A DNA stretch of 58,423 bases from the IMG/VR virus record IMGVR_UViG_3300023174_000191, positions 1 to 58,423 of that record. One strand, written 5' to 3'. Shown piece after piece: positions 1 to 58,423 of this stretch (positions are counted from its first letter, which is position 1; every line of letters begins with the position of its first letter). A program made the position numbers and the translations under genes. The notes beneath the pieces were generated by a model. That model ran no database searches and had not been told where the DNA came from. It was given only the letters and a program-made list of their open reading frames with translations. The DNA comes from a virus.

Positions 1-18
1 TGAAGAAACCTTGTACAT
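1..18 (-). CDS. possible 5' fragment of a further gene (partial)
   Basis: An ATG at position 18 on the minus strand opens a frame (M-Y-K-V-S-S) that runs off the window edge. It starts 36 nt after the stop of the glycine-rich gene, a spacing like that between other genes here. Only six codons are visible, so this is a guess from position. Confidence 0.25.
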
Positions 19-54
19 TTGAGTTTTGATTTTGAAAATATGATAAATCTAACA

Positions 55-927
55 TTATGTTATAACTGTAATTATTACTAATCCATCTCCACCATTTCCT
101 GCTTTTGATGCTGTTGAACCACCACCTGCGCCACCTCCACCACAGCCATACCAACCGTTCCCACCTCTACCACCTGCTCCTGTTGTTATACCTGCGCCTC
201 CTGCTCCACCTGTTCCACAAAAGGGTTGAAATGTTCCATATCCTGAATCTCCTGCTTGTGCTACTGTAACTCCTCCATTTACTTGTGTTGTTAATATAGC
301 AGAAGCTGATGTTATATTACCACCTGCACCAAAAACTGAAGCTGTTTTTCCGCCTCCACCGGCTCCTCCTGTTGTTATATTGCTTCCTAAAGCTGCTTGA
401 CTTAGACCAACAGCACCTGTATTTGCTCCTCCTGTTAATCCATTTACACCAGCAGTAGCTGTAAAAAGTCCTAAATTACCAAATGCTGATAAAGATACTA
501 CTGATATGCTTGCTGCTGCTCCGCCAACGCCTGAAATTATTCCTCCGGCTGCTCCTACTGTTGATGATTTACAGATAAGTGTTTGTTCAGATATTGATGG
601 TTGCAATCCTATGTAACTAATTCCTCCTGCCAATCCATTAACAGAATTTGTTGTTGCACCCGCTCCACCTACACCTACTAATATATAAATTGTATCAGGT
701 AATAAAAAAGCAGGAATAATTCCTCTTACAATTCCTGCAGAACCTCCACCACCACCTCCATTTGTACCTGCGGCACCTTGCGTAACACTACCTCCAGCTC
801 CGCCACCTAAACAGAATATTTGTATCATTTTGGCGTTACGAGGCTTACTCCATGTCTGCCAGTTACCTGTAGCATAGAATGTATAGGATTGTTGTGGTTG
901 AGATAGTATGTGAGTGAAGTCTAGCAT
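55..927 (-). CDS. glycine-rich tail fibre / receptor-binding type protein
   Basis: This 290-residue protein is dominated by Gly, Ala and Ser. Residues 14-40 (YTFYATGNWQTW and following) look like the entry to a phage glycine-rich domain, and from about residue 40 to the end there are dense GG-A-GG clusters such as GGGGGGSAG and GAGGGGK. Such domains are known at the distal ends of tail fibres, where glycine-rich loops can form the receptor-contact surface. It follows a 60-residue gene by 3 nt and lies last in the fibre cluster visible here. Function is inferred from composition and position; the receptor cannot be predicted. Confidence 0.6.
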   Translation of the reverse strand: MLDFTHILSQPQQSYTFYATGNWQTWSKPRNAKMIQIFCLGGGAGGSVTQGAAGTNGGGGGGSAGIVRGIIPAFLLPDTIYILVGVGGAGATTNSVNGLAGGISYIGLQPSISEQTLICKSSTVGAAGGIISGVGGAAASISVVSLSAFGNLGLFTATAGVNGLTGGANTGAVGLSQAALGSNITTGGAGGGGKTASVFGAGGNITSASAILTTQVNGGVTVAQAGDSGYGTFQPFCGTGGAGGAGITTGAGGRGGNGWYGCGGGGAGGGSTASKAGNGGDGLVIITVIT

Positions 928-930
928 ATG

Positions 931-1113
931 TTAAGGTTGTGCACAAATTGGCTCAGGTGTATTTAACTCTACAATACTAAAAGCTGCTGGTAGTCCAATT
1001 TCATTACATTGTAAATCTATTGCTTTAATAAAGATAGTTACATCCTGTGAGTCCGTTACATAATAGAACTGCTCAAACGGTTCTACATCCATTTTCATTA
1101 AGTGATATTTCAT
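931..1113 (-). CDS. small protein in the fibre cluster, unknown function
   Basis: A 60-residue protein between a predicted virion protein and the glycine-rich fibre protein, with only 3 nt to the downstream gene. It has no membrane segment or recognisable motif. The sequence is mildly acidic (DVEPFEQFYYVTDSQD) and ends in a proline-containing tail with one Cys. In tail-fibre clusters such proteins can be small virion parts or assembly factors, but nothing in the sequence decides this. Confidence 0.55.
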   Translation of the reverse strand: MKYHLMKMDVEPFEQFYYVTDSQDVTIFIKAIDLQCNEIGLPAAFSIVELNTPEPICAQP

Positions 1114-1130
1114 AATGTACTTGTATTAAA

Positions 1131-1562
1131 TTATACTATAGGTGCATAAGAACCTCCTACTGCTGCAGCGTACCATCCACCTCCTGTTACTTGTACAGTT
1201 CCTAGAGTTGTTAAAATTCTGTATCCTGGCGGTAGTGCAATATTTAATGGTAATTCGTATACTGCTGTTGCTGCAGTTTGAGTTGCAGATGTAGCAGCTA
1301 AAGTAATTTCATCAAAAAGAACATTATTTGCTGCTGAACCTGTTGTTAGTCCGTTATTAATAAAAATTCTAGCTACAGTTGCTGTTGCAGAACCTGATGC
1401 TTTAAATCTTATTCTTTGAACAAATCCTCCATCTGCAGAAGCTGAAAATACGATTGCTGGTGTACCAATTGTTCCATCGTAAGTTGTGTTTGCTGCTGTT
1501 TGTACTGTAGTCCATTCTATATCTCCTGCTGATGAGAATATGGGTGATGTATTTACTGACAT
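1131..1562 (-). CDS. predicted virion/fibre-associated beta protein
   Basis: A 143-residue protein rich in Ala, Thr, Ser and Val with alternating hydrophobic residues, typical of an all-beta virion protein. No catalytic motif or signal peptide is seen. It lies between the SHAEG-repeat fibre gene and the 60-residue gene, with gaps of only 18 and 17 nt, so the fibre genes are probably co-transcribed. I recognise the general style (small jelly-roll like phage structural proteins ending in a G-rich WYAAAVGG segment) but not a named family. Confidence 0.55.
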   Translation of the reverse strand: MSVNTSPIFSSAGDIEWTTVQTAANTTYDGTIGTPAIVFSASADGGFVQRIRFKASGSATATVARIFINNGLTTGSAANNVLFDEITLAATSATQTAATAVYELPLNIALPPGYRILTTLGTVQVTGGGWYAAAVGGSYAPIV

Positions 1563-1580
1563 TGTTTTTTATTTAATTTA

Positions 1581-4500
1581 TTAAAAAATATTTTGTAATC
1601 CTTGATAAAAGGCTTGTGATAGTCCTAAATTTGTAATTAATGCAGAAACTGTTACATCTCCTGTTGTATTTGAAACCTGAACATTAGCTCCTGCTATTAT
1701 ACTTGTAACTCCTCCATTAGCGGCATTTGTAGCATATGAAGCTGTTCCAAATAATGAACCCGTTATAGAACCTGATACTCTTAAAGATCCTGTTATTTGA
1801 ACTTGCGAACCAGCTGCAAATACTAAATTTGATCTAGCATTAGTAGCTGTACCGTTACCTACAATGAAAGCGGAATCTACTGAAGAGGTTTGATTATATT
1901 GACCTACTACAGACTGATAGGCTCCTTTTGCATATGTATAAAATCCTGCAGCGTGTGAGTAATCTCCTGATGCTAGTGTTGCAAATCCTTCAGCGTGAGA
2001 AGCCTCTCCTGATGATACTGTATATTTACCTTCAGCATGAGAATATGAACCAATTGCTTTCGCTGAATTTCCTTCAGTATGAGAATATGAACCAGAAGCA
2101 TACCCATAACCGTATAGACTAGCATAACTATCTAAAAACGGTGTCGATAAAGTAAAAGTTGTAATATTTAAACCTGCATTGTGTGTAGCGCTAGATATTA
2201 CTGGTTTAGGATTATGTCTTGGATATCCAAAATCAACTGCTACATAATAATTGTTTTCATCAGTATTAGATAGTTGTAAATCATTGATAGTATAAGGATA
2301 AGATATTGAACCTGTAAAATTTCCATTTACAGCAACTGAATTATATGTGATAGAAGATACTTGTGAACTTACAGGCCCAAATACAATATTGGCATTTGTC
2401 GATAACGTTGAATAATTATACTCTATATCAGCTCCAAGTCCTTCAGCGTGTGAATATGACCCTAATGCGTCAGTATATAATCCTTCAGCGTGTGATTGAG
2501 CACCTGATGCTATTGTGCCTCCTCCTTCAGCGTGCGAAGCATTTCCTAATGCTTGGGTACCTGCTCCTTCAGCATGTGAAGATTGTCCTGTTGCGTTATT
2601 ATATTGTCCTTCTGCATGTGAGTAAGAACCTGATGCTATTGTACTTACTCCTTCAGCGTGTGATTGAGCACCTGATGCTATTGTACTTACTCCTTCTGCG
2701 TGTGAATATAGACCTGTAGCTTGATTGGTTGTAAATCCTTGAGTAAGAGACCCTGTTATATTTACTGGACCTACTACATTTAAAGATCCAGTTATTTGTG
2801 CTGAACCTGTATATGGAAAAGGAGAACCTCCTGTACTTGCTGTTGTTGTACCATCTGCTAAAAGATATTGAGAACCTGCTCCAGGTTTTATAAATCCTTG
2901 AGTAGAAGTTGTTGAACCTGTTACAGTTAGCCCATTTGTTATTCTAGCTGAACCACTTACGTCTAATGATGATGATGGAGTTGTAGTTCCTATACCGACT
3001 CTACCTGATGAAGAGACAAATAGGAGTGAAGTACTTCCTGATGTTATTTGTAATGGTACTTGTGTTCCTGATCCTGATATGTTAACTGAGCCGCTTATGT
3101 CTAATTTAGCATTAGGTGCTGTTGTTCCTATTCCTATGTTACCTGGGGAGGCATCGATAAACATCCTAATAGTATTTGTTGTATAAAAAGCAGTTCCATC
3201 ATTACCACTTGTACCTATTTGCATTGTACTTCCAAAGTACCTAACAAATCCTGTAAGTCCACTAGTTGGTCTAACAAGTGTAATTTGTGATCCTCCTGAT
3301 CCTGATATTCTTAGTGAACCTGTGGTATTGCTTTGTATATCTATAGAGTTTATAGGTGTTGTTGTTCCTATTCCTATGTTACCTGATGAAGATACAAATA
3401 GGTTGCTATTCCCTACTAAAAATTGAGTAGCATTTGAAGATGACACTGTTAAAGATCCAGTTATTGTCTCATTTCCTATTACAGTATTTGATCCTGTTAT
3501 TAATAAAGATCCTGTTACTCTATGTGTATCTGTTATTGCACCTCCTAATGTTACCCCAGTTCCTGTTACTAAAAATTCAGTCATACTACCACTTACTACA
3601 CTAAATTGTGTAGGAGTAACAGAGGCTGTTACAGAACCAGTTGCTATTTGAGTAAAATTCCCTGCAATTGCTGTGGTGGGTATTGAGTTTAGATTTGCAC
3701 CTGAACCTGAAAATGATCCTGAGAATGAACCATTACCTCCTTGTGCAAAAGAAGCTGTTAGTGCAAGAGAAGCTGTTACAGCTCTTGAAGAAGAGACTGC
3801 AAATGAACTACTTACACTATTTGAAGCCCAAGAAGATGTTCCAAATAATGATCCTGTTATACCTCCATTTACTCCTAATGATCCTGTTATTTCAACTGTA
3901 GAATCATGAGCATATATTAAGTTTGATCTATTACTATCGTCAGTTCCATTACCAACAATAAAAGCTGCAGGTATGAGCGATGTAGCGTTCCAATGGCCCT
4001 GTACATGTTGATGATCGGCTAATGCTATTGTTTGATACCCCTCCGCGTGTGAATAAGATCCTGATGCTATTGTTTCTTGACCTTCAGCGTGTGAATAGTC
4101 TCCTTTTGCTTGGGTAAAATCTCCTTCAGCATGTGAATAGTTTCCTATTGCTTTAGTAATACTTCCTTCAGCGTGTGAGTTTTCTCCGGTTGCTATATTC
4201 CCCTCTAATCCTTGAATAAGAGAGCCTGTTATTGTTTGATTTCCTTTAAAAGTACTTGGCCCTATTACCTCTAATGAACCAGTTATTTTAGCAGATCCGG
4301 TATATGGAAAAGGTGATACATATCCTGATAAATAAGATGCTGTTAATGCGTTTGTAGCATATGAAGCTGTTCCAAATAATGAACCTGTTATACCTTGTGT
4401 TACATTTAGTGAACCTGTAATTACTGCAGAGCCTGAAAATGGAAATCCTGCTCCAGTGCCTCCGCCACTAGAAGATCCTGATACAAAAGATGCTGTTAAT

Positions 4501-4616
4501 TGTAAAGATGTAACTAAATTTCCTAGACCATCATAAACTTGCCCGGAAGATGATATTTGCATCAAATTCCGAAATGATTGATATGTTTTTTGACCTGTTA
4601 AATTTGATATTGCCAT
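1581..4616 (-). CDS. long tail fibre with YadA-head type SHAEG repeats
   Basis: A 1011-residue fibre built of repeats. About fifteen copies of a 14-residue unit (SHAEGxxTxAxGxY) occur in three blocks of roughly 4, 7 and 4 copies; this is the signature of the left-handed beta-roll head of trimeric autotransporter adhesins such as YadA. Between them are phage-fibre motifs: repeated ITGSLxVxGxITGSLFGTASYA units and three GIGTTxP units. No signal peptide or membrane anchor is present, as expected for a phage rather than bacterial adhesin. A late-type promoter element lies 18 nt upstream of the ATG. It probably forms a homotrimeric tail fibre. The repeats are nearly identical in DNA and could recombine or slip. 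Confidence 0.8.
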   Translation of the reverse strand: MAISNLTGQKTYQSFRNLMQISSSGQVYDGLGNLVTSLQLTASFVSGSSSGGGTGAGFPFSGSAVITGSLNVTQGITGSLFGTASYATNALTASYLSGYVSPFPYTGSAKITGSLEVIGPSTFKGNQTITGSLIQGLEGNIATGENSHAEGSITKAIGNYSHAEGDFTQAKGDYSHAEGQETIASGSYSHAEGYQTIALADHQHVQGHWNATSLIPAAFIVGNGTDDSNRSNLIYAHDSTVEITGSLGVNGGITGSLFGTSSWASNSVSSSFAVSSSRAVTASLALTASFAQGGNGSFSGSFSGSGANLNSIPTTAIAGNFTQIATGSVTASVTPTQFSVVSGSMTEFLVTGTGVTLGGAITDTHRVTGSLLITGSNTVIGNETITGSLTVSSSNATQFLVGNSNLFVSSSGNIGIGTTTPINSIDIQSNTTGSLRISGSGGSQITLVRPTSGLTGFVRYFGSTMQIGTSGNDGTAFYTTNTIRMFIDASPGNIGIGTTAPNAKLDISGSVNISGSGTQVPLQITSGSTSLLFVSSSGRVGIGTTTPSSSLDVSGSARITNGLTVTGSTTSTQGFIKPGAGSQYLLADGTTTASTGGSPFPYTGSAQITGSLNVVGPVNITGSLTQGFTTNQATGLYSHAEGVSTIASGAQSHAEGVSTIASGSYSHAEGQYNNATGQSSHAEGAGTQALGNASHAEGGGTIASGAQSHAEGLYTDALGSYSHAEGLGADIEYNYSTLSTNANIVFGPVSSQVSSITYNSVAVNGNFTGSISYPYTINDLQLSNTDENNYYVAVDFGYPRHNPKPVISSATHNAGLNITTFTLSTPFLDSYASLYGYGYASGSYSHTEGNSAKAIGSYSHAEGKYTVSSGEASHAEGFATLASGDYSHAAGFYTYAKGAYQSVVGQYNQTSSVDSAFIVGNGTATNARSNLVFAAGSQVQITGSLRVSGSITGSLFGTASYATNAANGGVTSIIAGANVQVSNTTGDVTVSALITNLGLSQAFYQGLQNIF

Positions 4617-4634
4617 TTAATCTTTCCCTTTGTA

Positions 4635-4643
4635 ATAAATATC
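4635..4643 (-). promoter_or_regulatory. late-promoter element before the SHAEG fibre gene
   Basis: The minus strand reads GATATTTAT followed by TACAAAGG, with the last motif base 18 nt before the ATG at 4616. It is one of nine such elements in the window, mostly upstream of structural genes. Confidence 0.6.
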
Positions 4644-4658
4644 ACAAAAGGAATTTCT

Positions 4659-7600
4659 TTATCCAATATATGCAGCTCCCCATGAATTATTTAAATCAAA
4701 CTGTATTGATCCTACTTGTACTTGCGCTTTCAGCGTATCATTTACAGCTAAGTAGACAATACCGCTTACTCCAAAGTGTTGAGGTCCTGTATTTGTAGAA
4801 GATTCCCACATTAATACACTTGTTGCTGAGTTTCTATACACAATTATCTGCTGCATTGCATTTACACTTCCACATCTTGCATTTAGAAAAACACTGTAAA
4901 GTCCTGCAACTGGTGCTGTAAATGTACCATTTGTATTGTTATAATAGTTACCTTGATTATAATCTACACCAACCATTGAGCCACTTAAGACTGTTATAGC
5001 AGTTCTATCTGTACTAGAAGAACCTGATACTCTAAATGCTGGTCTGTTAGGCATTGTAACAGAACCACTTGACACTGTAATTGAACCTGATACTCGTAGT
5101 GAACCTGTAACTTGGAATGTACTTCCTGATGTAAATACTAAGTTGCTTCTTGATGTATTTGATGTGCCATTTCCTATTATAAATGAATTTTGTAAAGTGG
5201 AATATCTATTGTAGGTACCTACTACTAATTGTGAATTACTTCCAGAAAGATATGTACCGCATATTATGTTATACGCTCCGAGGTTTGTGTTCTGATATCC
5301 ATTATTTATTGTAGAACTATTAATAGCATAAGTTGACTGATATGAAGACGTTATTATACCAGTATTAATATTACTAGTATAGATATTTCGCCATTTAAAA
5401 TTTTTAGATGTATCCCAGGATTCATTGTAAATTCCTAAATCATATAAATTATCAGATATCGGTGAAAAGCTTCCATAAGATAATGTTCCAGCAGTACCTC
5501 CTAACAACGCACTGTCTTTGAATTGTAAAATTTTAGTTTTTAAACCTTCAGACTCAGCTAATTGAACAATTTTTAATTCTGAAAACCTTATATGTGTCAC
5601 TTCACTGCCATCTGATACTGCAGTTCGCTGTTGCCATTCCAGTTTAATTTTAAATTTTGAATATACATTAAATGAACCGTCGCTTGATTCTTTATATGTT
5701 AAAACTGGTGTTAATGGTATATTAACATCTATCCATTCAAAAAATGAGTTTTGTACTTTAAATTCTCTATATAATTCATTATCATTTTCATCATATATAT
5801 ATACCCATAATCTAAGCTGACCGCTAAACTCACTGCTATAATCTTTAAATCCGTTTAGGTTTCCAAATTTAGCAGCAAATTGCAACACTAAAGGTTTGAA
5901 ATTTGCATTTGCTTTGCTTAATATAGAAGATGAAATGTGAAAATTATCGCTGGTTAATGAGAATGTAGAAGCGTCAGAACCTACTGGCATGATTAAATGA
6001 TCTACTGTAGTTTTATTTGACCCAAATGTAATTTTATCTTGATATTCAGGAATTTCATAAGACTGCTTAATATCTCCTAATTTTTCAAAGTCTTGCGGTA
6101 TAGATTTAATTTTGTATGATAAATTATCAAATGAACCGGAGCCGGCTTTATAAGTCGCTGCTACAGGGTTGCCATATACAAATATTGTTTTTCCAGAAGT
6201 ATAATCAGTTCCTTCACCTCTCCATCTAGACAATCCAAAACTCATTGTGGTTTGTGGCTTTACTGATAGATCTTGCGCTCCTACTGCTATGCTATTTACT
6301 GTGTCAATAACTGCTGAGCTAGTAAACCATGGTTCAATTAAATATCTAGTAATTACTGATGAACCTGATATTTGTGATTGCGGAGTTACGCCTGATATTA
6401 TTATATTTTCAAATAATCCTTCAGTAGCATTAATATTTCCTTTAACATATACATTTCCTTGAGGTGATATTGAAAAATTTGAAGATGATATTTGAAATAT
6501 GGTTCCAGAGCCAGAAATGTATGAAGCTGCTGGATCTCCTAAAAAGAAATTTTTAGTTCGAATATCTAACAATCCAGACCCTGATGTCGTATATTTGAAA
6601 TATGAAGTTGGATTTGCGACTAATTCAATACCTACTCCTGAATATTCTTCTGAAGAACCTAATGGGCTATTTACTGCAGTTAATAAAGGTTTTATAGAAC
6701 CAGAATAAATTACAAATCCTGCAAAGCCTACCGGAGAACCTCCAGAGACTGTCGTTGCATTTTTAAATCCTGAATATCCTATACTGCGAATCATAGAAGC
6801 ATTTCCTTTTCCCGATAAATGTACTCCGGTTCCTGTCGCGCCTGCTACGTAAAGTGAACCAGTCATTAAGTTATCATCTCCGCCTATGTAAGTATTTCCT
6901 CCTTGCAGCGTGTTATCTCTAACTTCAATTACTTGTTTTGACGCGTTTCCTGCAGGATTAACAAACTCAAATTTAAAATCTATTTTTTCATTTCTATGAG
7001 ATGTAGGTAACGAAAATGTGTTTTGCAATGAAGATGTATTAAATCCAAATTCGTCTGCATATGAAGTAATGTCAGTTTCATTTAATAATATATATTCATT
7101 AATACCTGACGATCTATAATACGTTCTAATTTTAGCAATTTCTCCTGTAAGTGGACTTAAATTTGTAAACGAAGCAGTTATAATATTATATGTATTTTGT
7201 GTTGTATTAGAAAATACATACCCGTACGCATCTGGCTCCGTAGGCATTACGTAGCTAATATCCATTCTATTTAAATCTAAAGATTTAGGATAAAATCTAT
7301 CGTTACTATTTGACAATGCATAAGATAATGGCTCTGATAAATATGCTATTAATGAACCGCTATATGATGAAATGCTGGCACTTACTGTTTGCGATACAAT
7401 ATTTGAAGGTCTGGTAGGATCTGAATTTACAATTCTGCTATATGTAAATGATATAGTAGCATTTTCAATATGTGATAAAAATCCATAAATTGGAGCTCCA
7501 TTATCATAAGAACTTATACTTAGGTTTGCAGGTAATATTATTACAGGAGTATCATTATTATAATAATATTTAATATAGTTAGCTCCATTAGTTGTATAGC

Positions 7601-8153
7601 CATCACCTTGAGTTTGTGACTTATTCGTAGCTGGATATGCAGCAGAAAAATTGTAATATGAAATTTCTTTATGTGAGCCTGTCGAGCTAGTTAAAGTTAC
7701 TCTAGGAAGTGAACTGAATATAATAGCATCTTCATTTCGTTTTGAAATATCAATATATACAGGAACTTGCCATCTTACATTTATTTCAGACGGATCTAAT
7801 ATTTGGCCTTCTGCAGATTGATTTAACGTACTACAAATTATTATACTTCCATTTCCAGGAGTAGTATCTTCATTTATAAATATAGTAACAATTGCCGGCT
7901 GATCTTGTGATTCTAAATCGATTCCTACTTCATAATAAACAGGTAATCCATTTGCATCTAATATTTCTATATAGACAGCAGAGTTTTCAGGAAATAAAGA
8001 TACATTTCCTTTAAATTTAAAAGTATTTAAACCAGCAGTTAATTCTGTAGGAAGTTCAGTTACTCTAAAATAATCTGGAGAGTTTGCTGATGTATCTTCT
8101 ATTATAACATTAAGCTCGCTAAGACCTTGATATATAACTTCGTTTTTAGCCAT
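4659..8153 (-). CDS. large tail fibre / tail protein with C-terminal C1q-like tip
   Basis: A 1164-residue predicted fibre. Residues about 1-450 are beta-rich with repeated ASIS/SGS patches. Residues about 1000-1030 share a module (SFIIGNGTSNTSRSNLVF, then VTGSLRVSGSIT) with the neighbouring SHAEG fibre. The last ~127 residues resemble the C1q/TNF-like fold (NGTFTAPVAGLYSVFLNARC, then alternating strands), a common trimeric distal domain of fibres. A late-promoter element sits 20 nt upstream. The shared module with the adjacent fibre suggests domain shuffling or two parts of one fibre. Whether it is the proximal or distal part is unknown. Confidence 0.7.
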   Translation of the reverse strand: MAKNEVIYQGLSELNVIIEDTSANSPDYFRVTELPTELTAGLNTFKFKGNVSLFPENSAVYIEILDANGLPVYYEVGIDLESQDQPAIVTIFINEDTTPGNGSIIICSTLNQSAEGQILDPSEINVRWQVPVYIDISKRNEDAIIFSSLPRVTLTSSTGSHKEISYYNFSAAYPATNKSQTQGDGYTTNGANYIKYYYNNDTPVIILPANLSISSYDNGAPIYGFLSHIENATISFTYSRIVNSDPTRPSNIVSQTVSASISSYSGSLIAYLSEPLSYALSNSNDRFYPKSLDLNRMDISYVMPTEPDAYGYVFSNTTQNTYNIITASFTNLSPLTGEIAKIRTYYRSSGINEYILLNETDITSYADEFGFNTSSLQNTFSLPTSHRNEKIDFKFEFVNPAGNASKQVIEVRDNTLQGGNTYIGGDDNLMTGSLYVAGATGTGVHLSGKGNASMIRSIGYSGFKNATTVSGGSPVGFAGFVIYSGSIKPLLTAVNSPLGSSEEYSGVGIELVANPTSYFKYTTSGSGLLDIRTKNFFLGDPAASYISGSGTIFQISSSNFSISPQGNVYVKGNINATEGLFENIIISGVTPQSQISGSSVITRYLIEPWFTSSAVIDTVNSIAVGAQDLSVKPQTTMSFGLSRWRGEGTDYTSGKTIFVYGNPVAATYKAGSGSFDNLSYKIKSIPQDFEKLGDIKQSYEIPEYQDKITFGSNKTTVDHLIMPVGSDASTFSLTSDNFHISSSILSKANANFKPLVLQFAAKFGNLNGFKDYSSEFSGQLRLWVYIYDENDNELYREFKVQNSFFEWIDVNIPLTPVLTYKESSDGSFNVYSKFKIKLEWQQRTAVSDGSEVTHIRFSELKIVQLAESEGLKTKILQFKDSALLGGTAGTLSYGSFSPISDNLYDLGIYNESWDTSKNFKWRNIYTSNINTGIITSSYQSTYAINSSTINNGYQNTNLGAYNIICGTYLSGSNSQLVVGTYNRYSTLQNSFIIGNGTSNTSRSNLVFTSGSTFQVTGSLRVSGSITVSSGSVTMPNRPAFRVSGSSSTDRTAITVLSGSMVGVDYNQGNYYNNTNGTFTAPVAGLYSVFLNARCGSVNAMQQIIVYRNSATSVLMWESSTNTGPQHFGVSGIVYLAVNDTLKAQVQVGSIQFDLNNSWGAAYIG

Positions 8154-8173
8154 TTTGTAGATATCTATTTAAA

Positions 8174-8182
8174 ATAAATATC
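8174..8182 (-). promoter_or_regulatory. late-promoter element before the C1q-tipped fibre gene
   Basis: The minus strand carries GATATTTAT followed by TTTAAA, ending 20 nt before the ATG at 8153. It lies in the 37-nt gap after the nuclease/ATPase gene and gives the fibre cluster its own start. Confidence 0.65.
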
Positions 8183-8190
8183 TAAAAAAG

Positions 8191-11100
8191 TTAATTATAA
8201 GAAATTTTTGAGCTTCCGTTTGTTTTAGTAATTTCAATTAATTTATCTACTACATCTCGCATAGAATCAATATGTGATATTACCAGCATAAATGAAAATT
8301 GAGTTTTTAAATAATCAAATAAATTGAACATTGAGTTTAAATTATCAGAATCTAAAACGCCAAATCCTTCATCAATAGCTAGAAAATTTGGTCTAGGCAA
8401 TGAAGATACATTTATCAATGCAGTTCTAATTGCTAATGAAGAAACAAACTTTTCCATTCCAGAAGTTAATTCAATTGGCCAAAAGTTGTCTTCATCATAC
8501 ACAATGTAACAGTTAATATTTTTACCATCCATTTCAAGCATCAAACTAAATTCAACTAATTGACTTAATATATTATTTATTTCTTGCTCAATATATGGAA
8601 CTGCTGAAGTAATTAAATCGTAAGGTATACCGTCTCTATTAACAGCCTCTAAATAATATTGATAAAATTTATACTGCTGCGCTAAGTCTTTTAATTTTGA
8701 AATTGACTCTTCAGCCTTTTCTTTTAATTTGTCAGATAGTAATAATTTCGAATGACAGGTTAAAATATCATCATTAAGTATACTTAATTCATCTTTTAAA
8801 TCAGTCACTTTTTTATTTAAAGAATCTATCTGACCATTTATAGTCATGTTTTCTTTGATAACTTCTTCCTGTTTAAAATATTCTGCTATTTTAGTATTAA
8901 CTTCCCCTAATCTAGAAACTCCTTGAAGATGTTTAGTTGCAATTTGATGCAATTCAGATTCAATTGAAGATTTCAAAGATGATTTTTTGTGAATATCTTG
9001 ATTTAATTTATTATAATCTTCTTTTTCTTGTATAGAAGGTTTTAACTGAGTTATTTTATCTTTGATAATTTGTAAATCATCTACTATTTTTTGAGCATGT
9101 TTTTTATCTTCTTCTATCGAAGCTTTTGTAGCAATAGCATCTTTAACAAATACATTATCCATACAAAAAGAACAATTCTCATCATATTTTAAATCATCAA
9201 GTTTTTTCATTTTGTCTAACTTATTACTGACTTCGGCTTTAAGTTTTGCTACTTGACCATATAAATTTTTTTCTGTGTTGTGCAGACCATCAAGAACATC
9301 AATTCGAGCTTGAATTTCATTAATGTTAAATGCTTTTATACTTTCTTGCAATTCATCTAGCGATTCCTTACATACTTTTAATTCACCTAACTTATCCGAT
9401 TCACTTTTTTCTAATTGACTTAAGAATAAAATAGCTTGATCTTTTAATTCATCTAATCTATCTTTATTTGCAATTGATGTATCGACAGGAACTAAATTAG
9501 AAGTTAAAGATAAAATTTCTTGATTTAGAGTATCTATTTTATTTTCTAATTCACTTTTATCTATTTGATAATCTTTATGCTCTTTTGTGTATGCCTCAAT
9601 ATCATTAACTGCTTGTGCTAGTTGTGAACCAAAGTCTTGACGCTGATATTCTTTTACTAGCGTAGCAACTTCTTTAATGTCATCGTTAGCAATTCTATAT
9701 AAATCTTCAAAGATATTAATATCTAAGAATTGAGCTAGCAAATCTTTTCTGTCTTTTTGAGCCATGTCAATAAAACCTGAATTATTATTTTGTACTGACA
9801 ATGCAGTTAGCACAAAATCTTCATAAGTTCCTAACAGACCTCGTATATGGTCATTAGTTTCACTTCTCTCTTTTCCATTTAATGATGTTATTTGACCTAA
9901 ATCATCTACAGAATAGAAATTAACATCAACTCGCACGTGATTACCTCTTCCTCGAGTACCTATTTTTTCAATAAAGAAATTTTTACCATCTAATTCAAAA
10001 TTGAATTTACATGTAAATGAAGCAGATCTATTATTTAGAACAGCGACTGCTTTTGAAGTTCGACCGCATTTGTCGAATATACAATATGTTATAGCATCTA
10101 ATAGTGTAGACTTTCCAGAAGCGTTTGGAGCAAATAATCCATACACTCCTTTCATGTTAGTAAAATCTATAGAGTTACCTTTTCCATAACTAAACATATT
10201 TGAAAACTCAAAGCTTTTTGGAATCCAAGATACATTTCGATTTATTTCTAATGTAGGTAATCCTGAATTTACAGTTCTATTAACATGACGAACTCCATCT
10301 AAAACATCATCTTCTAAAGTAAATTTATTTTCTAGATATTTAGTAATTAATGTATTTTGATATTCTACATCCCTTACATCTCCTATATTAATTTTTTGTA
10401 CCCTAGATTTGTTTTGAGTTAAATCATTAATTTTTTGAACTGTATATTCTTCTACATTGAATTTAGATTTTATACTTCCGATTATAGATTTTAAATCGGC
10501 AGACTCTGTGTTTTGAGACTTGATTCTTAATCTAATCAATTTATCTGATAACTCATCTGGAATTGGGTTATATTTGCTATCATTAACTTCTAAAGTATAA
10601 TAACACATATCATTTTCAATTTCCATAAATTCTGCTTGAGATGTATTTGTGTCCCAAACTAACATTCCATGAATTAAAGCTTCTGCATAATTTTGTTGAA
10701 TAAGTGAACCTGGATATGCAATAGTTTTTTCTTCGTTTAAAAACTGATTAGGTTTGTGAATATCTCCTAAAAGTGTTAAATCATACCCTTTAAATGTATC
10801 AATATCAACATGGTCATTTACCAATCTAAATCCTATATCAGTTAAAGCATTATTTACTGCTCCGTGATGTAATGCAATTTTAAAATCTCCTTCAAATTCA
10901 TCTGCTTTGATAAAATCTTTAGGTTTATCAAAAACTGACATTACTGTAAAATGTTTATCAGCTAATTTGTAAACTCCAGACTCTTTTAAATAATATAAAT
11001 TAGGGTGATTTAGTGCATTTACAATAGGCGTTAAAGCATCTAATCTAGATTTATTATTTAGGTTACAATCATGGTTTCCTGTAATTAATATTGTAGGAGC

Positions 11101-11355
11101 TAAATCAGCAAACATCTTAAGAAACTCTTGAACTGACTGAACTAATTCAGGTGTCATATCTGTTTTAGCATGCACAATATCGCCTCCTAAAAAGATAATA
11201 TCATTTGGGCCAATTGTTTTTTTAATTTTATCTACAGTTCTATTAAATACTGTTAAATATTCTTCATGTCGTTTAAGATTTCTAATGTGAATATCAGCTA
11301 TGTGATATATTTTATCTATCTTATCTATACTGGTAACTAAATTTTCTATATACAT
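8191..11355 (-). CDS. fused Mre11-Rad50 type recombination nuclease/ATPase (gp47-gp46 fusion)
   Basis: A single 1054-residue reading frame holds both subunits that T4 makes as gp47 and gp46. Residues 1 to about 340 are a calcineurin-like nuclease: ADIHIR (20-25), GGDIVH (57-62), GNHD (93-96), HHGAV (163-167) and GDIH (197-200). From about 375 follows an SMC/Rad50 ATPase: Walker A with GKST near 414-417, two coiled-coil arms, a zinc-hook CSFC (728-731) at the turn, an ABC signature (LTSGMEK) and Walker B AIDEG near 993-997. It should resect DNA ends for recombination-dependent replication. Its ATG overlaps the primase stop region, so it is expressed with primase. The fusion is the unusual point. 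Confidence 0.93.
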   Translation of the reverse strand: MYIENLVTSIDKIDKIYHIADIHIRNLKRHEEYLTVFNRTVDKIKKTIGPNDIIFLGGDIVHAKTDMTPELVQSVQEFLKMFADLAPTILITGNHDCNLNNKSRLDALTPIVNALNHPNLYYLKESGVYKLADKHFTVMSVFDKPKDFIKADEFEGDFKIALHHGAVNNALTDIGFRLVNDHVDIDTFKGYDLTLLGDIHKPNQFLNEEKTIAYPGSLIQQNYAEALIHGMLVWDTNTSQAEFMEIENDMCYYTLEVNDSKYNPIPDELSDKLIRLRIKSQNTESADLKSIIGSIKSKFNVEEYTVQKINDLTQNKSRVQKINIGDVRDVEYQNTLITKYLENKFTLEDDVLDGVRHVNRTVNSGLPTLEINRNVSWIPKSFEFSNMFSYGKGNSIDFTNMKGVYGLFAPNASGKSTLLDAITYCIFDKCGRTSKAVAVLNNRSASFTCKFNFELDGKNFFIEKIGTRGRGNHVRVDVNFYSVDDLGQITSLNGKERSETNDHIRGLLGTYEDFVLTALSVQNNNSGFIDMAQKDRKDLLAQFLDINIFEDLYRIANDDIKEVATLVKEYQRQDFGSQLAQAVNDIEAYTKEHKDYQIDKSELENKIDTLNQEILSLTSNLVPVDTSIANKDRLDELKDQAILFLSQLEKSESDKLGELKVCKESLDELQESIKAFNINEIQARIDVLDGLHNTEKNLYGQVAKLKAEVSNKLDKMKKLDDLKYDENCSFCMDNVFVKDAIATKASIEEDKKHAQKIVDDLQIIKDKITQLKPSIQEKEDYNKLNQDIHKKSSLKSSIESELHQIATKHLQGVSRLGEVNTKIAEYFKQEEVIKENMTINGQIDSLNKKVTDLKDELSILNDDILTCHSKLLLSDKLKEKAEESISKLKDLAQQYKFYQYYLEAVNRDGIPYDLITSAVPYIEQEINNILSQLVEFSLMLEMDGKNINCYIVYDEDNFWPIELTSGMEKFVSSLAIRTALINVSSLPRPNFLAIDEGFGVLDSDNLNSMFNLFDYLKTQFSFMLVISHIDSMRDVVDKLIEITKTNGSSKISYN

Positions 11356-12300
11356 TTATCCGAATAATTTATATTCAATGAATTTTTCAAAGGTCAGTGG
11401 AGGTGTTTGTTTTATTAAACTACACATTTTTTCAAATCCTATTTCAGCAGGATCTTTTTCTTGCAAATCTACAAAATAAACTTGAACTCCATTATTCATG
11501 AAATATTCTGCATGTTGCAATGCTTGTTTTTGAGCGTCTTTATCTAAACAAATATACAACTGACTTACTTTATTTTCAATAATTTTCTTACGTAAGTCTT
11601 CTGATATTGTCTTTCCGAATAATGGTATTGCATTTCTTCTAACTGCAATAGCGTCAAATGAGCCTTCTACTAAAACTAAAGGAAGTGCCCAATTTATAAA
11701 CAATTCAAATCCAACACAATCTTTAGATACGTCTGGATTCTTATGTTTAAAGTCTACATCATAATAAGCTCTTCCTACAAAATAATTTAATTTACCTTCT
11801 GTATCATAAGAAGGGATAATTATTTTTTTAGCATATTCGCCTGACTCGCAATATCCTATGCCATATTTTACTATTTCAGAAAGAGTTATTTTTCTTTTTG
11901 ATCTTAAGTAATGTATAGCATTTTTATACTCTGTTGTCTCAGAATGTTTATATAAAGGAATATACTCTTTAGGCAGGTCTAGAGGTGTCGTAGATGCTGT
12001 ATAAGCGGAGTTCGTAGATGAGCTATATTTGGGTTGGGTGTTAAGTAGCTTATACAATTCTGCTATCTTATCTCTGCTTACATTTAGTGCTTTAAACAGC
12101 GTAGATATCTTTTTTCCAGACTTGTTGCAAACCCAACAATGCCATGGATTTTCTCCTTTATCATTAGTTACTGTCTGCACTTCTAGTTTTCTTCTAGTAG
12201 AGTGACAAAACGGGCAGGAGTGAGCTTGGTTACCTTTATTAGTAACTTTGCCTTTTCCTAAAACCGAATCTATTAAATGAATTAACTTTGTATTTACCAT
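11356..12300 (-). CDS. DnaG-type primase (T4 gp61-like)
   Basis: A primase of about 314 residues. The N-terminal zinc ribbon is visible as CPFC and CWVC (about residues 29-58), followed by a linker of about 50 residues and a TOPRIM domain with the glutamate in LVLVEGSFDAIAV and the DxD-type motif CLDKDAQ. It makes RNA primers for lagging-strand synthesis with the phage helicase, which is not in this window. I chose the ATG at 12300; an in-frame TTG one codon earlier is less likely. The 3' end abuts the nuclease/ATPase start. The length is close to T4 gp61 (342). Confidence 0.88.
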   Translation of the reverse strand: MVNTKLIHLIDSVLGKGKVTNKGNQAHSCPFCHSTRRKLEVQTVTNDKGENPWHCWVCNKSGKKISTLFKALNVSRDKIAELYKLLNTQPKYSSSTNSAYTASTTPLDLPKEYIPLYKHSETTEYKNAIHYLRSKRKITLSEIVKYGIGYCESGEYAKKIIIPSYDTEGKLNYFVGRAYYDVDFKHKNPDVSKDCVGFELFINWALPLVLVEGSFDAIAVRRNAIPLFGKTISEDLRKKIIENKVSQLYICLDKDAQKQALQHAEYFMNNGVQVYFVDLQEKDPAEIGFEKMCSLIKQTPPLTFEKFIEYKLFG

Positions 12301-12337
12301 CAAGACTAATATATAATAATCTTTCGCATAATCAAAA

Positions 12338-12745
12338 TTAAATTAGCCAATCATCTGGAATGTCTTTATCTGCGAATTTAAACCCATGCTTAATACACCA
12401 ATCTGCATAAGTAGTTTTAGATGCTTTTGATATTTTAGTTTTAGAATTTTGAAATAAAAACCTAATATCTAAGTTTGGATTTTGTGCTTTGATAAGTAAA
12501 TGTTTTTTCCTGTCATCAGTCAAAAATCTACCTTTTGTCTCGACAAAAATGCCATTAGGCAATTTAAAGTCAGGATGATATTTGTGATGCGTTTCAGGTT
12601 TAGTATATTGTATAATATGTTTTTCATATTCTCCATCTATACCCCTTGATTTCAAAGATTCGTCGATAGTCATTTCTAAACCACTTCTAAATCCGTATTT
12701 TGCAGCGACTGCTTTTACGCTGTAAGTTGCTCTTCTTTTTGCCAT
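12338..12745 (-). CDS. endonuclease I, T7 gp3-type Holliday junction resolvase
   Basis: A 135-residue protein that matches the phage endonuclease I family over its whole length. The catalytic set is in place: E24 in FRSGLE, D59 in YHPDF, E69 and K71 in VETKG. The C-terminal part carries the family pattern SKTTYADWCIKHGFKF. The family (149 residues in T7) resolves four-way junctions and branched DNA before packaging. T4 uses the unrelated gp49 for this job, so a T7-type enzyme beside a T4-type primase and gp46/47 is a mosaic feature. A 34-nt gap separates it from primase. Confidence 0.92.
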   Translation of the reverse strand: MAKRRATYSVKAVAAKYGFRSGLEMTIDESLKSRGIDGEYEKHIIQYTKPETHHKYHPDFKLPNGIFVETKGRFLTDDRKKHLLIKAQNPNLDIRFLFQNSKTKISKASKTTYADWCIKHGFKFADKDIPDDWLI

Positions 12746-12758
12746 AACATTTATTTAA

Positions 12759-14525
12759 TTACATATCAAATTTAACAATTAAGTTAAGATCGACATCATC
12801 TCGTTTGTGAATTGGTGTTCCTAATTTTCCTATTGCTAATAATCTACCATACTTATCATACAATCCAACTGTCGTTATATAAGGAGCAAAATGTTCATTA
12901 GATACAAATTCTTTTGGAACTTCAGAATTTTCATCATTGTTTTGTCGTATAGTAGAATTAGAAGTAAAGTTAAATTCATCTTCTTTTGCTCTACATACAT
13001 ACTCATGTTCATATAAAGTAACTGTTGAGTTATATTCAAAATAAAAATTTTGTAAACAGCCTGGCTGTTGAGCACCTGTTTTATAATTATATAACGAATC
13101 GTTAAATAATCTAAATGATCCTGAAGTATATTTTGTTCTAGGATCTGAAATTACTACCATTCCATGTTCGTAAAATACATTTCCAACTGCATTTGTATTA
13201 GTAGTCATTAAATTCAAAGAACCTGTATAGCATAATTGATTAATTTCTGTTTGAGTCAATCCTTTACTAAATACTATAAATTCATCAACAGACCCATTCA
13301 TACCTTGATTAGTATATCCGTCATTTTTCAACCCTAGCGATCCTATAAATATATCCGCTTCATTATGAATATTTTCATTAGACATTACTTCAGATCCTTG
13401 TAAAGTGCCATTAACATATAATTGAAAATTAGAACCTGTTTTTTGTAATAGAATATGATTAATATGATTTGGAGATAATGAACTGGTTATTGCAGTAATT
13501 TGAGAGCCGTCAGATGTTCTACATTCTAATTTTGAACCGCTGTATACTCTAATATCATATGGATATTGACTTATAGGTAAGTTATAATCAACTAATTGAC
13601 TTATCCCTTTTCTAGTTTTTATATTTTTCTTTACGGTAGTTCTTTTTGATAATATACTAGATGTAGCTGGCGCGAAAACAGTCGAATCATGTCCTAACCA
13701 CATTCCAATTGCAAAATCTTCACTTCTTTTAAAATTTAAAGTATCATTGTTAGGTATACGTATATACGACCCAGAATTAAACAATACTGTATTTCCGTAT
13801 GGATATGAAGTTGATTTGCCTATAATATTATAGCCCTTATCTGCAGGGACAATTAAAATATTTTTACCGGTTACTTCTAATTCTTGAATAGTAGTATCTG
13901 TTTGAATTAGCCCTTGAGCATAATTTGTTCTATCCCACCAACTTGATGTTGGATTTCCATCCCAAAATGGAGAATATGTCATTGCATTAAATCCTAAATA
14001 TAACAATTCGTTAGATATAGAACTACTTAATGCAGTATCAATTAAATTTCCATTTCCGTCATCTACAAATGACATTGATGTATTAGATATATTATTATAA
14101 AAATTTAATATAACAGACCCAGGTTGAATTGATTCTCCAAATTTTACTTGAGGAATTGAAATTACAGATGCTTCATCAAATATAGTTCTTTCTATAGCTG
14201 CTGGATCTGAATATCCGAAGGTTTCAAATGGCCGGCCTGCTCTTTTATAATATAAATGATTTAAACTATACCAAACCATTGAAGCTTCAGAATCTAAAGT
14301 TGTGTTAATTAGTAATGAAGCAGATTCTGCTTGAGTTTGCCATGAATCTAGAGTAACCTTTCCTCCAGAATAAACTTTTGGATTTGGTTTAATAGCAACT
14401 AATTTTCTAATACCATCTATTTCTAAAGATCCTGTATTAGTATAGCTCCAAGATCTGTGAACCTTGAAAGGGGTGATCGTTTTATCTTGATCATTTATTT
14501 TTTTAAATACTCCTGGTTTTCCCAT
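12759..14525 (-). CDS. tail/baseplate structural protein with LamG-like lectin domain
   Basis: A 588-residue virion protein. Residues about 240-430 look like a concanavalin-A/LamG sandwich (SGSYIRIPNNDTLNFKRSED, then FQLYVNGTLQGSE and DEFIVFSKGLTQTEI), a fold used for glycan binding. The C-terminus (ITTVGLYDKYGRLLAIGKL, ending LIVKFDM) is shared with the two upstream genes, so all three have a common docking or assembly module. A late-promoter element within an inverted repeat precedes it. The precise place in the tail is unknown. Confidence 0.7.
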   Translation of the reverse strand: MGKPGVFKKINDQDKTITPFKVHRSWSYTNTGSLEIDGIRKLVAIKPNPKVYSGGKVTLDSWQTQAESASLLINTTLDSEASMVWYSLNHLYYKRAGRPFETFGYSDPAAIERTIFDEASVISIPQVKFGESIQPGSVILNFYNNISNTSMSFVDDGNGNLIDTALSSSISNELLYLGFNAMTYSPFWDGNPTSSWWDRTNYAQGLIQTDTTIQELEVTGKNILIVPADKGYNIIGKSTSYPYGNTVLFNSGSYIRIPNNDTLNFKRSEDFAIGMWLGHDSTVFAPATSSILSKRTTVKKNIKTRKGISQLVDYNLPISQYPYDIRVYSGSKLECRTSDGSQITAITSSLSPNHINHILLQKTGSNFQLYVNGTLQGSEVMSNENIHNEADIFIGSLGLKNDGYTNQGMNGSVDEFIVFSKGLTQTEINQLCYTGSLNLMTTNTNAVGNVFYEHGMVVISDPRTKYTSGSFRLFNDSLYNYKTGAQQPGCLQNFYFEYNSTVTLYEHEYVCRAKEDEFNFTSNSTIRQNNDENSEVPKEFVSNEHFAPYITTVGLYDKYGRLLAIGKLGTPIHKRDDVDLNLIVKFDM

Positions 14526-14536
14526 ATATAGTAAAA

Positions 14537-14568
14537 TAGACTCTTTAATATAAATATCAAAGAGTCTA
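14537..14568 (-). promoter_or_regulatory. late-promoter element framed by a perfect 10-bp inverted repeat
   Basis: Arms TAGACTCTTT and AAAGAGTCTA (14537-14546 and 14559-14568) pair perfectly, and the 12-nt loop holds the GATATTTAT element (14550-14558). It sits between the stop of the 513-residue gene and the ATG at 14525. As RNA it would be a hairpin followed by TTTTA, so it may end upstream transcripts and start a new one. Confidence 0.65.
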
Positions 14569-14591
14569 CTTAATGGTGTATTTTATTAAAT

Positions 14592-16133
14592 TTAGAAATC
14601 TAACCTAACTTTAATTAAAGATTCTTTTGAGAATGAATTTTGAATTGGTTTAGATAATTTACCTACCGCTAGTAGTTCTTGTCTATCATTATACATACCC
14701 ACCGTAGTAATATATACTGTCGGATCTCCTAAAAACTGTGGTTGTGAAAACTCCCCTTCAGAACCAGTTACAAAAGTAGGATTATTTGAAAAATTATATT
14801 CTGTGTTTGTTACTCTCACGAAATAATGTGCTGACGTTCTAACTATAGAATTTCTTGATTGAAATGAATAGTTAAGTGGATCTAGAGTAAATGCTCCAGA
14901 AATAGAAGTAAACAATTTCCATGCATTATCACCCGCTACATTAGAACCCGTAACAATATTAAATGAAGCTGATGCATTTAATTTATTACCGTCTAAAATA
15001 ATCATACCCGTTTCAGGATACATTAACCCGTAATAGTGTGGATTTGTAGGATTATGAATTCCATTTAAAATAGAACCGGAAACTACATTTACTACTCTTC
15101 CCACCGTAGTTACTCTTTCTTCTTGAGTATCTGCTGAATCATCTATTAATGAAATAACTCCTGGATTCAATGTTTGAACTCTAACATTTGAACCGGTATG
15201 TGAATTATTTGGCACTGTCGAACCTGATAATTGTGCTAAAGTTAATTGCCAGTTACCCGGGTCTACTTTTTCTAAAATTCTAGCTCTATTAAAATTAATA
15301 GCGTAAATTGAATCTGTGGAAGTACCGTCTTTCAATGTAAATTGAGTATCATCTGGATTCAATAGTAATAATCTATATTGAGAATATACTGCTCTTGACG
15401 GAGAGTCATTTAGAGTACCAGCAGCGGACGAACCTGAGCCTCTTCTATGGCCATAAGCTATTGAGAATTGAGGTTCAGAATCTTCTGAAATGATAGGATT
15501 TTTATTCCAAGCTTCGTAATAATATTGTTTAGACGCAGCGCTTTGAATTGATCCAGTAAACATTGCAGACATTGTAGCTTGGTTTATTGAAACTCCATAT
15601 GATGTATTTGAAAATAAACCTGTCGTTAAAAATACTTTTTGATTTTCAACAATATCTGTTGCAGGATTAAATCTAGAAAATACTCTACCGCCTTCAGCCG
15701 GTTGCTGTTGATTAACTAAATCTTTAACTATGTCATTAGCTAATGAAGCAGCTTGTATTTCAATTTCTGCTTGAACTGCGGGAGTATTAATAATTACAGG
15801 TGCTGGTTCAGGCTGAACTGCAATAGGTGTTGGAGCCGGTATCGGTGTTGGCTCCGGCACTTGAACTACTACAGGAGCAGGTGTTGGGTTTGTTGGTGTT
15901 GGAGCTGGAGTAACTACTACAGGAGTTGTTCTTGGTGGTGTTGGGAAAAATGGTCTTACTGGTCTAGGAATACCAGTTCCGCCGAAGCTACCGCCTCCAC
16001 GAATTCCTAAGAAATTACGTGAACCTGGTCTGCCGTTATTTCCGAAAAAGCCGCCATTAGCGCCTTCATTATTAAATCCACTTCCCAATCCGTCGTTAAA
16101 ATTGTCTCCGGTATTATCTATGTACCTTATCAT
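14592..16133 (-). CDS. tail structural protein, paralogue of the upstream gene
   Basis: A 513-residue protein. The N-terminal ~130 residues are low-complexity: a Gly/Asn-rich stretch then a Pro/Val/Ala/Thr tract (repeated PTPTNPTPAP style). From about residue 140 it is closely similar to the 499-residue protein encoded upstream, sharing blocks such as YGHRRGSGSSAAGTLNDSPS, SQYRLLLLNP and the end LLAVGKLSKPIQ...KVRLDF. Tandem duplication followed by divergence of the N-terminal head is the simplest explanation. The Pro-rich tract could be a flexible spacer. Its place in the virion is not known. Confidence 0.72.
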   Translation of the reverse strand: MIRYIDNTGDNFNDGLGSGFNNEGANGGFFGNNGRPGSRNFLGIRGGGSFGGTGIPRPVRPFFPTPPRTTPVVVTPAPTPTNPTPAPVVVQVPEPTPIPAPTPIAVQPEPAPVIINTPAVQAEIEIQAASLANDIVKDLVNQQQPAEGGRVFSRFNPATDIVENQKVFLTTGLFSNTSYGVSINQATMSAMFTGSIQSAASKQYYYEAWNKNPIISEDSEPQFSIAYGHRRGSGSSAAGTLNDSPSRAVYSQYRLLLLNPDDTQFTLKDGTSTDSIYAINFNRARILEKVDPGNWQLTLAQLSGSTVPNNSHTGSNVRVQTLNPGVISLIDDSADTQEERVTTVGRVVNVVSGSILNGIHNPTNPHYYGLMYPETGMIILDGNKLNASASFNIVTGSNVAGDNAWKLFTSISGAFTLDPLNYSFQSRNSIVRTSAHYFVRVTNTEYNFSNNPTFVTGSEGEFSQPQFLGDPTVYITTVGMYNDRQELLAVGKLSKPIQNSFSKESLIKVRLDF

Positions 16134-16159
16134 ATTGATATTGTATTAATTAATTGTTA

Positions 16160-17659
16160 TTAGAAATCCAATTTAACCTTGATTAAGGTTTCAACTGAAA
16201 ATGATTTTTGAACTGGCTGAGACAATTTAGCAACTGCTAGCAATTCTTGTCTGTCATTATACATACCAATTGTCGTTAAATATGTTTTAGGATCTCCAAT
16301 AAATGTTGCTTGAGAAAATTCTCCTACAGATCCAGTTACAAAAGTAGGATTATTTGAAAAATTATATTCTCCATTTTTTACACGAACGAAATAATGAGTT
16401 GATGTAATCGTTTCAATATTTCTAGCTTGCATTGCATAATTTACGCTAGCTGACATTGCTCCTGAAATTGATGTAAACAATTTCCATGCATTATCTCCAG
16501 CTACATTAGAACCAGTTACGGAATTAAATGAAGCTGATGCATTTAAAGCTGTATCATTAAGAATTACTACTCCTAATGCAGGATACATCAATCCATAATA
16601 TATAGGGGCTGATGGGTTAAAAATTCCATTTGTTAGCGAACCGGATACTATATTATATACATTACCTAATCCTGTAGTACCTGTATTATTTACATCTCCT
16701 GAATCGTCAATTAACGTAATAAAATTTGGATTCAATGTTTGAACTCTAACATTTGACCCTGTGTGCGATGCATTAGGAACTGTCGAACCAGATAATTGAG
16801 CTAATGTCATTTGCCAGTTGCCTGGGTCCATTCTATCTTTTAATCTAGCTCTGTTATAGTTAATAGCATAAATTGAATCTGAAGATGCTCCATTACCAAA
16901 GGTAAATGTAGTGTCGCCTGGATTCAATAGCAACAATCTATATTGTGAATATACTGCTCTTGATGGCGAATCGTTTAAAGTACCTGCTGCTGATGAACCT
17001 GAACCTCTTCTATGACCATATGCTACTGAAAATTGTGCTTCCGAAGTCGTTGCCGTTCCGTTCCACGCTTCATAATAATAATTTTTTGAAGTCGTTGATT
17101 GTAAAGAAGATGTGAATATAACTGACATTGTAGCAGCATTTGAAGAAAACAATCCAGATGTTACTTGAACTTGTTGGTTATCTAAAATATCTGAAACCGG
17201 TTCAAATCTAGTAAATACTCTTCCGGATGCAGCTACAGCCTTTTGTATTTGAAATTGCTTAACAAATTCATTAGCTAATGACCTTGCTTTTAAATTTATG
17301 CTTTCTTCCATTAACATTGGCTGCTCTAATACTGACGGAGCATCAGGAATTACTGTTCCTTTTGCATTTACAAATCCGCCGTTTGGTATAGAGTTTGCCT
17401 CTTCTGCAGATACTAAAGTCCAATTATTATTATCAGTAAAGCCTTGTCCGTTATCTAATCCATAAGCTAACCACGCATCAAAACTTTCAAATCCAAATTT
17501 TCTTCCGCCTTGAACTAAGAAAACTGCATCACCTCCTTTAATTCTTATTGCTCTGCCTTCAAATCTAGCAGCAGTTGTTGCGGCTTGACCAGCTTCTAAG
17601 GCGCCACGACCACCTGATGCAGCGGCCATTCTACCTTGATCTTGATTACTAATTGCCAT
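16160..17659 (-). CDS. tail structural protein, tandem paralogue
   Basis: A 499-residue virion protein that shares most of its C-terminal 380 residues with the downstream 513-residue gene. The N-terminal ~110 residues differ: a short Ala/Gly-rich leader and a compact segment (FLVQGGRKFGFESFDAWLAY) that resembles small repeat modules of bacterial surface proteins, though this is only a loose likeness. It has no signal peptide. Gaps to both neighbours are about 30 nt and no late-promoter element precedes it, so it is probably co-transcribed with the upstream 225-residue gene. Confidence 0.7.
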   Translation of the reverse strand: MAISNQDQGRMAAASGGRGALEAGQAATTAARFEGRAIRIKGGDAVFLVQGGRKFGFESFDAWLAYGLDNGQGFTDNNNWTLVSAEEANSIPNGGFVNAKGTVIPDAPSVLEQPMLMEESINLKARSLANEFVKQFQIQKAVAASGRVFTRFEPVSDILDNQQVQVTSGLFSSNAATMSVIFTSSLQSTTSKNYYYEAWNGTATTSEAQFSVAYGHRRGSGSSAAGTLNDSPSRAVYSQYRLLLLNPGDTTFTFGNGASSDSIYAINYNRARLKDRMDPGNWQMTLAQLSGSTVPNASHTGSNVRVQTLNPNFITLIDDSGDVNNTGTTGLGNVYNIVSGSLTNGIFNPSAPIYYGLMYPALGVVILNDTALNASASFNSVTGSNVAGDNAWKLFTSISGAMSASVNYAMQARNIETITSTHYFVRVKNGEYNFSNNPTFVTGSVGEFSQATFIGDPKTYLTTIGMYNDRQELLAVAKLSQPVQKSFSVETLIKVKLDF

Positions 17660-17691
17660 ACTAATATTTTATTTTATTAAAAATTGTTAAT

Positions 17692-18369
17692 TTATCTAGC
17701 ATTAGTAATAGGCGTACCTGTTGATGTTGCTAATGATGTTTTCTTAACTGTTACTGTTACTGATGTTCTTCCTCCAGTTTCGTTTCCAATTATTGTTACT
17801 GTTGCACTTACGTCTGAAACTAATTGTTGTTTTGCAATAATATTAAAGCTAAATCCAACTGCTGATACTGAAGTCGCAGCTTCTGCGTCTCCGATAAATC
17901 TAGGAACTGTCGGACTAACACCTGCCATTACTGGATTAACAACTTGCAATGAGCATACATCTGAATTAGATAAAATAGCAGTGTATCCTAAAGTTGCATT
18001 ACCTGAAGTAAAGTTTGTCGTAGTCGGAACAATTGAGAATACTTGACCTGGAGAAGTTAATGTCGCAGATGTTTGTGATACAGATATAACTGGTATTCTT
18101 GCAGTTTTCTTTGGCAATGTAACCAATTTATAACGCATAATATTAGATTCATCTGCTGTCGCTTCTACTAACGGCATATTTTCAATAATGATTCCATAGT
18201 AATTAGTTCCTAATGGATGTGCAGGGTTCCACAAATCGTAATCAATTTCATCATCAGCTAATGCAAATTGAGTAATTTTAAATTCGTCTTTACCGCGAGC
18301 TAGCAATTCTCTACCCTTTTTTGTCAAAATTGCGTCGACAGTAATTGTACTGTTATTTAAGTATCCCAT
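17692..18369 (-). CDS. phage structural protein, unknown role
   Basis: A 225-residue protein. The first ~110 residues (MGYLNNSTITVDAILTKKGR, then FALADDEIDYDLWNP) have a style I know from tail/baseplate genes of T4-like phages of Bacteroidota and cyanobacteria, where the opening TVDAILTKKGRELLA is recurrent. The rest is a Val/Thr/Ser-rich Ig-like beta domain. A late-promoter variant (ending in ATG instead of ATC on the plus strand) is 17 nt upstream. It probably acts in the tail or baseplate periphery. Confidence 0.65.
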   Translation of the reverse strand: MGYLNNSTITVDAILTKKGRELLARGKDEFKITQFALADDEIDYDLWNPAHPLGTNYYGIIIENMPLVEATADESNIMRYKLVTLPKKTARIPVISVSQTSATLTSPGQVFSIVPTTTNFTSGNATLGYTAILSNSDVCSLQVVNPVMAGVSPTVPRFIGDAEAATSVSAVGFSFNIIAKQQLVSDVSATVTIIGNETGGRTSVTVTVKKTSLATSTGTPITNAR

Positions 18370-18386
18370 AATATAATTTCTTTTAA

Positions 18387-18395
18387 ATAAATATG
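18387..18395 (-). promoter_or_regulatory. late-promoter element (variant) before the 225-residue structural gene
   Basis: The minus strand reads CATATTTAT then TTAAAAG, 17 nt before the ATG at 18369. The first base differs from the usual G. Confidence 0.55.
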
Positions 18396-18433
18396 TAATG
18401 TTTAAAAATCTAAGTTTAATCTATGTTTTTATT

Positions 18434-21400
18434 TTAAATTGATTTCTTTTTAATTCCCGTAGTTGCTTCATCTATAGTTGTTAATTGACCGTTTGCAAAT
18501 ACAATTTTATTTGGATTAACTTTAGTTACTTTAACTACAGGGCCTCCGTCTACAGTTTGCGTTGAATTTACGTTTATAGCTGTCGCAGTTAACTTACATC
18601 CAACATATCTAGCGTTACGCCAACCCGCAGATGTTTCTCTATGTACATCAGCAAAAGAATAACTAGATGAATAAGGCTGTTGAGCTGAAGCTGAGGCTGC
18701 GCTGCTATAAAATAAATTCGTTTTTTGTAATGAGTTTGACTGAGTTGACCCTGATATAAATTTTTGAATTGGTGTATATGAACCAGACTGTGTTAATTTA
18801 TATTGACCGATATATCTATTTTGAATCCATGCATTACCTGTTTTATTAATAGTATCTATTTTAGTTAATACAGTACTTTTTGGTATATCTGATATAGTTC
18901 CAGCGGTTGTCGGCTTAATTGTAATACTACTGTCTTTAGATTTAATAATAGTAGAATCAGTTAATACAGGTAGAGTGTCTATTAAACCTTCAGTATCTTT
19001 AGATTTAATGACAGCAGATTCAGTAAATACTGGTAATATATTTTCTAACGTTGCTAATTTATCAGCGTCATATTGCATAAAAGGTTCTAATATAATTCCT
19101 GACAATTCTCCTATATTTAGGTCATCATAATCTATATTAGGATTAACTGTAATTCCTGAAAATTCTCCTATATCTATATTATCATAATCTATATCAGGAT
19201 TAATGATAACCCCATTTAAAATTCCTTGACGATCGTCATCAAAATCAATAGCAGGAGGAGCAATCATTTCGTCAACTTCTCCTTCTAAATCTTCATACTC
19301 CATACCCATTGGAAGATCAAATTGAGCAATAACTGTCTCATGAGTTAAATCTTCTATGGTAGGTTTTCTATTTAATCTTACTCTACTTCTTTCTAAAACG
19401 TTAGGTTCAACTACTAATCCAACTACTGCATTAGATCTTTGAGGAAGCATTTTTTTAATATACTTAAACAAAGTGAAATCATAAATTTCTAAAGCTCGAA
19501 AATAAGCTTCAAAGTCATTTCGATTTTCATATTTTAACCAATAATTCTTTGCAAAGTTAGTTAATTCATTATAAGATTCACTGTAAGTATCTCCTGGATC
19601 TCCTATATAATCGTCAATTTCAAAATATCCTAATTGATTGAAAATATCTTCATTAATTGCAGTTTGAGGAGAAAAGTAAACACCTACTCTATTAGAATCT
19701 AATGAATATCTATCAAAAGAAGATTTTTCAATTCTTGTTTTAGTATTTAATCTTTTATTTACATCTAATGAAGAAGATTCAATTCTTACTTTATTTGTAT
19801 ATAAACTAGAGCCTCCTAGCGAAGGAGACGGTGTATAATATGTTTCTTCAAATCCTTCTAAAACAAAATTACTAGGGTCACTTATAGTTAAATAATTTAA
19901 AGACGTAGCTTTTGTATATAAAGTTGAATTAGGCTGAGTAGGATATTGGCGATTTGTATTTTCTACTTCAGTGGTAGATAATGTATATCTTTGTAATAAA
20001 TGATTATATGGTTTTAAAGCTTCTTCTCCTGTTGTTGTAATATTTCTATTTACGTCATATGTATAAGATGCTGGAGATTGAGTATGTTCAATAAGAGTAT
20101 TATCATCTAGAGACCCAGACCAAAATCTAATTTCATGAATATGACCTTTAAATTTTTGAGGTGATGGAATAGTACTGACAAAGCCATTGTTGTTATTTGC
20201 AAATTGATATACATATCCTTCAGCTCCAATAGGAGCAATTAATGAATTATTTAAAGACCCTGATTTAATATATATAGATTTTCCGTATAGTGCTTTTGAT
20301 ACTTTTACAGTGGCTGAAGTTGTGTTTACTTTTTCAATAGTTATAGTATGCCAGCTATTATCAAATATTTCCAATCCTGGAATTGTAATTGTCTGTGCGT
20401 CATGGCTATATAAAATTATAGACCCTAAGTTATTGTAAGTATTATCTCTAGATAATAGTATTTGATAGCGCGCTAAGCTAGAGGAGTTTATAATTTCAAC
20501 TAAATTATAAGACTGCCCAAAATCATATACAAAATTATTATCTGTTTTAAATCTAAATTCTAAAGTATCAGGTAGTGGAGTTCCCTCGGCATATGTTTTA
20601 GCAGTCACGTAGCTTGAGCCGTTTGCTAGCCATGCTTTGTGATACACATCATGCACATATTCTGGAAAATGATCTGCATCTGTGAATGTAGAAGGTCCTC
20701 CATATTCTTTAATTGTCAATACAGATTGTGGTATACCAAAACAGGTTACCAAAGCTTTAATTGCTCTAGACGTTCCTTTTGTTTTTAAAATGTAAGGTAA
20801 GTTATTTACAATTCTTCTCCAAACTTCTTTGGTATTTGACTCGTCAGATAAAGTAGTAATTAATGGAATATCATCCGAATTTATCGTGCCATCAGCATTT
20901 GTGCCTAGCGAGTATTTCCATAATTCAGAAGTAGACTTACCATTTAGTAAACTGAATCCCATTGATTCTGCTACATGATAAAGTAAATCATCAGGCATAC
21001 CATCTTTAGGGTGTTCTTCTCTATATTTTATAGCAGTTAAATTATTAATGTAAGTCCATAAAATATCAAAATGCTGTGATATCATATTTACAAACAATGC
21101 ATAATCTTCACCATCTGAAGAGTTTTGAATTTGCAATGGCACTGTGTTTGTCAGTGCATGTACATTAAATTTATCATAAATTTCTGCTTGCTCTAACAAA
21201 TCGTAATAATATGCAGAACCTTGTACAGAATTTATTTCAACTTGATCTGCAAAATAACTATATGGATCATATGAAGCATATGCATTCCATGTAGTATAAG
21301 CTTGATCCCAAAATTCATATGCAGCAGCCCATGTATATGACGTACTTGAAATTCCTTTTTTAGGCCAAGGATTAATAGAGCCTGAAGTGTTATCTACATG

Positions 21401-22525
21401 TGAATATAAAGCACTTCCTGTATTTTCAAAAAATAAGTATTTTTCAAAATCGTCAAACCCAGAAACTACTGTATTTCGTTTAGTATAAGTGTCTTGAATA
21501 TTAACATCAATAATATCTGTATTTTCTATAGATTTTAAAGATTCTAACTGACTTGAAAAATATTCAATTAATTCAAGTTTATATTTAAAATTCTTAACTC
21601 GCTCTACTGCAGAACCATAATGTATAAAGTTAGAAAAATCTCTATAATTAATATTTAATTTAATTCCAGATAATGACCCTGAAAAATAAGAATCTATTAA
21701 TTGTTGTGAAGTAGACATATTTTCTGATAGTAAATCATTCCAAGATTTAAAATCAGTTGCAATTGAACCTCCGTCAGTACCTTCTAATTCAAAGTTAGGG
21801 CCTGCTAAATTAGTTACTGGGTCTCCTATAAATTTAGGTACGATAGAAACAGACTCTATTATAGGAACTAAAATTTCTTCAGAAATCCAAATTTTAGATT
21901 TTTCTCCAAATCTAGAAGGAAGTGGCTCGTATAATTTAGCGACAATTTCAGGAATGTCAGAATCAGTATCAAATCTTAAATTAATAATTTGATATGTATC
22001 ATTGAACCCGAAATTAATAACAAAAGAGTCAAAAATATCATTACGTAATAAATCTTCCCATCTAGATTTAAGTGCGCTTAATTGCTGAACTAGCCCAGGA
22101 CTATTTTGTGATAATTGTATTCTTAACTCTCGTCTAGAAGGAGATATTTCTTTTATAAAAACTTTTTGCCCTTCATAAGAGCCTAAAAGATTATCAAATA
22201 AATTATATACAATTTTATATTGACCTCTAGTAACTCCTAAAGCTTCTAACTCTTTTACATTGTCAATTGATAAATGTTGGTATGCTACCTTTTGAGAGGT
22301 AGTATCATTATTTTCAATTGAATATAAAGTTTTATGATTTCCTGTTAAATATACACCGTCAGGCGTATAAACGTGCATTTCTAAATTAGGCTGAGCACCT
22401 TTATTGAATGTAACAGAAAAATTTCTTACATCTAAAAGTTCTTTATCAACAGTTTCTAACCGAGACCCTTGAGTAGCCCCGGTTGATTTTAGAATTTCAT
22501 TCTGGTTTTTGTAAACTGTTAGCAT
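18434..22525 (-). CDS. very large baseplate/tail protein with internal LamG-like domain
   Basis: At 1363 residues this is the largest protein of the window. Residues about 660-830 look like a LamG/concanavalin fold (LEFRFKTDNNFVYDFG, GLEIFDNSWHTITIEKVN, GHIHEIRFWSGSL). Residues about 1110-1240 contain short acidic repeats of the form IxPDIDYDNIDIGEFSGI. The rest is mixed alpha/beta with many Tyr and Ser. In T4 the gene after gp6 is gp7 (about 1000 residues), so a wedge role is possible by order and size only; I see no sequence proof. A late-promoter element precedes it. Confidence 0.65.
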   Translation of the reverse strand: MLTVYKNQNEILKSTGATQGSRLETVDKELLDVRNFSVTFNKGAQPNLEMHVYTPDGVYLTGNHKTLYSIENNDTTSQKVAYQHLSIDNVKELEALGVTRGQYKIVYNLFDNLLGSYEGQKVFIKEISPSRRELRIQLSQNSPGLVQQLSALKSRWEDLLRNDIFDSFVINFGFNDTYQIINLRFDTDSDIPEIVAKLYEPLPSRFGEKSKIWISEEILVPIIESVSIVPKFIGDPVTNLAGPNFELEGTDGGSIATDFKSWNDLLSENMSTSQQLIDSYFSGSLSGIKLNINYRDFSNFIHYGSAVERVKNFKYKLELIEYFSSQLESLKSIENTDIIDVNIQDTYTKRNTVVSGFDDFEKYLFFENTGSALYSHVDNTSGSINPWPKKGISSTSYTWAAAYEFWDQAYTTWNAYASYDPYSYFADQVEINSVQGSAYYYDLLEQAEIYDKFNVHALTNTVPLQIQNSSDGEDYALFVNMISQHFDILWTYINNLTAIKYREEHPKDGMPDDLLYHVAESMGFSLLNGKSTSELWKYSLGTNADGTINSDDIPLITTLSDESNTKEVWRRIVNNLPYILKTKGTSRAIKALVTCFGIPQSVLTIKEYGGPSTFTDADHFPEYVHDVYHKAWLANGSSYVTAKTYAEGTPLPDTLEFRFKTDNNFVYDFGQSYNLVEIINSSSLARYQILLSRDNTYNNLGSIILYSHDAQTITIPGLEIFDNSWHTITIEKVNTTSATVKVSKALYGKSIYIKSGSLNNSLIAPIGAEGYVYQFANNNNGFVSTIPSPQKFKGHIHEIRFWSGSLDDNTLIEHTQSPASYTYDVNRNITTTGEEALKPYNHLLQRYTLSTTEVENTNRQYPTQPNSTLYTKATSLNYLTISDPSNFVLEGFEETYYTPSPSLGGSSLYTNKVRIESSSLDVNKRLNTKTRIEKSSFDRYSLDSNRVGVYFSPQTAINEDIFNQLGYFEIDDYIGDPGDTYSESYNELTNFAKNYWLKYENRNDFEAYFRALEIYDFTLFKYIKKMLPQRSNAVVGLVVEPNVLERSRVRLNRKPTIEDLTHETVIAQFDLPMGMEYEDLEGEVDEMIAPPAIDFDDDRQGILNGVIINPDIDYDNIDIGEFSGITVNPNIDYDDLNIGELSGIILEPFMQYDADKLATLENILPVFTESAVIKSKDTEGLIDTLPVLTDSTIIKSKDSSITIKPTTAGTISDIPKSTVLTKIDTINKTGNAWIQNRYIGQYKLTQSGSYTPIQKFISGSTQSNSLQKTNLFYSSAASASAQQPYSSSYSFADVHRETSAGWRNARYVGCKLTATAINVNSTQTVDGGPVVKVTKVNPNKIVFANGQLTTIDEATTGIKKKSI

Positions 22526-22543
22526 TTATATTTTGTCTTTAAT

Positions 22544-22552
22544 ATAAATATC
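22544..22552 (-). promoter_or_regulatory. late-promoter element before the 1363-residue tail gene
   Basis: The minus strand reads GATATTTAT then ATTAAAG, 18 nt before the ATG at 22525, in a 52-nt gap between structural genes. Confidence 0.65.
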
Positions 22553-22577
22553 TAAGTTTGTTATTCTAGGTAGAATT

Positions 22578-24560
22578 TTATAATCTAGTTGACCATATGT
22601 CCGAACCATCTGATGAAGTTAATGTAAATATTCCGTCATCATCAATAGTAGCTTTTGCTGACCAGCCAACTTTATTTCTGCCAGAACCGTAAACTATATC
22701 CCAATTTTGCATTATTCGTTCACTGTCATAGTTCACTAAAGGAAATCCAGGATTCCATGTTCCATACAAAACTCCATCTTTTTCATATACATCTGGATTC
22801 TCAATTGATAATTTCGAAATACTAGGAGATACATCTCTATTAGCAGGATCATTATAAAATCCTGCTTGTATTTTTTGTAAATCTGGAATTGTTATATCAA
22901 CTGAGTATGTAGATTTTAACTTATTAGATATTTTAGTAGCTTCTAAAACAAATGTTGCAATTTTATTTGCTTTAAATTCATCAAAATCATTCCAAATTTC
23001 TTCTTTTTCAGCAGCGGTATATTTAGGTACCTCACTAAATACATCAACTCTTCCGTTGCGATTTTGAAGATATTCACGTAAATTAGCAGCTTGACGAGTG
23101 CCGGTAACAACTCTTTTTGTTTTCTTAACTTCATTAAATGCATCATTAAAAGCATCAGTTATAGAAGTTTTAGTAGCAGAATTAATTTTATCAATTTCAA
23201 TATCTGACCATGCCTTACCATTAACTAGATTTTGACTGAAATCGCCTGGTCTATTATTTGCAGTAAACTTCATTGCATAATTAGTTTCTAAAAAATCAAT
23301 AGTTCTATCTATATTATTACGGAAATTTTTAATATGTGATAGCACTTTTGCTGAATACTCTTTCCAGGCTGCAGCTTGTTGTACCGGAGATAAATTAGGT
23401 ACATCACTAAATACGTCGACTGTTGTTCTACCACGCCATTTTATAATTGTACGAGTACCTGTTTTAACAGAATGCGTTGCAGAAACTAATGCTTTTGTAG
23501 CTGCAAAATCATCCGCAATTGCTTTCTTTAAAGTATCATTAATTACTTTAATCCTACCATTTACCCAAGGATCAGCTTGAGGTCTAGCATTAAGTATAGA
23601 ATCCGGTATCCATTTATTTGCATAAATAGCATAAATTTCTAATTGACCATCATCTCCTTCTATCCATCTATGAGTTCTCGTACCTAATGCATATTCAGCT
23701 CGACCAAATTTTTGCCAATGCTCTTTTCCAGAGCTAGTGCCAGTTTTTCCATATAAAGCATCATTAGCTACGTCAGGATTAAGATAATAATAATTTGATT
23801 CTGGAGTGTATCCTTCGGGTAATGACCCTGGATTAATTTTCATTCCAAAATATAGAGGAGTTCCGTATTTTGCTGACGATGCTTGTATAGCTTCTGCATT
23901 TCCAATTTGATATATTTTTTTAATTTTCGCACCTGGAACAGGTTTACCGTAAATGTCAAATTTACCTACATAAATACAAAAATATCCGTTAGGTTCTAAA
24001 ACTCCTATTGCTTTTCTATTATCAGATAATAATCTATTAGTATTTTGAAAATCGTCTGAAGGTGCTGTTTCATATGAAGAATATAAATCAAATCGTTTAC
24101 CAACTTCAATATTATTAACTATTTTATTTACATAATCAACTACAGTAGGATCGGCAAGTATACTTGATAAATTTATTTGACCTTCTAATGTATTAATATG
24201 TTCTGATAATCTATTTATTTTTTCAGTATCAGATTGATTAGTAGCTTGTAATTCTGCTTTAGCTCCTTCTAATTCAGCAATTTTATTAGATAAATCAGTT
24301 ATAATATCATCTAAATTTCCCGGTAGAAATTCTTTGATTTCAATATCAACTACTCTATTAAATTTATCTTGAGATACCTTAGTAGTATTTAAGTTTATAA
24401 ACTTTCTAGATTGACTTAAATCTTTATTAATATCAATAACTGTCTGTCCTACCGTATTTTTTTCGTATGAAGCGTATTTTATATTTTCTACTTTTGAAGG
24501 TATAATTTCTCCAGTAAATACTTTATCTTTATCAAATTCATGTAATTTGTATATTGCCAT
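22578..24560 (-). CDS. baseplate/tail structural protein with coiled coil and internal duplication
   Basis: A 660-residue protein. Residues about 80-135 form a clear coiled coil (LSNKIAELEGAKAELQ then INRLSEHINTLEGQ). In the second half two related segments of about 115 residues occur in tandem; each begins TGTR, then R-x-DVFSxVP and a helix around W. The C-terminus ends in a compact beta segment (YGSGRNKVGWSAKATIDDDG). It overlaps no gene but leaves only 1 nt to the upstream gene, so the two are translated together. No known family is recognised. Confidence 0.62.
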   Translation of the reverse strand: MAIYKLHEFDKDKVFTGEIIPSKVENIKYASYEKNTVGQTVIDINKDLSQSRKFINLNTTKVSQDKFNRVVDIEIKEFLPGNLDDIITDLSNKIAELEGAKAELQATNQSDTEKINRLSEHINTLEGQINLSSILADPTVVDYVNKIVNNIEVGKRFDLYSSYETAPSDDFQNTNRLLSDNRKAIGVLEPNGYFCIYVGKFDIYGKPVPGAKIKKIYQIGNAEAIQASSAKYGTPLYFGMKINPGSLPEGYTPESNYYYLNPDVANDALYGKTGTSSGKEHWQKFGRAEYALGTRTHRWIEGDDGQLEIYAIYANKWIPDSILNARPQADPWVNGRIKVINDTLKKAIADDFAATKALVSATHSVKTGTRTIIKWRGRTTVDVFSDVPNLSPVQQAAAWKEYSAKVLSHIKNFRNNIDRTIDFLETNYAMKFTANNRPGDFSQNLVNGKAWSDIEIDKINSATKTSITDAFNDAFNEVKKTKRVVTGTRQAANLREYLQNRNGRVDVFSEVPKYTAAEKEEIWNDFDEFKANKIATFVLEATKISNKLKSTYSVDITIPDLQKIQAGFYNDPANRDVSPSISKLSIENPDVYEKDGVLYGTWNPGFPLVNYDSERIMQNWDIVYGSGRNKVGWSAKATIDDDGIFTLTSSDGSDIWSTRL

Positions 24561-24561
24561 T

Positions 24562-25668
24562 TTATTTAACTATTTTAAAAATAAATTCATTTGAAGAAAA
24601 GTATTCTGTAAAATCTGTGAAATTTGCTTGAATTTCAAATTTATAATATCTCTCAGGATACATCATTGTAGTATAAAAATCAAAATAACTTCCTGAAGTA
24701 TTTGTATTGAGTTTTGTTGATTCGCTATATGGTATAATAATTTGGTCATTATGCGCGTCTTTAATTTGATAATATGAATTTCTTGGTAATGCTTTAATTC
24801 CAGCAAAAGTTGAATTTTGTGTAAATGCAGGTCTAGGATATTTAGGTCGTGCAGCAATTAAAATTCTATTCTTTTTATCTTTAATAAATTCTGCATTGAA
24901 AGATCTTACATATACGATAGGATCATCTTCATACGTCATTTGAGTTAATGAACCTGTGTTATAAGTTAAACTTCCTGTCCAACTAATATATAAATGAGGT
25001 TCATATACAGTGTGAGTATCTGAAGAGTGAATTTGTATATTTGTTAAAGGTGTATTTGAACCTGTTAAAGTTGAGTTCTTATATGATATTACTACTCCAT
25101 TATTAGTATACACATTATTTACCCAATTTTTTACTAATGTAGTAATATCTAAATTAATAGTATCTTGAGTTTTATAATTAAATGACTGCGATGCTATTGA
25201 CGCTGTAAACCACGCACCGCCTCCTGCAGTTTCATTATATTGTATAGCAGTACCCGAGCCTGAAGTCCATTGTGCAGAACCTGTTCCTTGAGTAGTTATC
25301 CATGTAGCTCCATCTGTAGTTGATAGTTGGTTTTGAATTCCTGCTGGAAAGTAATGATATCCCGAACCGTTAGTCCAACTATTTGACAATGCTTTGGCTT
25401 CTATTGTATATGTAGCAGGTAATTCATATTCTTGAGCTGTATATAATTTTAAACTAGCAGATATATCATTTATAGAAATACCATTTTGTGATAAAATTGT
25501 AGGTAGATCTGAAATATCAAATTTCATTAATATTCTAGATTCAGTTAAATCACTTGTAGTTGAATCTCCTTCTTTTCGAAGTTCTAATATTTGATCAAGC
25601 CCCGCATTTCTATACGGATCTTTTTCATATATGGTTGTATCTTGTAATGCTGGTATTGACCAAATCAT
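24562..25668 (-). CDS. DNRLRE-domain virion protein
   Basis: A 368-residue protein whose first ~240 residues match the DNRLRE beta-sandwich pattern: DTTIYEKDPYRNAG, then SRILMKFDISDLP and a late WVNNVYTNNGVVISY segment. DNRLRE domains occur in secreted and viral surface proteins. The C-terminal ~125 residues are a separate beta domain that ends in YKFEIQANFTDFTEYF. It lies directly after gp6 in the transcription order, where T4 has its wedge genes, so a baseplate role is likely by position. The start codon is 11 nt after the gp6 stop. Confidence 0.7.
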   Translation of the reverse strand: MIWSIPALQDTTIYEKDPYRNAGLDQILELRKEGDSTTSDLTESRILMKFDISDLPTILSQNGISINDISASLKLYTAQEYELPATYTIEAKALSNSWTNGSGYHYFPAGIQNQLSTTDGATWITTQGTGSAQWTSGSGTAIQYNETAGGGAWFTASIASQSFNYKTQDTINLDITTLVKNWVNNVYTNNGVVISYKNSTLTGSNTPLTNIQIHSSDTHTVYEPHLYISWTGSLTYNTGSLTQMTYEDDPIVYVRSFNAEFIKDKKNRILIAARPKYPRPAFTQNSTFAGIKALPRNSYYQIKDAHNDQIIIPYSESTKLNTNTSGSYFDFYTTMMYPERYYKFEIQANFTDFTEYFSSNEFIFKIVK

Positions 25669-25679
25669 AATTTATTTTT

Positions 25680-27554
25680 TTATAGAGAAACGACTTTACC
25701 TACTATATCTGAATTAGGATATTTTACTTCAAAAACACTTGGATCTAAAGAAGGATAAATTACTCCTGCTTTTGTTGCTGCTGCAATATCATATACATTT
25801 CCTGAATACCCGTCTGTAGTATTATATAAATTTAATATTTTTACAGAAGTTACAGATTGAACTCCTTCTACTCTATCTAATTCAGTATATATTTTAGATA
25901 AAACAATTGGCTGGTTAATTTGCCATAATTTGCTATCAAATGTTGTTTTTAATTTATCAACACATTTGATTAATACTTCATTTGAGTTGTATTCAGGTAA
26001 AGTAATAATTTCAAACGTAACTCCAATATTAATAACATACGCTGTTTTTATATTAATAGCATCAGTTAACATTCTATATTGACTAATATACGTTTTTAAA
26101 TTTTCTTTAACTGCAGGATTCAGTCCAACTAAATTTCCATCTTTATTATAACCTAAAGTATATAGATTAATTGCTAATGGATTAGGAACCATCTCCTGAC
26201 CATTATCAGGATTAATTTGTTGATCTTGAATTACATAAGCTTTTGCTACTGAACCAAATTTAGGAGGTAATGAATAGCATCTTATTATATAATCTTGAGC
26301 AGTGATTGCTCTCTGTTGAGTAGCAAATGTACCCATTGCATTTTGTCTAATTTCTTCTAAAGTTTCTTCACTTTTGCCTCCTGCTGCAGGGCTAGGATTA
26401 GTACATGCAACTGAAGATTTTATTCTAGAAACTAATGTAGCATCTAAATTTTGTGAGTCTATTTGATATTCAATAGAAGTAATATTTTTCAATGTACCAG
26501 CAGCGACATTAGATTTAATACCTCCTCCGGTTGTATATTTAACAGTTAATGTTGTATTAGAAGGAGCTAAACCATATGTTTTAGTATACATAAAGTTTGA
26601 AGGATCTATAGGATGATCAAATTGAATTTGTAATCCACTTAAACTAGAACCTACATTATCTGGATTAGGAATTAATTCTTCATCATCATTATCAGATACT
26701 CCCGGACCAAATTGAATTTCTAAATTTTTGTCTGAACGAAATTTAGTTATAAATCGTCTAGCTGTTTTCTTTAATTTTAAAAGATATGGAATGTCATTGT
26801 ATTGAGATAACTCTGGATCATTTTGTACTGTATTTGCAATTGTTTCAAATACCATATCCTGAGCTAAAAAAGGAACTTCAGTCCAACTATTATTATCTGA
26901 ATCTGTTATAGACATTACTTCTATAATATCAGTATCTTCGATTAATATTTTATCAAATCTTTTAGCATTTCCAAATTCAAACGTTTTAGTTTGAATCGTA
27001 CCTGCTATTGATTTAACTTTTTTCTTTAATAAATAATATTCAGGAGTGTTATCAATATCGTTAACTTGATATACAGATACTTCTGTTGGGTTAAGGCTAC
27101 TTGATACTGAAAAATTTACTAAAGATAATGTTCTAAATTCAGAGTTAGATTTATCATCTCTAATAATCATGTTTTCTTTTAATGTTAAAGCATATGCCCA
27201 ATCAGGTGCTTTACCTTCAGCTGTATTCTTAGCTGGTAATAATTGAAATACGTCAATATCTACAGTTGCTGGAATTGTATTTTTAGTTTTATATCCAACA
27301 TTTTGCGCTAATGCTAAAATATTTGGTCTATTATCTGCATATTGCAAAAACGATTCTTTTAATTGATTATCTGTATAATATGATAAGACATCTCCAACAT
27401 AAGATGCCATTTCTATAAACATCATACCAGGAGAAGTTTCATTAAAGTCGTTGTAAGTATCTGGAAAATAATTCTTTGCAAACTCTATTAAGTTTGCTCT
27501 AAATTGTCCAAAATCTTTGTTAAGATATCTTATATCTTTTTTAGTTTGTGCCAT
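25680..27554 (-). CDS. gp6: baseplate wedge protein, T4 gp6 / gpJ-like
   Basis: A 624-residue protein similar in length to T4 gp6 (660). The N-terminus (RYLNKDFGQFRANLIEFAK, FNETSPGMMFIEMASYVGD, YYTDNQLKESFL) is the conserved opening of gp6-like wedge proteins, and the centre contains the baseplate J motif region (EETLEEIRQNAM, FATQQRAITAQDY). Gp6 dimers form the inner ring of the baseplate and drive the hexagon-to-star change on infection. It follows gp25 with one base between them, the same order as in many T4-like phages. Confidence 0.92.
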   Translation of the reverse strand: MAQTKKDIRYLNKDFGQFRANLIEFAKNYFPDTYNDFNETSPGMMFIEMASYVGDVLSYYTDNQLKESFLQYADNRPNILALAQNVGYKTKNTIPATVDIDVFQLLPAKNTAEGKAPDWAYALTLKENMIIRDDKSNSEFRTLSLVNFSVSSSLNPTEVSVYQVNDIDNTPEYYLLKKKVKSIAGTIQTKTFEFGNAKRFDKILIEDTDIIEVMSITDSDNNSWTEVPFLAQDMVFETIANTVQNDPELSQYNDIPYLLKLKKTARRFITKFRSDKNLEIQFGPGVSDNDDEELIPNPDNVGSSLSGLQIQFDHPIDPSNFMYTKTYGLAPSNTTLTVKYTTGGGIKSNVAAGTLKNITSIEYQIDSQNLDATLVSRIKSSVACTNPSPAAGGKSEETLEEIRQNAMGTFATQQRAITAQDYIIRCYSLPPKFGSVAKAYVIQDQQINPDNGQEMVPNPLAINLYTLGYNKDGNLVGLNPAVKENLKTYISQYRMLTDAINIKTAYVINIGVTFEIITLPEYNSNEVLIKCVDKLKTTFDSKLWQINQPIVLSKIYTELDRVEGVQSVTSVKILNLYNTTDGYSGNVYDIAAATKAGVIYPSLDPSVFEVKYPNSDIVGKVVSL

Positions 27555-27555
27555 A

Positions 27556-28005
27556 TTATATTAATTCAATTGAATTTGCTGTTACTAAAAATGTAATGAT
27601 TTGTTCTGATTTTTGACCATTTAATAAAACTGTAATTGATACTGATACTCCATGATCTTCTTGATTTCCTAAAACTGCTATTACTGGATCTACTGTTAAT
27701 GTGTCAATACTAACATATGGCAACCAAAATTTAACTGCATCTTGTATAGAATTTCTAATAGAAGTTGTTAACAATTCTGTATTTTGTTCGAATAAAGAAT
27801 CTTGTAATGTAGTTCCGAATTCAGGCTGCATTATACGTTCTCCTTTTCTAGTAAGAATTAAATTTTTTAAATTTGAAATTACTTGATCTTCCGTTGAATA
27901 AGATAACTCGAATAGAACTCCATCAGATCTTAACATAGGAAGTTTAATTCCTACTGCTACATCAGGAAGTAAATCAATCGTATTATATCTTTTTTCGTAT
28001 GACAT
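27556..28005 (-). CDS. gp25: baseplate wedge protein, gp25 / gpW-like
   Basis: A 149-residue protein of the gp25-like lysozyme-fold family (T4 gp25 has 132). Typical blocks are LTRKGERIMQPEFGTTL and LFEQNTELLTTSIRNSI. It forms part of the wedge core with gp6 and gp53 and primes sheath assembly. Its stop abuts gp6 and its start overlaps the end of the upstream 160-residue gene by one base, so the three are translationally coupled. Despite the family name it has no lysozyme activity expected. Confidence 0.92.
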   Translation of the reverse strand: MSYEKRYNTIDLLPDVAVGIKLPMLRSDGVLFELSYSTEDQVISNLKNLILTRKGERIMQPEFGTTLQDSLFEQNTELLTTSIRNSIQDAVKFWLPYVSIDTLTVDPVIAVLGNQEDHGVSVSITVLLNGQKSEQIITFLVTANSIELI

Positions 28006-28487
28006 TATAGTCCTTTTTTCTTATCAATTGCTTTCATTAAAGCTGAATAGTCTTTTGTGATTGCATTAACTACTTCTTCAGGAACATTTGCTGGATTAAT
28101 CGGTCTACCTTCAGGATCAACTGATGGTATTGCAGCTGCTTTTGACATTGCCAATGAAGGTCTAGCTCCCATTTGCATTGTAGGCCATTCATCAAAATCT
28201 CCACTATAATCAACCATACTTTCGTTTATTGAAGCGTAAGGATTTTCAGAACGAAACCCACCTGTTTCATTTAAAATATCATTAAGCATAGAATTTTTTG
28301 TAAATTGTTGCTTTGGTTTAGGTTTAGGTTTATAAGCGTTAGTGTATGTAGGAGTAGCCTCTTGTTTAACAGGTCTTTTTGTTTCTGTAATTACGGAACC
28401 ATAATGTTTTAACTCTGTACGTACTGCTGTCGAAACTTCTTCACGAATTACTTTTCGAAGCGCTTGTATAAAATCTTTTGAGTTCAT
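28005..28487 (-). CDS. small baseplate-cluster protein, unknown
   Basis: A 160-residue hydrophilic protein between the gp5-like hub gene and gp25. The first 30 residues are predicted helix (FIQALRKVIREEVSTAVRTE), followed by a Lys/Pro/Thr-rich disordered linker and a short acidic C-terminal part (DFDEWPTMQMGARPSLAMS). A helix-plus-linker layout suits an assembly factor or a peptide that binds the baseplate core. The stop overlaps the gp25 start by one base. Confidence 0.55.
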   Translation of the reverse strand: MNSKDFIQALRKVIREEVSTAVRTELKHYGSVITETKRPVKQEATPTYTNAYKPKPKPKQQFTKNSMLNDILNETGGFRSENPYASINESMVDYSGDFDEWPTMQMGARPSLAMSKAAAIPSVDPEGRPINPANVPEEVVNAITKDYSALMKAIDKKKGL

Positions 28488-28532
28488 ATTATTCTTTTTA
28501 ATAATTATTTAGTTTATTAATTTACTAGTATT

Positions 28533-29669
28533 TTATGATTTTTTCGTAAATGAAATATCACTTAATAAAGAAGGTATTTTTGCTTTTAAAGAAGCTATCT
28601 TTCCCCATTGAGGGTCTGATTTAGTAGGAGCGCAGGGACCGACAGGAGATATATCAGTTAATGCTCCAATTGCATCTATTAAATCTTCCATCCACGATTT
28701 CCATTTATTACCTAAAATTAATGGCTCAGATGAATTAGTACCTAATTCCATCTTTTTAGCATTGACAGATACCATATCTTTAGCGTCAATTGTAATAGCA
28801 GTTTCAGATGATAATGCAATACCTTTCTTAGCAAACGCTATAATTTCTTTTTGAAAACTATTAAATACAATTCTACCCGATGATATTAAAGTTTGCGGAG
28901 TCGTTCCCCAATTTTCATCTTTCCAAGAAGTTAAACTATATTTGTTAGTAGATGACAATACTTTAGAAGCTTGTTCGAATTCTATATTTTGACCAGAAGC
29001 TTGAACTATTACATTATCTTCTTTGTTGAAGTCTTCAGTAATAAATCCATTTATCTTACCTCCTTTTTCTTGTACAGAATTTCTGAATATAGTAATAGGA
29101 GCGGCAGGTTTACCATTTGACCATTTAGGTTGCACAGTAAATTTACCAGATTTAGGCGTTGTAGAAAATCTAATTGAATTTCCATATCGACCTTCAATTA
29201 ACATATCACCTATATAATGTTGTAATGGCTGAACTTTATCATTTTCTGTAAAGTTATCGTCTACTTTTGGGTCTTTAGGTTTATTAGTATTTCCAGCTGC
29301 TGCAGAATTATAATTTCCAGCATCGCCAGAAGTCATATTTTTTTGTACTGTTTTAGCAGTTTGAGTTGGTAATGAATTATGATGTATACTAGATTGTAAA
29401 GATACTACATCTAAATAATAATTGTCACTAGTATTTCTAATTGAAGTACCATATGATGACGGTCCTTTAATTAATAGAACAGCTTCACCTACAATAGGTA
29501 TTCTTAAAAATCCAATATTTAATGGCTTTGCAGTTATAGTAGTAACTTCAGCAACGTCAGATGCTGGACCTCCTCCTAATTCTTTTACTTTTAAACCGTA
29601 TATTAAATTAGGTTTGTCATCATTATAGATAACTTCTAAAACTTCCCCGGCTGAGATTTCATATTTCAT
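28533..29669 (-). CDS. gp5: baseplate hub / spike protein, gp5-like without lysozyme
   Basis: A 378-residue protein. Residues 1-90 have the OB-fold pattern of gp5/gpV hub proteins (SAGEVLEVIYNDDKPNLIYG, then GFLRIPIVGEAVLLIKGPS). T4 gp5 (575 residues) carries a lysozyme domain after the OB fold; here that domain and its catalytic Glu-rich signature are absent, as in cyanophage homologues. The C-terminal half (ISSGRIVFNSFQKEIIAFAK and TAITIDAKDMVSVNAKK) has the alternating pattern of a triple-stranded beta-helix needle. It would form the tail-tube spike base. Confidence 0.78.
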   Translation of the reverse strand: MKYEISAGEVLEVIYNDDKPNLIYGLKVKELGGGPASDVAEVTTITAKPLNIGFLRIPIVGEAVLLIKGPSSYGTSIRNTSDNYYLDVVSLQSSIHHNSLPTQTAKTVQKNMTSGDAGNYNSAAAGNTNKPKDPKVDDNFTENDKVQPLQHYIGDMLIEGRYGNSIRFSTTPKSGKFTVQPKWSNGKPAAPITIFRNSVQEKGGKINGFITEDFNKEDNVIVQASGQNIEFEQASKVLSSTNKYSLTSWKDENWGTTPQTLISSGRIVFNSFQKEIIAFAKKGIALSSETAITIDAKDMVSVNAKKMELGTNSSEPLILGNKWKSWMEDLIDAIGALTDISPVGPCAPTKSDPQWGKIASLKAKIPSLLSDISFTKKS

Positions 29670-29670
29670 A

Positions 29671-30105
29671 TTAATTCAATCCGTCTATAATATCGTTAAG
29701 TTCAGCTTCTATTTGTTCCTGCTGTGAAGCTAAATCAACTACTTTTTTGTTAATTACTTCTTCATCCTGTGCAAGTCCATCTAACTCCCCTAGAAGTTGT
29801 TTCTTTTCTTCTTCAGATAGAATCCAAGAATTTCCAGTATCAGTTTGTACTCTATTGTTAGTAGAAACTAACCGTTGGACTACAGCGGCTAGTTTTACAA
29901 GGTGTTCGTCATTCTTAACACCTACTTCTATATATTCTTTGATTAAAGGTACAATTACTGTTGCGTCCCCTATGTTTTTAATTAGTGGTCTTAATTCACC
30001 AATTAACATATTAATCTGACGGTCTTTTTTAGAACTGTTAGAGTAAATGTCTTTCATCAAATCGGAAAATTTCTTTCCTTTAAAAATTTCTATATCAAAA
30101 TCCAT
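29671..30105 (-). CDS. helical protein between hub and late sigma factor, unknown
   Basis: A 144-residue, mostly helical, acidic protein (residues 85-140 are Glu/Gln/Lys-rich: SEEEKKQLLGELDGLAQDEE). It starts 13 nt after a late-promoter element and stops one base before the gp5-like gene, so it is probably made late with the baseplate. A chaperone-like or tail-assembly role would fit, but no family is recognised. Confidence 0.58.
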   Translation of the reverse strand: MDFDIEIFKGKKFSDLMKDIYSNSSKKDRQINMLIGELRPLIKNIGDATVIVPLIKEYIEVGVKNDEHLVKLAAVVQRLVSTNNRVQTDTGNSWILSEEEKKQLLGELDGLAQDEEVINKKVVDLASQQEQIEAELNDIIDGLN

Positions 30106-30118
30106 AAATTCCTTTAAA

Positions 30119-30127
30119 ATAAATATC
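30119..30127 (-). promoter_or_regulatory. late-promoter element heading the baseplate operon
   Basis: The minus strand reads GATATTTAT then TTTAAAGG, 13 nt before the ATG at 30105. Downstream run the hub, gp25 and gp6 genes with almost no gaps, so it may serve the whole baseplate block. Confidence 0.65.
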
Positions 30128-30128
30128 T

Positions 30129-30944
30129 TTATTCTAGGAATTCTGATTTTTTAAATTTTGCTTTATCTAAAGAAATATTTCCAGTATGTTTATATGTAAA
30201 ATACATTTCAGCATAAGCATTTTTCATTGCATTTACTACCCTTGTAATGTATTGAGTTTTGACTCCGGTTCTATCTCTAATTAAAATGTATAAAGCTTTT
30301 TTGTTGAAGTTTTCAATATTCTCTCTATTTCTAAATAACTCTAAAACTGAATCGGCTACTTGAATATCTGCTTGCTTTTTAAATAACACGTTTAAATTGT
30401 TATCCATATATTCTACAAACAAATCCATAAACTCTTTCTTTTCAGCTACTTCCTCTTCTCTTAAGACTTCATTGATAATATTTCTTTGATCATCAATTGC
30501 TTCAGTCGGCTCAGTATTTTTAAATTTGTTATAATTTGCATTATTATGAATAATCAAATAATTTTTTGCAATAATAGAAAAATACGAAAATGCCTTACCT
30601 TTATTTGGATCGACATACTTATGTATTTTTTCATTTAAAAAAGCTACCACTTCATGTTTCACATCTTCATAAGGAACATCAAAGTGATAAAATTTAAAAG
30701 TATGAATAATATTCTCTACTAGCTTATCAAATGGATATTTAATTTCAGCATCATATAATCTATTACGCTCATATTCATTTTCTAACTGATTATACAATAG
30801 AATTGCATTTTCTGTTTCTTTAGTAAAGTATTGTTTATTTTTAGGTTTACGTCCCCTCGTTTTAGGTTCCGTAACTTCTGTAATAACTTCAGCTACGGGA
30901 GCTTCAATTATTAATTCTTCTACATTATCGCTCATACGCTTCAT
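30129..30944 (-). CDS. gp55: late-transcription sigma factor, T4 gp55-like
   Basis: A 271-residue protein. After a basic, disordered N-terminus (TRGRKPKNKQ) residues about 70-160 show a sigma region-2 pattern: ENIIHTFKFYHFDVPYEDVK, then NKGKAFSYFSIIAKNYLI, which corresponds to the promoter-melting and core-binding helices. Like gp55 (185 residues) it lacks a region-4 domain of normal size; a shorter C-terminal helical part remains (IRDRTGVKTQYITRVVNAMK). It likely directs host RNA polymerase to the GATATTTAT elements found before the virion genes. It overlaps the membrane-anchored gene upstream by 20 nt. Confidence 0.82.
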   Translation of the reverse strand: MKRMSDNVEELIIEAPVAEVITEVTEPKTRGRKPKNKQYFTKETENAILLYNQLENEYERNRLYDAEIKYPFDKLVENIIHTFKFYHFDVPYEDVKHEVVAFLNEKIHKYVDPNKGKAFSYFSIIAKNYLIIHNNANYNKFKNTEPTEAIDDQRNIINEVLREEEVAEKKEFMDLFVEYMDNNLNVLFKKQADIQVADSVLELFRNRENIENFNKKALYILIRDRTGVKTQYITRVVNAMKNAYAEMYFTYKHTGNISLDKAKFKKSEFLE

Positions 30945-31206
30945 TTATTGTATTAGTTAAATCATCTGCTAGATCTTTGATTTCTTTAAATACAAAACCA
31001 ACTTCGTCATCAGCTTCAAATGACCCCTTAATATCAATTTCTTTTAATTGTACTTGAACATCTAATACCTTTTCTCTGACTACATCAACTACATCTATAT
31101 AAAAAGATACTTGATCTTCTAATTGTTCTAATTGTTTTAATAAATTAATAATGCCATAAGTTCCTATGGCTATAACTAAAGACAATATACATATTACTGT
31201 TATCAT
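30925..31206 (-). CDS. small membrane-anchored coiled-coil protein
   Basis: A 93-residue protein with one N-terminal membrane segment (residues 1-20, MITVICILSLVIAIGTYGII), then a coiled coil (LLKQLEQLEDQVSFYIDVVD) and an acidic C-terminus. It overlaps the HD gene by 4 nt and the sigma-factor gene by 20 nt, so the three are coupled. A similar membrane-anchored small ORF next to late regulators is seen in other T4-like phages, but its function is unknown. Confidence 0.6.
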   Translation of the reverse strand: MITVICILSLVIAIGTYGIINLLKQLEQLEDQVSFYIDVVDVVREKVLDVQVQLKEIDIKGSFEADDEVGFVFKEIKDLADDLTNTINEAYER

Positions 31207-31949
31207 GGTGTTCCAAATATTTCATCAAAGGCAGATTTTAAATTTTCATTTGTAACCTGGTCTCCAATATTAGATAATTTTGATTTTACTTTTGGTTCTT
31301 GTTTAGAAGTTTCAGGAGCGTGATTAGTATTACCTTCAATTAAAGTAGCTAAATGATCAGCGTGATGTAACAATATAGGCATATCACAATTAAGTGAAAA
31401 TTCAGGAAGGCCTCCCATTAAATAAGATTCATTACCTTTTGAATATAAACCATCATGTAGTTTAATTGCTAAAAATTCATTTTCTGAAACGTCTATTCCA
31501 TACTCTTGAAGTAGAAATAAACTTCTATCTGGAACTTTCATAAAGGTTAATCTTCCATTGATTTTATATACTTGACCTCTTTTAACGTGCCAATCTGAAT
31601 CGTTAGGAATATAATAATCTTCTTTAGCATTTCCAATTTTACCTAAATCATGATTCAGTGCTGAAAATACTAGTTCTTCTTTTGTAAAATTACTTACGTT
31701 TGCGCCAGAAGCTTGCCAAGTTGAATATAATTCTAATGAACATTTTACTACTCTATTTACGTGATCAATATAACCTCCTGGAAAACAATTATGCCTTGTT
31801 GAATGTGATGAAGCAGGTGCAGTACAAATCTTCTCTGCTAAACCTTCATACATTTTAGTTAATTTTTCTTTTCTAGGACTTTGAATAAAAGTATCAATAG
31901 TATTCATTAACAAGTCCCATTGCTTTTCCGTATCTTCTATTTTGTGCAT
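31203..31949 (-). CDS. HD-domain phosphohydrolase (YhaM-like)
   Basis: A 248-residue protein with an HD metal site: HNCFPGGYIDHVNRVV (about 53-68), NHDLGK (about 99-104) and a later KLHDGLYSK (about 163-171) and LHHADHLA (about 195-202). The GGYIDHVxRVVK arrangement matches the HD part of YhaM-type 3'-5' exoribonucleases, but the OB domain of those enzymes is missing. It could hydrolyse nucleotides or trim RNA 3' ends. Its 3' end overlaps the small membrane protein. It lies after a ClpP-type protease with 9 nt between them. Confidence 0.75.
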   Translation of the reverse strand: MHKIEDTEKQWDLLMNTIDTFIQSPRKEKLTKMYEGLAEKICTAPASSHSTRHNCFPGGYIDHVNRVVKCSLELYSTWQASGANVSNFTKEELVFSALNHDLGKIGNAKEDYYIPNDSDWHVKRGQVYKINGRLTFMKVPDRSLFLLQEYGIDVSENEFLAIKLHDGLYSKGNESYLMGGLPEFSLNCDMPILLHHADHLATLIEGNTNHAPETSKQEPKVKSKLSNIGDQVTNENLKSAFDEIFGTP

Positions 31950-31958
31950 AACTTTAAA

Positions 31959-32594
31959 TTAAATTACTTCGTCAATTACTCCTAACTCTTTTGCTTTTGA
32001 TGCTGAAATATAAAAATCTTTTCTGCAAGACTTTCTCCAAAAATCTTCAGTTTGATTTGTTTTGTCAGCCATCATAGTATAGAAATCATTTTCTAATCCA
32101 TCTATATGATCTGCATTTGCTTTTATATCTGCAGACTTACCAAATATTTCAGCTGACGCTTCGTGAAGCATAATAGTAGTTAATTTAGATGCAATTCTTT
32201 TTCCAGTACCACATGCTAAAATCATTGCCGCTGCTGACATTGCTCTTCCTCTTGCTATAATATTAACAGGTACGGATATAGACTCAATATAATCAATTAT
32301 ACCTAAAGCTTCATATACATCTCCGCCATTGGAATTAATTAATAAATTTATTGGATCGTTAGCGTTTTCTTCAGGACGGTTCTTAAGAATAATTCTTACT
32401 TTAGATATAAAATCAAATAGTGAACCTAACATAATATCACCATGCATATAAATTACAGACTCATCTATATTTAATCCATAGTCAATCTCATTGAAAGTGT
32501 CATCTTCTTTTTTAGAATCTTCTAAATCAACAATTTTCTTTTTTGGTTTTATAGGAGCATCTTCATAGATGTCCATTTTTATTGTTTTTGTCAT
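31959..32594 (-). CDS. ClpP-type serine protease
   Basis: A 211-residue S14 protease with an intact triad: S120 in GRAMSAAAM, H144 in MLHEAS, D193 in KDFYIS. The strand motif INSNGGDVYEALGI is also typical. ClpP works in a barrel with Clp ATPases; a ClpP fold is also used by some phages as a capsid-maturation protease. No scaffold or capsid gene is adjacent, so the target is unclear. The first 40 residues are a charged extension. The element before it is similar to, but weaker than, the early-promoter pattern. Confidence 0.85.
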   Translation of the reverse strand: MTKTIKMDIYEDAPIKPKKKIVDLEDSKKEDDTFNEIDYGLNIDESVIYMHGDIMLGSLFDFISKVRIILKNRPEENANDPINLLINSNGGDVYEALGIIDYIESISVPVNIIARGRAMSAAAMILACGTGKRIASKLTTIMLHEASAEIFGKSADIKANADHIDGLENDFYTMMADKTNQTEDFWRKSCRKDFYISASKAKELGVIDEVI

Positions 32595-32647
32595 ATCGAT
32601 TTTTAATTTAAAGTAATATAAGGTTTTCTTTCGTAATTAAAAAGATA

Positions 32648-33172
32648 TTACATTAACTTTTTCAAAGCACGATTGGCTTTTGCTAAAGCTCTAGTTAATT
32701 CAGCTCGCTTACCTTTTCTAGTTTCAAGAATTAAATCTGATTTTAAACCTTTTATTTCTTTACCCAAAGCTAATAACTCAGCATCTTTTTCTTGCTTTGT
32801 TAATTTCTTTTTCTCTACTTTAGGTTCAATAATAGTAACTGGCAATGTGCCTTTTAAATCTGTTTGCTCAACTCCTTTATGAAATACAGTGCCGTCAGCT
32901 GCTACATAAAGTTTCATAAATTTCCATCCTTTAGGGTGACCTGATCTATTTACAGCTCCTCTTTCAACAGGCGGTTCAACATGTAAATTTACACATCTGT
33001 AACATAATACTGCAGTTGCTTTTTCAGAAACAATTACCCATTCTTTACATTCAGTTCCTTTCCACCACTTACCTCCAGGTACAGAATTTTGACAAATCAT
33101 TATTCTTTGATTGTCTTTAATCTTAGATTTGTACTTTGACTCTGCAACTTTTTTAATTGTTTTTGCTTTCAT
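32648..33172 (-). CDS. zinc-ribbon-like basic protein, unknown
   Basis: A 174-residue protein. Four cysteines in the first 62 residues (MICQNS, TECKEW, LCYRCV) could bind a zinc ion. Then a GHPKGWKFMKLYVAADGTVF segment, a basic linker and a Lys/Arg/Leu-rich helix at the C-terminus follow. The layout suggests nucleic-acid or protein binding. It is 13 nt after the four-helix membrane protein. I do not recognise the family. Confidence 0.55.
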   Translation of the reverse strand: MKAKTIKKVAESKYKSKIKDNQRIMICQNSVPGGKWWKGTECKEWVIVSEKATAVLCYRCVNLHVEPPVERGAVNRSGHPKGWKFMKLYVAADGTVFHKGVEQTDLKGTLPVTIIEPKVEKKKLTKQEKDAELLALGKEIKGLKSDLILETRKGKRAELTRALAKANRALKKLM

Positions 33173-33185
33173 AACTTTTATTTAT

Positions 33186-34187
33186 TTAATAAATTTTTAC
33201 TCCGTACGATGCTCTATCTTGAGATTTTTTAGCCTCTACTTTTGCTGCTATTTTAGCCGCTTCTTCATCAATTATAGGCTCCTGGGGTTCAATATCCATT
33301 GGAATTGATTCGATTGGTTCTTGGGGTGTTTCTGATTGTATATCCTTCACTATAACAGCTAGTTCTTCATCAGTGAATATATCTAAATTATCTTCTTTAG
33401 ATTCATTTAATTGGTTATATGCAATTACCATACAAATAGCAAGTGGGTCAAACACAATCATAAATAAAATTATTAATATATTAACAACTTTATCCATTGG
33501 TACATTTAATACTTTTGAAATGTAAGTAAGTGAACCTAATTCTGATGATAGTTCATTTTTTAAACTAGACTGAGTAATTCCTAATTTTAATTTAGATGAC
33601 TCAGTGGAATATTTTACAATACTATCATTCAACTGAGCAATTTCTTTATTTAATATTTTAATTGACTTATCTGTATTTGAAGCTGACTTCTCTACTGATT
33701 TAAAAGATTTATTAGAGTTAATTAAATTTGATGCTCGCTGCTCTTGAGAATTTCTAATAGAAGATAAATTATTTAATTGATTAGTTTTACTTTCTAATTG
33801 TGATTGATATGATACTAATCCAGAGTCGAAATAAGATTTCTTAACACTTAAACTGTCAGTAATTGATTGCGTTAAATCATATTTAGATTTTGTTGTTTGG
33901 TACGCTCCAGATAAAAATCCATATATACCTATAGAAGTTATTATAGCTATAATTGTTACAGCAGAAACTAAATACACTCTCAATGTCTTATTAACAACTT
34001 TCCATTGTTGATAAAGATAAGATGCAATCACTAATTTTGAAATTTCCAAAGTAGATGCCATCGCTATTACTGCTATCATTGCGCCGGCAAATAATTTAGA
34101 TAGACCTATAATAGAAAAAAATGCCGCGCAAGCAGCTAATGCTAGCGCGACAACTCCAACTAATATTTTTAAAGCAGTTTTATTCAT
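33186..34187 (-). CDS. polytopic membrane protein with long coiled-coil segment
   Basis: A 333-residue protein with membrane segments at about 5-30, 32-55, 72-95 and 240-262 (VVNILIILFMIVFDPLAICM). Between the third and fourth lie about 130 residues of heptad-like Ser/Asn/Lys sequence (SQLESKTNQLNNLSSI and so on), predicted to form an antiparallel coiled coil on one side of the membrane. The acidic C-terminus has Pro-Glu repeats. Related proteins with a DPLAICMVIAxN segment occur in T4-like phages. Its role might be in membrane remodelling or lysis timing; it is not a classical holin. It overlaps the 59-residue gene upstream. Confidence 0.65.
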   Translation of the reverse strand: MNKTALKILVGVVALALAACAAFFSIIGLSKLFAGAMIAVIAMASTLEISKLVIASYLYQQWKVVNKTLRVYLVSAVTIIAIITSIGIYGFLSGAYQTTKSKYDLTQSITDSLSVKKSYFDSGLVSYQSQLESKTNQLNNLSSIRNSQEQRASNLINSNKSFKSVEKSASNTDKSIKILNKEIAQLNDSIVKYSTESSKLKLGITQSSLKNELSSELGSLTYISKVLNVPMDKVVNILIILFMIVFDPLAICMVIAYNQLNESKEDNLDIFTDEELAVIVKDIQSETPQEPIESIPMDIEPQEPIIDEEAAKIAAKVEAKKSQDRASYGVKIY

Positions 34188-34359
34188 CAGATTCCAATCC
34201 TAATCGTTCAACAACTAAATCAATTTCTTTTCTAATGCTTTGAATTTGAATTATTGCATCAGCTCCAGAAATATCAGTATTTGAAATAGCTCTTTCTAAT
34301 GTAGTTAGTTTTGTGGATTGGGCTTCTAACTTTCTTAAAGTTTGTTCTTTGTAGCGCAT
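34180..34359 (-). CDS. 59-residue coiled-coil peptide
   Basis: A short frame starting at ATG 34359 (MRYKEQTLRKLEAQSTKLTT, ending LGLESDE). It is helical and heptad-like, and its stop overlaps the start of the membrane-protein gene by 8 nt, which supports real translation and coupling. The function is unknown; it may assemble with the coiled coil of its downstream neighbour. Confidence 0.6.
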   Translation of the reverse strand: MRYKEQTLRKLEAQSTKLTTLERAISNTDISGADAIIQIQSIRKEIDLVVERLGLESDE

Positions 34360-34464
34360 GGCAAATTATAATTTATAGTTAATAAAAATTATTATAATAC
34401 TAGTATAATAATATAATAATAAATATTATAATATTAATAAAAGAAAATATAATTATGTAACTGT
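34360..34464 (-). other. AT-only intergenic spacer
   Basis: This 105-nt stretch is almost pure A and T. It contains an ATAAATATT sequence at 34419-34427 that resembles a late-promoter element but lacks the usual final C/G, so I do not call it. No gene or hairpin of note is visible. Confidence 0.4.
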
Positions 34465-35397
34465 TTATGAAACAGCCTCTTTTTGCAAAGTATTTTTATG
34501 CAGTAATCGATAATTCAATAAAGCTAACTCTTTTGCTTTAGCTTCGATCATAATATCAATATCATTACCGTATGTATCAATATAGTCAGTAACGTAATCA
34601 GAATGCGCTCTAGGATTGAGCTTGTCATTGGATTCGTGTAACGATTTCGATTCAGAGTAATGTACTACAGGCTTAATATTCGACCAAGTCGACATAGCAA
34701 GCTCTAATGCTTCTTGTTCTGTCTGACCGCCATCGCAAAATCTATGATGATGATAGTCAAACACGATCGGTATTTTTGTTTTCATATGGATTAACTCATG
34801 TAAGTCTCGCACTGAATACATAGATGCTTTATCGTCATTTTCAATAGTTAAACGGGCTCGGACGCCCTCGGATAGCCTATAAAAGTTTTTACACCAAGTA
34901 TCAGCTGCTGTATACTTATCACCATAAGTTGCACCAACGTGAATATTAATTTTATTATAAGGAGTACGAGACAAACCCATTAAGTCAAATAACTTTGCAT
35001 GCATCTCTAAATCTAAAATAGTATTGAGTACTACTTCTTCACGCGGAGATGCAAGTAAATTAAAAGGACCTGGGTGAGTCGTTATACGCACACCATTGTC
35101 AGTAGCGTATTGACCACATCGGGCTAACACGGTACAAATTTCATTATAGTCTGGGAAAGTAGTTACGTCGACTTTATTGCCCCAAGGAAATAAATCACTA
35201 CCTAAACGAAAAAAGAAGATGTTATTATCTACATTCCATTTAAGAATAGTTTCTAAATCTAACGCATTTTGCAATGCTAATGCAGAAGCGTGTGCTACAC
35301 CTTTTTCTTCTAAAGTAGCTTTGCGCATAGCTCTACCGGTAAGAATACCTTTCTTACCTAGAGTCATATTAATACAAGCATAACCGATATTACCCAT
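34465..35397 (-). CDS. uvsE: UV-damage endonuclease (UvdE/UvsE family)
   Basis: A 310-residue TIM-barrel enzyme of the UVDE family. Recognisable signatures are GYACIN at the start, FFFRLGSDLFPWG (61-73), THPGPF (107-112), HVGATYGDK (153-161), ENDDK (186-190), FDYHHHRF (213-220) and HYSES, which provide the metal ligands. The family cuts 5' to UV photoproducts, giving an alternative excision pathway; T4 uses the unrelated DenV. It has its own early promoter (35434-35466) and is followed by the AT-rich spacer. Two or three base changes per codon do not suggest decay; all motifs are intact. Confidence 0.93.
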   Translation of the reverse strand: MGNIGYACINMTLGKKGILTGRAMRKATLEEKGVAHASALALQNALDLETILKWNVDNNIFFFRLGSDLFPWGNKVDVTTFPDYNEICTVLARCGQYATDNGVRITTHPGPFNLLASPREEVVLNTILDLEMHAKLFDLMGLSRTPYNKINIHVGATYGDKYTAADTWCKNFYRLSEGVRARLTIENDDKASMYSVRDLHELIHMKTKIPIVFDYHHHRFCDGGQTEQEALELAMSTWSNIKPVVHYSESKSLHESNDKLNPRAHSDYVTDYIDTYGNDIDIMIEAKAKELALLNYRLLHKNTLQKEAVS

Positions 35398-35433
35398 AAC
35401 TTATTATTTTTTATTTATTATTTTTTATTTAGT

Positions 35434-35466
35434 ATAAAGATAAGGCATTCATTCGTAATTACCTAA
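35434..35466 (-). promoter_or_regulatory. early promoter before the UV endonuclease gene
   Basis: Minus strand: TTAGG, exactly 17 nt, then CTTATCTTTAT. The -7-like box fits TAnnTTTR of the Bacteroidota sigma factor. It is one of eleven elements with the same spacing. Confidence 0.8.
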
Positions 35467-35472
35467 TGAATC

Positions 35473-35706
35473 TTATTTTATTTTTTTAGGTCTGCCTCTT
35501 TTAGGTAATTCGACCTGGTCGTCAATTTCAACTGCTTCTTCTATAGTTTGACAAAAATACATAATACCTTCTTTACGAATAGCAATATCCGCATTTAGCC
35601 ATTTTTTAATACCGTCGACATCTTTTACCCTAGATTCTGGATAATATCGTAATATTTGAAGTAAATTGTCATTGAAGCGCACCAAATGCGTTGAAGTTGG
35701 AATCAT
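35473..35706 (-). CDS. small protein with basic C-terminus, unknown
   Basis: A 77-residue protein. Its last 12 residues (LPKRGRPKKIK) are an AT-hook-like GRPKK motif that could touch the minor groove of AT-rich DNA. The rest is a mixed alpha/beta segment with an IRKEGIMYFCQTIEEAV stretch. It ends just before the early promoter of the UV endonuclease and lies 3 nt after the 155-residue gene. Confidence 0.55.
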   Translation of the reverse strand: MIPTSTHLVRFNDNLLQILRYYPESRVKDVDGIKKWLNADIAIRKEGIMYFCQTIEEAVEIDDQVELPKRGRPKKIK

Positions 35707-35709
35707 AAC

Positions 35710-36177
35710 TTAATTTTCTGAAATTCTACTTACCTTACCTAACATTGTATATACTTTACAATATTTTTGTTGATGAAATATTTTTCTTTGTGGTTTTGTT
35801 AAAGTCTGCTCTGATAATAAATAACCAGTTAATATCATTTGATTGACTGTATCTGCTATAAGTGCTAAAGACTCTGAATTGATAATAAGCTTATCATTTA
35901 AGAACATCATATTAACAGGAGCTTTTTCTGAAATAGAAGCGGCTACAATAGTTTGAAGTTTACTTTTAAATGCATCTACTATATCATCAAATTTATCAAG
36001 GTCAGGTTTAATTTCAGAAGTATCATAACGGTCTTCAGGGTCTTCATAATTTTCCGATCCAATACCATAAGATTCTTCACATATTAAATCATACATGAAC
36101 AGTAATCTTTCATCCTCTGGCAAACTGTCAAAGAATGAATAATCTGATTCTGATATTATATAGTCGTTAAAATTCAT
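35710..36177 (-). CDS. acidic protein, unknown
   Basis: I start this gene at ATG 36177 (MNFNDYIISESD), giving 155 residues. A longer frame from 36204 is possible, but its first nine codons would lie over a late-promoter element, while the internal ATG has an AAAGGGAAAA sequence just before it. The protein is acidic in its first half (PEDERLLFMYDLICEE, NYEDPEDRYD) and helical in the second. No family is recognised. Confidence 0.62.
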   Translation of the reverse strand: MNFNDYIISESDYSFFDSLPEDERLLFMYDLICEESYGIGSENYEDPEDRYDTSEIKPDLDKFDDIVDAFKSKLQTIVAASISEKAPVNMMFLNDKLIINSESLALIADTVNQMILTGYLLSEQTLTKPQRKIFHQQKYCKVYTMLGKVSRISEN

Positions 36178-36388
36178 ACGTTTTCCCTTTAATAAATATC
36201 TCATAAGATAGCCAAGCCGGGTCAGTTATGTGCTTTAATTTTGAAAATATTTCCGGATTATGGAAAAACATTCTCAACTGTCTTTGACGGTCTTCAGAAT
36301 CTTTAATAACATTAATTTCATTAAGTAATGTTATTTCAGATATAGATAGTAATTGTTGAATTAATTCAACTAGTTTTGTTTTAGACAT
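36167..36388 (-). CDS. small helical protein, unknown
   Basis: A 73-residue helical protein (TKLVELIQQLLSISEITLLN). It overlaps the upstream gene by 8 nt and the start of the 155-residue gene by 11 nt, and its 3' end contains the late-promoter element of that gene. Overlap on both sides supports a real gene in a packed operon. Confidence 0.55.
   Translation of the reverse strand: MSKTKLVELIQQLLSISEITLLNEINVIKDSEDRQRQLRMFFHNPEIFSKLKHITDPAWLSYEIFIKGKTYEF
36192..36200 (-). promoter_or_regulatory. late-promoter element inside the 3' end of the 73-residue gene
   Basis: Minus strand GATATTTAT then TAAAGGG, 14 nt before the ATG at 36177. It decides the start of the downstream gene. Confidence 0.6.
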
Positions 36389-36752
36389 TTTTATAAAGAG
36401 TATTTAGATATGATGTAATCTCTGGTGTTAGAGCATAACCTTCTGCTACATATTTAATACATAGCAGAACAGTCATATACTCTTTGTCATTTGGATAATA
36501 TTTTGTTGAAATTTTATTTCGAACTTCATAAAGCTTATCCAATACTTTAATCTTTTTCTCTTCCGAATCATATCCGTTATAATCAAATTGGTTTGCAAAT
36601 TCTTGCTCAACTAACATTGAATTGACAGACTCACTTAAACTACTACTAGTAGCCATAGTTGGACTTTGTCCTTGAGTTATTTGTCTTAACTTATCCGCGG
36701 TGTCATGTTTAGACATTACGTGATTAATAAATGATTCAAAAGGAGCTGCCAT
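36381..36752 (-). CDS. helical protein, unknown
   Basis: A 123-residue protein with a Ser/Thr-rich linker (QSPTMATSSSLSESVNSM) between an N-terminal helix and a C-terminal helical domain (EYMTVLLCIKYVAEGYALTP). Its first base is shared with the stop of the upstream membrane-anchored gene and its end overlaps the 73-residue gene. The dense overlaps indicate one operon running from the methyltransferase gene. Confidence 0.55.
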   Translation of the reverse strand: MAAPFESFINHVMSKHDTADKLRQITQGQSPTMATSSSLSESVNSMLVEQEFANQFDYNGYDSEEKKIKVLDKLYEVRNKISTKYYPNDKEYMTVLLCIKYVAEGYALTPEITSYLNTLYKNV

Positions 36753-37054
36753 TACTCTGCTACTTTAGCTTTTGGTTTTCTTTTATAAACCTTTTTCTTT
36801 TTAGTAGGAGCTACTGCAACTTCAGGAGTAGATGTAGTAACAGGAAATTCTGAAACTTGTTTTGTAGATGTAGCGTTTCTCAAATCTTTTACTAATTGAT
36901 CTCTCTTTTTAGTTAAAGCTTCTACATGTGCCTGAAGTGCTGTAACGATTGCTTTTTGATCTGCAATTTCTTGCTTAAATTTTTTGTCCATTCTATTATA
37001 AAAAATGGCACCTGCAGCTAATACAACTACAGTAATCACATAAACTAAAATCAT
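36752..37054 (-). CDS. membrane-anchored coiled-coil protein (spanin- or spacer-like architecture)
   Basis: A 100-residue protein with an N-terminal membrane segment (residues 1-20, ILVYVITVVVLAAGAIFYN), a coiled coil (FKQEIADQKAIVTALQAHVE) and a Lys-rich tail (KKKKVYKRKPKAKVAE). An i-spanin would have this layout, but no o-spanin or endolysin is adjacent, so I do not call it one. It is 5 nt after the methyltransferase gene. Confidence 0.58.
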   Translation of the reverse strand: MILVYVITVVVLAAGAIFYNRMDKKFKQEIADQKAIVTALQAHVEALTKKRDQLVKDLRNATSTKQVSEFPVTTSTPEVAVAPTKKKKVYKRKPKAKVAE

Positions 37055-37059
37055 AATGT

Positions 37060-37857
37060 TTATTTTAAAATGTAAAATGTAGTATCACCTTCAAGGTAAT
37101 CGGTTCTGCATATAACTTTTTTATAAGTTAATTCCAAATAAGCTAACCAAGCGGCTGGCTCCCAAACAACTAATTGCTGTTTGTCTTCGTCTGCAATATC
37201 CTCAGGGATACTTGTTAATAAATTAAATGCTACACCGATCTTGGCTTTGTCATACATTTTTGCGACAACTGCCTGTGCATAATCTGCTGGGTCTTTGACT
37301 GCTATATTAAACAATCCTGAGCCCACCACCCAGTCATAATCCGCGCCAGCATCTATATCTAACACATCTAAAGTTTCAACAGATACTTCCGGATACTTTT
37401 GTTGTGCAATGCTAATGATGTTTGGATTATAATCAATTCCTTTGTACACTAAACCTTTTTCAGTTGCTTTAGTATATAAATCAGCACGACCACATCCAAC
37501 GTCTAAAATAGATAGACCTGGTGCTGACGCTAACCATAATGCGGCATCGAAAAGAGTTTCTTGTTCTTCTTTAGAAGACCAGCCTACAATTTCAGGAGCA
37601 TTAAGTAGCTCCCATTCACGAAGTTCACTCATTTGAGTTACTTCAGTTTCATTACTAATTGATTGATTTTCTTCTTCTGTATATTCTTGTTGATCAGTAT
37701 CTTGATCTAAGTTTGGAAATGAAATAGTTTCTTCAACTTCTTCATTATAATCAGGATATACAATTTCACTGTCGATAACTTCAATGTCTTCTACAGCTAC
37801 GTCATCGTCAGTCATAACTTCAGAATCAGTATTTTTTTTAAAAATGTTCTTAAACAT
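37060..37857 (-). CDS. SAM-dependent methyltransferase, class I
   Basis: A 265-residue protein. The first ~75 residues are acidic and disordered. The Rossmann-like domain starts near residue 100: motif I ILDVGCGRADLY (117-128), the acidic end of strand 2 in YKGIDYNP (138-145) and DVLDIDA (163-169). A later YDWVVGSGLFNIA marks motif IV. The substrate cannot be told: a small molecule, a protein, or RNA are all possible; the target-recognition domains of DNA methylases are lacking. A late-promoter element precedes it by 25 nt. Confidence 0.78.
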   Translation of the reverse strand: MFKNIFKKNTDSEVMTDDDVAVEDIEVIDSEIVYPDYNEEVEETISFPNLDQDTDQQEYTEEENQSISNETEVTQMSELREWELLNAPEIVGWSSKEEQETLFDAALWLASAPGLSILDVGCGRADLYTKATEKGLVYKGIDYNPNIISIAQQKYPEVSVETLDVLDIDAGADYDWVVGSGLFNIAVKDPADYAQAVVAKMYDKAKIGVAFNLLTSIPEDIADEDKQQLVVWEPAAWLAYLELTYKKVICRTDYLEGDTTFYILK

Positions 37858-37882
37858 AAAATGTAACTAATTGGTTATACAA

Positions 37883-37891
37883 ATAAATATC
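37883..37891 (-). promoter_or_regulatory. late-promoter element before the methyltransferase gene
   Basis: Minus strand GATATTTAT then TTGTATAA, 25 nt before the ATG. It directly follows a TTAG that also resembles the start of the early element, but no early -7 box lies 17 nt later, so only the late reading is supported. Confidence 0.5.
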
Positions 37892-38227
37892 CTAATCATT
37901 TGAATTTCGCGAATTAAATTCAGGTTTTAATTTTTTAGCAATTTTATCTGCCATATTTCTACCTTCAGATCGCATCGGATGAGTTCTATTCAAATTTTGT
38001 GATATTCTACATGATAGCTGAGCCGTTTCCCATGCTAATATTGGACTTGGTTGAGCAGGCATCAATTGCTCTTCTAAAACATCTACAACAGAAAAATCAT
38101 TTTTTTCTTGCACAATAGAATAATATCCCTTTCTAATTTGTGTTAAGAAAGCGCCTGGATATTGTTTATGTACTCTTCTTTTATATTTTTCTATTGTTTT
38201 AATCTCTTCTTTTGTGTAATTTATCAT
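37892..38227 (-). CDS. basic small protein, unknown
   Basis: A 111-residue protein. The N-terminal half is a charged helix followed by a strand (YKRRVHKQYPGAFLTQIRKG), and the C-terminal half is helical with Arg/His (SCRISQNLNRTHPMRSEGRN). It ends in AKKLKPEFNSRN. It might bind nucleic acid because of its net positive charge. It stands between a hairpin terminator and the methyltransferase promoter. Confidence 0.55.
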   Translation of the reverse strand: MINYTKEEIKTIEKYKRRVHKQYPGAFLTQIRKGYYSIVQEKNDFSVVDVLEEQLMPAQPSPILAWETAQLSCRISQNLNRTHPMRSEGRNMADKIAKKLKPEFNSRNSND

Positions 38228-38298
38228 TCTGTATATCTTTTATCCTTGTAGCTTAGTTTAATTAATTTACGTAGGCGTTTGACGGCTTAACGTATGAA

Positions 38299-38326
38299 AA
38301 TACAGCCAGAATTACCAGGCTGTATT
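38299..38326 (-). terminator. hairpin at the end of the RNA-ligase operon
   Basis: A perfect 9-bp stem (AATACAGCC with GGCTGTATT) and a 10-nt loop overlap the last codons of the 175-residue gene. The run after it is only moderately T-rich (TTCAT), so it could be a weak intrinsic terminator or a 3'-end protecting hairpin. Confidence 0.6.
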
Positions 38327-38839
38327 ACTACTATCTATTACAGGATCTTCTGCAATAGGAATATGTGAATTCTGTGACGGAGTTCGCTTATAATCTGTTA
38401 AGTATTTAAACTTATGAAATAAAGTGCTATAATCTAAATCAGACGGTACTTTACTTTCTTGAAATTTAAAGCCTAACGATTTTGACACTTGACCAATATT
38501 ATGAGCCACGGTAGAATCTAATTTAAACTCTTTAGATGCTTCAGCTAATTTTAAATTAGTTTCAATTAAAAATTGTGCAGAAGTTAAAGACATTTTACCT
38601 AATTTATCATCTATAGTCGTCACCCAAATTGTGTCATCAATACCTGGTCTAGACTCACTAACTTTTTCAGTGATAAATTTATTAAGTTGTTGCAATTTAT
38701 GATATAACATACTATTAACATTAAACTCAATAGTTTCGTTTGCAACTTCTAAAATTTGTCTAAACATTTCTGTCGATAATATCGAGCTTGTATTGCTATA
38801 ACTGTTATAAGCATCTGTAATTGTATTTTCTTCTTTCAT
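38312..38839 (-). CDS. helical protein beside the RNA ligase, unknown
   Basis: A 175-residue mainly helical protein (EMFRQILEVANETIEFNVNS, then TSAQFLIETNLKLAEASKEF). No motif is recognised. It lies 6 nt after the RNA ligase gene and ends within a hairpin, so it is the last gene of that operon. A partner role for the ligase is possible but unproven. A helical phage protein with an N-terminal Ser/Asn-rich part is also typical of DNA-packaging proteins, which I consider less likely here. Confidence 0.55.
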   Translation of the reverse strand: MKEENTITDAYNSYSNTSSILSTEMFRQILEVANETIEFNVNSMLYHKLQQLNKFITEKVSESRPGIDDTIWVTTIDDKLGKMSLTSAQFLIETNLKLAEASKEFKLDSTVAHNIGQVSKSLGFKFQESKVPSDLDYSTLFHKFKYLTDYKRTPSQNSHIPIAEDPVIDSSNTAW

Positions 38840-38845
38840 ATTTTA

Positions 38846-40159
38846 TTAATTAGATTCTTCCATATCAACAACTCCAGTATCTTTTACAATACCTTCTAAC
38901 ACTTTAAACTCAAAAGATTTATGTTTATAAACTTTCGGAGTCATACCAACGTTATCAATTCTAACACATACACCTTCTCTAATATGAGAATCGTCTAATT
39001 TAGAAGCTCCTTTTGAGGCTTCATCTACGACACAACCTAACATATTATAAACATCTCTGTCGTCTGAAGAATTAATCATTACTGCTACCATTTCTAAAGA
39101 AGTGACAAATAACTCTGGTACATACTTAACACCTATTTCATCACAACGCTTCTTAACGTCGTCCCAAGTTAAATCTACAGACTGTCCATCTTCATTTGTG
39201 TTAGTAATTCTATATACATACACTTCACATTCTTTTTCAGCACACCCATAAGAGTAAGACATTTGCTTACCATATAATTTAGTAAACTCTTTATCTCCCA
39301 TTTTAGTGGTATCAACTGAAGGCATTATAGAAGCTCCCGTAGATTCAAAACCTACAATTTCAAAATACACAGCTTCTCCTTTTCTTAAATTACCCTTGAA
39401 AAGATTGAATGCCTTTTCTCTAATAGTTGGGTCATGAAATTGAGTACCTTTAGTCTCTTCTAAAACAACTCTACGAGTACCATTTAGATATGCCCATTCT
39501 TTATCTTGAATATTAACACCTATAAACTTTGCAAATTTGTCTTTGAAAGAAAGAGGTCTATCAACTAAAACGTGAGCAACTCTACCTGAAGTACCATGAA
39601 GCTTTTCTGTAACTACTAACCTTTGACCTGCTCTGAAATCAGTTACATGTTTACCAAAGTGGTCGGTATCAAAATGTTCTTTAAACATAATTGAAGTTTT
39701 TGCTACTTTAATTTTCTTACCTTGATTCTCTCTAGCTAATTTCAAAGTGTTTGGGTTGATGTACTTTTCACAGATAGGAACGCCTTTCCATTCAGTAAAC
39801 TCAAAACCTTCAACGTCTAATCCAGTTACTTGAATAAAACCAAATTGATGAATCGGAACCCAAAATCCGTCAGATACTTCTCCTCTGAATTTTTGTGTTC
39901 TAACTCTTCGGTTCTCGTCAAACATACCTGGCTTATCGTTTGGAAATTTATTCATCTCTGACTTACGATACAAGTTGTTAGCAAAACAAAATTCATGAGA
40001 AAGTTGACCGTCTGTCGGAAAATAAACTCCTAAAGCATCTTCATTGTTGTCTAATCCTACTACTACTTGGTTACCATGACAAGTAGCTAATTGCACTTTA
40101 TCGGCATTAGGATGAGGTCTTACGTTTTTTAATTTGGTAACGATTGCTGCATACGCCAT
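38846..40159 (-). CDS. RNA ligase, Rnl5 / DraRnl type
   Basis: A 437-residue nucleotidyltransferase with the layout of Deinococcus DraRnl: an N-terminal OB module (residues about 1-110, with NADKVQLATCHGNQVVVG) and a ligase core. The adenylated lysine is K186 in TEKLHGTSGR. Later motifs are visible: VYFEIVGFES (IIIa region), EGVCVRID (IV) and KHKSFEFK (V). The family seals 3'-OH to 5'-phosphate ends in RNA duplexes or nicks. With the tRNA array, it would be suited to repair of cleaved tRNA. The upstream gene ends on the base that starts this one, and its operon begins at the early promoter 40870-40902. Confidence 0.9.
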   Translation of the reverse strand: MAYAAIVTKLKNVRPHPNADKVQLATCHGNQVVVGLDNNEDALGVYFPTDGQLSHEFCFANNLYRKSEMNKFPNDKPGMFDENRRVRTQKFRGEVSDGFWVPIHQFGFIQVTGLDVEGFEFTEWKGVPICEKYINPNTLKLARENQGKKIKVAKTSIMFKEHFDTDHFGKHVTDFRAGQRLVVTEKLHGTSGRVAHVLVDRPLSFKDKFAKFIGVNIQDKEWAYLNGTRRVVLEETKGTQFHDPTIREKAFNLFKGNLRKGEAVYFEIVGFESTGASIMPSVDTTKMGDKEFTKLYGKQMSYSYGCAEKECEVYVYRITNTNEDGQSVDLTWDDVKKRCDEIGVKYVPELFVTSLEMVAVMINSSDDRDVYNMLGCVVDEASKGASKLDDSHIREGVCVRIDNVGMTPKVYKHKSFEFKVLEGIVKDTGVVDMEESN

Positions 40160-40362
40160 TATAATTCTATTTTTAATTCTTGATTTTTCGTTTTACCTAA
40201 AAGGAAATCTTCTTGCTCCATAGCATCTAGAGCCATCTTTCTTTGATCAGCTTTTAATTTACTAATAAAAGTACCTACAATTACTTTACCTTGCTTAATA
40301 GCCCAACACGCACCAAATTTTTCGTGCTGCATTGGGACTACTCTATAACTTGACTTTTTCAT
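40159..40362 (-). CDS. small protein upstream of RNA ligase, unknown
   Basis: A 67-residue, basic protein (SYRVVPMQHEKFGACWAIKQ). Start and stop each share one base with the flanking genes, so it is translated with the RNA ligase. No family is recognised. Confidence 0.55.
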   Translation of the reverse strand: MKKSSYRVVPMQHEKFGACWAIKQGKVIVGTFISKLKADQRKMALDAMEQEDFLLGKTKNQELKIEL

Positions 40363-40604
40363 TATTTAGAATTTTTTACTACATCTCTTTTATTTACAAA
40401 CTTCACAGCACCTAAGGTGTTCTTGGTAGAGATTCTTGTTCCTAAATCAAATAAATCTTTATAATTGAATTCATAGCTTACATCAACTACTCTGGTAATC
40501 TCACCATCTGCATAATAATGTAACTGTTCTTTTTCTAAAACTATTGCGAATTTACCAAAACTAATGGTATTTGTCTGGCCTGGTTGAATTGATTGAGCTT
40601 TCAT
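40362..40604 (-). CDS. small beta protein, unknown
   Basis: An 80-residue protein with alternating hydrophobic residues (FGKFAIVLEKEQLHYYADGE), predicted beta-rich. It overlaps the next gene by one base. It is the second gene after the early promoter at 40870. Confidence 0.52.
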   Translation of the reverse strand: MKAQSIQPGQTNTISFGKFAIVLEKEQLHYYADGEITRVVDVSYEFNYKDLFDLGTRISTKNTLGAVKFVNKRDVVKNSK

Positions 40605-40629
40605 ATTTTTATGATTTATTTGGGTTTAA

Positions 40630-40827
40630 TTACTTTACTGAAAATCTTTTTGAAGTCTTACCGTCGACACATTTATAATTAGCTTCAACTAATTCTGTTC
40701 TAATTTCGGCTACTTTACAGTCTGACATTTTCCAACCTAGATTTTTTACATCTACAATCAATTTACCTGGAGTGGTTCTAATCTGATTATACTTTGCCAA
40801 TTTCGAATTCGTTACTTGTAAATACAT
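40630..40827 (-). CDS. small protein, first gene of the RNA-ligase operon
   Basis: A 65-residue protein (LVEANYKCVDGKTSKRFSVK at the end) with no recognised motif. It starts about 40 nt after the early promoter and begins a run of five tightly packed genes that includes the RNA ligase. Confidence 0.52.
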   Translation of the reverse strand: MYLQVTNSKLAKYNQIRTTPGKLIVDVKNLGWKMSDCKVAEIRTELVEANYKCVDGKTSKRFSVK

Positions 40828-40869
40828 AATTTTTAATTTTTAAATTTTTATTATTTCTAATTTCTATAT

Positions 40870-40902
40870 ATAAAGATAAGGATAATATTTCTTATGTCCT
40901 AA
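40870..40902 (-). promoter_or_regulatory. early promoter of the RNA-ligase operon
   Basis: Minus strand TTAGG, 17 nt, CTTATCTTTAT, then ATATAGAAA. The downstream transcript covers 40827 to the hairpin at 38299. Confidence 0.82.
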
Positions 40903-40913
40903 TCTTTTTCAAT

Positions 40914-41120
40914 TTATTTTTCAACAATTCCTAAAATTCTTTCTCGGTAAATTCTAGTCAATTCTGCTTCCTCAACTTCTACATCGGTATTAGGATACAG
41001 GTTAATTAACGTTTTCACAAAATGAATTCGATTTTCTGCCATTTCAGGATTGAAACTCATTTCAAAAGCGGCATCACTTAAATGACTTTGGATAGCGATT
41101 GATAATCTTAATGTTCTCAT
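40914..41120 (-). CDS. small protein, unknown
   Basis: A 68-residue protein with a helical pattern (SIAIQSHLSDAAFEMSFNPE; later VEVEEAELTRIYRERILG). It has its own early promoter and is followed by another, so it is a single-gene transcript. The function is unknown. Confidence 0.52.
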   Translation of the reverse strand: MRTLRLSIAIQSHLSDAAFEMSFNPEMAENRIHFVKTLINLYPNTDVEVEEAELTRIYRERILGIVEK

Positions 41121-41147
41121 AAATTGTCTATTTTTTAATTTCTATAC

Positions 41148-41180
41148 ATAAAGATAAGGATAATTTAATTAACGTCCTAA
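41148..41180 (-). promoter_or_regulatory. early promoter before the 68-residue gene
   Basis: Minus strand TTAGG, 17 nt, CTTATCTTTAT, then GTATAGAAA. It follows a strong hairpin that may end the tRNA transcript upstream. Confidence 0.82.
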
Positions 41181-41205
41181 TCATTTCCAAAGTATTTTTC
41201 AGTAG

Positions 41206-41233
41206 AAATGCACTGAATTTCTTCAATGCATTT
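41206..41233 (-). terminator. 12-bp hairpin with GAAA tetraloop at the end of the tRNA transcript
   Basis: AAATGCATTGAA and TTCAGTGCATTT pair over 12 bp (one G-T) around GAAA, on the 3' side of the last tRNA. It lacks a clear T-tract (TTTCTACTG follows), so it may be a 3'-end stabiliser or processing signal as well as a terminator. Confidence 0.62.
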
Positions 41234-41240
41234 TACTTAT

Positions 41241-41313
41241 TGGTAGCGGTCGCCGGATTCGAACCGAACTTTAGGGTTATGAGCCCTTCGTGCTACCTTT
41301 ACACTACCCCGCG
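41241..41313 (-). tRNA. tRNA-CAU, initiator-like (fMet)
   Basis: The anticodon loop is CTCATAA, so the anticodon is CAU. The anticodon stem has three stacked G-C pairs (GGG/CCC) and the 5' end is CGCGGGG with a C1-U72 mismatch, both typical of initiator tRNA. The acceptor has further mismatches at positions 6-67 and 7-66. It is the only tRNA here that encodes CCA. Confidence 0.7.
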
Positions 41314-41334
41314 GTATATTGGTAATAATTATGT

Positions 41335-41609
41335 TATCGGGAGAATAAAGTATATAGACTAAATCAAAATCAAAATCAATGTCAAAGACCTTCCGTTACA
41401 GCAAAGACAAAAACAAAAACTAAGTCTCGTTTCGTTAGCCACTTTTAATCTCCCATCAGGAGTAACATGTCTAACTATTGAGTTCTATCTCAGTTTGGTT
41501 TAATTTGTAACAGAAGCGAGTTGGCTGGTAGGCACGGGGCCTACGTTAATTGCTGTTGATTAGTATCATATATCTTTATAAGTTATAAATTGCTTTATAG
41601 CTCCCGATA
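41335..41609 (-). ncRNA. candidate structured RNA with nested long-range stems
   Basis: This gene-free stretch is closed by a 9-bp stem, TATCGGGAG at its 5' end (41609-41601) with CTCCCGATA at its 3' end (41343-41335). Inside, CTTCTGTTAC pairs with GTAACGGAAG (one G-U pair), and there are local hairpins (TATAAA-GCAA-TTTATA with a GNRA loop; GTAGGC/GCCTAC; TGAG/CTCA; CTCC/GGAG). The 5' strand of the closing stem can instead pair with CCGATA just upstream, giving two exclusive folds. It is transcribed with the last tRNA. I found no tRNA-like end, so it is not a standard tmRNA. No known family is assigned. Confidence 0.55.
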
Positions 41610-41663
41610 TTAAACTTCCAGGTATCGGCTTTTGCTCATCCTTTCAGTACCACAACTACTTTT

Positions 41664-42575
41664 CTATTTTATTGTTTTAAGAAACTCATCCACTACTGGT
41701 TGGAATCTAGGAGCAACGTCTATTTTAAGAGCCACTGCTGCTTCAATTCTTTCTTGGCGTTTAGCCTCAAATTCTTGAGTTTCTTTTCTTACGAAAGCTG
41801 ACCATTCTTCATTTAGCTTTTTATATTCATCACGTAAAATTTGGTTAGCTTCATTTGCTTTTGCCACTGCATCTCCATTTTCATTTGCAATTCGAGCATT
41901 TTCTTTAGTCACAGCATTTTTTACTTTCGACTTGAAGTAATTTACTTTTTGCTCATATTCTCTATGAGTATTTGCTAACTCTTCATGTATTGAAAGCAAT
42001 TGAGCGGAAGTGTGATGAACTGCTACTTTCATAGGAGTTTTCTTTCCTGTTTCAATTTCCATGAATTCCAAAGTTTTAATTTTTGGCAATTCTGTTCTTA
42101 AACGATCTAAAGTTCCTCCTTTATGGATAAACTGACCGATGTGCGCTGCATAAGCCTCTGCTTCTAAAAATTCATTATATTCAGCAGCTGATAATTCATT
42201 CCAAGCCCACTCTTCAGAAACAAGTTCTTTTAATTCAACTTCAACATACTCTGGAGATTCTGGTCTAGGTTCTGAAGGATAATATTGCTCTTTTTGAATA
42301 GACTTAATCAAAGAATCTTTCGCTTTGATATTTTCCATTAAAAATGCTTGAGTAGCAGCAAGTCTTGCTTTTTCTTGAATTAACTCAGCTACATTACCTG
42401 GTAAAGGTTTTGCTGGAGTTTCAATATAAGTGTCAGAACCGATTGTCAACGTCTTTTCAACGTTATTAACATCAGACAATGTATTAGACAATTCGATAGA
42501 TCTCTGATTACACAAATTAGAGATTGATTGTGCTTGAGACAAAGATAACCCTTTAGTAGATAATGAATTTTTCAT
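41664..42575 (-). CDS. coiled-coil protein within the tRNA transcript, unknown
   Basis: A 303-residue, highly helical protein. Residues about 195-285 form a long coiled coil (HREYEQKVNYFKSKVKNAVT, RDEYKKLNEEWSAFVRKE). Residues 120-150 contain two Trp and several Glu (EEWAWNELSAAEYNEFLEAE). No membrane segment is present. It is downstream of tRNA-Ala and upstream of the structured RNA, so it is made from the same early transcript. The function is unknown. Confidence 0.58.
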   Translation of the reverse strand: MKNSLSTKGLSLSQAQSISNLCNQRSIELSNTLSDVNNVEKTLTIGSDTYIETPAKPLPGNVAELIQEKARLAATQAFLMENIKAKDSLIKSIQKEQYYPSEPRPESPEYVEVELKELVSEEWAWNELSAAEYNEFLEAEAYAAHIGQFIHKGGTLDRLRTELPKIKTLEFMEIETGKKTPMKVAVHHTSAQLLSIHEELANTHREYEQKVNYFKSKVKNAVTKENARIANENGDAVAKANEANQILRDEYKKLNEEWSAFVRKETQEFEAKRQERIEAAVALKIDVAPRFQPVVDEFLKTIK

Positions 42576-42609
42576 AATAGATAATATTTAGTATTTGTTA
42601 ATAAATTAG

Positions 42610-42681
42610 TGGAGCTACCGAGATTCGAACTCGGAATAACAGAGTGCAAGTCTATCGTGATGCCAATTTCACTATAACCCC
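42610..42681 (-). tRNA. tRNA-Ala (UGC)
   Basis: Cloverleaf with 7-bp acceptor (GGGGTTA/TAGCTCC), T-loop TTCGAAT and anticodon loop CTTGCAC, anticodon TGC. No CCA encoded. A second Ala gene lies at 45691-45762. Confidence 0.85.
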
Positions 42682-42686
42682 TTTTG

Positions 42687-42758
42687 TACTGCCACGGAGA
42701 ATCGAACTCCGATTTTATGGATGAAAACCATAGGTCCTGACCGTTAGACGATGGCAGC
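42687..42758 (-). tRNA. tRNA-Glu (UUC)
   Basis: Acceptor GCTGCCA/TGGCAGT, T-arm CGGAG-TTCGATT-CTCCG, anticodon loop TTTTCAT with anticodon TTC. A second Glu gene lies at 45895-45966. Confidence 0.88.
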
Positions 42759-42764
42759 AATTTG

Positions 42765-42852
42765 AGGAAGATGTGGGATTCGAACCCACGGAGGATTTGA
42801 CCCCTCTCCGGTTTTCAAGACCGGTGCAATAGACCAACTCTGCCAACCTTCC
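42765..42852 (-). tRNA. tRNA-Ser (UGA)
   Basis: Class II tRNA with a long variable arm, T-arm GTGGG-TTCGAAT-CCCAC and anticodon loop CTTGAAA (TGA). It is the first tRNA after the promoter at 42866. Confidence 0.87.
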
Positions 42853-42865
42853 CTTTTAATTCTTC

Positions 42866-42898
42866 ATAAATATAAGATAACCTTTTGGAGTATCCTAA
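42866..42898 (-). promoter_or_regulatory. early promoter of the Ser-Glu-Ala tRNA transcript
   Basis: Minus strand TTAGG, 17 nt, CTTATATTTAT. Its -33 part overlaps the stop codon of the 308-residue gene. The 40 nt at 42862-42901 are identical to 48385-48424. Confidence 0.8.
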
Positions 42899-43821
42899 TC
42901 TAAATTATAAATAGTTTCACATTCAGCGAATAATTTTTCATATCGTGCGTCAAATTCTCCTAACTGATTTAACGAATTTACTACCACGTCTAATACTAGA
43001 GTTCTAGTAAATTTATTATCATAATATTTTTTCAGCCCCCAAGAATGTTTTATAGCATTTGCTATTTGTGCCGTTTCTATATTACTATCTAAAGGCGGAA
43101 CCCATTCTATTCCATTTGAATCAATATCTCCTCCAATATGAGGTTGATATACTGATTTTAGAATTTCGCTTTTTGTTAAATTTAAATCATCTATTAGCAC
43201 AGGCAATAACCTTTGTTCTATAAACATTGTACTGCAATCTTCATTAACAAAATTAAATTGTTTTGAATGAGTTTGTTCAATTATCTTACTTGAAATTTCA
43301 AACCATTTTGTAATCAATTCTTTAAAATTAGAATTAAAGCATACTATAGCACAATTTACTGGGTTTATATTCCAATTATAATTTACATCGTCAATCCAAT
43401 TAATTGGATCTGGATATACATTAAAAGGATCATATTCGGCAATAGCTTCTTGATGATAAAATACAAAATCAGTTTCATTACTAATTAAATTAGGCTCTGA
43501 AATCCATAGATCAGTATCAAATATACAAAATCTAGTTTCTTCACGAGCTAATTTATTAGCTAAATATATTTTACAAAAACTCCAAAATTTATTTGAGTAT
43601 TCTTTATATGGATTAGTTTCTAAAAACTGAGTATTTATTTCGTCATACTCTTCATCTAATCCATATTTGCTAATAGAATCTAAATATCTTTGATTGCAAT
43701 ATAATTTAACTGACCCGTAATTCTTTTTCCAAAATTTAATAGAAGCTAATTGAACTAAATAATTTATAGCTTCAAACTCGCCATCATCTTTTGTTTGATA
43801 ATAAACATGATATCCTGTCAT
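42895..43821 (-). CDS. glycosyltransferase-like protein (DUF6734 type)
   Basis: A 308-residue protein inserted between two tRNAs. The early region (KFWKKNYGSVKLYCNQRYLD) and CIFDTDLWISEPN (about 97-109) have the DxD-containing layout of GT-A sugar transferases, and HSWGLKKYYDNKF near 265 fits the family end. I know this style as DUF6734, whose members occur in Bacteroidota and their phages. It could modify a host glycan or a virion part; no substrate can be told. It is transcribed with the tRNA array. Confidence 0.6.
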   Translation of the reverse strand: MTGYHVYYQTKDDGEFEAINYLVQLASIKFWKKNYGSVKLYCNQRYLDSISKYGLDEEYDEINTQFLETNPYKEYSNKFWSFCKIYLANKLAREETRFCIFDTDLWISEPNLISNETDFVFYHQEAIAEYDPFNVYPDPINWIDDVNYNWNINPVNCAIVCFNSNFKELITKWFEISSKIIEQTHSKQFNFVNEDCSTMFIEQRLLPVLIDDLNLTKSEILKSVYQPHIGGDIDSNGIEWVPPLDSNIETAQIANAIKHSWGLKKYYDNKFTRTLVLDVVVNSLNQLGEFDARYEKLFAECETIYNLD

Positions 43822-43836
43822 AACTTATTTATTTTG

Positions 43837-43907
43837 AGGCGCGAGCTGGATTCGAACCAGCATAACAGATTTTGCAGACCTGAACCTAACCATTCAGTCA
43901 TCACGCC
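43837..43907 (-). tRNA. tRNA-Cys (GCA)
   Basis: Acceptor GGCGTGA/TCGCGCC, T-arm GCTGG-TTCGAAT-CCAGC, anticodon loop CTGCAAA (GCA). It is the 3'-most tRNA of the main array. Confidence 0.87.
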
Positions 43908-43914
43908 ATTATTG

Positions 43915-43986
43915 AACTCCTAATAGGACTCGAACCTATATCATCTGGTCCGTAGCCAAACGTTTTTCCAATTAAACTATAAGAGC
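43915..43986 (-). tRNA. tRNA-Arg (ACG)
   Basis: Acceptor GCTCTTA/TAGGAGT, T-loop TTCGAGT, anticodon loop CTACGGA (ACG), which would need A34-to-I editing by the host enzyme to read all CGN codons. Confidence 0.85.
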
Positions 43987-44001
43987 ATTTTTTTAATAGT
44001 T

Positions 44002-44169
44002 TTAAATAATTTTTTCGGTTCCATTATTTTCTCTTATGTTAAAATGAAATCCAAATATTCTAATTTGAAAACCTTTTATGTAAGTATACTTTTTAAAATA
44101 AAACACCCACCATCCAATTTTTTTAATTGGGAACCATCTCGTACCTATGTACGTAACATCGATTTTCAT
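44002..44169 (-). CDS. 55-residue basic aromatic peptide in the tRNA array
   Basis: An ATG at 44169 opens a 55-residue frame (MKIDVTYIGTRWFPIKKIGW, then FYFKKYTYIKG) rich in Lys, Tyr, Phe, Trp and Ile. A longer frame would run into the upstream tRNA, so this start is chosen. It may be membrane-active or bind nucleic acid; no family is known. Confidence 0.5.
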   Translation of the reverse strand: MKIDVTYIGTRWFPIKKIGWWVFYFKKYTYIKGFQIRIFGFHFNIRENNGTEKII

Positions 44170-44187
44170 ACTTTTATTTTTAATTTG

Positions 44188-44261
44188 TACCCAAGGCGAG
44201 ACTCGAACTCGCAAAATCTAGATCCTAAGTCTAGCGCCTATACCAATTCGGCTACTCGGGC
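44188..44261 (-). tRNA. tRNA with UAG anticodon (Leu by code) but class I shape
   Basis: Acceptor GCCCGAG/CTTGGGT, anticodon stem CTAGA/TCTAG with loop CTTAGGA (anticodon TAG), T-arm GCGAG-TTCGAGT-CTCGC. The variable region has only 5 nt, while bacterial Leu tRNAs have a long arm. Confidence 0.8.
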
Positions 44262-44268
44262 AATTTCG

Positions 44269-44340
44269 TACCCCATCCAGGAATCGAACCTAGAACTAAT
44301 CTTTAGAAGAGATTTGTTATATCCGTTTAACTAATAGGGC
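44269..44340 (-). tRNA. tRNA-Arg (UCU)
   Basis: Acceptor GCCCTAT/ATGGGGT, anticodon stem AATCT/AGATT with loop CTTCTAA (TCT), reading AGA/AGG, the common Arg codons of AT-rich genomes. Confidence 0.87.
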
Positions 44341-44344
44341 ATAG

Positions 44345-44429
44345 AGGAAAGAAGAGGTATCGAACCCCATGCCAATTAAGGCACGATTTGCTTAGCAAGC
44401 AATCTTGATCCCTGATCAATTTACTTTCC
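44345..44429 (-). tRNA. tRNA-Ser (GCU)
   Basis: Class II, with a variable arm (GTGCC/GGCAT), anticodon loop TTGCTAA (GCT) and T-loop TTCGATA. It reads AGC/AGU. Confidence 0.84.
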
Positions 44430-44435
44430 AATTTG

Positions 44436-44520
44436 TACACCTGGCCGGACTCGAACCGGCACCCCCCTTACGGAGGATTGGATTTTAAGTCCAACGTGTC
44501 TACCATTCCACCACAGGTGC
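44436..44520 (-). tRNA. tRNA-Leu (UAA)
   Basis: Class II with a G/C-rich variable arm (CCTCC/GGGGG), acceptor GCACCTG/CAGGTGT, anticodon stem TTGGA/TCCAA and loop CTTAAAA (TAA). It is the one clearly normal Leu tRNA in the array. Confidence 0.88.
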
Positions 44521-44526
44521 ATTAAG

Positions 44527-44600
44527 TGTGAAAGATGGGACTCGAACCCACAATCGCCTGAACCACAATCAGGTGCTTTACCAATTCAGCTACAATCACC
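44527..44600 (-). tRNA. tRNA-His (GUG)
   Basis: Anticodon stem CCTGA/TCAGG, loop TTGTGGT (GTG). An extra 5' G (position -1) is present, as in bacterial His tRNA. Two U-U pairs occur in the acceptor stem. Confidence 0.82.
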
Positions 44601-44610
44601 ATGTATCTTG

Positions 44611-44682
44611 TTGGGTTACTAGGATTCGAACCTAGACTAAAACAGTCAAAGTGTTTTGTGCTAACCGTTACACTATAACCCA
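44611..44682 (-). tRNA. tRNA-Gln (UUG)
   Basis: Acceptor TGGGTTA/TAACCCA, T-arm CTAGG-TTCGAAT-CCTAG, anticodon loop CTTTGAC (TTG). Confidence 0.88.
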
Positions 44683-44689
44683 AAATTTG

Positions 44690-44757
44690 TACCGAGTAAT
44701 GGTATCGAGCCATTCTAGAAATAGATATGAGCCATCTCCGGTCCCTGACCACTCGGC
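44690..44757 (-). tRNA. tRNA-CAU with shortened D-arm
   Basis: Acceptor GCCGAGT/ACTCGGT (7 bp) and anticodon loop CTCATAT (CAT) are clear, but only 14 nt separate the acceptor from the anticodon stem, against about 19 normally. The T-loop starts with C (CTCGATA). The total is 68 nt. It might be an Ile tRNA with modified C34 or a Met tRNA. Confidence 0.68.
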
Positions 44758-44767
44758 AATTAAATTG

Positions 44768-44840
44768 TGGGAACTGCAGGAATCGAACCTGCTCCTTTAG
44801 TTCTTCAGACTAACGCGCGCACCAGCTACGCCAAGTTCCC
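44768..44840 (-). tRNA. tRNA-Phe (GAA)
   Basis: Acceptor GGGAACT/AGTTCCC, T-arm GCAGG-TTCGATT-CCTGC, anticodon stem TTAGT/ACTAA with loop CTGAAGA (GAA). Confidence 0.88.
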
Positions 44841-44953
44841 AATGCCTGGCTCGAAACCAGGCTTCTCATATAAAGGCATTTACATTTTTACTCAGCTTCC
44901 TTCGTTATCCATGACACAGCACATTGCTATCTGGCATGGAAAGTCAAATGCCT
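44841..44953 (-). ncRNA. candidate structured spacer RNA with T-arm-like hairpin
   Basis: This tRNA-free gap folds well. AGGCATTT (5' end, 44953-44946) pairs with AAATGCCT (44881-44874) over 8 bp. Inside, TCCATG pairs with CATGGA and AGCA with TGCT. At the 3' side is a GCCTGG-TTTCGAG-CCAGGC hairpin that looks like a tRNA T-arm. No acceptor or anticodon arm is seen, so it is not a normal tRNA. Confidence 0.5.
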
Positions 44954-44992
44954 CAAAAACAAACACATAAAGAAAAAGTTCAAAACCATTTG

Positions 44993-45064
44993 CGGTCTAT
45001 TCGGGATTCGAACCCGAGTCTTCTACGTGACAGGCAGACATCCATACCCCTGGACCAATAGACC
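44993..45064 (-). tRNA. tRNA-Asp (GUC), copy 1
   Basis: Acceptor GGTCTAT/ATAGACC, T-arm TCGGG-TTCGAAT-CCCGA, anticodon loop CTGTCAC (GTC). It differs at only two positions from a second copy at 45613-45684. Confidence 0.9.
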
Positions 45065-45072
45065 AATTTTTG

Positions 45073-45146
45073 TGTCCTATACAGGATTTGAACCTGTGAC
45101 CTTCTCGTTATGAGCGAGCTGCTCTGACCAGCTGAGCTAAAAGGAC
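45073..45146 (-). tRNA. tRNA-Met (CAU), elongator-like
   Basis: Acceptor GTCCTTT/ATAGGAC, standard D-arm GCTCAGCTGGTCAGAGC, anticodon stem CTCG/CGAG with loop CTCATAA (CAT), T-loop TTCAAAT. Elongator Met is most likely; Ile with lysidine at C34 is the alternative. Confidence 0.85.
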
Positions 45147-45152
45147 ATTTTG

Positions 45153-45223
45153 TACCTCGTAGTGGAATCGAACCACTGCCCTTTGCATGTAAAACAAATA
45201 CGCTTCCATTACGCCAACGAGGC
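45153..45223 (-). tRNA. tRNA-Val (UAC)
   Basis: Acceptor GCCTCGT/ACGAGGT, anticodon stem TTTGT/GCAAA with loop TTTACAT (TAC), T-arm AGTGG-TTCGATT-CCACT. Confidence 0.86.
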
Positions 45224-45288
45224 AAATCTAATTCTATGCGTCGGTGCTTATTAAGCGGTGATCTATGAATTAGTAACAGTCTTATTCG

Positions 45289-45359
45289 TACCCCCTGAAG
45301 GTAATGCTCCTTCTTCCCGATATTAAAAGTATCGTGCTTCACTTTAAAGCCTAGAGGGC
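45289..45359 (-). tRNA. divergent tRNA-Lys (UUU) without a TTCRA T-loop
   Basis: A full cloverleaf of 71 nt: acceptor GCCCTCT/AGGGGGT, D-stem GCTT/AAGC, anticodon stem CGATA/TATCG with loop CTTTTAA (TTT), T-stem GAAGG/CCTTC. The T-loop is AGCATTA in place of the near-universal TTCRANN, so a standard search may miss it. It is the only Lys candidate in the window. Confidence 0.65.
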
Positions 45360-45365
45360 TAATAG

Positions 45366-45441
45366 TCTGATAGGCAGGATTCGAACCTGCGTGCTCCTAC
45401 GTCCAAGGTAGGCTAGATAAACCGGACTCCTATACTACCAG
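45366..45441 (-). tRNA. tRNA-Pro (UGG)
   Basis: Acceptor CTGGTAG/CTATCAG, anticodon stem CCTAC/GTAGG with loop CTTGGAC (TGG), T-arm GCAGG-TTCGAAT-CCTGC. Confidence 0.87.
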
Positions 45442-45452
45442 AAGTATATTTG

Positions 45453-45526
45453 TAGTGATAATAGGACTCGAACCTATATCCTCCTCGGTATCAGCGAGGT
45501 GCTCCAACCAATTGAGCTATACCACT
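45453..45526 (-). tRNA. tRNA-Ile (GAU)
   Basis: Acceptor AGTGGTA/TATCACT, D-arm GCTCAATTGGTTGGAGC, anticodon stem CCTCG/CGAGG with loop CTGATAC (GAT). Confidence 0.88.
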
Positions 45527-45532
45527 ATATTG

Positions 45533-45606
45533 AGCCGAGGACAGGACTCGAACCGACGTCTTTGGCTTATGAGACCAAGCTGGGACCATCTCCAGTCTAA
45601 CTCGCG
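45533..45606 (-). tRNA. tRNA-CAU, imperfect acceptor
   Basis: Anticodon stem TTGGT/GCCAA with loop CTCATAA (CAT) and T-loop TTCGAGT are clear. The acceptor (CGCGAGT with CCTCGGC) forms only about four pairs and the T-stem is imperfect. It is the fourth CAU gene; edges are approximate. Confidence 0.62.
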
Positions 45607-45612
45607 ATATTG

Positions 45613-45684
45613 CGGTCTATTCGGGATTCGAACCCGAGTCTTCTACGTGACAGGCAGGCATCCATTCCCCTGGACCAATAGACC
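45613..45684 (-). tRNA. tRNA-Asp (GUC), copy 2
   Basis: Same arms as the copy at 44993-45064, with two base differences in the D-arm and anticodon-stem region. The flanking 3' GCA is also kept, which points to recent duplication. Confidence 0.9.
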
Positions 45685-45690
45685 TTATTG

Positions 45691-45762
45691 TGGAGCTATG
45701 GAGAATCGAACTCCAATTTATGAATTGCAAATCCATTGTAATAGCCGTTATACTATAACCCC
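45691..45762 (-). tRNA. tRNA-Ala (UGC), second gene
   Basis: Acceptor GGGGTTA/TAGCTCC as in the first Ala tRNA, anticodon stem ATGGA/TTCAT with loop TTTGCAA (TGC), T-arm TGGAG-TTCGATT-CTCCA. Confidence 0.85.
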
Positions 45763-45766
45763 AATT

Positions 45767-45892
45767 AAATTAAATAAATAAGTCTTCGTCTCTCCTAGCT
45801 GGCCCACTTGAAGATTACTCTTCGTGCCCGACTCGAACGGGAATGCTAGCGACTCAATCCAGCTTGCCCATAAATGGGTATTTATTTAATTT
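45767..45892 (-). ncRNA. candidate structured spacer RNA closed by a 14-bp stem
   Basis: The ends (45892-45879 and 45780-45767) pair over 14 A-T rich base pairs. Within lie AGCTGG/CCAGCT (6 bp, 60 nt apart), a T-arm-like hairpin CCCG-TTCGAGT-CGGG, and GAAGA-GTAA-TCTTC with a GNRA-type loop. No anticodon arm is found. The combination of outer, middle and local stems suggests a real fold. It lies between tRNA-Glu and tRNA-Ala genes. Confidence 0.58.
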
Positions 45893-45894
45893 TG

Positions 45895-45966
45895 TACTAC
45901 CGAGGAGAATCGAACTCCCGTTTCAACAGTGAAAGTGTTGTGTCCTAGCCGTTAGACGACGGTAGC
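45895..45966 (-). tRNA. tRNA-Glu (UUC), second gene
   Basis: Acceptor GCTACCG/CGGTAGT, anticodon stem CAACA/TGTTG with loop CTTTCAC (TTC), T-loop TTCGATT. It is not a close copy of the first Glu gene. Confidence 0.88.
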
Positions 45967-45973
45967 AAATTTG

Positions 45974-46045
45974 AGCGAGTAGACGGAATCGAACCGACAT
46001 CATCTGGTTGGAAGCCAGAGATAATAACCGTTATACGATACTCGC
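45974..46045 (-). tRNA. tRNA-Gly (UCC)
   Basis: Acceptor GCGAGTA/TACTCGC, anticodon stem TCTGG/CCAGA with loop CTTCCAA (TCC). A second gene with this anticodon is at 47136-47209. Confidence 0.88.
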
Positions 46046-46054
46046 AAATTAAAG

Positions 46055-46126
46055 AGCCTCTACAAGGAATCGAACCCTGTTATCTTGTGTACAAAACAAG
46101 TGCATCACCATTTATGCTTTAGAGGC
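46055..46126 (-). tRNA. tRNA-Thr (UGU)
   Basis: Acceptor GCCTCTA/TAGAGGC, anticodon stem CTTGT/ACAAG with loop TTTGTAC (TGT), T-loop TTCGATT. Confidence 0.87.
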
Positions 46127-46206
46127 CATTTAAACTACAAGCGGTTCTCGTATCCGTTCTGCAGGTTAGCCCCTGCTGCTTTGCAATAAGCTAATTCCAA
46201 TTAATT

Positions 46207-46713
46207 TTAAAAGAATAGAAAGGTCTCCCACTCTTTTGGTATGTAAGTCATAGATCTCATTAACATTAAATAGTGAGGTCTTTTTGGCTCTGGAATTTCC
46301 TTACCGTACTCCTCCAATGTTAAATCTGCCTTTTCATGATTACATGGACGACAAGCGGTAACTAAATTATCCCAAGCGTCTTTTCCTCCTTTTGATTGAG
46401 GTATAACATGATCTAATGTCAATAGTTTTTGATTTGAACTACCGCAATACACACATTCATAATTGTCTCTTTTATAAACGTTTTCTCTTGTTAAAGGAAC
46501 TCTATTAATATGCTGTTTAACATATTTAGCAACTCTAATAATAGAAGGTTTGTATATAATTAATTCAGGATTAATTAAGCTAAACGTTTCTGGATGGTCA
46601 GCTATCACTTCGGCATTGCCTTTATAACAAATTACAAACGCTCTTTCTGTGCTTATAACTGACCTCGCAGTAAAACTTGCATCTACTACAAGTGCTTTTT
46701 GATACTTACTCAT
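46207..46713 (-). CDS. HNH endonuclease in the tRNA array
   Basis: A 168-residue protein with a full HNH site: YECVYCG, TLDHVIPQSKGG, WDNLVTACRPCNHEKAD (about residues 87-130), including the two CxxC zinc knuckles. The first 80 residues are a small alpha/beta part typical of phage and host HNH proteins (KALVVDASFTARSVISTERA). Such nucleases move as free-standing homing genes and often sit beside phage tRNAs. It is transcribed with the array; the coding sequence looks intact. Confidence 0.88.
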   Translation of the reverse strand: MSKYQKALVVDASFTARSVISTERAFVICYKGNAEVIADHPETFSLINPELIIYKPSIIRVAKYVKQHINRVPLTRENVYKRDNYECVYCGSSNQKLLTLDHVIPQSKGGKDAWDNLVTACRPCNHEKADLTLEEYGKEIPEPKRPHYLMLMRSMTYIPKEWETFLFF

Positions 46714-46745
46714 CGCTTACTAATTTATATTATTATACTTATTTG

Positions 46746-46816
46746 CACGCCAGGAAGGATTCGAACCTTCATCATCGGTTTTGGAGACCGGTATGCTACC
46801 ATTGCACCACTGACGC
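46746..46816 (-). tRNA. tRNA-Trp (CCA)
   Basis: Acceptor GCGTCAG/CTGGCGT, anticodon stem CGGT/ACCG with loop CTCCAAA (CCA), T-arm GAAGG-TTCGAAT-CCTTC. Confidence 0.88.
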
Positions 46817-46822
46817 ATTTTG

Positions 46823-46894
46823 AGGGCTGGGAGAATTTCGAAATCTCGACCCGCTGCCTAACAAACAGCCGCTCTGCCTCTGAGCTACCAACCC
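46823..46894 (-). tRNA. tRNA-Asn (GUU)
   Basis: Acceptor GGGTTGG/CCAGCCC, D-arm GCTCAGAGGCAGAGC, anticodon stem GCTGT/GCAGC with loop TTGTTAG (GTT). The T-loop appears enlarged to 8-9 nt (TTTCGAAAT). Confidence 0.84.
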
Positions 46895-46906
46895 AATTAA
46901 TATTTG

Positions 46907-46987
46907 TGGGATACTGTGGAATCGAACCACACCTTCTTACAGAACGATTTTACAGACCGCTTATCACACCAGTGACTGAAGCATCCC
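46907..46987 (-). tRNA. tRNA-Tyr (GUA)
   Basis: Class II with variable arm, acceptor GGGATGC/GTATCCC, anticodon loop CTGTAAA (GTA), T-arm TGTGG-TTCGATT-CCACA. Confidence 0.86.
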
Positions 46988-46993
46988 AATTTT

Positions 46994-47110
46994 GACTACT
47001 ACCTGACTCCTTTCGAACTTTGCAGGCTCGTATCATTCATTCTTAGTAGTCCAAGGCGTTACGCGTCCATCTAGTAACTTTAATTTTCTTGAGTCCGGAT
47101 AAGCGCTTAT
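46994..47110 (-). ncRNA. candidate structured spacer RNA (two hairpin units)
   Basis: The 3' unit (47051-46994) is closed by GACTACTA/TAGTAGTC (8 bp) with an inner CCTG/CAGG stem. The 5' unit contains the palindromic hairpin GATAA-GCGC-TTATC inside GAGT/ACTC, and GCG-TTA-CGC between them. No anticodon arm can be drawn. It lies between the Tyr and Gly tRNAs. Confidence 0.45.
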
Positions 47111-47135
47111 CAACTCTAGGACATTACCTTGTTTG

Positions 47136-47209
47136 AGCGGTGCAAGGGATTCGAACCCTTACCTCGAGTTTGGAAGACTCATATGCTAACCGTTAAACAC
47201 CAGCACCGC
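47136..47209 (-). tRNA. tRNA-Gly (UCC), second gene
   Basis: Acceptor GCGGTGC/GCACCGC, anticodon stem GAGT/ACTC with loop CTTCCAA (TCC). It is the first tRNA after the array promoter. Confidence 0.88.
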
Positions 47210-47243
47210 AAATTAATTTAGCCAATATGTCAATGAACTCATT

Positions 47244-47409
47244 ATATCAAATTAGCCTCAATTTCTTGAGTTTCCAACATCGCCACGTGGAGGCTTTGAT
47301 ATGATGTCGCTGAGTGTCGTTGCTACTCTATATTGCCTGGCCAGACTATATTTCACCATTCTCGTTTATTTTAATTCGGTAACCCCTACTACCCGCCTGG
47401 TACCACGAA
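47244..47409 (-). ncRNA. candidate structured leader RNA of the tRNA array
   Basis: The stretch between the array promoter (47440-47472) and the first tRNA has no gene. It contains a stem of 8 + 5 bp (ATATCAAA with TTTGATAT, GCCTC with GAGGC, and a TAA bulge) around a CCACGTGG palindrome, and an exclusive alternative hairpin CTCAA-GAAA-TTGAG. Near its 5' end GGTA/TACC frame a G-rich loop. It may be a leader controlling the array, or a stable RNA. Confidence 0.48.
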
Positions 47410-47439
47410 TATAAAAATATCTTTTTCTAATTTCTATAC

Positions 47440-47472
47440 ATAAAGATAAGTAATTAATTTGAAAGTACCAAA
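47440..47472 (-). promoter_or_regulatory. early promoter of the main tRNA array
   Basis: Minus strand TTTGG, 17 nt, CTTATCTTTAT, then GTATAGAAA. It is the only strong element upstream of the array from 47209 down to 43837. Confidence 0.82.
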
Positions 47473-47513
47473 TCTTTTTTAAGAAATTTTAATTTATTTT
47501 TATGACCAGGTCA

Positions 47514-47547
47514 ATAAAAAAGCCCCGGATTTTATGGTCCGAGGCTT
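47514..47547 (-). terminator. intrinsic terminator
   Basis: AAGCCTCGGA and TCCGGGGCTT form a 10-bp stem (one G-U pair) with an 8-nt loop, followed on the minus strand by TTTTTT. It ends the transcript of the 48-residue gene just before the tRNA promoter. Confidence 0.88.
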
Positions 47548-47576
47548 AAATTATAGTAATATGTAAATTACCTATA

Positions 47577-47723
47577 TCATACCTCAGTCCCTCCTTTTTT
47601 CGGTTCCCATGTAATACTATCATTACGTAAAGAGCCTAAAATCACATCATTATTACATATCGTAGCTCCTGCTCCTTGAAGCATTCTAAACGATTGTGAT
47701 TGATATGTATGGACTTGTTTCAT
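47577..47723 (-). CDS. 48-residue protein with its own late promoter and terminator
   Basis: ATG at 47723 (MKQVHTYQSQSFRMLQGAGA, ending WEPKKGGTEV). A late-promoter element is 17 nt upstream and a strong terminator follows, so this is a single-gene late unit within early genes. No family is recognised; the short size and late timing would suit a small virion or morphogenesis peptide. Confidence 0.62.
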   Translation of the reverse strand: MKQVHTYQSQSFRMLQGAGATICNNDVILGSLRNDSITWEPKKGGTEV

Positions 47724-47740
47724 TTTATTTTTTATTTAAT

Positions 47741-47749
47741 ATAAATATG
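47741..47749 (-). promoter_or_regulatory. late-promoter element (variant) before the 48-residue gene
   Basis: Minus strand CATATTTAT then ATTAAAT, 17 nt before the ATG at 47723. It has the same first-base change as the element at 18387. Confidence 0.58.
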
Positions 47750-47782
47750 CACCTAGCTATATTTTCAGGCGATTTTTTTATA

Positions 47783-48181
47783 TTATTTTAAATAATCTTG
47801 CACTGGTGCAGAATCATTTCTTTCCCATGGATAAATTATCCATTCATCACCTTCATGCAGTGAAGCATATATGGTAGGAGTTAAACAAGCAGTATGTGGT
47901 TTATGATGCAACACTGCGGTATAGCCTCCTATACAATTTTTTAATGTATGCCCCGTATCACAAATATCATCTATTACTAGAGTATTAGGTAACATAACAT
48001 TCGACCAGGTTAAACCTAATTTATGCGATACCATTACTGCCGGGATCAATCCACCTCTCACAAATCCAAATACAGAATCAATTTGAGGTTGTTCAGTTAT
48101 AATCTTTTCACAAAGTATATCAACTAAATCACTAACGTCATCCCAGCTTAAATAAATTTTATTATCTACTTTAAGAGCCAT
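47783..48181 (-). CDS. purine-type phosphoribosyltransferase
   Basis: A 132-residue type I PRT domain. FVRGGLIPAVMVSHKLGL (40-57) is the first loop and LVIDDICDTGHTL (68-80) the PRPP-binding motif. It is near the short end for the family (about 150 for xanthine/hypoxanthine PRTs). It may salvage purine bases for phage DNA synthesis; the exact base is not predictable. It is co-transcribed with a 58-residue gene from the early promoter at 48389. Confidence 0.85.
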   Translation of the reverse strand: MALKVDNKIYLSWDDVSDLVDILCEKIITEQPQIDSVFGFVRGGLIPAVMVSHKLGLTWSNVMLPNTLVIDDICDTGHTLKNCIGGYTAVLHHKPHTACLTPTIYASLHEGDEWIIYPWERNDSAPVQDYLK

Positions 48182-48185
48182 GCAA

Positions 48186-48362
48186 TTAAACTAATTTAGA
48201 TTTTAAGACTTCCATTTCCTTTTCAATTCGTCTTCGATCAGAATCTGTTAAAGGAACTTTTACATCCTTAGTTTTCTTTTCAGTTTTTACTCCACTCTTT
48301 AATTGAGCTTCAAGCATATCTAATGCTCTCGATTGTCTCGAACGTTTTTGTACTGTTGCCAT
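48186..48362 (-). CDS. 58-residue charged coiled-coil peptide
   Basis: ATG at 48360-48362 gives a 58-residue, highly charged helix (QKRSRQSRALDMLEAQLKSG, ending EKEMEVLKSKLV). It follows the early promoter at 48389 and lies 4 nt before the phosphoribosyltransferase gene. Possible DNA or RNA polymerase-binding peptide; no family is known. Confidence 0.6.
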   Translation of the reverse strand: MATVQKRSRQSRALDMLEAQLKSGVKTEKKTKDVKVPLTDSDRRRIEKEMEVLKSKLV

Positions 48363-48388
48363 ATTGACTATTTAATTTTAATTACTTC

Positions 48389-48421
48389 ATAAATATAAGA
48401 TAACCTTTTGGAGTATCCTAA
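48389..48421 (-). promoter_or_regulatory. early promoter before the PRT operon
   Basis: Minus strand TTAGG, 17 nt, CTTATATTTAT. It overlaps the stop of the 32-residue gene by two bases. It is part of a 40-nt exact repeat with 42862-42901. Confidence 0.8.
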
Positions 48422-48516
48422 TCTTTAAATATTTTTTTACCGAAATATAAAAATACTCTTGCTACCACTACCCAAAGCACCATGCTTAAAGCAATCTTTA
48501 ATAAAACTTCTATCAT
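48418..48516 (-). CDS. 32-residue membrane peptide
   Basis: ATG at 48516 gives MIEVLLKIALSMVL, a WVVV core and a Lys-rich end. It is one membrane helix, probably N-out. Its start overlaps the stop of the 82-residue gene by 4 nt (ATGA), which supports translation. Small phage membrane peptides of this type often target host envelope processes, but the role here is unknown. Confidence 0.58.
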   Translation of the reverse strand: MIEVLLKIALSMVLWVVVARVFLYFGKKIFKD

Positions 48517-48761
48517 TTCAATTCTTTAGTTTTCTCAATGTTAATGTTAAATGTCTTTTCTGTATTACCTACTCCGACATTTGGATATACTGTTCCGTCA
48601 TTGACATCAACTGCATAATAAATCCATCTGTCTTGATCTCTGCCATGTTTACCACGCAATTCAGTTAATCTACTTAATTTAGGAGAACCTAAAAAATTTA
48701 CATACACTAATTGACCTATTTTGTATTTAGGCTTTTTCATTGGTGCTGGTTTCGAATCCAT
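48513..48761 (-). CDS. small SH3-like protein, unknown
   Basis: An 82-residue protein whose KIGQLVYVNFLGSPKLSRLT and following strands resemble a small beta barrel (SH3/KOW-like) reader. It shares a base with the DNA ligase stop and overlaps the membrane-peptide gene, so it is in the ligase operon. The barrel idea rests on strand pattern only. Confidence 0.52.
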   Translation of the reverse strand: MDSKPAPMKKPKYKIGQLVYVNFLGSPKLSRLTELRGKHGRDQDRWIYYAVDVNDGTVYPNVGVGNTEKTFNINIEKTKELK

Positions 48762-50059
48762 TATACTGTTCTTTTAGTTCCGTGAATTACTTTTATTGTC
48801 GGGAAACGCAAACTCCAATTACCTGCCTGGTTTTGTGTCTCTTGAAAATACTTAACGGTAATAATCTTATCACACAACTCTTCAGGATGCTTTTTGAAAT
48901 ATTCTCTTTCAGCAATTGTAAATCCTGAACCTACTGACACTTCATTTCCCTTATGTTCAATAATCACATTGGTTAAAACTTCCTTGGTAATTTCCAATCC
49001 ATTTTCAATCATTCTAAAAGGGCCAAACTCTAAAGCTTTTACTTTATATTCAGCGTCTTTAAACGATTTACATTTAAGCATATTTTTACTACGCTTACCT
49101 TCATAACCAACATTTTTTCTTAAGATTAATCCTTCCCAACCTAAACGATCGGCTTCAGACATCATCTCAACATATCTTTCTTCAGTGGCAATTACTGTCT
49201 GAGTAACTACTTTTAAGTGATTATACCTAGAAGGGTCAAAAAAGATCTCTCCTAATCTAGCATATCTGCTTGAATATTTAAGAGTACCCGTTTTAGTTCT
49301 AAACTCATCTCCGGAAATAGTGTCAAAGATTAGGTATTTAGGATTGTCAATTTGATGGTCTTTCTTACGAATTTGCTTCATAATACCCTGGAAATCTTCA
49401 TCTCCATTGGCATTTACTAGACAAATTTCACCGTCAAATACCACATCACGCATACCTATAGAAGCTATTTCTTTCTCTACCTTTTCTAGGGTAAGAAATT
49501 GATTACCCTGTCTAGACCACAAAGTCACAGCTCCCATATCATCTACTACTGCTAAACATCTAACACCGTCTAACTTCCTAGAAGCAAAAAAAGTATCTTT
49601 GGCAAAGTCTACTTGCACCTTATCAAAATCGGTAGCCAAAGCACAGTCAAAGGTTGGAATTAAGTCAAGGAATACTTTATTAATTAAAGAGTCTCCCATT
49701 CTAATTTCTAAATCTTTACCTATTACTTTATAGATTAAATCTTTATACTTTTCATTGTCATAACAAAAATCATTGACTGAATTAATAGCCAAGTGTCCTG
49801 TGATTGATCTAGATTTCAAAGCATCTAACAATTCAAATAAATCACTATATTTAACAACCTTACCTAAATCATTGGAGTAATTCTTCTCTAAATTGTCAGG
49901 AGTTACATAATATTGAAATGTCGGATTATAAGTGTAATAAATTACTTTCTTAATAAACTCGTCGTCATATTTTGATAAAATATCTCGTTTGTCATTTGTG
50001 CTATTAGTCGAGTTCAACTCGTCTACCATTAACCTTAATAACTGAAAATCATTTTTCAT
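48761..50059 (-). CDS. ATP-dependent DNA ligase
   Basis: A 432-residue ligase. The adenylated lysine is K162 in SRKLDGVR. Later motifs: WSRQGN, FDGEICLV (III), EGLILRKN (IV) and KCKSFKDAEYKV (V). The N-terminal ~140 residues are a helical DNA-binding region and the C-terminal ~100 an OB domain. T4 gp30 has 487 residues and the same layout. It seals nicks in replication and repair. Early promoter 50085-50117 precedes it by 25 nt. Confidence 0.92.
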   Translation of the reverse strand: MKNDFQLLRLMVDELNSTNSTNDKRDILSKYDDEFIKKVIYYTYNPTFQYYVTPDNLEKNYSNDLGKVVKYSDLFELLDALKSRSITGHLAINSVNDFCYDNEKYKDLIYKVIGKDLEIRMGDSLINKVFLDLIPTFDCALATDFDKVQVDFAKDTFFASRKLDGVRCLAVVDDMGAVTLWSRQGNQFLTLEKVEKEIASIGMRDVVFDGEICLVNANGDEDFQGIMKQIRKKDHQIDNPKYLIFDTISGDEFRTKTGTLKYSSRYARLGEIFFDPSRYNHLKVVTQTVIATEERYVEMMSEADRLGWEGLILRKNVGYEGKRSKNMLKCKSFKDAEYKVKALEFGPFRMIENGLEITKEVLTNVIIEHKGNEVSVGSGFTIAEREYFKKHPEELCDKIITVKYFQETQNQAGNWSLRFPTIKVIHGTKRTV

Positions 50060-50084
50060 ACGTCTTATTATTTAATTTCTATAC

Positions 50085-50117
50085 ATAAAGATAAGAATAT
50101 ATTATGTAGAAACCTAA
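50085..50117 (-). promoter_or_regulatory. early promoter of the DNA ligase operon
   Basis: Minus strand TTAGG, 17 nt, CTTATCTTTAT, GTATAGAAA. It lies just after the SGNH gene. Confidence 0.82.
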
Positions 50118-50123
50118 TCTTTT

Positions 50124-50612
50124 TTAAAGTATTTTATCTAAACTTTTACCTATTAAATTATAAGATGCTTTTTGACTATGCGGGTCTCCATATCCGATAG
50201 GAACTTCTATTATTTCAGCTCCTTGAGTTCGAAATTTCTGTAAATAATATCTATACACAGTTGTTCTAGATATTGATCTTACTCCGCCCCAGCCCCATGA
50301 ACCTTGCACTACATAAAATTTAGCGTTTGGAAATTTACGTTTAAGTGCTAGAAATAATTGCACTACATTACCTTGAAATCTATCATTAGTACCAATACTA
50401 ATCACTACATTTTTTATAGAAGGAGTAATTGGATAGTTATTAACCATTTTAGTTAATTCAGATGCGCCAATGCCGCCTTTCCATAAACCAGGAGCTCGTT
50501 CAGCTTTATGAGTCTGTGTATCAATATACGGTACCTGAGAGTCTCCAATGATAATGTTTTGTGAAAATACTGACATTGACACTAACATTAATATAAAATA
50601 GATTATTCTCAT
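50124..50612 (-). CDS. secreted SGNH/GDSL hydrolase
   Basis: A 162-residue protein. It starts with a signal peptide (RIIYFILMLVSMSVFSQ, cut likely before N19 or near) of the style found in Flavobacteriia. The mature part has GDSQ (S25), GTND (N76-D77 block) and GDPHSQ (D143, H145), the catalytic set of SGNH esterases. It should act outside the cytoplasm, perhaps deacylating glycans or peptidoglycan. It is coupled by ATGA overlap to the 51-residue membrane peptide. A secreted esterase from an early operon is unusual for a phage. Confidence 0.8.
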   Translation of the reverse strand: MRIIYFILMLVSMSVFSQNIIIGDSQVPYIDTQTHKAERAPGLWKGGIGASELTKMVNNYPITPSIKNVVISIGTNDRFQGNVVQLFLALKRKFPNAKFYVVQGSWGWGGVRSISRTTVYRYYLQKFRTQGAEIIEVPIGYGDPHSQKASYNLIGKSLDKIL

Positions 50613-50764
50613 ACTAATAATTTAATCAATGCTGAAATTCCAAATCCACAAAGTATACCTGCTACGAAATAGCTAAACGCAGGATTACCTCCTTTTTGTT
50701 TTGTTATATGTGCAGCCATTAAATTTAATGACATTAATCCAAATTGTGCTAATACTATTATCAT
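50609..50764 (-). CDS. 51-residue two-helix membrane protein
   Basis: ATG at 50764 gives MIIVLAQFGLMSLNLMAAHI, a short Lys/Gly loop (TKQKGGNP), and a second hydrophobic segment AFSYFVAGILCGFGISALIK. Both are long enough to cross the membrane. The stop overlaps the SGNH start as ATGA. It may help export of the hydrolase or act as a small membrane effector; a holin is possible in principle. Confidence 0.6.
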   Translation of the reverse strand: MIIVLAQFGLMSLNLMAAHITKQKGGNPAFSYFVAGILCGFGISALIKLLV

Positions 50765-50784
50765 AATTTTTATTTTTAATTTAG

Positions 50785-50892
50785 TAGTCAGGACAGGAAT
50801 CGAACCTGTATGTTAATACCAAAGCTCCACGATATTAACCATTGCTTTATAGGAACTTTCTAATTAGCGTCTACCAATTCCGCCACCTGACT
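50785..50892 (-). tRNA. tRNA-Leu-like RNA, 108 nt, anticodon not assignable
   Basis: The acceptor (AGTCAGG/CCTGACT, perfect), the Leu-type D-arm (GCGGAATTGGTAGACGC) and the T-arm (ACAGG-TTCGATT-CCTGT) are all good. Between D-arm and T-arm there are 57 nt; GTTAATA and TATTAAC form a 7-bp arm, but no 5-bp anticodon stem with U33 can be drawn. It may be a tRNA with an insertion, or decayed. Its 5' end overlaps the stop codon of the metallophosphoesterase gene by 2 nt. Confidence 0.6.
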
Positions 50893-51532
50893 ATTTTTCG
50901 TCTCTAGAATGTCTTTCTCTAGAATCTCTATTACTTAATAATTCTAAAACTTCATCTATATGGTAAGGTCTAAATTCAGAAGAACCGCACATTCCAACAT
51001 CCATTCTTCTGCCTTCTCCAAATCTAGCATCGCCTTTCAAATGCTGATGACCATGTAACATAAATGCTCCTCTTGGCATATTGTTCCAAGATACAATTGG
51101 GTAATGACAAAGAACAAATTTGTACTTTTCAGTACCGGTTTTTGCTTCTAGAGTCACATCTAGTTCCTCATAGTGAGCAACATGAGTGAAATGTTTTCTG
51201 ACATTGTCTTTGTTTTTTTCAATGTGATGATCGTGATTTCCTAAAATCAATACAATGTTTTTACATTTGATTTGAGAACGAAAAACTTCAATATTTTCAA
51301 TTCCTCCAAAAGAAAAATCTCCAAGGTGTATTAACCAATCATTTTCTCCAACACAATTATTAATGTTATCAACAATGTGTGCATTCATTGTTTCGAGGTC
51401 TGGAAAATTACGAGTAGCCTTAATAAACTCTTCTTCATCTCCTGTGTTCCATTTAGAAACTCCTCTACAAATATTGGTATGTCCAAAATGGGAATCGGAT
51501 GTAAACCAAATATTTTTTGCTACTATTTTCAT
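50891..51532 (-). CDS. metallophosphoesterase (calcineurin-like)
   Basis: A 213-residue enzyme with all five blocks: TSDSHFGH (11-18), HLGDFSFGG (69-77), LGNHDHH (97-103), LCHYP (about 140) and HGHQH (about 158). Members of this group act on phosphodiesters, including 2',3'-cyclic or bis-nucleotide substrates. Early promoter 51551-51583 is just upstream, and the tRNA-Leu-like RNA follows in the same transcript. A role in RNA end repair is an inference from its neighbours. Confidence 0.85.
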   Translation of the reverse strand: MKIVAKNIWFTSDSHFGHTNICRGVSKWNTGDEEEFIKATRNFPDLETMNAHIVDNINNCVGENDWLIHLGDFSFGGIENIEVFRSQIKCKNIVLILGNHDHHIEKNKDNVRKHFTHVAHYEELDVTLEAKTGTEKYKFVLCHYPIVSWNNMPRGAFMLHGHQHLKGDARFGEGRRMDVGMCGSSEFRPYHIDEVLELLSNRDSRERHSRDEK

Positions 51533-51550
51533 ATATCTTATTATTAATAC

Positions 51551-51583
51551 TTAAAGATAAGATATATTTTTATAATATCCTAA
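51551..51583 (-). promoter_or_regulatory. early promoter of the metallophosphoesterase operon
   Basis: Minus strand TTAGG, 17 nt, CTTATCTTTAA. The last base differs from the consensus. Confidence 0.8.
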
Positions 51584-51585
51584 TC

Positions 51586-52173
51586 TTATTTAAGAAATTT
51601 TAGTATTTTTTCTTTTACTCCTTGCTGCTTGATTCCTTCAGTGGATGATGGAGTAAGTACAAAATTTGTTACTCCCCAAACTCTAGTAGATGGCACTGAA
51701 AAATCCAATACTTCAACAGCCATATTCAAATCATCTACTGCTACCCAATGAGTAATTTCGGGATGGTCTTTTACGAATTGTGCAATTTCCAAACTGCGCT
51801 CTTGCTCGTATTGTAAAGGTCTAAACCATTCAAATCCTTCAGGTTTATCACACCCGATAAAGGAAGGAGTAAATGCAATAGGACGTTTGATGATTCCTTG
51901 AGATTCGTAATAATCTCCTAGCTCCTCTAGGTTTGCATGCTTCTTCCAATCGGACGATACTACAATTTCAGCTCCTGTTTCTTCTAATATAGAATTTAGA
52001 ACTTTAACTGCTTTTTTATCAAAGTTGTCAAATCGAACATCTATAGGAGCAGACTTATACATTCTGTCCCACTCTGGGTTTGCTTTGTGATATTTTTGCA
52101 TTTTCTTACTTCTACCTCCCCAATTGTTGGAAAGGCAAATTACTCCGTCGTTGTCTAAAAATATTACTTTCAT
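51586..52173 (-). CDS. HAD-fold phosphatase of the RNA-repair associated type
   Basis: I start at ATG 52173 (195 residues); an in-frame TTG two codons earlier is less likely because this ATG overlaps the upstream TAA. Motif I is FLDNDGVI (D7, D9), motif II the Ser in VVSSDWKK, and the acidic motif IV WVAVDDLN. The WGGRSKKMQ insertion and SSDWK match the HAD domain known from 'Swiss army knife' RNA repair proteins. It likely removes a 3'- or 2'-phosphate. Confidence 0.78.
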   Translation of the reverse strand: MKVIFLDNDGVICLSNNWGGRSKKMQKYHKANPEWDRMYKSAPIDVRFDNFDKKAVKVLNSILEETGAEIVVSSDWKKHANLEELGDYYESQGIIKRPIAFTPSFIGCDKPEGFEWFRPLQYEQERSLEIAQFVKDHPEITHWVAVDDLNMAVEVLDFSVPSTRVWGVTNFVLTPSSTEGIKQQGVKEKILKFLK

Positions 52174-52376
52174 TACCAAGAATCTATATCTGTTAAATCT
52201 AATGTCAATTTTGTAAGGTCGTTATATACTTTGATAGTTTGCCCAATTCCACAATCAGAAACAGACCAGGTCATGTTTCCAACTTTGCCATATAATTTTT
52301 TAATGGTAGTACACCAATCTTCATATTGAGCTTGCTGCATATCATTAAGTTCTATTACGATTCTTGTATTTCCCAT
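52173..52376 (-). CDS. small protein, unknown
   Basis: A 67-residue protein (MGNTRIVIELNDMQQAQYED, ending LTLDLTDIDSW). Its stop overlaps the HAD gene start and its start lies within the end of the 84-residue gene, so the three form one early unit. Confidence 0.53.
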   Translation of the reverse strand: MGNTRIVIELNDMQQAQYEDWCTTIKKLYGKVGNMTWSVSDCGIGQTIKVYNDLTKLTLDLTDIDSW

Positions 52377-52609
52377 TGTTCTGCATTAGTTTTATCTCGA
52401 AGTACTTGACGCTGTTTTGAAATTAAAGTATCAAATTTAGTATCAATGTGATTTCTAATATACCAATCTAACCCATCTTGTTCTAATCTAACTAAATAAC
52501 GACGAATTAATTTTCTAACTACAGCATATTGTTTTGGATGATCAATTGATGATATAATTTTTTCAATCCACGATTCAATATCTGTAGGTGTATTACTCTC
52601 TGCTGCCAT
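52355..52609 (-). CDS. helical protein, unknown
   Basis: An 84-residue helical protein (ESWIEKIISSIDHPKQYAVV, then KLIRRYLVRLEQDGLDWYI). It has an early promoter 22 nt upstream of the ATG. The strong Arg/Lys/Trp pattern could serve nucleic-acid binding. No family is known. Confidence 0.53.
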   Translation of the reverse strand: MAAESNTPTDIESWIEKIISSIDHPKQYAVVRKLIRRYLVRLEQDGLDWYIRNHIDTKFDTLISKQRQVLRDKTNAEQWEIQES

Positions 52610-52757
52610 AATTTTTATTTTTTAATTTAGATAAAGATAAGCAAAATTTTTGATATAACCAAGAAAATTCCGAACTATTTGCCATACAAAATTCAATTAA
52701 ATTATTGTGAGCAAAGTGGTCCGGACAGATCCCAATGATGTGTAATACTTCTGTCAT
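52593..52757 (-). CDS. 54-residue protein; early promoter lies inside it
   Basis: ATG at 52757 overlaps the stop of the 72-residue gene as ATGA. The 54-residue frame (MTEVLHIIGICPDHFAHNNL) runs through the early promoter at 52631 and into the start of the 84-residue gene. Similar short proteins with CPDHFxH are common in large phages; their role is unknown. Confidence 0.55.
   Translation of the reverse strand: MTEVLHIIGICPDHFAHNNLIEFCMANSSEFSWLYQKFCLSLSKLKNKNYGSRE
52631..52663 (-). promoter_or_regulatory. early promoter of the HAD operon
   Basis: Minus strand CTTGG, 17 nt, CTTATCTTTAT. Here the -33 part has TTG itself, the textbook Bacteroidota form. Confidence 0.8.
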
Positions 52758-52972
52758 AGTTCCATTTGCAACTTAAACACATTCATCATATCGTCATCTG
52801 TAAAACCGAAAAACTGTTCTGCATTTTCTTGAGTGTCATTTGCTAACATCCATAAATGGAATTGGATAGCAAACTCTTCTGCAATTTTAGCTGCAATTTG
52901 CACATCAACTTCAGACTTTTCGTCTGATAAATGACCTGTTAAGTTCTGTCTTAAAGTATCTTCTAATGTCAT
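52754..52972 (-). CDS. small acidic helical protein, unknown
   Basis: A 72-residue protein (VQIAAKIAEEFAIQFHLWML near the middle). It is acidic and helical. It stands 3 nt after the cREC gene, and its stop overlaps the 54-residue gene. The function is unknown. Confidence 0.53.
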   Translation of the reverse strand: MTLEDTLRQNLTGHLSDEKSEVDVQIAAKIAEEFAIQFHLWMLANDTQENAEQFFGFTDDDMMNVFKLQMEL

Positions 52973-52975
52973 AAT

Positions 52976-53380
52976 TTATACTGTATGTTCTATTTGAACT
53001 CGTACACAATTTTGAGGTAATCTATGCACGTGTCTGTAATTGTTAATATAACCCATCATGTTTGCACTACCAACTGCATTAGCAGAATGAATAACTACGT
53101 CTACAACTGGCTGACCATCTAACCATTGTTCAACTAACCATTTAGTACAATCCATTCCTGTTTTTTCAGTAATATTATCATAATTCAAAGTGTAATTATG
53201 ATACACATTCTTATGCCATTCTGCCATTGCTGAATCGCCTAAATCGTGATCAAGAGAGATTAAATCTATTTGATCTAAACCATGGAAAGTAACAGTATCA
53301 ACAAACTGCTCATAGTTTCTTACTACAATCCAATCTGGATCAACTGGTGTTCTTACGTCGTCTAAATATATTCTTTTCAT
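52976..53380 (-). CDS. cyclic-phosphate-processing receiver-like protein (cREC)
   Basis: A 134-residue receiver-fold protein. YLDDVRTP (5-12), ISLDHDLGD (41-49) and VVIHSANAVG (about 94-103) are the signature of cREC, a domain group proposed to process cyclic phosphates at RNA ends in repair systems. It carries no DNA-binding part. With the HAD phosphatase, RNA ligase and metallophosphoesterase nearby, it completes a plausible end-healing set. Confidence 0.8.
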   Translation of the reverse strand: MKRIYLDDVRTPVDPDWIVVRNYEQFVDTVTFHGLDQIDLISLDHDLGDSAMAEWHKNVYHNYTLNYDNITEKTGMDCTKWLVEQWLDGQPVVDVVIHSANAVGSANMMGYINNYRHVHRLPQNCVRVQIEHTV

Positions 53381-53434
53381 ACTATAAATTTAAGTTATTC
53401 TTTTGAATTAAACAAATAATTTAGCAGTTAATTT

Positions 53435-53845
53435 TTATAATCTTTGAATCTCTACTTGATTAGCAATTGCTTGTTTGAATTTAGTTGTTGACCATCCATG
53501 AGATCTTCCTATCCACCATATTGGAATGTACAAATCATCTCCTGTATATTTTTTATCTACATAGTCATCGCCAAGGAATCTGATATCCGGACGGAGTGCT
53601 TTGAGTAACGTATATAAGTCGTTTTCAGTTTCATATACATATACTCTATCAATGTATTTTATGGACTCTAAAATTTCTATCCTATCTAAATAATCTAAAA
53701 CAGGTTTACATTTTTCAGGACGTTCAATAGTAGGATCTATTTGTAGCAATACAACAAACTCATCACAATTTGTTTTACATTCTTTAAACATTTTAATGTA
53801 ACCTGGATGTATTACATCAAAATTACCTGCTACTACTCCTAACAT
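53435..53845 (-). CDS. cytidylyltransferase-like nucleotidyltransferase
   Basis: A 136-residue enzyme of the TagD/RfaE-C superfamily. GNFDVIHPGYIKM (7-19) is the HxGH-type loop, with Tyr in the place of the last His; RIEILESIKYIDRVYVY and RSHGWSTTKFKQ (the RTxGISTT-like motif) follow. Such enzymes transfer CMP or AMP to sugar- or polyol-phosphates. The HxGH change may affect activity. It overlaps the 40-residue membrane peptide by 7 nt. Confidence 0.82.
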   Translation of the reverse strand: MLGVVAGNFDVIHPGYIKMFKECKTNCDEFVVLLQIDPTIERPEKCKPVLDYLDRIEILESIKYIDRVYVYETENDLYTLLKALRPDIRFLGDDYVDKKYTGDDLYIPIWWIGRSHGWSTTKFKQAIANQVEIQRL

Positions 53846-53961
53846 ATTACTGAATATAAAAATTTGAATATGTTAAATGCTACTGTAAATATAACTGCCC
53901 ATACGATAATTACAGGCCAGTCCCAAGTTAATGGATTATTTGATTTATTATACTTTTTCAT
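53839..53961 (-). CDS. 40-residue membrane peptide
   Basis: ATG at 53961 gives MKKYNKSNNPLTWDWP followed by one hydrophobic segment (VIIVWAVIFTVAFNIFKFLY). Its stop overlaps the cytidylyltransferase start. The function is unknown. Confidence 0.57.
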   Translation of the reverse strand: MKKYNKSNNPLTWDWPVIIVWAVIFTVAFNIFKFLYSVIC

Positions 53962-53964
53962 AAC

Positions 53965-54537
53965 TTAATTTTTCGTATATGGAATTTTATATAAATCATA
54001 ATATTCACTCAATCCTCCTCCAAAGGGCATTAATTCATCAAGAGCTTTATTATATCTTTCTTCACCCATTGCTTGTATTAATAATTCAGTTCTTTCTTCG
54101 TGAGTATATTTTCTACCAATTTGTTCTTTGTCTTTAACATCCTTTTTCTCACTTATAAATTTTGATAACGACTCTGCAAAATTTGCATATTTGTCAGCAT
54201 ACATTTGTTTAATGTCTTCAGTTCTATTATCATCAATAAAAGTCTTATTAACAATATTTTCTATCTTTTTGTGAGTTTTCATGTCAATTGAATCAGGAGA
54301 TGAACTGAAAGGTATAAAAAAGATATCTTCATGTTCATACTTATCAAAAGTTAATTTTAGTTTAGCAGACCGAGTATATTTTTCAATTACACTAATTTTT
54401 ACTTTGCAATGTATCATCGGCCCTAACTTAACATACATTCTAGCTCCGTTTTCCATTGGTTTGAAAAGTTGCACTGTAATAGAATCCTGAATTATATTAT
54501 CAAGTATAAAGTCTACATATTTGTTTGTTATTCCCAT
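53965..54537 (-). CDS. protein of unknown function, 190 residues
   Basis: Residues 1-95 are beta-rich (TVQLFKPMENGARMYVKLGP, then KLKLTFDKYEHEDIFFIPFS); the rest is helical with many Lys and Glu (AESLSKFISEKKDVKDKEQI). No catalytic motif is seen. It overlaps the 62-residue gene by 10 nt. Confidence 0.55.
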   Translation of the reverse strand: MGITNKYVDFILDNIIQDSITVQLFKPMENGARMYVKLGPMIHCKVKISVIEKYTRSAKLKLTFDKYEHEDIFFIPFSSSPDSIDMKTHKKIENIVNKTFIDDNRTEDIKQMYADKYANFAESLSKFISEKKDVKDKEQIGRKYTHEERTELLIQAMGEERYNKALDELMPFGGGLSEYYDLYKIPYTKN

Positions 54538-54716
54538 GATTGCATATTTTCTTCTATGTGATTGTAAATTAATTTCATTACCCAGGCATTTTCAAATTCA
54601 TACATACCACATACAAGACAAGCATCTTCTTCAGTATCATAATAGTTAATTTTACCGTCTTTGTCCTTCATGAAATCCATATTTCTAAGGTCTATGATTA
54701 CATACTGGTCTTTCAT
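54528..54716 (-). CDS. small acidic protein, unknown
   Basis: A 62-residue protein (MKDQYVIIDLRNMDFMKDKD). It overlaps genes on both sides (10 and 4 nt). The YYDTEEDACLVCGMYEF segment with two Cys is typical of small regulatory phage proteins, but no family is certain. Confidence 0.53.
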   Translation of the reverse strand: MKDQYVIIDLRNMDFMKDKDGKINYYDTEEDACLVCGMYEFENAWVMKLIYNHIEENMQSWE

Positions 54717-55090
54717 TTTTTATTCAATTTTGTTTCTAATCCATTTATAACATATATTGCTGTCTTGTAATTTGTTGCTAATGGAATGTTATATACATTA
54801 CAAATTCTTAACAACATATGTACATCTACCTGGTGTGGATGAACATCTAAAGGATCGATAAAGAAAATAACTCCGTCAACCTTACCGTCTGCTATAAAAG
54901 AAGCAATTTGAGCATCACCTCCTAATGGCCCTGACTTCAAGCATTGTACTTTTAGACCTGCATGCTCAATATGTTTTCCTGTAGTACCTGTAGCGATTAT
55001 TTCAACCCTGCTGAAAAAGTCTAATCTTTTCATTATGAAAGCTACCATATCTGCTTTCTTACCATCATGTGCTATAACTGCTATTTTCAT
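54713..55090 (-). CDS. mgsA: methylglyoxal synthase
   Basis: A 125-residue protein with all signatures of MgsA: IAHDGKK (6-12), IATGTTGK (32-39), SGPLGGDAQIA (53-63, with the catalytic Asp of GGD), DPLDVHPHQVDV (79-90, including the PHxxDV histidine) and IPLATNYKTA (102-111). MgsA turns dihydroxyacetone phosphate into methylglyoxal and phosphate. The length is a little under the bacterial enzyme (about 150). It is in an early operon; a phage would use it to bypass lower glycolysis, regain phosphate or harm a rival, but no role is proven. Confidence 0.93.
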   Translation of the reverse strand: MKIAVIAHDGKKADMVAFIMKRLDFFSRVEIIATGTTGKHIEHAGLKVQCLKSGPLGGDAQIASFIADGKVDGVIFFIDPLDVHPHQVDVHMLLRICNVYNIPLATNYKTAIYVINGLETKLNKK

Positions 55091-55091
55091 A

Positions 55092-55304
55092 TTAATTTTG
55101 ATTAGTTCTATTGAAAATAATATTCATTACAGCAAAAAGAATAACTATTGGCCAAAATGCAATTACTATAATTCTTTCTGTATTAGTGAAAGCATAATCA
55201 TTATTAGAATTAGTTTTAGTTTTTTGCATCCAATGTGACATTGAATCTACTAAAAACATTAGAACAGCTCCTATAAATAGGTAATTAACAATTATCATCA
55301 TCAT
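55092..55304 (-). CDS. two-helix membrane protein
   Basis: A 70-residue protein with membrane segments at about 3-20 (IIVNYLFIGAVLMFLVDS) and 45-65 (IIVIAFWPIVILFAVMNIIF), joined by a polar loop. It lies 1 nt before the methylglyoxal synthase gene. The function is unknown. Confidence 0.58.
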   Translation of the reverse strand: MMMIIVNYLFIGAVLMFLVDSMSHWMQKTKTNSNNDYAFTNTERIIVIAFWPIVILFAVMNIIFNRTNQN

Positions 55305-55548
55305 ACTTTTTTATTAAATTATCAATTTCTTTTTCAATCTCATAAGAATCAATATCGTGAGGTTCACAATAAAATCTTGACATATTAAACTTCAACTTGA
55401 TTTGACTGTACTTAAATCCTGGCACTTGTATCAGTTCTTGAAACTTCTTATCAAGATAGTCGACTACTGAAGGAATGTTAATTGCCAGTCCATAATGGCC
55501 TTTTTCTAAATAATCTTCATACTTTTTGTTAAATTCGAAATTTGTCAT
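55285..55548 (-). CDS. small protein, unknown
   Basis: An 87-residue alpha/beta protein (KFQELIQVPGFKYSQIKLKF) with a Lys/Asp-rich end. It overlaps the membrane-protein gene by 20 nt and comes right after a tRNA gene. No family is recognised. Confidence 0.53.
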   Translation of the reverse strand: MTNFEFNKKYEDYLEKGHYGLAINIPSVVDYLDKKFQELIQVPGFKYSQIKLKFNMSRFYCEPHDIDSYEIEKEIDNLIKKYDDDNC

Positions 55549-55563
55549 ACTTTTTTAATTTTG

Positions 55564-55636
55564 GAACCGGTAAGGGATTCGAACCCTTATCTAGGCAGAT
55601 CTATGCCACCCATGTTACCAATTACACTAACCGATT
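55564..55636 (-). tRNA. tRNA with UAG anticodon, class I, A33
   Basis: Every arm has standard length: acceptor AATCGGT/ACCGGTT, D-stem GTGT/ACAT, anticodon stem GGTGG/CTGCC, T-arm AAGGG-TTCGAAT-CCCTT. The loop is CATAGAT, giving anticodon TAG but A instead of the near-invariant U33. It stands alone within protein genes. Confidence 0.72.
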
Positions 55637-55639
55637 CTT

Positions 55640-55741
55640 TTTACCAACCTTGGTCTTTCAGGGTTACTGGTTTGTGACTGCTGCTACTATTAACCCTTGT
55701 TCGTCAGCTTATTGCGTCACCTAACAGCGAGCATTGGTAAA
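55640..55741 (-). ncRNA. candidate structured RNA between tRNA and lipoprotein gene
   Basis: TTTACCAA at the 5' end (55741-55734) pairs with TTGGTAAA at the 3' end (55647-55640) over 8 bp; inside, GGGTTA and TAACCC form a 6-bp stem. It starts directly at the lipoprotein stop codon and ends 3 nt before the tRNA, so it may be released by tRNA processing. Confidence 0.42.
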
Positions 55742-55912
55742 TTATTTTACTGCTGCAGTATCCACTGCTACCGAATCAACTTGAGTAGAATCAACCTGAG
55801 TAGAATCTGTTACAGTTACTGAATCAGTGATTTGATCGTTAACGGTATCTGCTTTTTTACAAGATACAATTGTTAAAGCTACTACTGCTAATGCTAAAAA
55901 TACTTTTTTCAT
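55742..55912 (-). CDS. phage lipoprotein with repeated DST/QVDS tail
   Basis: ATG at 55912 gives a 56-residue protein. Residues 1-18 are a lipoprotein signal (MKKVFLALAVVALTIVSC, lipobox LTIVSC, Cys18). The mature part is acidic and Thr/Ser/Val-rich, with the repeat DSTQVDSTQVDS. Surface lipoproteins of phages can block superinfection by binding host receptors. Its lack of charge after Cys other than KK is compatible with surface export. Confidence 0.72.
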   Translation of the reverse strand: MKKVFLALAVVALTIVSCKKADTVNDQITDSVTVTDSTQVDSTQVDSVAVDTAAVK

Positions 55913-55930
55913 TTTTTTGTTTTTAATTGA

Positions 55931-56335
55931 TTAATAATTAGGATCTGCATCCTCTTCTGTAAATAATAAAGAATCTTCATCGTCTAATTCGTATTCTTCA
56001 TCTTCTTCTATTTCTTCGGGAGTTTCGATAATAGACTCTACTAACTTCTTTGAATTAATTGAAGGAGTGTCATCTTCAATTTCTGGAATAGCACTCTCAT
56101 CTATTTTATATTTTTGATAAAATAGCTTTGTCAAATAAGTATCGATAGAATTATTAACGGGGCCGTCGACTGTTAATTCATAATATATTTTACCATCCTC
56201 GGCAGCGACATCATAAATAAATTGCTTACCTACAGGCTTAACAAACACAACGTTGCCTACAATTTTTCTATCGCCAAATCGAAATACAACTAATTGGTTA
56301 TTTGAAAATTTTCTTTTCTTGATTCTCTTGGCCAT
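55931..56335 (-). CDS. SH3-like basic N-terminus and acidic tail protein, unknown
   Basis: A 134-residue protein. Residues 1-55 (FSNNQLVVFRFGDRKIVGNV, KPVGKQFIYDVAAEDGKIYY) resemble a small beta barrel, and residues 95-134 are strongly acidic. Such two-part proteins can mimic DNA or bind RNA polymerase; this is speculation. It is in the operon from the promoter at 56795. Confidence 0.53.
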   Translation of the reverse strand: MAKRIKKRKFSNNQLVVFRFGDRKIVGNVVFVKPVGKQFIYDVAAEDGKIYYELTVDGPVNNSIDTYLTKLFYQKYKIDESAIPEIEDDTPSINSKKLVESIIETPEEIEEDEEYELDDEDSLLFTEEDADPNY

Positions 56336-56347
56336 AGCATCTATTTA

Positions 56348-56548
56348 TTAAGCGGTTAATACGTCGATTACTCTAGACTGTGAAATTGACTTTACTTCAA
56401 ATTCATGTTTGTAGTCTTTGAACTCTGCATGCACAATTGCTTCTGCGTCTGTTACAGACTCTGCATTTACTAAATAAGTCTCTGATTTCTTTTTTACTTG
56501 TCCATTGTCGTTTTCAAACTCCAACTGAACTCTTGCCATGTAATACAT
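56348..56548 (-). CDS. DUF4494-like small protein
   Basis: A 66-residue protein (QVKKKSETYLVNAESVTDAE, ending KSISQSRVIDVL). The pattern YLVxAxSVTDAEAIVHxEF is known to me from DUF4494, found in Bacteroidota and their phages. A start three codons later (MARVQ) is also possible. No function is known for the family. Confidence 0.62.
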   Translation of the reverse strand: MYYMARVQLEFENDNGQVKKKSETYLVNAESVTDAEAIVHAEFKDYKHEFEVKSISQSRVIDVLTA

Positions 56549-56560
56549 AATGATTAGGTT

Positions 56561-56773
56561 TTAATTTTTAAATAATTGAACGATTCCTGCTAATATTAAG
56601 GCTATAACAGCTATGCCTAAAACGAGTGCAATTGGAATCCAAAGTGGGGAAGTTACCCACCACCATGACCAAGTTGCAACTAGACCTACTCCGGTCAATT
56701 TCATTGTTAAGAATATAAGAAACAATACAGTTCCTAATCCAATTCCGTTACCGGAAACTTTTTTATTATCCAT
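56561..56773 (-). CDS. small membrane protein
   Basis: A 70-residue protein with two hydrophobic segments (about 10-35, GIGLGTVLFLIFLTMKLTGV, and 43-66, PLWIPIALVLGIAVIALILA) around a Trp-rich turn (TWSWWWV). First gene after the early promoter at 56795. Confidence 0.58.
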   Translation of the reverse strand: MDNKKVSGNGIGLGTVLFLIFLTMKLTGVGLVATWSWWWVTSPLWIPIALVLGIAVIALILAGIVQLFKN

Positions 56774-56794
56774 AATTTCTATTTTTATTATAAT

Positions 56795-56827
56795 ATAAAG
56801 ATAAGCATTTTTTATCTAACTGCCAAA
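56795..56827 (-). promoter_or_regulatory. early promoter of the lipoprotein / methylglyoxal synthase region
   Basis: Minus strand TTTGG, 17 nt, CTTATCTTTAT. No clear terminator is seen until the next promoters downstream, so transcription may run through 53435. Confidence 0.82.
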
Positions 56828-57381
56828 TCTTTTAGGTAGTTTTTTCTGAAAGTTTTAAATAAAGTATTTAAGAAGTCTGCGGCGTCAGGATCTATGCCAG
56901 GCCAAACTTCTTTAGGTTTAGTGTCATCCCATTTCCATTTGTAAATAGAAGACTCAATAGACTTTAATAAAGTTTCTATTATATCACATATTTCGCGACC
57001 TTCTTTAATTATAGGAGCGCTATACTTAGCCATATTAAATAAAGTAGCGATCATTGTGATTTTACATATAGCAACTTCTTTTCTAGATAATGCAGCTGGC
57101 CACGAATTAACTGAAGAGGACCGCTGTCTTTGTATTAACCTAAATTCTTTATACAATTCTAAATCAAATATTCTTCTGCGATATTCTTCATGTTTTACTC
57201 TCCTATTATTTCCGTCAGAGTCGTTATCGTCTTTAGACTTATAAGTTATATACATAGATACCAAAGCATTATTAACATCAGCTACTGGAAATTCCCATGG
57301 AAAATCTTCAATACATTTCAATAGAGCCGTTCTCGTAGATTTATCTAGTTCTTTATAAGCTAGCAGCGAAATATCATTCAT
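56812..57381 (-). CDS. helical protein, unknown, 189 residues
   Basis: A basic, helical protein (RRRIFDLELYKEFRLIQRQR; AALSRKEVAICKITMIATLF) with a Trp-containing end (YKWKWDDTKPKEVWPGIDPD). Its 3' end lies over the -33 part of the promoter at 56795. It follows the 102-residue gene by 3 nt. No family is recognised. Confidence 0.55.
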   Translation of the reverse strand: MNDISLLAYKELDKSTRTALLKCIEDFPWEFPVADVNNALVSMYITYKSKDDNDSDGNNRRVKHEEYRRRIFDLELYKEFRLIQRQRSSSVNSWPAALSRKEVAICKITMIATLFNMAKYSAPIIKEGREICDIIETLLKSIESSIYKWKWDDTKPKEVWPGIDPDAADFLNTLFKTFRKNYLKDLAVR

Positions 57382-57384
57382 AAT

Positions 57385-57693
57385 CTAGGGTTTTAAGGCT
57401 GAACAAATATATAATAGATTAACTAATTCTAAGGGAGTAATAAAACTTAAATCTCCAAATGTACTAGATATATCTTGTTTAGAAGGAGAAAAGATCTCTA
57501 CTTGAACATCAGGTCCTGAATTACCGCCTAACTTGTAAGTTAATAACATATCTGCAGGATCGTCAGACGCAGGTTTTTGAGTACATGCCGCGCCTATTCC
57601 ATTCTTCACAATAAGTGTGTATTTGTTAGGAAAGGTAATTTGAAACCCATTTCCATAACATTTAATCATAGGCTCATGATTGACTAAATTCAT
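57385..57693 (-). CDS. small beta protein, unknown
   Basis: A 102-residue protein (MNLVNHEPMIKCYGNGFQIT, KYTLIVKNGIGAACTQKPAS) with alternating hydrophobic residues and three to four Cys. First gene after the promoter at 57708. The function is unknown. Confidence 0.53.
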   Translation of the reverse strand: MNLVNHEPMIKCYGNGFQITFPNKYTLIVKNGIGAACTQKPASDDPADMLLTYKLGGNSGPDVQVEIFSPSKQDISSTFGDLSFITPLELVNLLYICSALKP

Positions 57694-57707
57694 ATTTTTT
57701 AATTTTT

Positions 57708-57740
57708 ATAAAGATAAGAAATTATTTACTACAATCCTAA
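57708..57740 (-). promoter_or_regulatory. early promoter before the 102-residue gene
   Basis: Minus strand TTAGG, 17 nt, CTTATCTTTAT. Its 5' end overlaps the stop codon of the upstream gene. Confidence 0.82.
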
Positions 57741-58072
57741 TTATTTTCAATTTTTATTTTGTTTTTCTTTACATTTACTACCTTAGGAGAAACTCCTGTA
57801 CCTGCTCTTCTTTGATAAGCAGTTACTTGATAATAACCAGGGCAGTGTTTCATTTGCGAGACAATTAAATTGTAATCATCAGCCTTTAATACTGTATCAG
57901 CATCAAGGTCTCTAAACGTTATATAAGATTGAATTAATGGATGTGCAGTATCCAAAGACATTACCCACTTCTTTATTATTGAAGTAGTAAGAATGGAACC
58001 TGGAATTGCCGTAACCTTTAAAAACTTATAAAATTCGTCTATGAAAATTTTAAGAGTCTTTTCTTTCTTCAT
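57737..58072 (-). CDS. protein of unknown function, 111 residues
   Basis: I choose ATG 58072 (MKKEKTLKIFIDEFYKFLKV). An upstream extension to 58123 overlaps another gene and has no better start signal. The protein is helical then basic (QRRAGTGVSPKVVNVKKNKI). It overlaps the 43-residue gene by 23 nt. No family is known. Confidence 0.57.
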   Translation of the reverse strand: MKKEKTLKIFIDEFYKFLKVTAIPGSILTTSIIKKWVMSLDTAHPLIQSYITFRDLDADTVLKADDYNLIVSQMKHCPGYYQVTAYQRRAGTGVSPKVVNVKKNKIKIENN

Positions 58073-58181
58073 GTTTATTATGTTTAGGCTTGCGCTGATA
58101 CTTCTTCTTGTTTTTGTGAACAAGGTGTCTAGACGCGGCCCATATCTCTTGAATCGTAAATTGAGTTTCTTCTAGTTTCAT
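58050..58181 (-). CDS. 43-residue basic peptide
   Basis: ATG at 58181 gives MKLEETQFTIQEIWAASRHL then a Lys/His-rich tail (HKNKKKYQRKPKHNKHEERK). It overlaps the upstream gene by 4 nt and the downstream gene by 23 nt. The strong basic tail suggests nucleic-acid or ribosome binding. Confidence 0.52.
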   Translation of the reverse strand: MKLEETQFTIQEIWAASRHLVHKNKKKYQRKPKHNKHEERKDS

Positions 58182-58423
58182 ACCTTAGGTTTTCCTAATA
58201 ACATTTTTGTATGAGGCTCTCCAGCAATATCTCTAGTATAAGTTCCATCTCCGTGCCATTCGATATCCTTTCCCTTCAAAACTTTTCTAACTGCAGCTTC
58301 GTCATCTACTAGCTGAACTCCTTTAGCTAAAAAGATATCTTTAATTTTACCAGATACTTCTACATAATAGCCTCTGTGTTTAAGCAACTCTGCTTTTCTA
58401 TTAACAACTGCTGACTTTGCTGC
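58178..58423 (-). CDS. partial gene at the window edge, unknown
   Basis: The frame stays open to the last base of the window (A-A-K-S-A-V-V-N-R-K-A-E, then LLKHRGYYVEVSGKIKDIFL), so its start lies outside. A start at TTG 58387 is possible but unnecessary. The visible 81 residues are alpha/beta with a basic end (EPHTKMLLGKPKV). No family is recognised. Confidence 0.55.
   Translation of the reverse strand, partial: AAKSAVVNRKAELLKHRGYYVEVSGKIKDIFLAKGVQLVDDEAAVRKVLKGKDIEWHGDGTYTRDIAGEPHTKMLLGKPKV

Follow-up and report, generated by a model that had tools for sequence, protein, structure and literature searches.

A fused SbcD-SbcC (Mre11-Rad50) gene common in environmental phages, and its split alleles in relatives

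Fusions of Mre11 and Rad50 in one protein have been known since 2011, when Yoshida, Claverie and Ogata described thirteen of them, including Mimivirus R555 and examples from Bacillus phage 0305phi8-36, C. kluyveri and Deferribacter plasmids, and some eukaryotes (PMC3175470). R555-like genes were abundant in aquatic viral fractions, marine homologues were located on phage-like scaffolds that also carried primase and T7 gp3-like endonuclease genes, and fusions in general were not monophyletic (PMC3175470). Other phages keep the subunits separate, as the first-pass annotation of the DNA studied here had stated for T4 and its relatives and as we find for T4-, SPO1- and T5-like phages. The T4-like gp47-gp46, T5-like D12-D13 and Herelleviridae pairs, together with SbcD-SbcC of E. 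coli, match a fusion in their two functions and gene order but are two polypeptides, with an ABC signature of SGGE, SEGE or STGQ.

We analysed a 58,423-nucleotide virus record from IMG/VR (the window), which holds a further example of the type described in 2011; phage Mre11-Rad50 fusions as such are not new. Both domains lie in one open frame with Mre11 first, the defining feature of the 2011 fusions, with which the window protein also shares its domain order, a putative helix-loop-helix (HLH) region and a linker of similar length. Like the marine homologues, it has primase and gp3-like endonuclease neighbours. R555 is longer, at 1351 aa against about 1050 aa in the window's phage clade. The single uninterrupted 1054-residue frame had been reported without a strand; it is on the minus strand, the plus strand over 8191-11355 being full of stops. 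No second copy of the fused gene occurs in the 58,423-base record, which carries at 50891-51532 a second, stand-alone phosphoesterase (PHROG 547, E 1.8e-42). The features are:

8191..11355, minus strand: fused SbcD-SbcC (Mre11-Rad50) gene, 1054 aa plus stop, ATG start
10432..11319, minus strand: SbcD/Mre11 nuclease and cap domains, residues 13-308, from VIA-align of the model and Pfam Metallophos
10756..10767, minus strand: nuclease motif V, GDIH, residues 197-200, just upstream of the split site in relatives
10267..10368, minus strand: putative Rad50-binding HLH, residues 330-363, assigned by position and length
10228..10266, minus strand: linker of 13 residues, 364-376, from the AF2 model and alignment
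8194..10227, minus strand: SbcC/Rad50 part, residues 377-1054, matching positions 1-1047 of E. coli SbcC
10108..10131, minus strand: Walker A, APNASGKS, residues 409-416
9163..9174, minus strand: zinc hook, CSFC, residues 728-731, with C728 and C731 invariant in 56 of 56 relatives
8452..8463, minus strand: ABC signature, SGME, residues 965-968 (canonical SGGE/SGGQ)
8368..8385, minus strand: Walker B, FLAIDE, residues 991-996 (full motif FLAIDEG)
11356..12303, minus strand: DNA primase (PHROG 47), directly adjacent to the fused gene
12338..12745, minus strand: T7-type endonuclease I (Holliday-junction resolvase; PF05367, E 1.4e-57)

The presence of a Mre11-type nuclease and a Rad50-type ATPase in this one protein was confirmed by Pfam, PHROG, motifs and model folds. 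Pfam places Metallophos at 15-202 (E 8e-11) and AAA_23 at 385-618 (2e-8), with SbcC_Walker_B at 964-1014 falling below the family cut-off (E 0.0012), and the ATPase part (about 385-1053) matches the 'SbcC-like' PHROG 77 at 1.9e-53. An AF2 model of one chain, built from 56 aligned sequences (mean pLDDT 83.6, pTM 0.46), orders the protein as nuclease, cap, putative HLH, 13-residue linker and whole SMC-type ATPase; as modelled, a full SbcD is followed in the chain by a full SbcC. VIA-align superposes residues 13-308 on S. aureus SbcD 7dog_A (Z 25.2, 273 aligned, 3.4 A) and E. coli SbcD 4m0v_A (Z 23.9), and residues 377-1054 on E. coli SbcC 7yzp_C (Z 27.9, 423 aligned, 7.7 A). The ATPase half, which has long helices in the model, begins at the equivalent of E. 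coli SbcC residue 1.

The metallophosphatase set, previously called complete, does include motifs I-V (D21xH23, GD59xxH62, GN94HD, H164 and GD198IH200) and the metal ligands D21, H23, D59, N94, H164 and H200, but it is not canonical: Asp198 stands where P. furiosus Mre11 has its metal-binding His206, and His62 replaces the third Asp of GDxxD. The same two active-site changes (His206 to Asp, GDxxD Asp to His) were reported for R555 (PMC3175470), compared here by its published description. Likewise, the Walker A, zinc-hook CxxC, signature and Walker B listed in the first-pass annotation are all present, with departures: Ala takes the place of the first Walker A Gly, and the signature, in the context TSGME (964-968), differs from the S-G-G-E/Q that is usual rather than defining. 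A D-loop at 1001-1002 and a switch His at 1028 complete the ATPase motifs. The motifs of both halves are nearly all invariant in the 56 aligned relatives.

The phage fusions share the signature substitution. In a comparison alignment of 22 rows (17 fused, 5 separate pairs), SGM(E/Q) or GGME occurs in all 17 fused rows and in none of the separate pairs, so that every fused row, but no separate pair, has Met at the third position; all 55 aligned relatives that reach this position also have Met at the signature Gly. T4-like gp46 and T5-like D13 depart from the canonical signature as well. GDIH is found in every fused row except PAU (GHIH), and the separate T5-like D12 protein has GDLH. We found no earlier report in the open-access literature of an SGME-type signature common to phage fusions.

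At the junction, helices modelled at 330-344 and 349-363 (block pLDDT 77-94, after a low-confidence loop at 310-323) lie where the Rad50-binding HLH belongs. The linker, earlier placed near residues 330-375, is thus confined in the model to 364-376. The N359-F384 stretch is constant in length across 56 of 56 aligned relatives, other stretches varying by 2 to 8 residues, and N374 (100%), W377 (91%) and P379 (89%) are conserved around the linker. These relatives are a sample favouring good matches, and the constant length supports, without proving, a fixed element; an alignment including the jumbo-phage fusions gives that group other linker lengths. In the T. maritima complex the Mre11 C-terminus lies about 28 A from the Rad50 N-terminus, and 9-12 residues would bridge the gap (PMC3175470), compared with 13 here.

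We consider it likely that the fused protein is the phage's own SbcCD/Mre11-Rad50 end-processing nuclease, a homodimeric M2R2-type machine serving recombination-dependent replication and repair. Two fused chains would form the ordinary assembly, with the nuclease domains paired, the ATPase heads closing on ATP, the zinc hook joining the coiled-coil tips, and each HLH docked at the coiled-coil base of its own chain. By trimming or opening ends and hairpins of phage DNA, the enzyme would let the phage RecA/UvsX invade, as the counterpart of T4 gp47-gp46 in recombination-dependent replication and break repair. Docking in cis, the dimer, the activity and the pathway are what we infer from these features. 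Forced 1:1 stoichiometry, which had been offered as an argument for a changed assembly, carries little force: the canonical Mre11-Rad50 complex is M2R2 and already 1:1, so fusion imposes no new stoichiometry. Of the two outcomes then proposed, that the assembly must differ or that the linker allows the same geometry, the second is favoured by the putative HLH helices, the 13-residue linker and the gap of about 28 A.

A different machine, in which the nuclease acts in trans on another chain's ATPase or the chains stand in a row and no M2R2 forms, is unlikely. A covalent tie could in principle swap partners, and residues of the nuclease and the ABC signature do differ from those of canonical enzymes; the putative HLH helices and the cap are nevertheless kept, and the linker length suits the known geometry (PMC3175470). 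The same substitutions could also mark a nuclease-dead or ATPase-altered derivative, for example a DNA-end tether or an antagonist of host SbcCD, with Asp198 in place of a metal-binding His and the signature Gly changed to Met in all 55 relatives that reach it. We think this distinctly unlikely, given that the other metal ligands, the Walker A Lys, the Walker B Asp/Glu and the switch His are invariant in 55-56 sequences and that GDxH also occurs in the separate T5-like D12 protein. With the departures Asp198 and SGME, the activity of this putative enzyme is nonetheless a prediction. Cleavage of the chain into SbcD and SbcC by a protease after translation, the fusion being a means to equal amounts, is very improbable: a linker between domains would be reachable, but nothing direct points to cleavage, and this linker, fixed in length with conserved residues around it, is unlike a dispensable spacer. 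No relative in the phage fusion family has a stop or start there.

A first IMG/VR scan for the fused protein gave 29 loci, and a scan with alignment found at least 559 loci encoding relatives, of which the best 80 were kept. The same domain order, sought in other phage sequences, was found at IMG/VR loci, in Microcystis phage Mel-JY01 and in huge and jumbo phages; the fusion is genuine and, among environmental phages, very common. Residues 300-430 are in one frame in 111 of 113 fetched loci, the other two being contig pieces that start after the junction. It can be taken as practically certain that no sequencing or assembly error, the refutation proposed earlier, removed a stop and start between two ordinary genes, because independent contigs keep the junction in one frame in all 111 loci containing it, the published Mel-JY01 and LR756508 genomes among them, and its residues are conserved and its length constant. 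Two-protein relatives had been the other proposed refutation; none is divided at the junction, but some are divided inside the nuclease, at codon ~205-212 (see below).

One 132-kb contig (L005) encodes a protein 98% identical to the window fusion. A search of the phage collection gave no near-identical DNA for the first 25 kb of the window, and cellular genomes gave only six matches, all on MAG contigs, which may be phage contigs binned with MAGs. Each of eight IMG/VR records searched, and Mel-JY01, contains a single match to the fused protein, with two further weak PHROG 77 matches in Mel-JY01; the records being fragments, this weakly suggests that separate SbcC/SbcD genes are absent beside the fusion.

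The window's primase frame stops at the base adjoining the ATG of the fused gene. Among 103 loci with enough upstream DNA, primase lies near the fusion in 101 and T7-type endonuclease I in 81, and RecA/UvsX is present in 6 of 6 larger relative records. By analogy, this set of genes would suit T4-like recombination-dependent replication. Elsewhere, ARAGORN finds 25 tRNA genes arrayed at 42609-47209 of the minus strand, with an HNH endonuclease gene (46207-46713) among them, and one more tRNA gene at 55563-55636; Rfam adds another at 41245-41312, missed by ARAGORN.

Full-length homologues occur in Mel-JY01 (190 kb; WWT39521.1, 42% identity, annotated 'AAA domain containing protein') and in huge phage LR756508 (36-44% identical). 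Both have a primase-like frame upstream of the fused gene; in LR756508 that gene differs in that a homing endonuclease lies between its two pieces. Jumbo phages pT24, PTm1, MA9V-1 and PAU have fusions of about 1300 aa annotated 'metallo-phosphoesterase'. These, and that of the 735-kb phage LR756501, show the same order, SGM(E/Q)-type signatures and nearly always GDIH, but are longer, have another linker length and are 22-26% identical where aligned. Besides its fused gene, LR756501 (L003) has a separate, stronger SbcC-family match at 670999-672753, with stops read through; it is possibly broken or differently coded. The open-access literature yielded no papers on Mel-JY01 or on jumbo-phage Mre11-Rad50 fusions.

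In the tree of the 22 rows, a branch with support 88/88 (not starred) has the fused rows to one side. A topology constrained to group the separate phage pairs with the main fused clade is weakly rejected (p 0.022). With long branches present, this tree favours, short of proof, one origin of the phage fusions. In E. coli and in a T5-like phage, the separate genes follow this same order, with overlaps of 4 and 14 nt, respectively; a small change would therefore suffice for fusion.

Just after GDIH, the fused gene is in two pieces in twelve contigs of at least eight lineages (L140-L144 forming one), and two more contigs (L137 and L138) run as far as the same tail and stop shortly beyond it. The split regions, with class names for the endonucleases assigned by eye, are:

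L002:5580-6700: apparently intact endonuclease frame, 305 aa
L140:554-1541: apparently intact EDxHD-like endonuclease frame, 253 aa (L140-L144)
L146:4501-5532: apparently intact HNH-like endonuclease frame, 286 aa
L026:5577-6100: shortened endonuclease frame
L115:3863-4281: remnants
L116:3866-4160: remnants
L145:4501-4761: nothing recognisable between the pieces (69 nt)
L147:3540-3733: nothing recognisable between the pieces (2 nt)

The upstream piece gains a conserved, acidic tail of ~26-34 residues, like EEIEVDExELxxYLxxGWE, and the downstream piece, with an ATG of its own, carries a basic head like MxKKIxxxRKKPxIxYxGS. To judge from these conserved ends, the two pieces may reassemble. The split is kept in four lineages although the endonuclease is gone or decayed.

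Three unsplit contigs (L010/L038, L011, L018/L047) have both ends joined in frame, with 46 residues from GDIH to GSLIQQ against 24-25 otherwise. At ~5560-5740 of L010/L011 this is seen as a 21-residue in-frame insert made of tail and head sequences, modelled in L010 with low confidence as an extended hairpin; it is either a scar of refusion or the form before insertion. On a quickly built tree that omits the split-site loop, the split and unsplit states change 6 times, at least 4 of them by well-supported branches, and the state therefore arose or spread more than once.

Rfam found no group I introns at the L002 and L026 interruptions. Apart from the endonuclease frame, the inserts there amount to only ~140-160 nt, and the protein ends of the pieces are conserved; for these reasons gene fracture is preferred over introns. 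By eye, split inteins were also rejected, with no Cys/Ser/Ala at the N-terminal junction and no Asn before the downstream piece. We judge the chances evenly balanced that the fused gene has been rebroken after GDIH with homing endonucleases, that the conserved tail and head pair, a single active site being restored by two proteins, that the split outlives the endonuclease and can fuse back to leave the 21-residue hairpin, and that the state turns over repeatedly. Events of the same kind are known in T4-type phages in nrdA, gene 60 and gene 43 (PMC2988022); we found no report in the open-access literature of a SbcD gene split by homing endonucleases. As a separate observation, L012 (8280-9098) and L030 (2695-3516) have an endonuclease-like frame of ~270 aa after an intact fused gene. 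At its end this frame repeats the C-terminus of the fused gene (SHIDSMRDVVDKLIEITKTNG..), while the 3' end of the fused gene proper is different; probably a replacement end came in with an insertion close to the switch-His codon.

Our data bear out the 2011 suggestion that many of the abundant R555-like fusions of aquatic samples are phage genes. They supply many phage examples of a complex that usually consists of two co-purified subunits, in one experiment-friendly gene shorter than R555, and, with its fixed 13-residue linker, the single-chain SbcCD lends itself to testing whether the HLH acts in cis. The split alleles would offer a natural assay of the tolerance of the nuclease active site to rearrangement.

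Follow-up and report, generated by a model that had tools for sequence, protein, structure and literature searches.

What is encoded on the minus strand between the gene for a 303-aa protein and a tRNA-Met gene in the window, i.e., the whole stretch of viral DNA analysed here (58,423 nt, IMG/VR record IMGVR_UViG_3300023174_000191)? The sequence-only reading of this region had proposed a 275-nt structured RNA without a gene, located in the leader of a tRNA and possibly switching between two exclusive folds.

In the minus-strand orientation, unconstrained minimum-energy folding recovered both the 9-bp closing stem (P2) and the second long-range stem of 10 bp (P4) on which that proposal was built. 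The fold had a z-score of -3.35, and a fold of equal stability was found in 0 of 200 shuffles. However, the plus strand reached a z-score of -2.96. Since both strands fold well, folding energy alone can neither settle the strand nor prove a structure.

The strand is settled by covariation among homologues. For this analysis, 62 distinct homologues with a mean column identity of 49% were aligned with MAFFT, which is sequence-based and not structure-aware, and scored against a model consisting of P0, P1, P2, P4, P5 and P6. Of the 48 pairs in the minus-strand structure, 43 carried compensatory changes on both sides. Two-sided changes occurred in 587 cells, as opposed to 113-171 when the 3' partner strands were slid by 1 to 3 columns; in the same comparison, 88.1% versus 39-52% of the cells were paired and the covariation score was 0.556 versus at most 0.183. 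None of these measures was reached by any of 500 shuffles. Thus, comparison of the homologues settles the minus strand as the one that encodes the RNA and strongly supports a structured noncoding RNA. A weak extension of P2 (helix 5) was 50% paired and was excluded from the claimed structure. We also scanned all column pairs without guidance from the model (~58,000 pairs, 85 sequences) against a tree-based null. The 14 strongest column pairs all fell within P0, P1, P2, P4 and P6, and 5 pairs had E < 0.05 over the some 58,000 column pairs, where the E-values are approximate and the null is our own implementation in the style of R-scape.

The features are listed in Table 1. P0, which was added by the unguided scan, joins the 5' and 3' ends of the RNA and sets its limits; the junction that it closes contains P1, a hairpin on the 5' side, and P2, a long stem. 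P2 in turn surrounds P4, the long-range stem, together with a variable arm and the hairpins P5 and P6. The structure seen in the sequence-only reading was therefore retained, together with both of its long-range stems, while its limits were not: the outer stem and the 5' hairpin extend the unit to ~41,330-41,655. Two strands of UUUG-type hexamers, each ~30-40 nt, are conserved in sequence, and the all-pairs scan found no covarying partner for either. In six divergent relatives (L066, L067, L069, L071, L073 and L144), P5 (UGAGAUAGAACUCA) is swapped for a longer, unrelated hairpin-like element, a replacement that possibly marks a subtype of the RNA.

Table 1. Positions of the predicted RNA, its elements and the flanking genes in the window
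Feature	Position	Strand	Description	Evidence
Whole RNA unit	41330..41655	-	structured noncoding RNA, ~325 nt	homologues in >100 viral contigs; two-sided compensatory changes in 43/48 pairs
P0, 5' strand	41651..41653	-	outer stem, pairs with 41331-41333; a few nt past the stop of the 303-aa gene	top-ranked covarying pair of the whole alignment; 93.5% of cells paired
P0, 3' strand	41331..41333	-	in relatives, a terminator-like U-rich tract comes next	covariation; at least 6 T in 8 nt
P1	41614..41648	-	hairpin with conserved apical UAAGCACAAGCCGAU-type loop	7/7 outer pairs covary; inner two-pair helix 100% paired
P2, 5' strand	41601..41609	-	closing 9-bp stem, pairs with 41335-41343	two-sided changes in 8/8 counted pairs; 96% of cells paired
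P2, 3' strand	41335..41343	-		covariation with P2 5' strand
P3	41528..41544	-	local hairpin GUAGGC/GCCUAC, variable among relatives	minimum-energy fold; 51-69% of cells paired, weakly supported
P4, 5' strand	41507..41516	-	second long-range stem, pairs with 41390-41399	two-sided changes in 10/10 pairs; 97% of cells paired
P4, 3' strand	41390..41399	-		covariation with P4 5' strand
P5	41479..41492	-	hairpin UGAG-AUAGAA-CUCA	nearly invariant in the main clade; other sequence in divergent relatives
P6	41434..41475	-	hairpin GUUAG.CAU/GUG.CUAAC	two-sided changes in 7/8 pairs; 95% of cells paired
Conserved strand 1	41400..41428	-	apparently unpaired, GAGACUUAGUUUUUGUUUUUGUCUUUG, UUUG-type hexamers	near-invariant columns; without covarying partner
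Conserved strand 2	41351..41389	-	apparently unpaired, GGUCUUUGACAUUGAUUUUGAUUUUGAUUUAGUCUAUAUA, UUUG-type hexamers	near-invariant columns; without covarying partner
303-aa protein gene	41664..42575	-	family not known; lies immediately 5' of the RNA, whose proposed partner it encodes	strict linkage in loci
tRNA-Met	41245..41312	-	initiator-like; immediately 3' of the RNA, outside the conserved unit	Rfam tRNA, 37.7 bits; missed by ARAGORN; absent there in most relatives

Could the region instead be a decayed or unrecognised protein gene, or its structure a product of chance or a property of the DNA only? Besides the folding of both strands, what speaks for this is one part of the unpaired region that is free of stops in one frame (VFDIDFDFDLVYI), and this stretch derives from the UUUG-type hexamers. 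We consider the idea highly improbable. The longest sense ORF in the RNA has a median length of 28 aa versus 34 aa in shuffles, so that the original observation of a region without a gene held up in the relatives too, and single-base indels shift the reading frame between relatives. Chance structure, for its part, is at odds with compensatory changes that lie in register on the minus strand.

The proposed two-state switch in a tRNA leader fared worse still and is, in our estimate, scarcely credible. A tRNA-Met does follow the RNA in the window, and the CCGATA segment is able to pair with TATCGG of the closing stem as described. That pairing, however, shows no covariation, its score was reached by 337 of 500 shuffles, and forcing it costs 8.6 kcal/mol; in the computed ensemble its probability is near 0 and that of P2 near 1. 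Nor is the adjacency to a tRNA conserved: among the 45 loci surveyed, a tRNA lies within 150 nt on the 3' side and on the same strand in only 3, and 9 have no tRNA at all in the contig DNA examined. Because the alternative pairing lacks covariation and is energetically weaker, and because the tRNA adjacency is not conserved, we reject the switch; the tRNA neighbour in the window is incidental.

Known RNA classes do not account for the region. At the gathering score the only Rfam families in the window were tRNAs, and beyond tRNAs and chance there was no match in the region at E ≤ 10 or in 12 relatives at E ≤ 5. Under these same settings the covariance models for GOLLD, ROOL, OLE, RNase P RNA, 6S RNA, group I introns and riboswitches all went unmatched. 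Neither ARAGORN nor Rfam found a tmRNA (a tRNA-like domain plus a tag ORF) in the window or in 22 relatives. We found no description of the RNA in the part of the literature that our search covered. The RNA is a new family outside Rfam, of a sort that is known: a large structured phage RNA and an RNA-protein gene pair.

Homologues of the RNA were found in over 100 IMG/VR contigs, the longest of 434 kb, from aquatic uncultured phages. When viral contigs were first searched with the 303-aa protein as query, 76 loci were obtained, and in most of these blastn with the 351-nt intergenic sequence placed the RNA behind the gene, at identities down to ~70%. Exactly one strong copy each of the RNA and the gene was present in each of 28 contigs, including those of 322-434 kb, indicating a single-copy pair. 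In four contigs there was one further weak match to the RNA model (E 9e-4 to 0.09), probably by chance; two weak second matches to the core model, at G015:C1:123693-123766 (25 bits) and G009:C1:142629-142733 (24 bits), lie away from the 303-aa gene and are probably chance as well. Searches of 50,697 cultured phage records returned no match to the 303-aa gene (tblastn) or to the RNA of a relative (blastn), and blastn of the window DNA against cultured phages returned matches to tRNA-Met only. The sole match in the plasmid search was 39 nt long and due to chance. Among bacterial genomes of 84,980 species, the gene was found in a single MAG contig.

The RNA is strictly linked to the 303-aa gene. 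A wider protein scan yielded 81 loci, in 78 of which the RNA follows the gene; the other three contigs end 0, 19 and 7 nt past the gene. As a control for circularity, viral contigs were scanned separately with three RNA motifs. All 29 contigs found by motif only, which were absent from the first protein scan, had the gene on the upstream side, and the encoded proteins were as little as ~45-55% identical (some of the 29 are near-duplicates). L140 is cut by the contig end, and one pattern match, in L123, was discarded as chance, with neither the RNA nor the 303-aa gene around it. The pair was present in 35 of 35 representative loci with full flanks, whereas the next commonest neighbour was present in 18 of 35. 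In sum, truncated contigs aside, wherever one member of the pair was present, so was the other. This pattern suggests that the two work together as an RNA-protein machine.

What kind of protein is the putative partner? In an alignment of 41 full-length family members 45 columns are invariant, and many of these hold polar residues (Ser, Asn, Gln, His, Lys, Arg); an AlphaFold2 model of the 303-aa protein is mostly helical and confident (pLDDT 87). Searches of Pfam, PHROG and the PDB assigned it to no family, and the Pfam and structure searches revealed no recognisable RNA-binding domain. With the model as query, Foldseek returned one homologue from an uncultured phage only, its PDB matches being insignificant. 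A relationship to TolC-like barrels was dismissed (best Z of 7.2 in the structure aligner, within chance for long helices), as was an internal duplication (probability of 0.7% in a comparison of half-profiles). The calculated pI is 5.6 (family mean 6.0), and the protein is, by its composition, not an obviously basic RNA binder. In one relative (L043:2995-3912), the gene has a TAA at the position of the invariant Gln148; since that contig shows no recoding of TAG or TGA, the TAA is probably a point nonsense change or a sequencing error.

The arrangement around the RNA bears on how it may be made. In most loci only a few nt separate the stop codon of the gene from the start of the RNA, on the same strand. 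At least 8 representative loci have one to three small ORFs inserted between the two; the RNA is intact there, and most of these ORFs end a few nt before P0, a pattern that points to recurrent gene gain at this site. The intervening ORFs (L164, L171, L173, L176, L180, L181, L187 and L190) are unrelated, 64-102 aa long and a few nt from both the gene and the RNA. Directly after P0, a U-rich tract (at least 6 T in 8 nt) is present in 45% of relatives versus 4% of random positions, and several relatives have an ordinary hairpin terminator after it. The intervening ORFs together with the U-tract and terminators are more in keeping with a separate RNA that has a 3' end of its own than with a bare UTR. 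The U-tract is weaker in the window, where transcription probably runs on into the tRNA. Synonymous diversity near the 3' end of the gene is 0.35 against a mean near 0.45, a slight drop at most, and we discarded a promoter or other element overlapping the end of the gene for that reason.

The explanation that we favour, and regard as fairly likely, is a trans-acting noncoding RNA that forms a ribonucleoprotein (RNP) with the 303-aa protein. The RNA would be co-transcribed with the gene just upstream and would be released as a discrete species, consistent with the U-rich tract after P0 in many relatives; RNA and protein would then act in trans, and the two unpaired UUUG-type strands may provide a contact surface for the protein or for another target. 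At a guess, such an RNP might have a part in translation or in gene expression of the phage. We rate this explanation best because gene and RNA stay strictly paired across deeply diverged relatives while other neighbours turn over, and because the RNA tolerates intervening ORFs and its unpaired strands are conserved. The lack of a basic character and of a recognisable RNA-binding domain in the protein counts against it, and the unpaired strands could instead pair with a sequence outside the data examined.

Linkage alone could also reflect co-transcription and a role in cis, and this is the main rival: a structured 3' UTR that stabilises or ends the mRNA of the 303-aa protein, or through which the protein regulates its own message. 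The position of the RNA just behind the stop codon on the same strand, the U-rich tract and the strict linkage would all be expected of such an element. Yet the RNA is unharmed where other ORFs intervene, constraint on synonymous sites near the 3' end of the gene is raised slightly at best, and stabilisation or termination would call neither for so large an RNA nor for so many invariant unpaired bases nor for an outer stem that joins the 5' and 3' ends; we consider a cis role unlikely. The second rival is a function of the RNA only, as a trans regulator or decoy of a host RNA-binding protein, RNA polymerase or mRNAs, which would share an operon with the gene and bind its target through the UUUG-type strands. 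The long conserved strands without a partner suit this reading, as does the precedent of GOLLD and ROOL, phage RNAs that form RNA-only cages (PMC12286853). However, a shared operon alone is not expected to give 100% linkage while other neighbours turn over, and the leaders of 725 phage ORFs show no enrichment of sequences complementary to the hexamers. In these leaders CAAA was seen 161 times versus 165 expected and TCAAA 35 times versus 52, and pairing of the hexamers with A-rich phage mRNA leaders was dropped as a candidate. An RNA-only function strikes us as quite improbable.

If the favoured reading of a trans-acting RNP holds, a further step may be entertained, more tentatively: that the pair is a new kind of phage RNP, composed of one ~325-nt RNA, present in single copy, and a dedicated protein with no known relatives in fold. 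The two would be kept across a large phage family, from ordinary-sized to 434-kb genomes, and would influence gene expression of the host or the phage through a mechanism absent from known RNPs. Conserved phage RNAs of known function are few, and the widespread uncultured phages would here contribute a further RNA class, large, strictly conserved, missing from Rfam and already accompanied by the gene for a partner that could be tested. A cultured member, if there is one, would allow immediate testing.

Structured RNAs encoded beside a protein partner are familiar from ToxIN-like and retron-like modules. The RNA described here likewise lies beside a candidate protein partner; unlike in those modules, we found no repeats, reverse transcriptase or toxin family, and the gene is a conserved single-copy phage gene. 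The adjacency of an RNA gene and a protein gene has yielded new RNPs before: the OLE RNA gene (ole) lies beside what was an unknown protein gene, and this adjacency led to the proven OLE RNA-OapA complex (PMC11332333). As with OLE and the membrane protein OapA of Bacillota, a structured noncoding RNA here adjoins a protein gene of unknown function; the complex proven for OLE would have a putative counterpart in this case. OLE, however, is ~600 nt long and bacterial, whereas the phage RNA matches no Rfam model and the 303-aa protein no Pfam family. GOLLD and ROOL are RNAs of phages and prophages that are often near tRNA islands (PMC12286853). They resemble the present RNA in being structured, noncoding and phage-borne, often in tRNA-rich surroundings (a tRNA within ~3 kb in 34 of 45 loci). 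Unlike them, the ~325-nt RNA is half their size or less, is unrelated to their Rfam models and is tied to a protein gene, while ROOL has no identified protein partner.

The contig of the window is itself rich in tRNAs, with 26 found by ARAGORN, and also encodes an RNA ligase and a baseplate wedge protein. Twenty-five of the tRNA genes, covering most amino acids, are densely arrayed at 42609-47209, and another is located at 55563-55636. In related contigs, the leaders of ORFs are rich in A and show hardly any trace of a Shine-Dalgarno sequence, which we take to fit a Bacteroidota host. Just past the tRNA-Met of the window, at 41201-41232, lies a terminator-like inverted repeat (AAATGCATTGAA/TTCAGTGCATTT).
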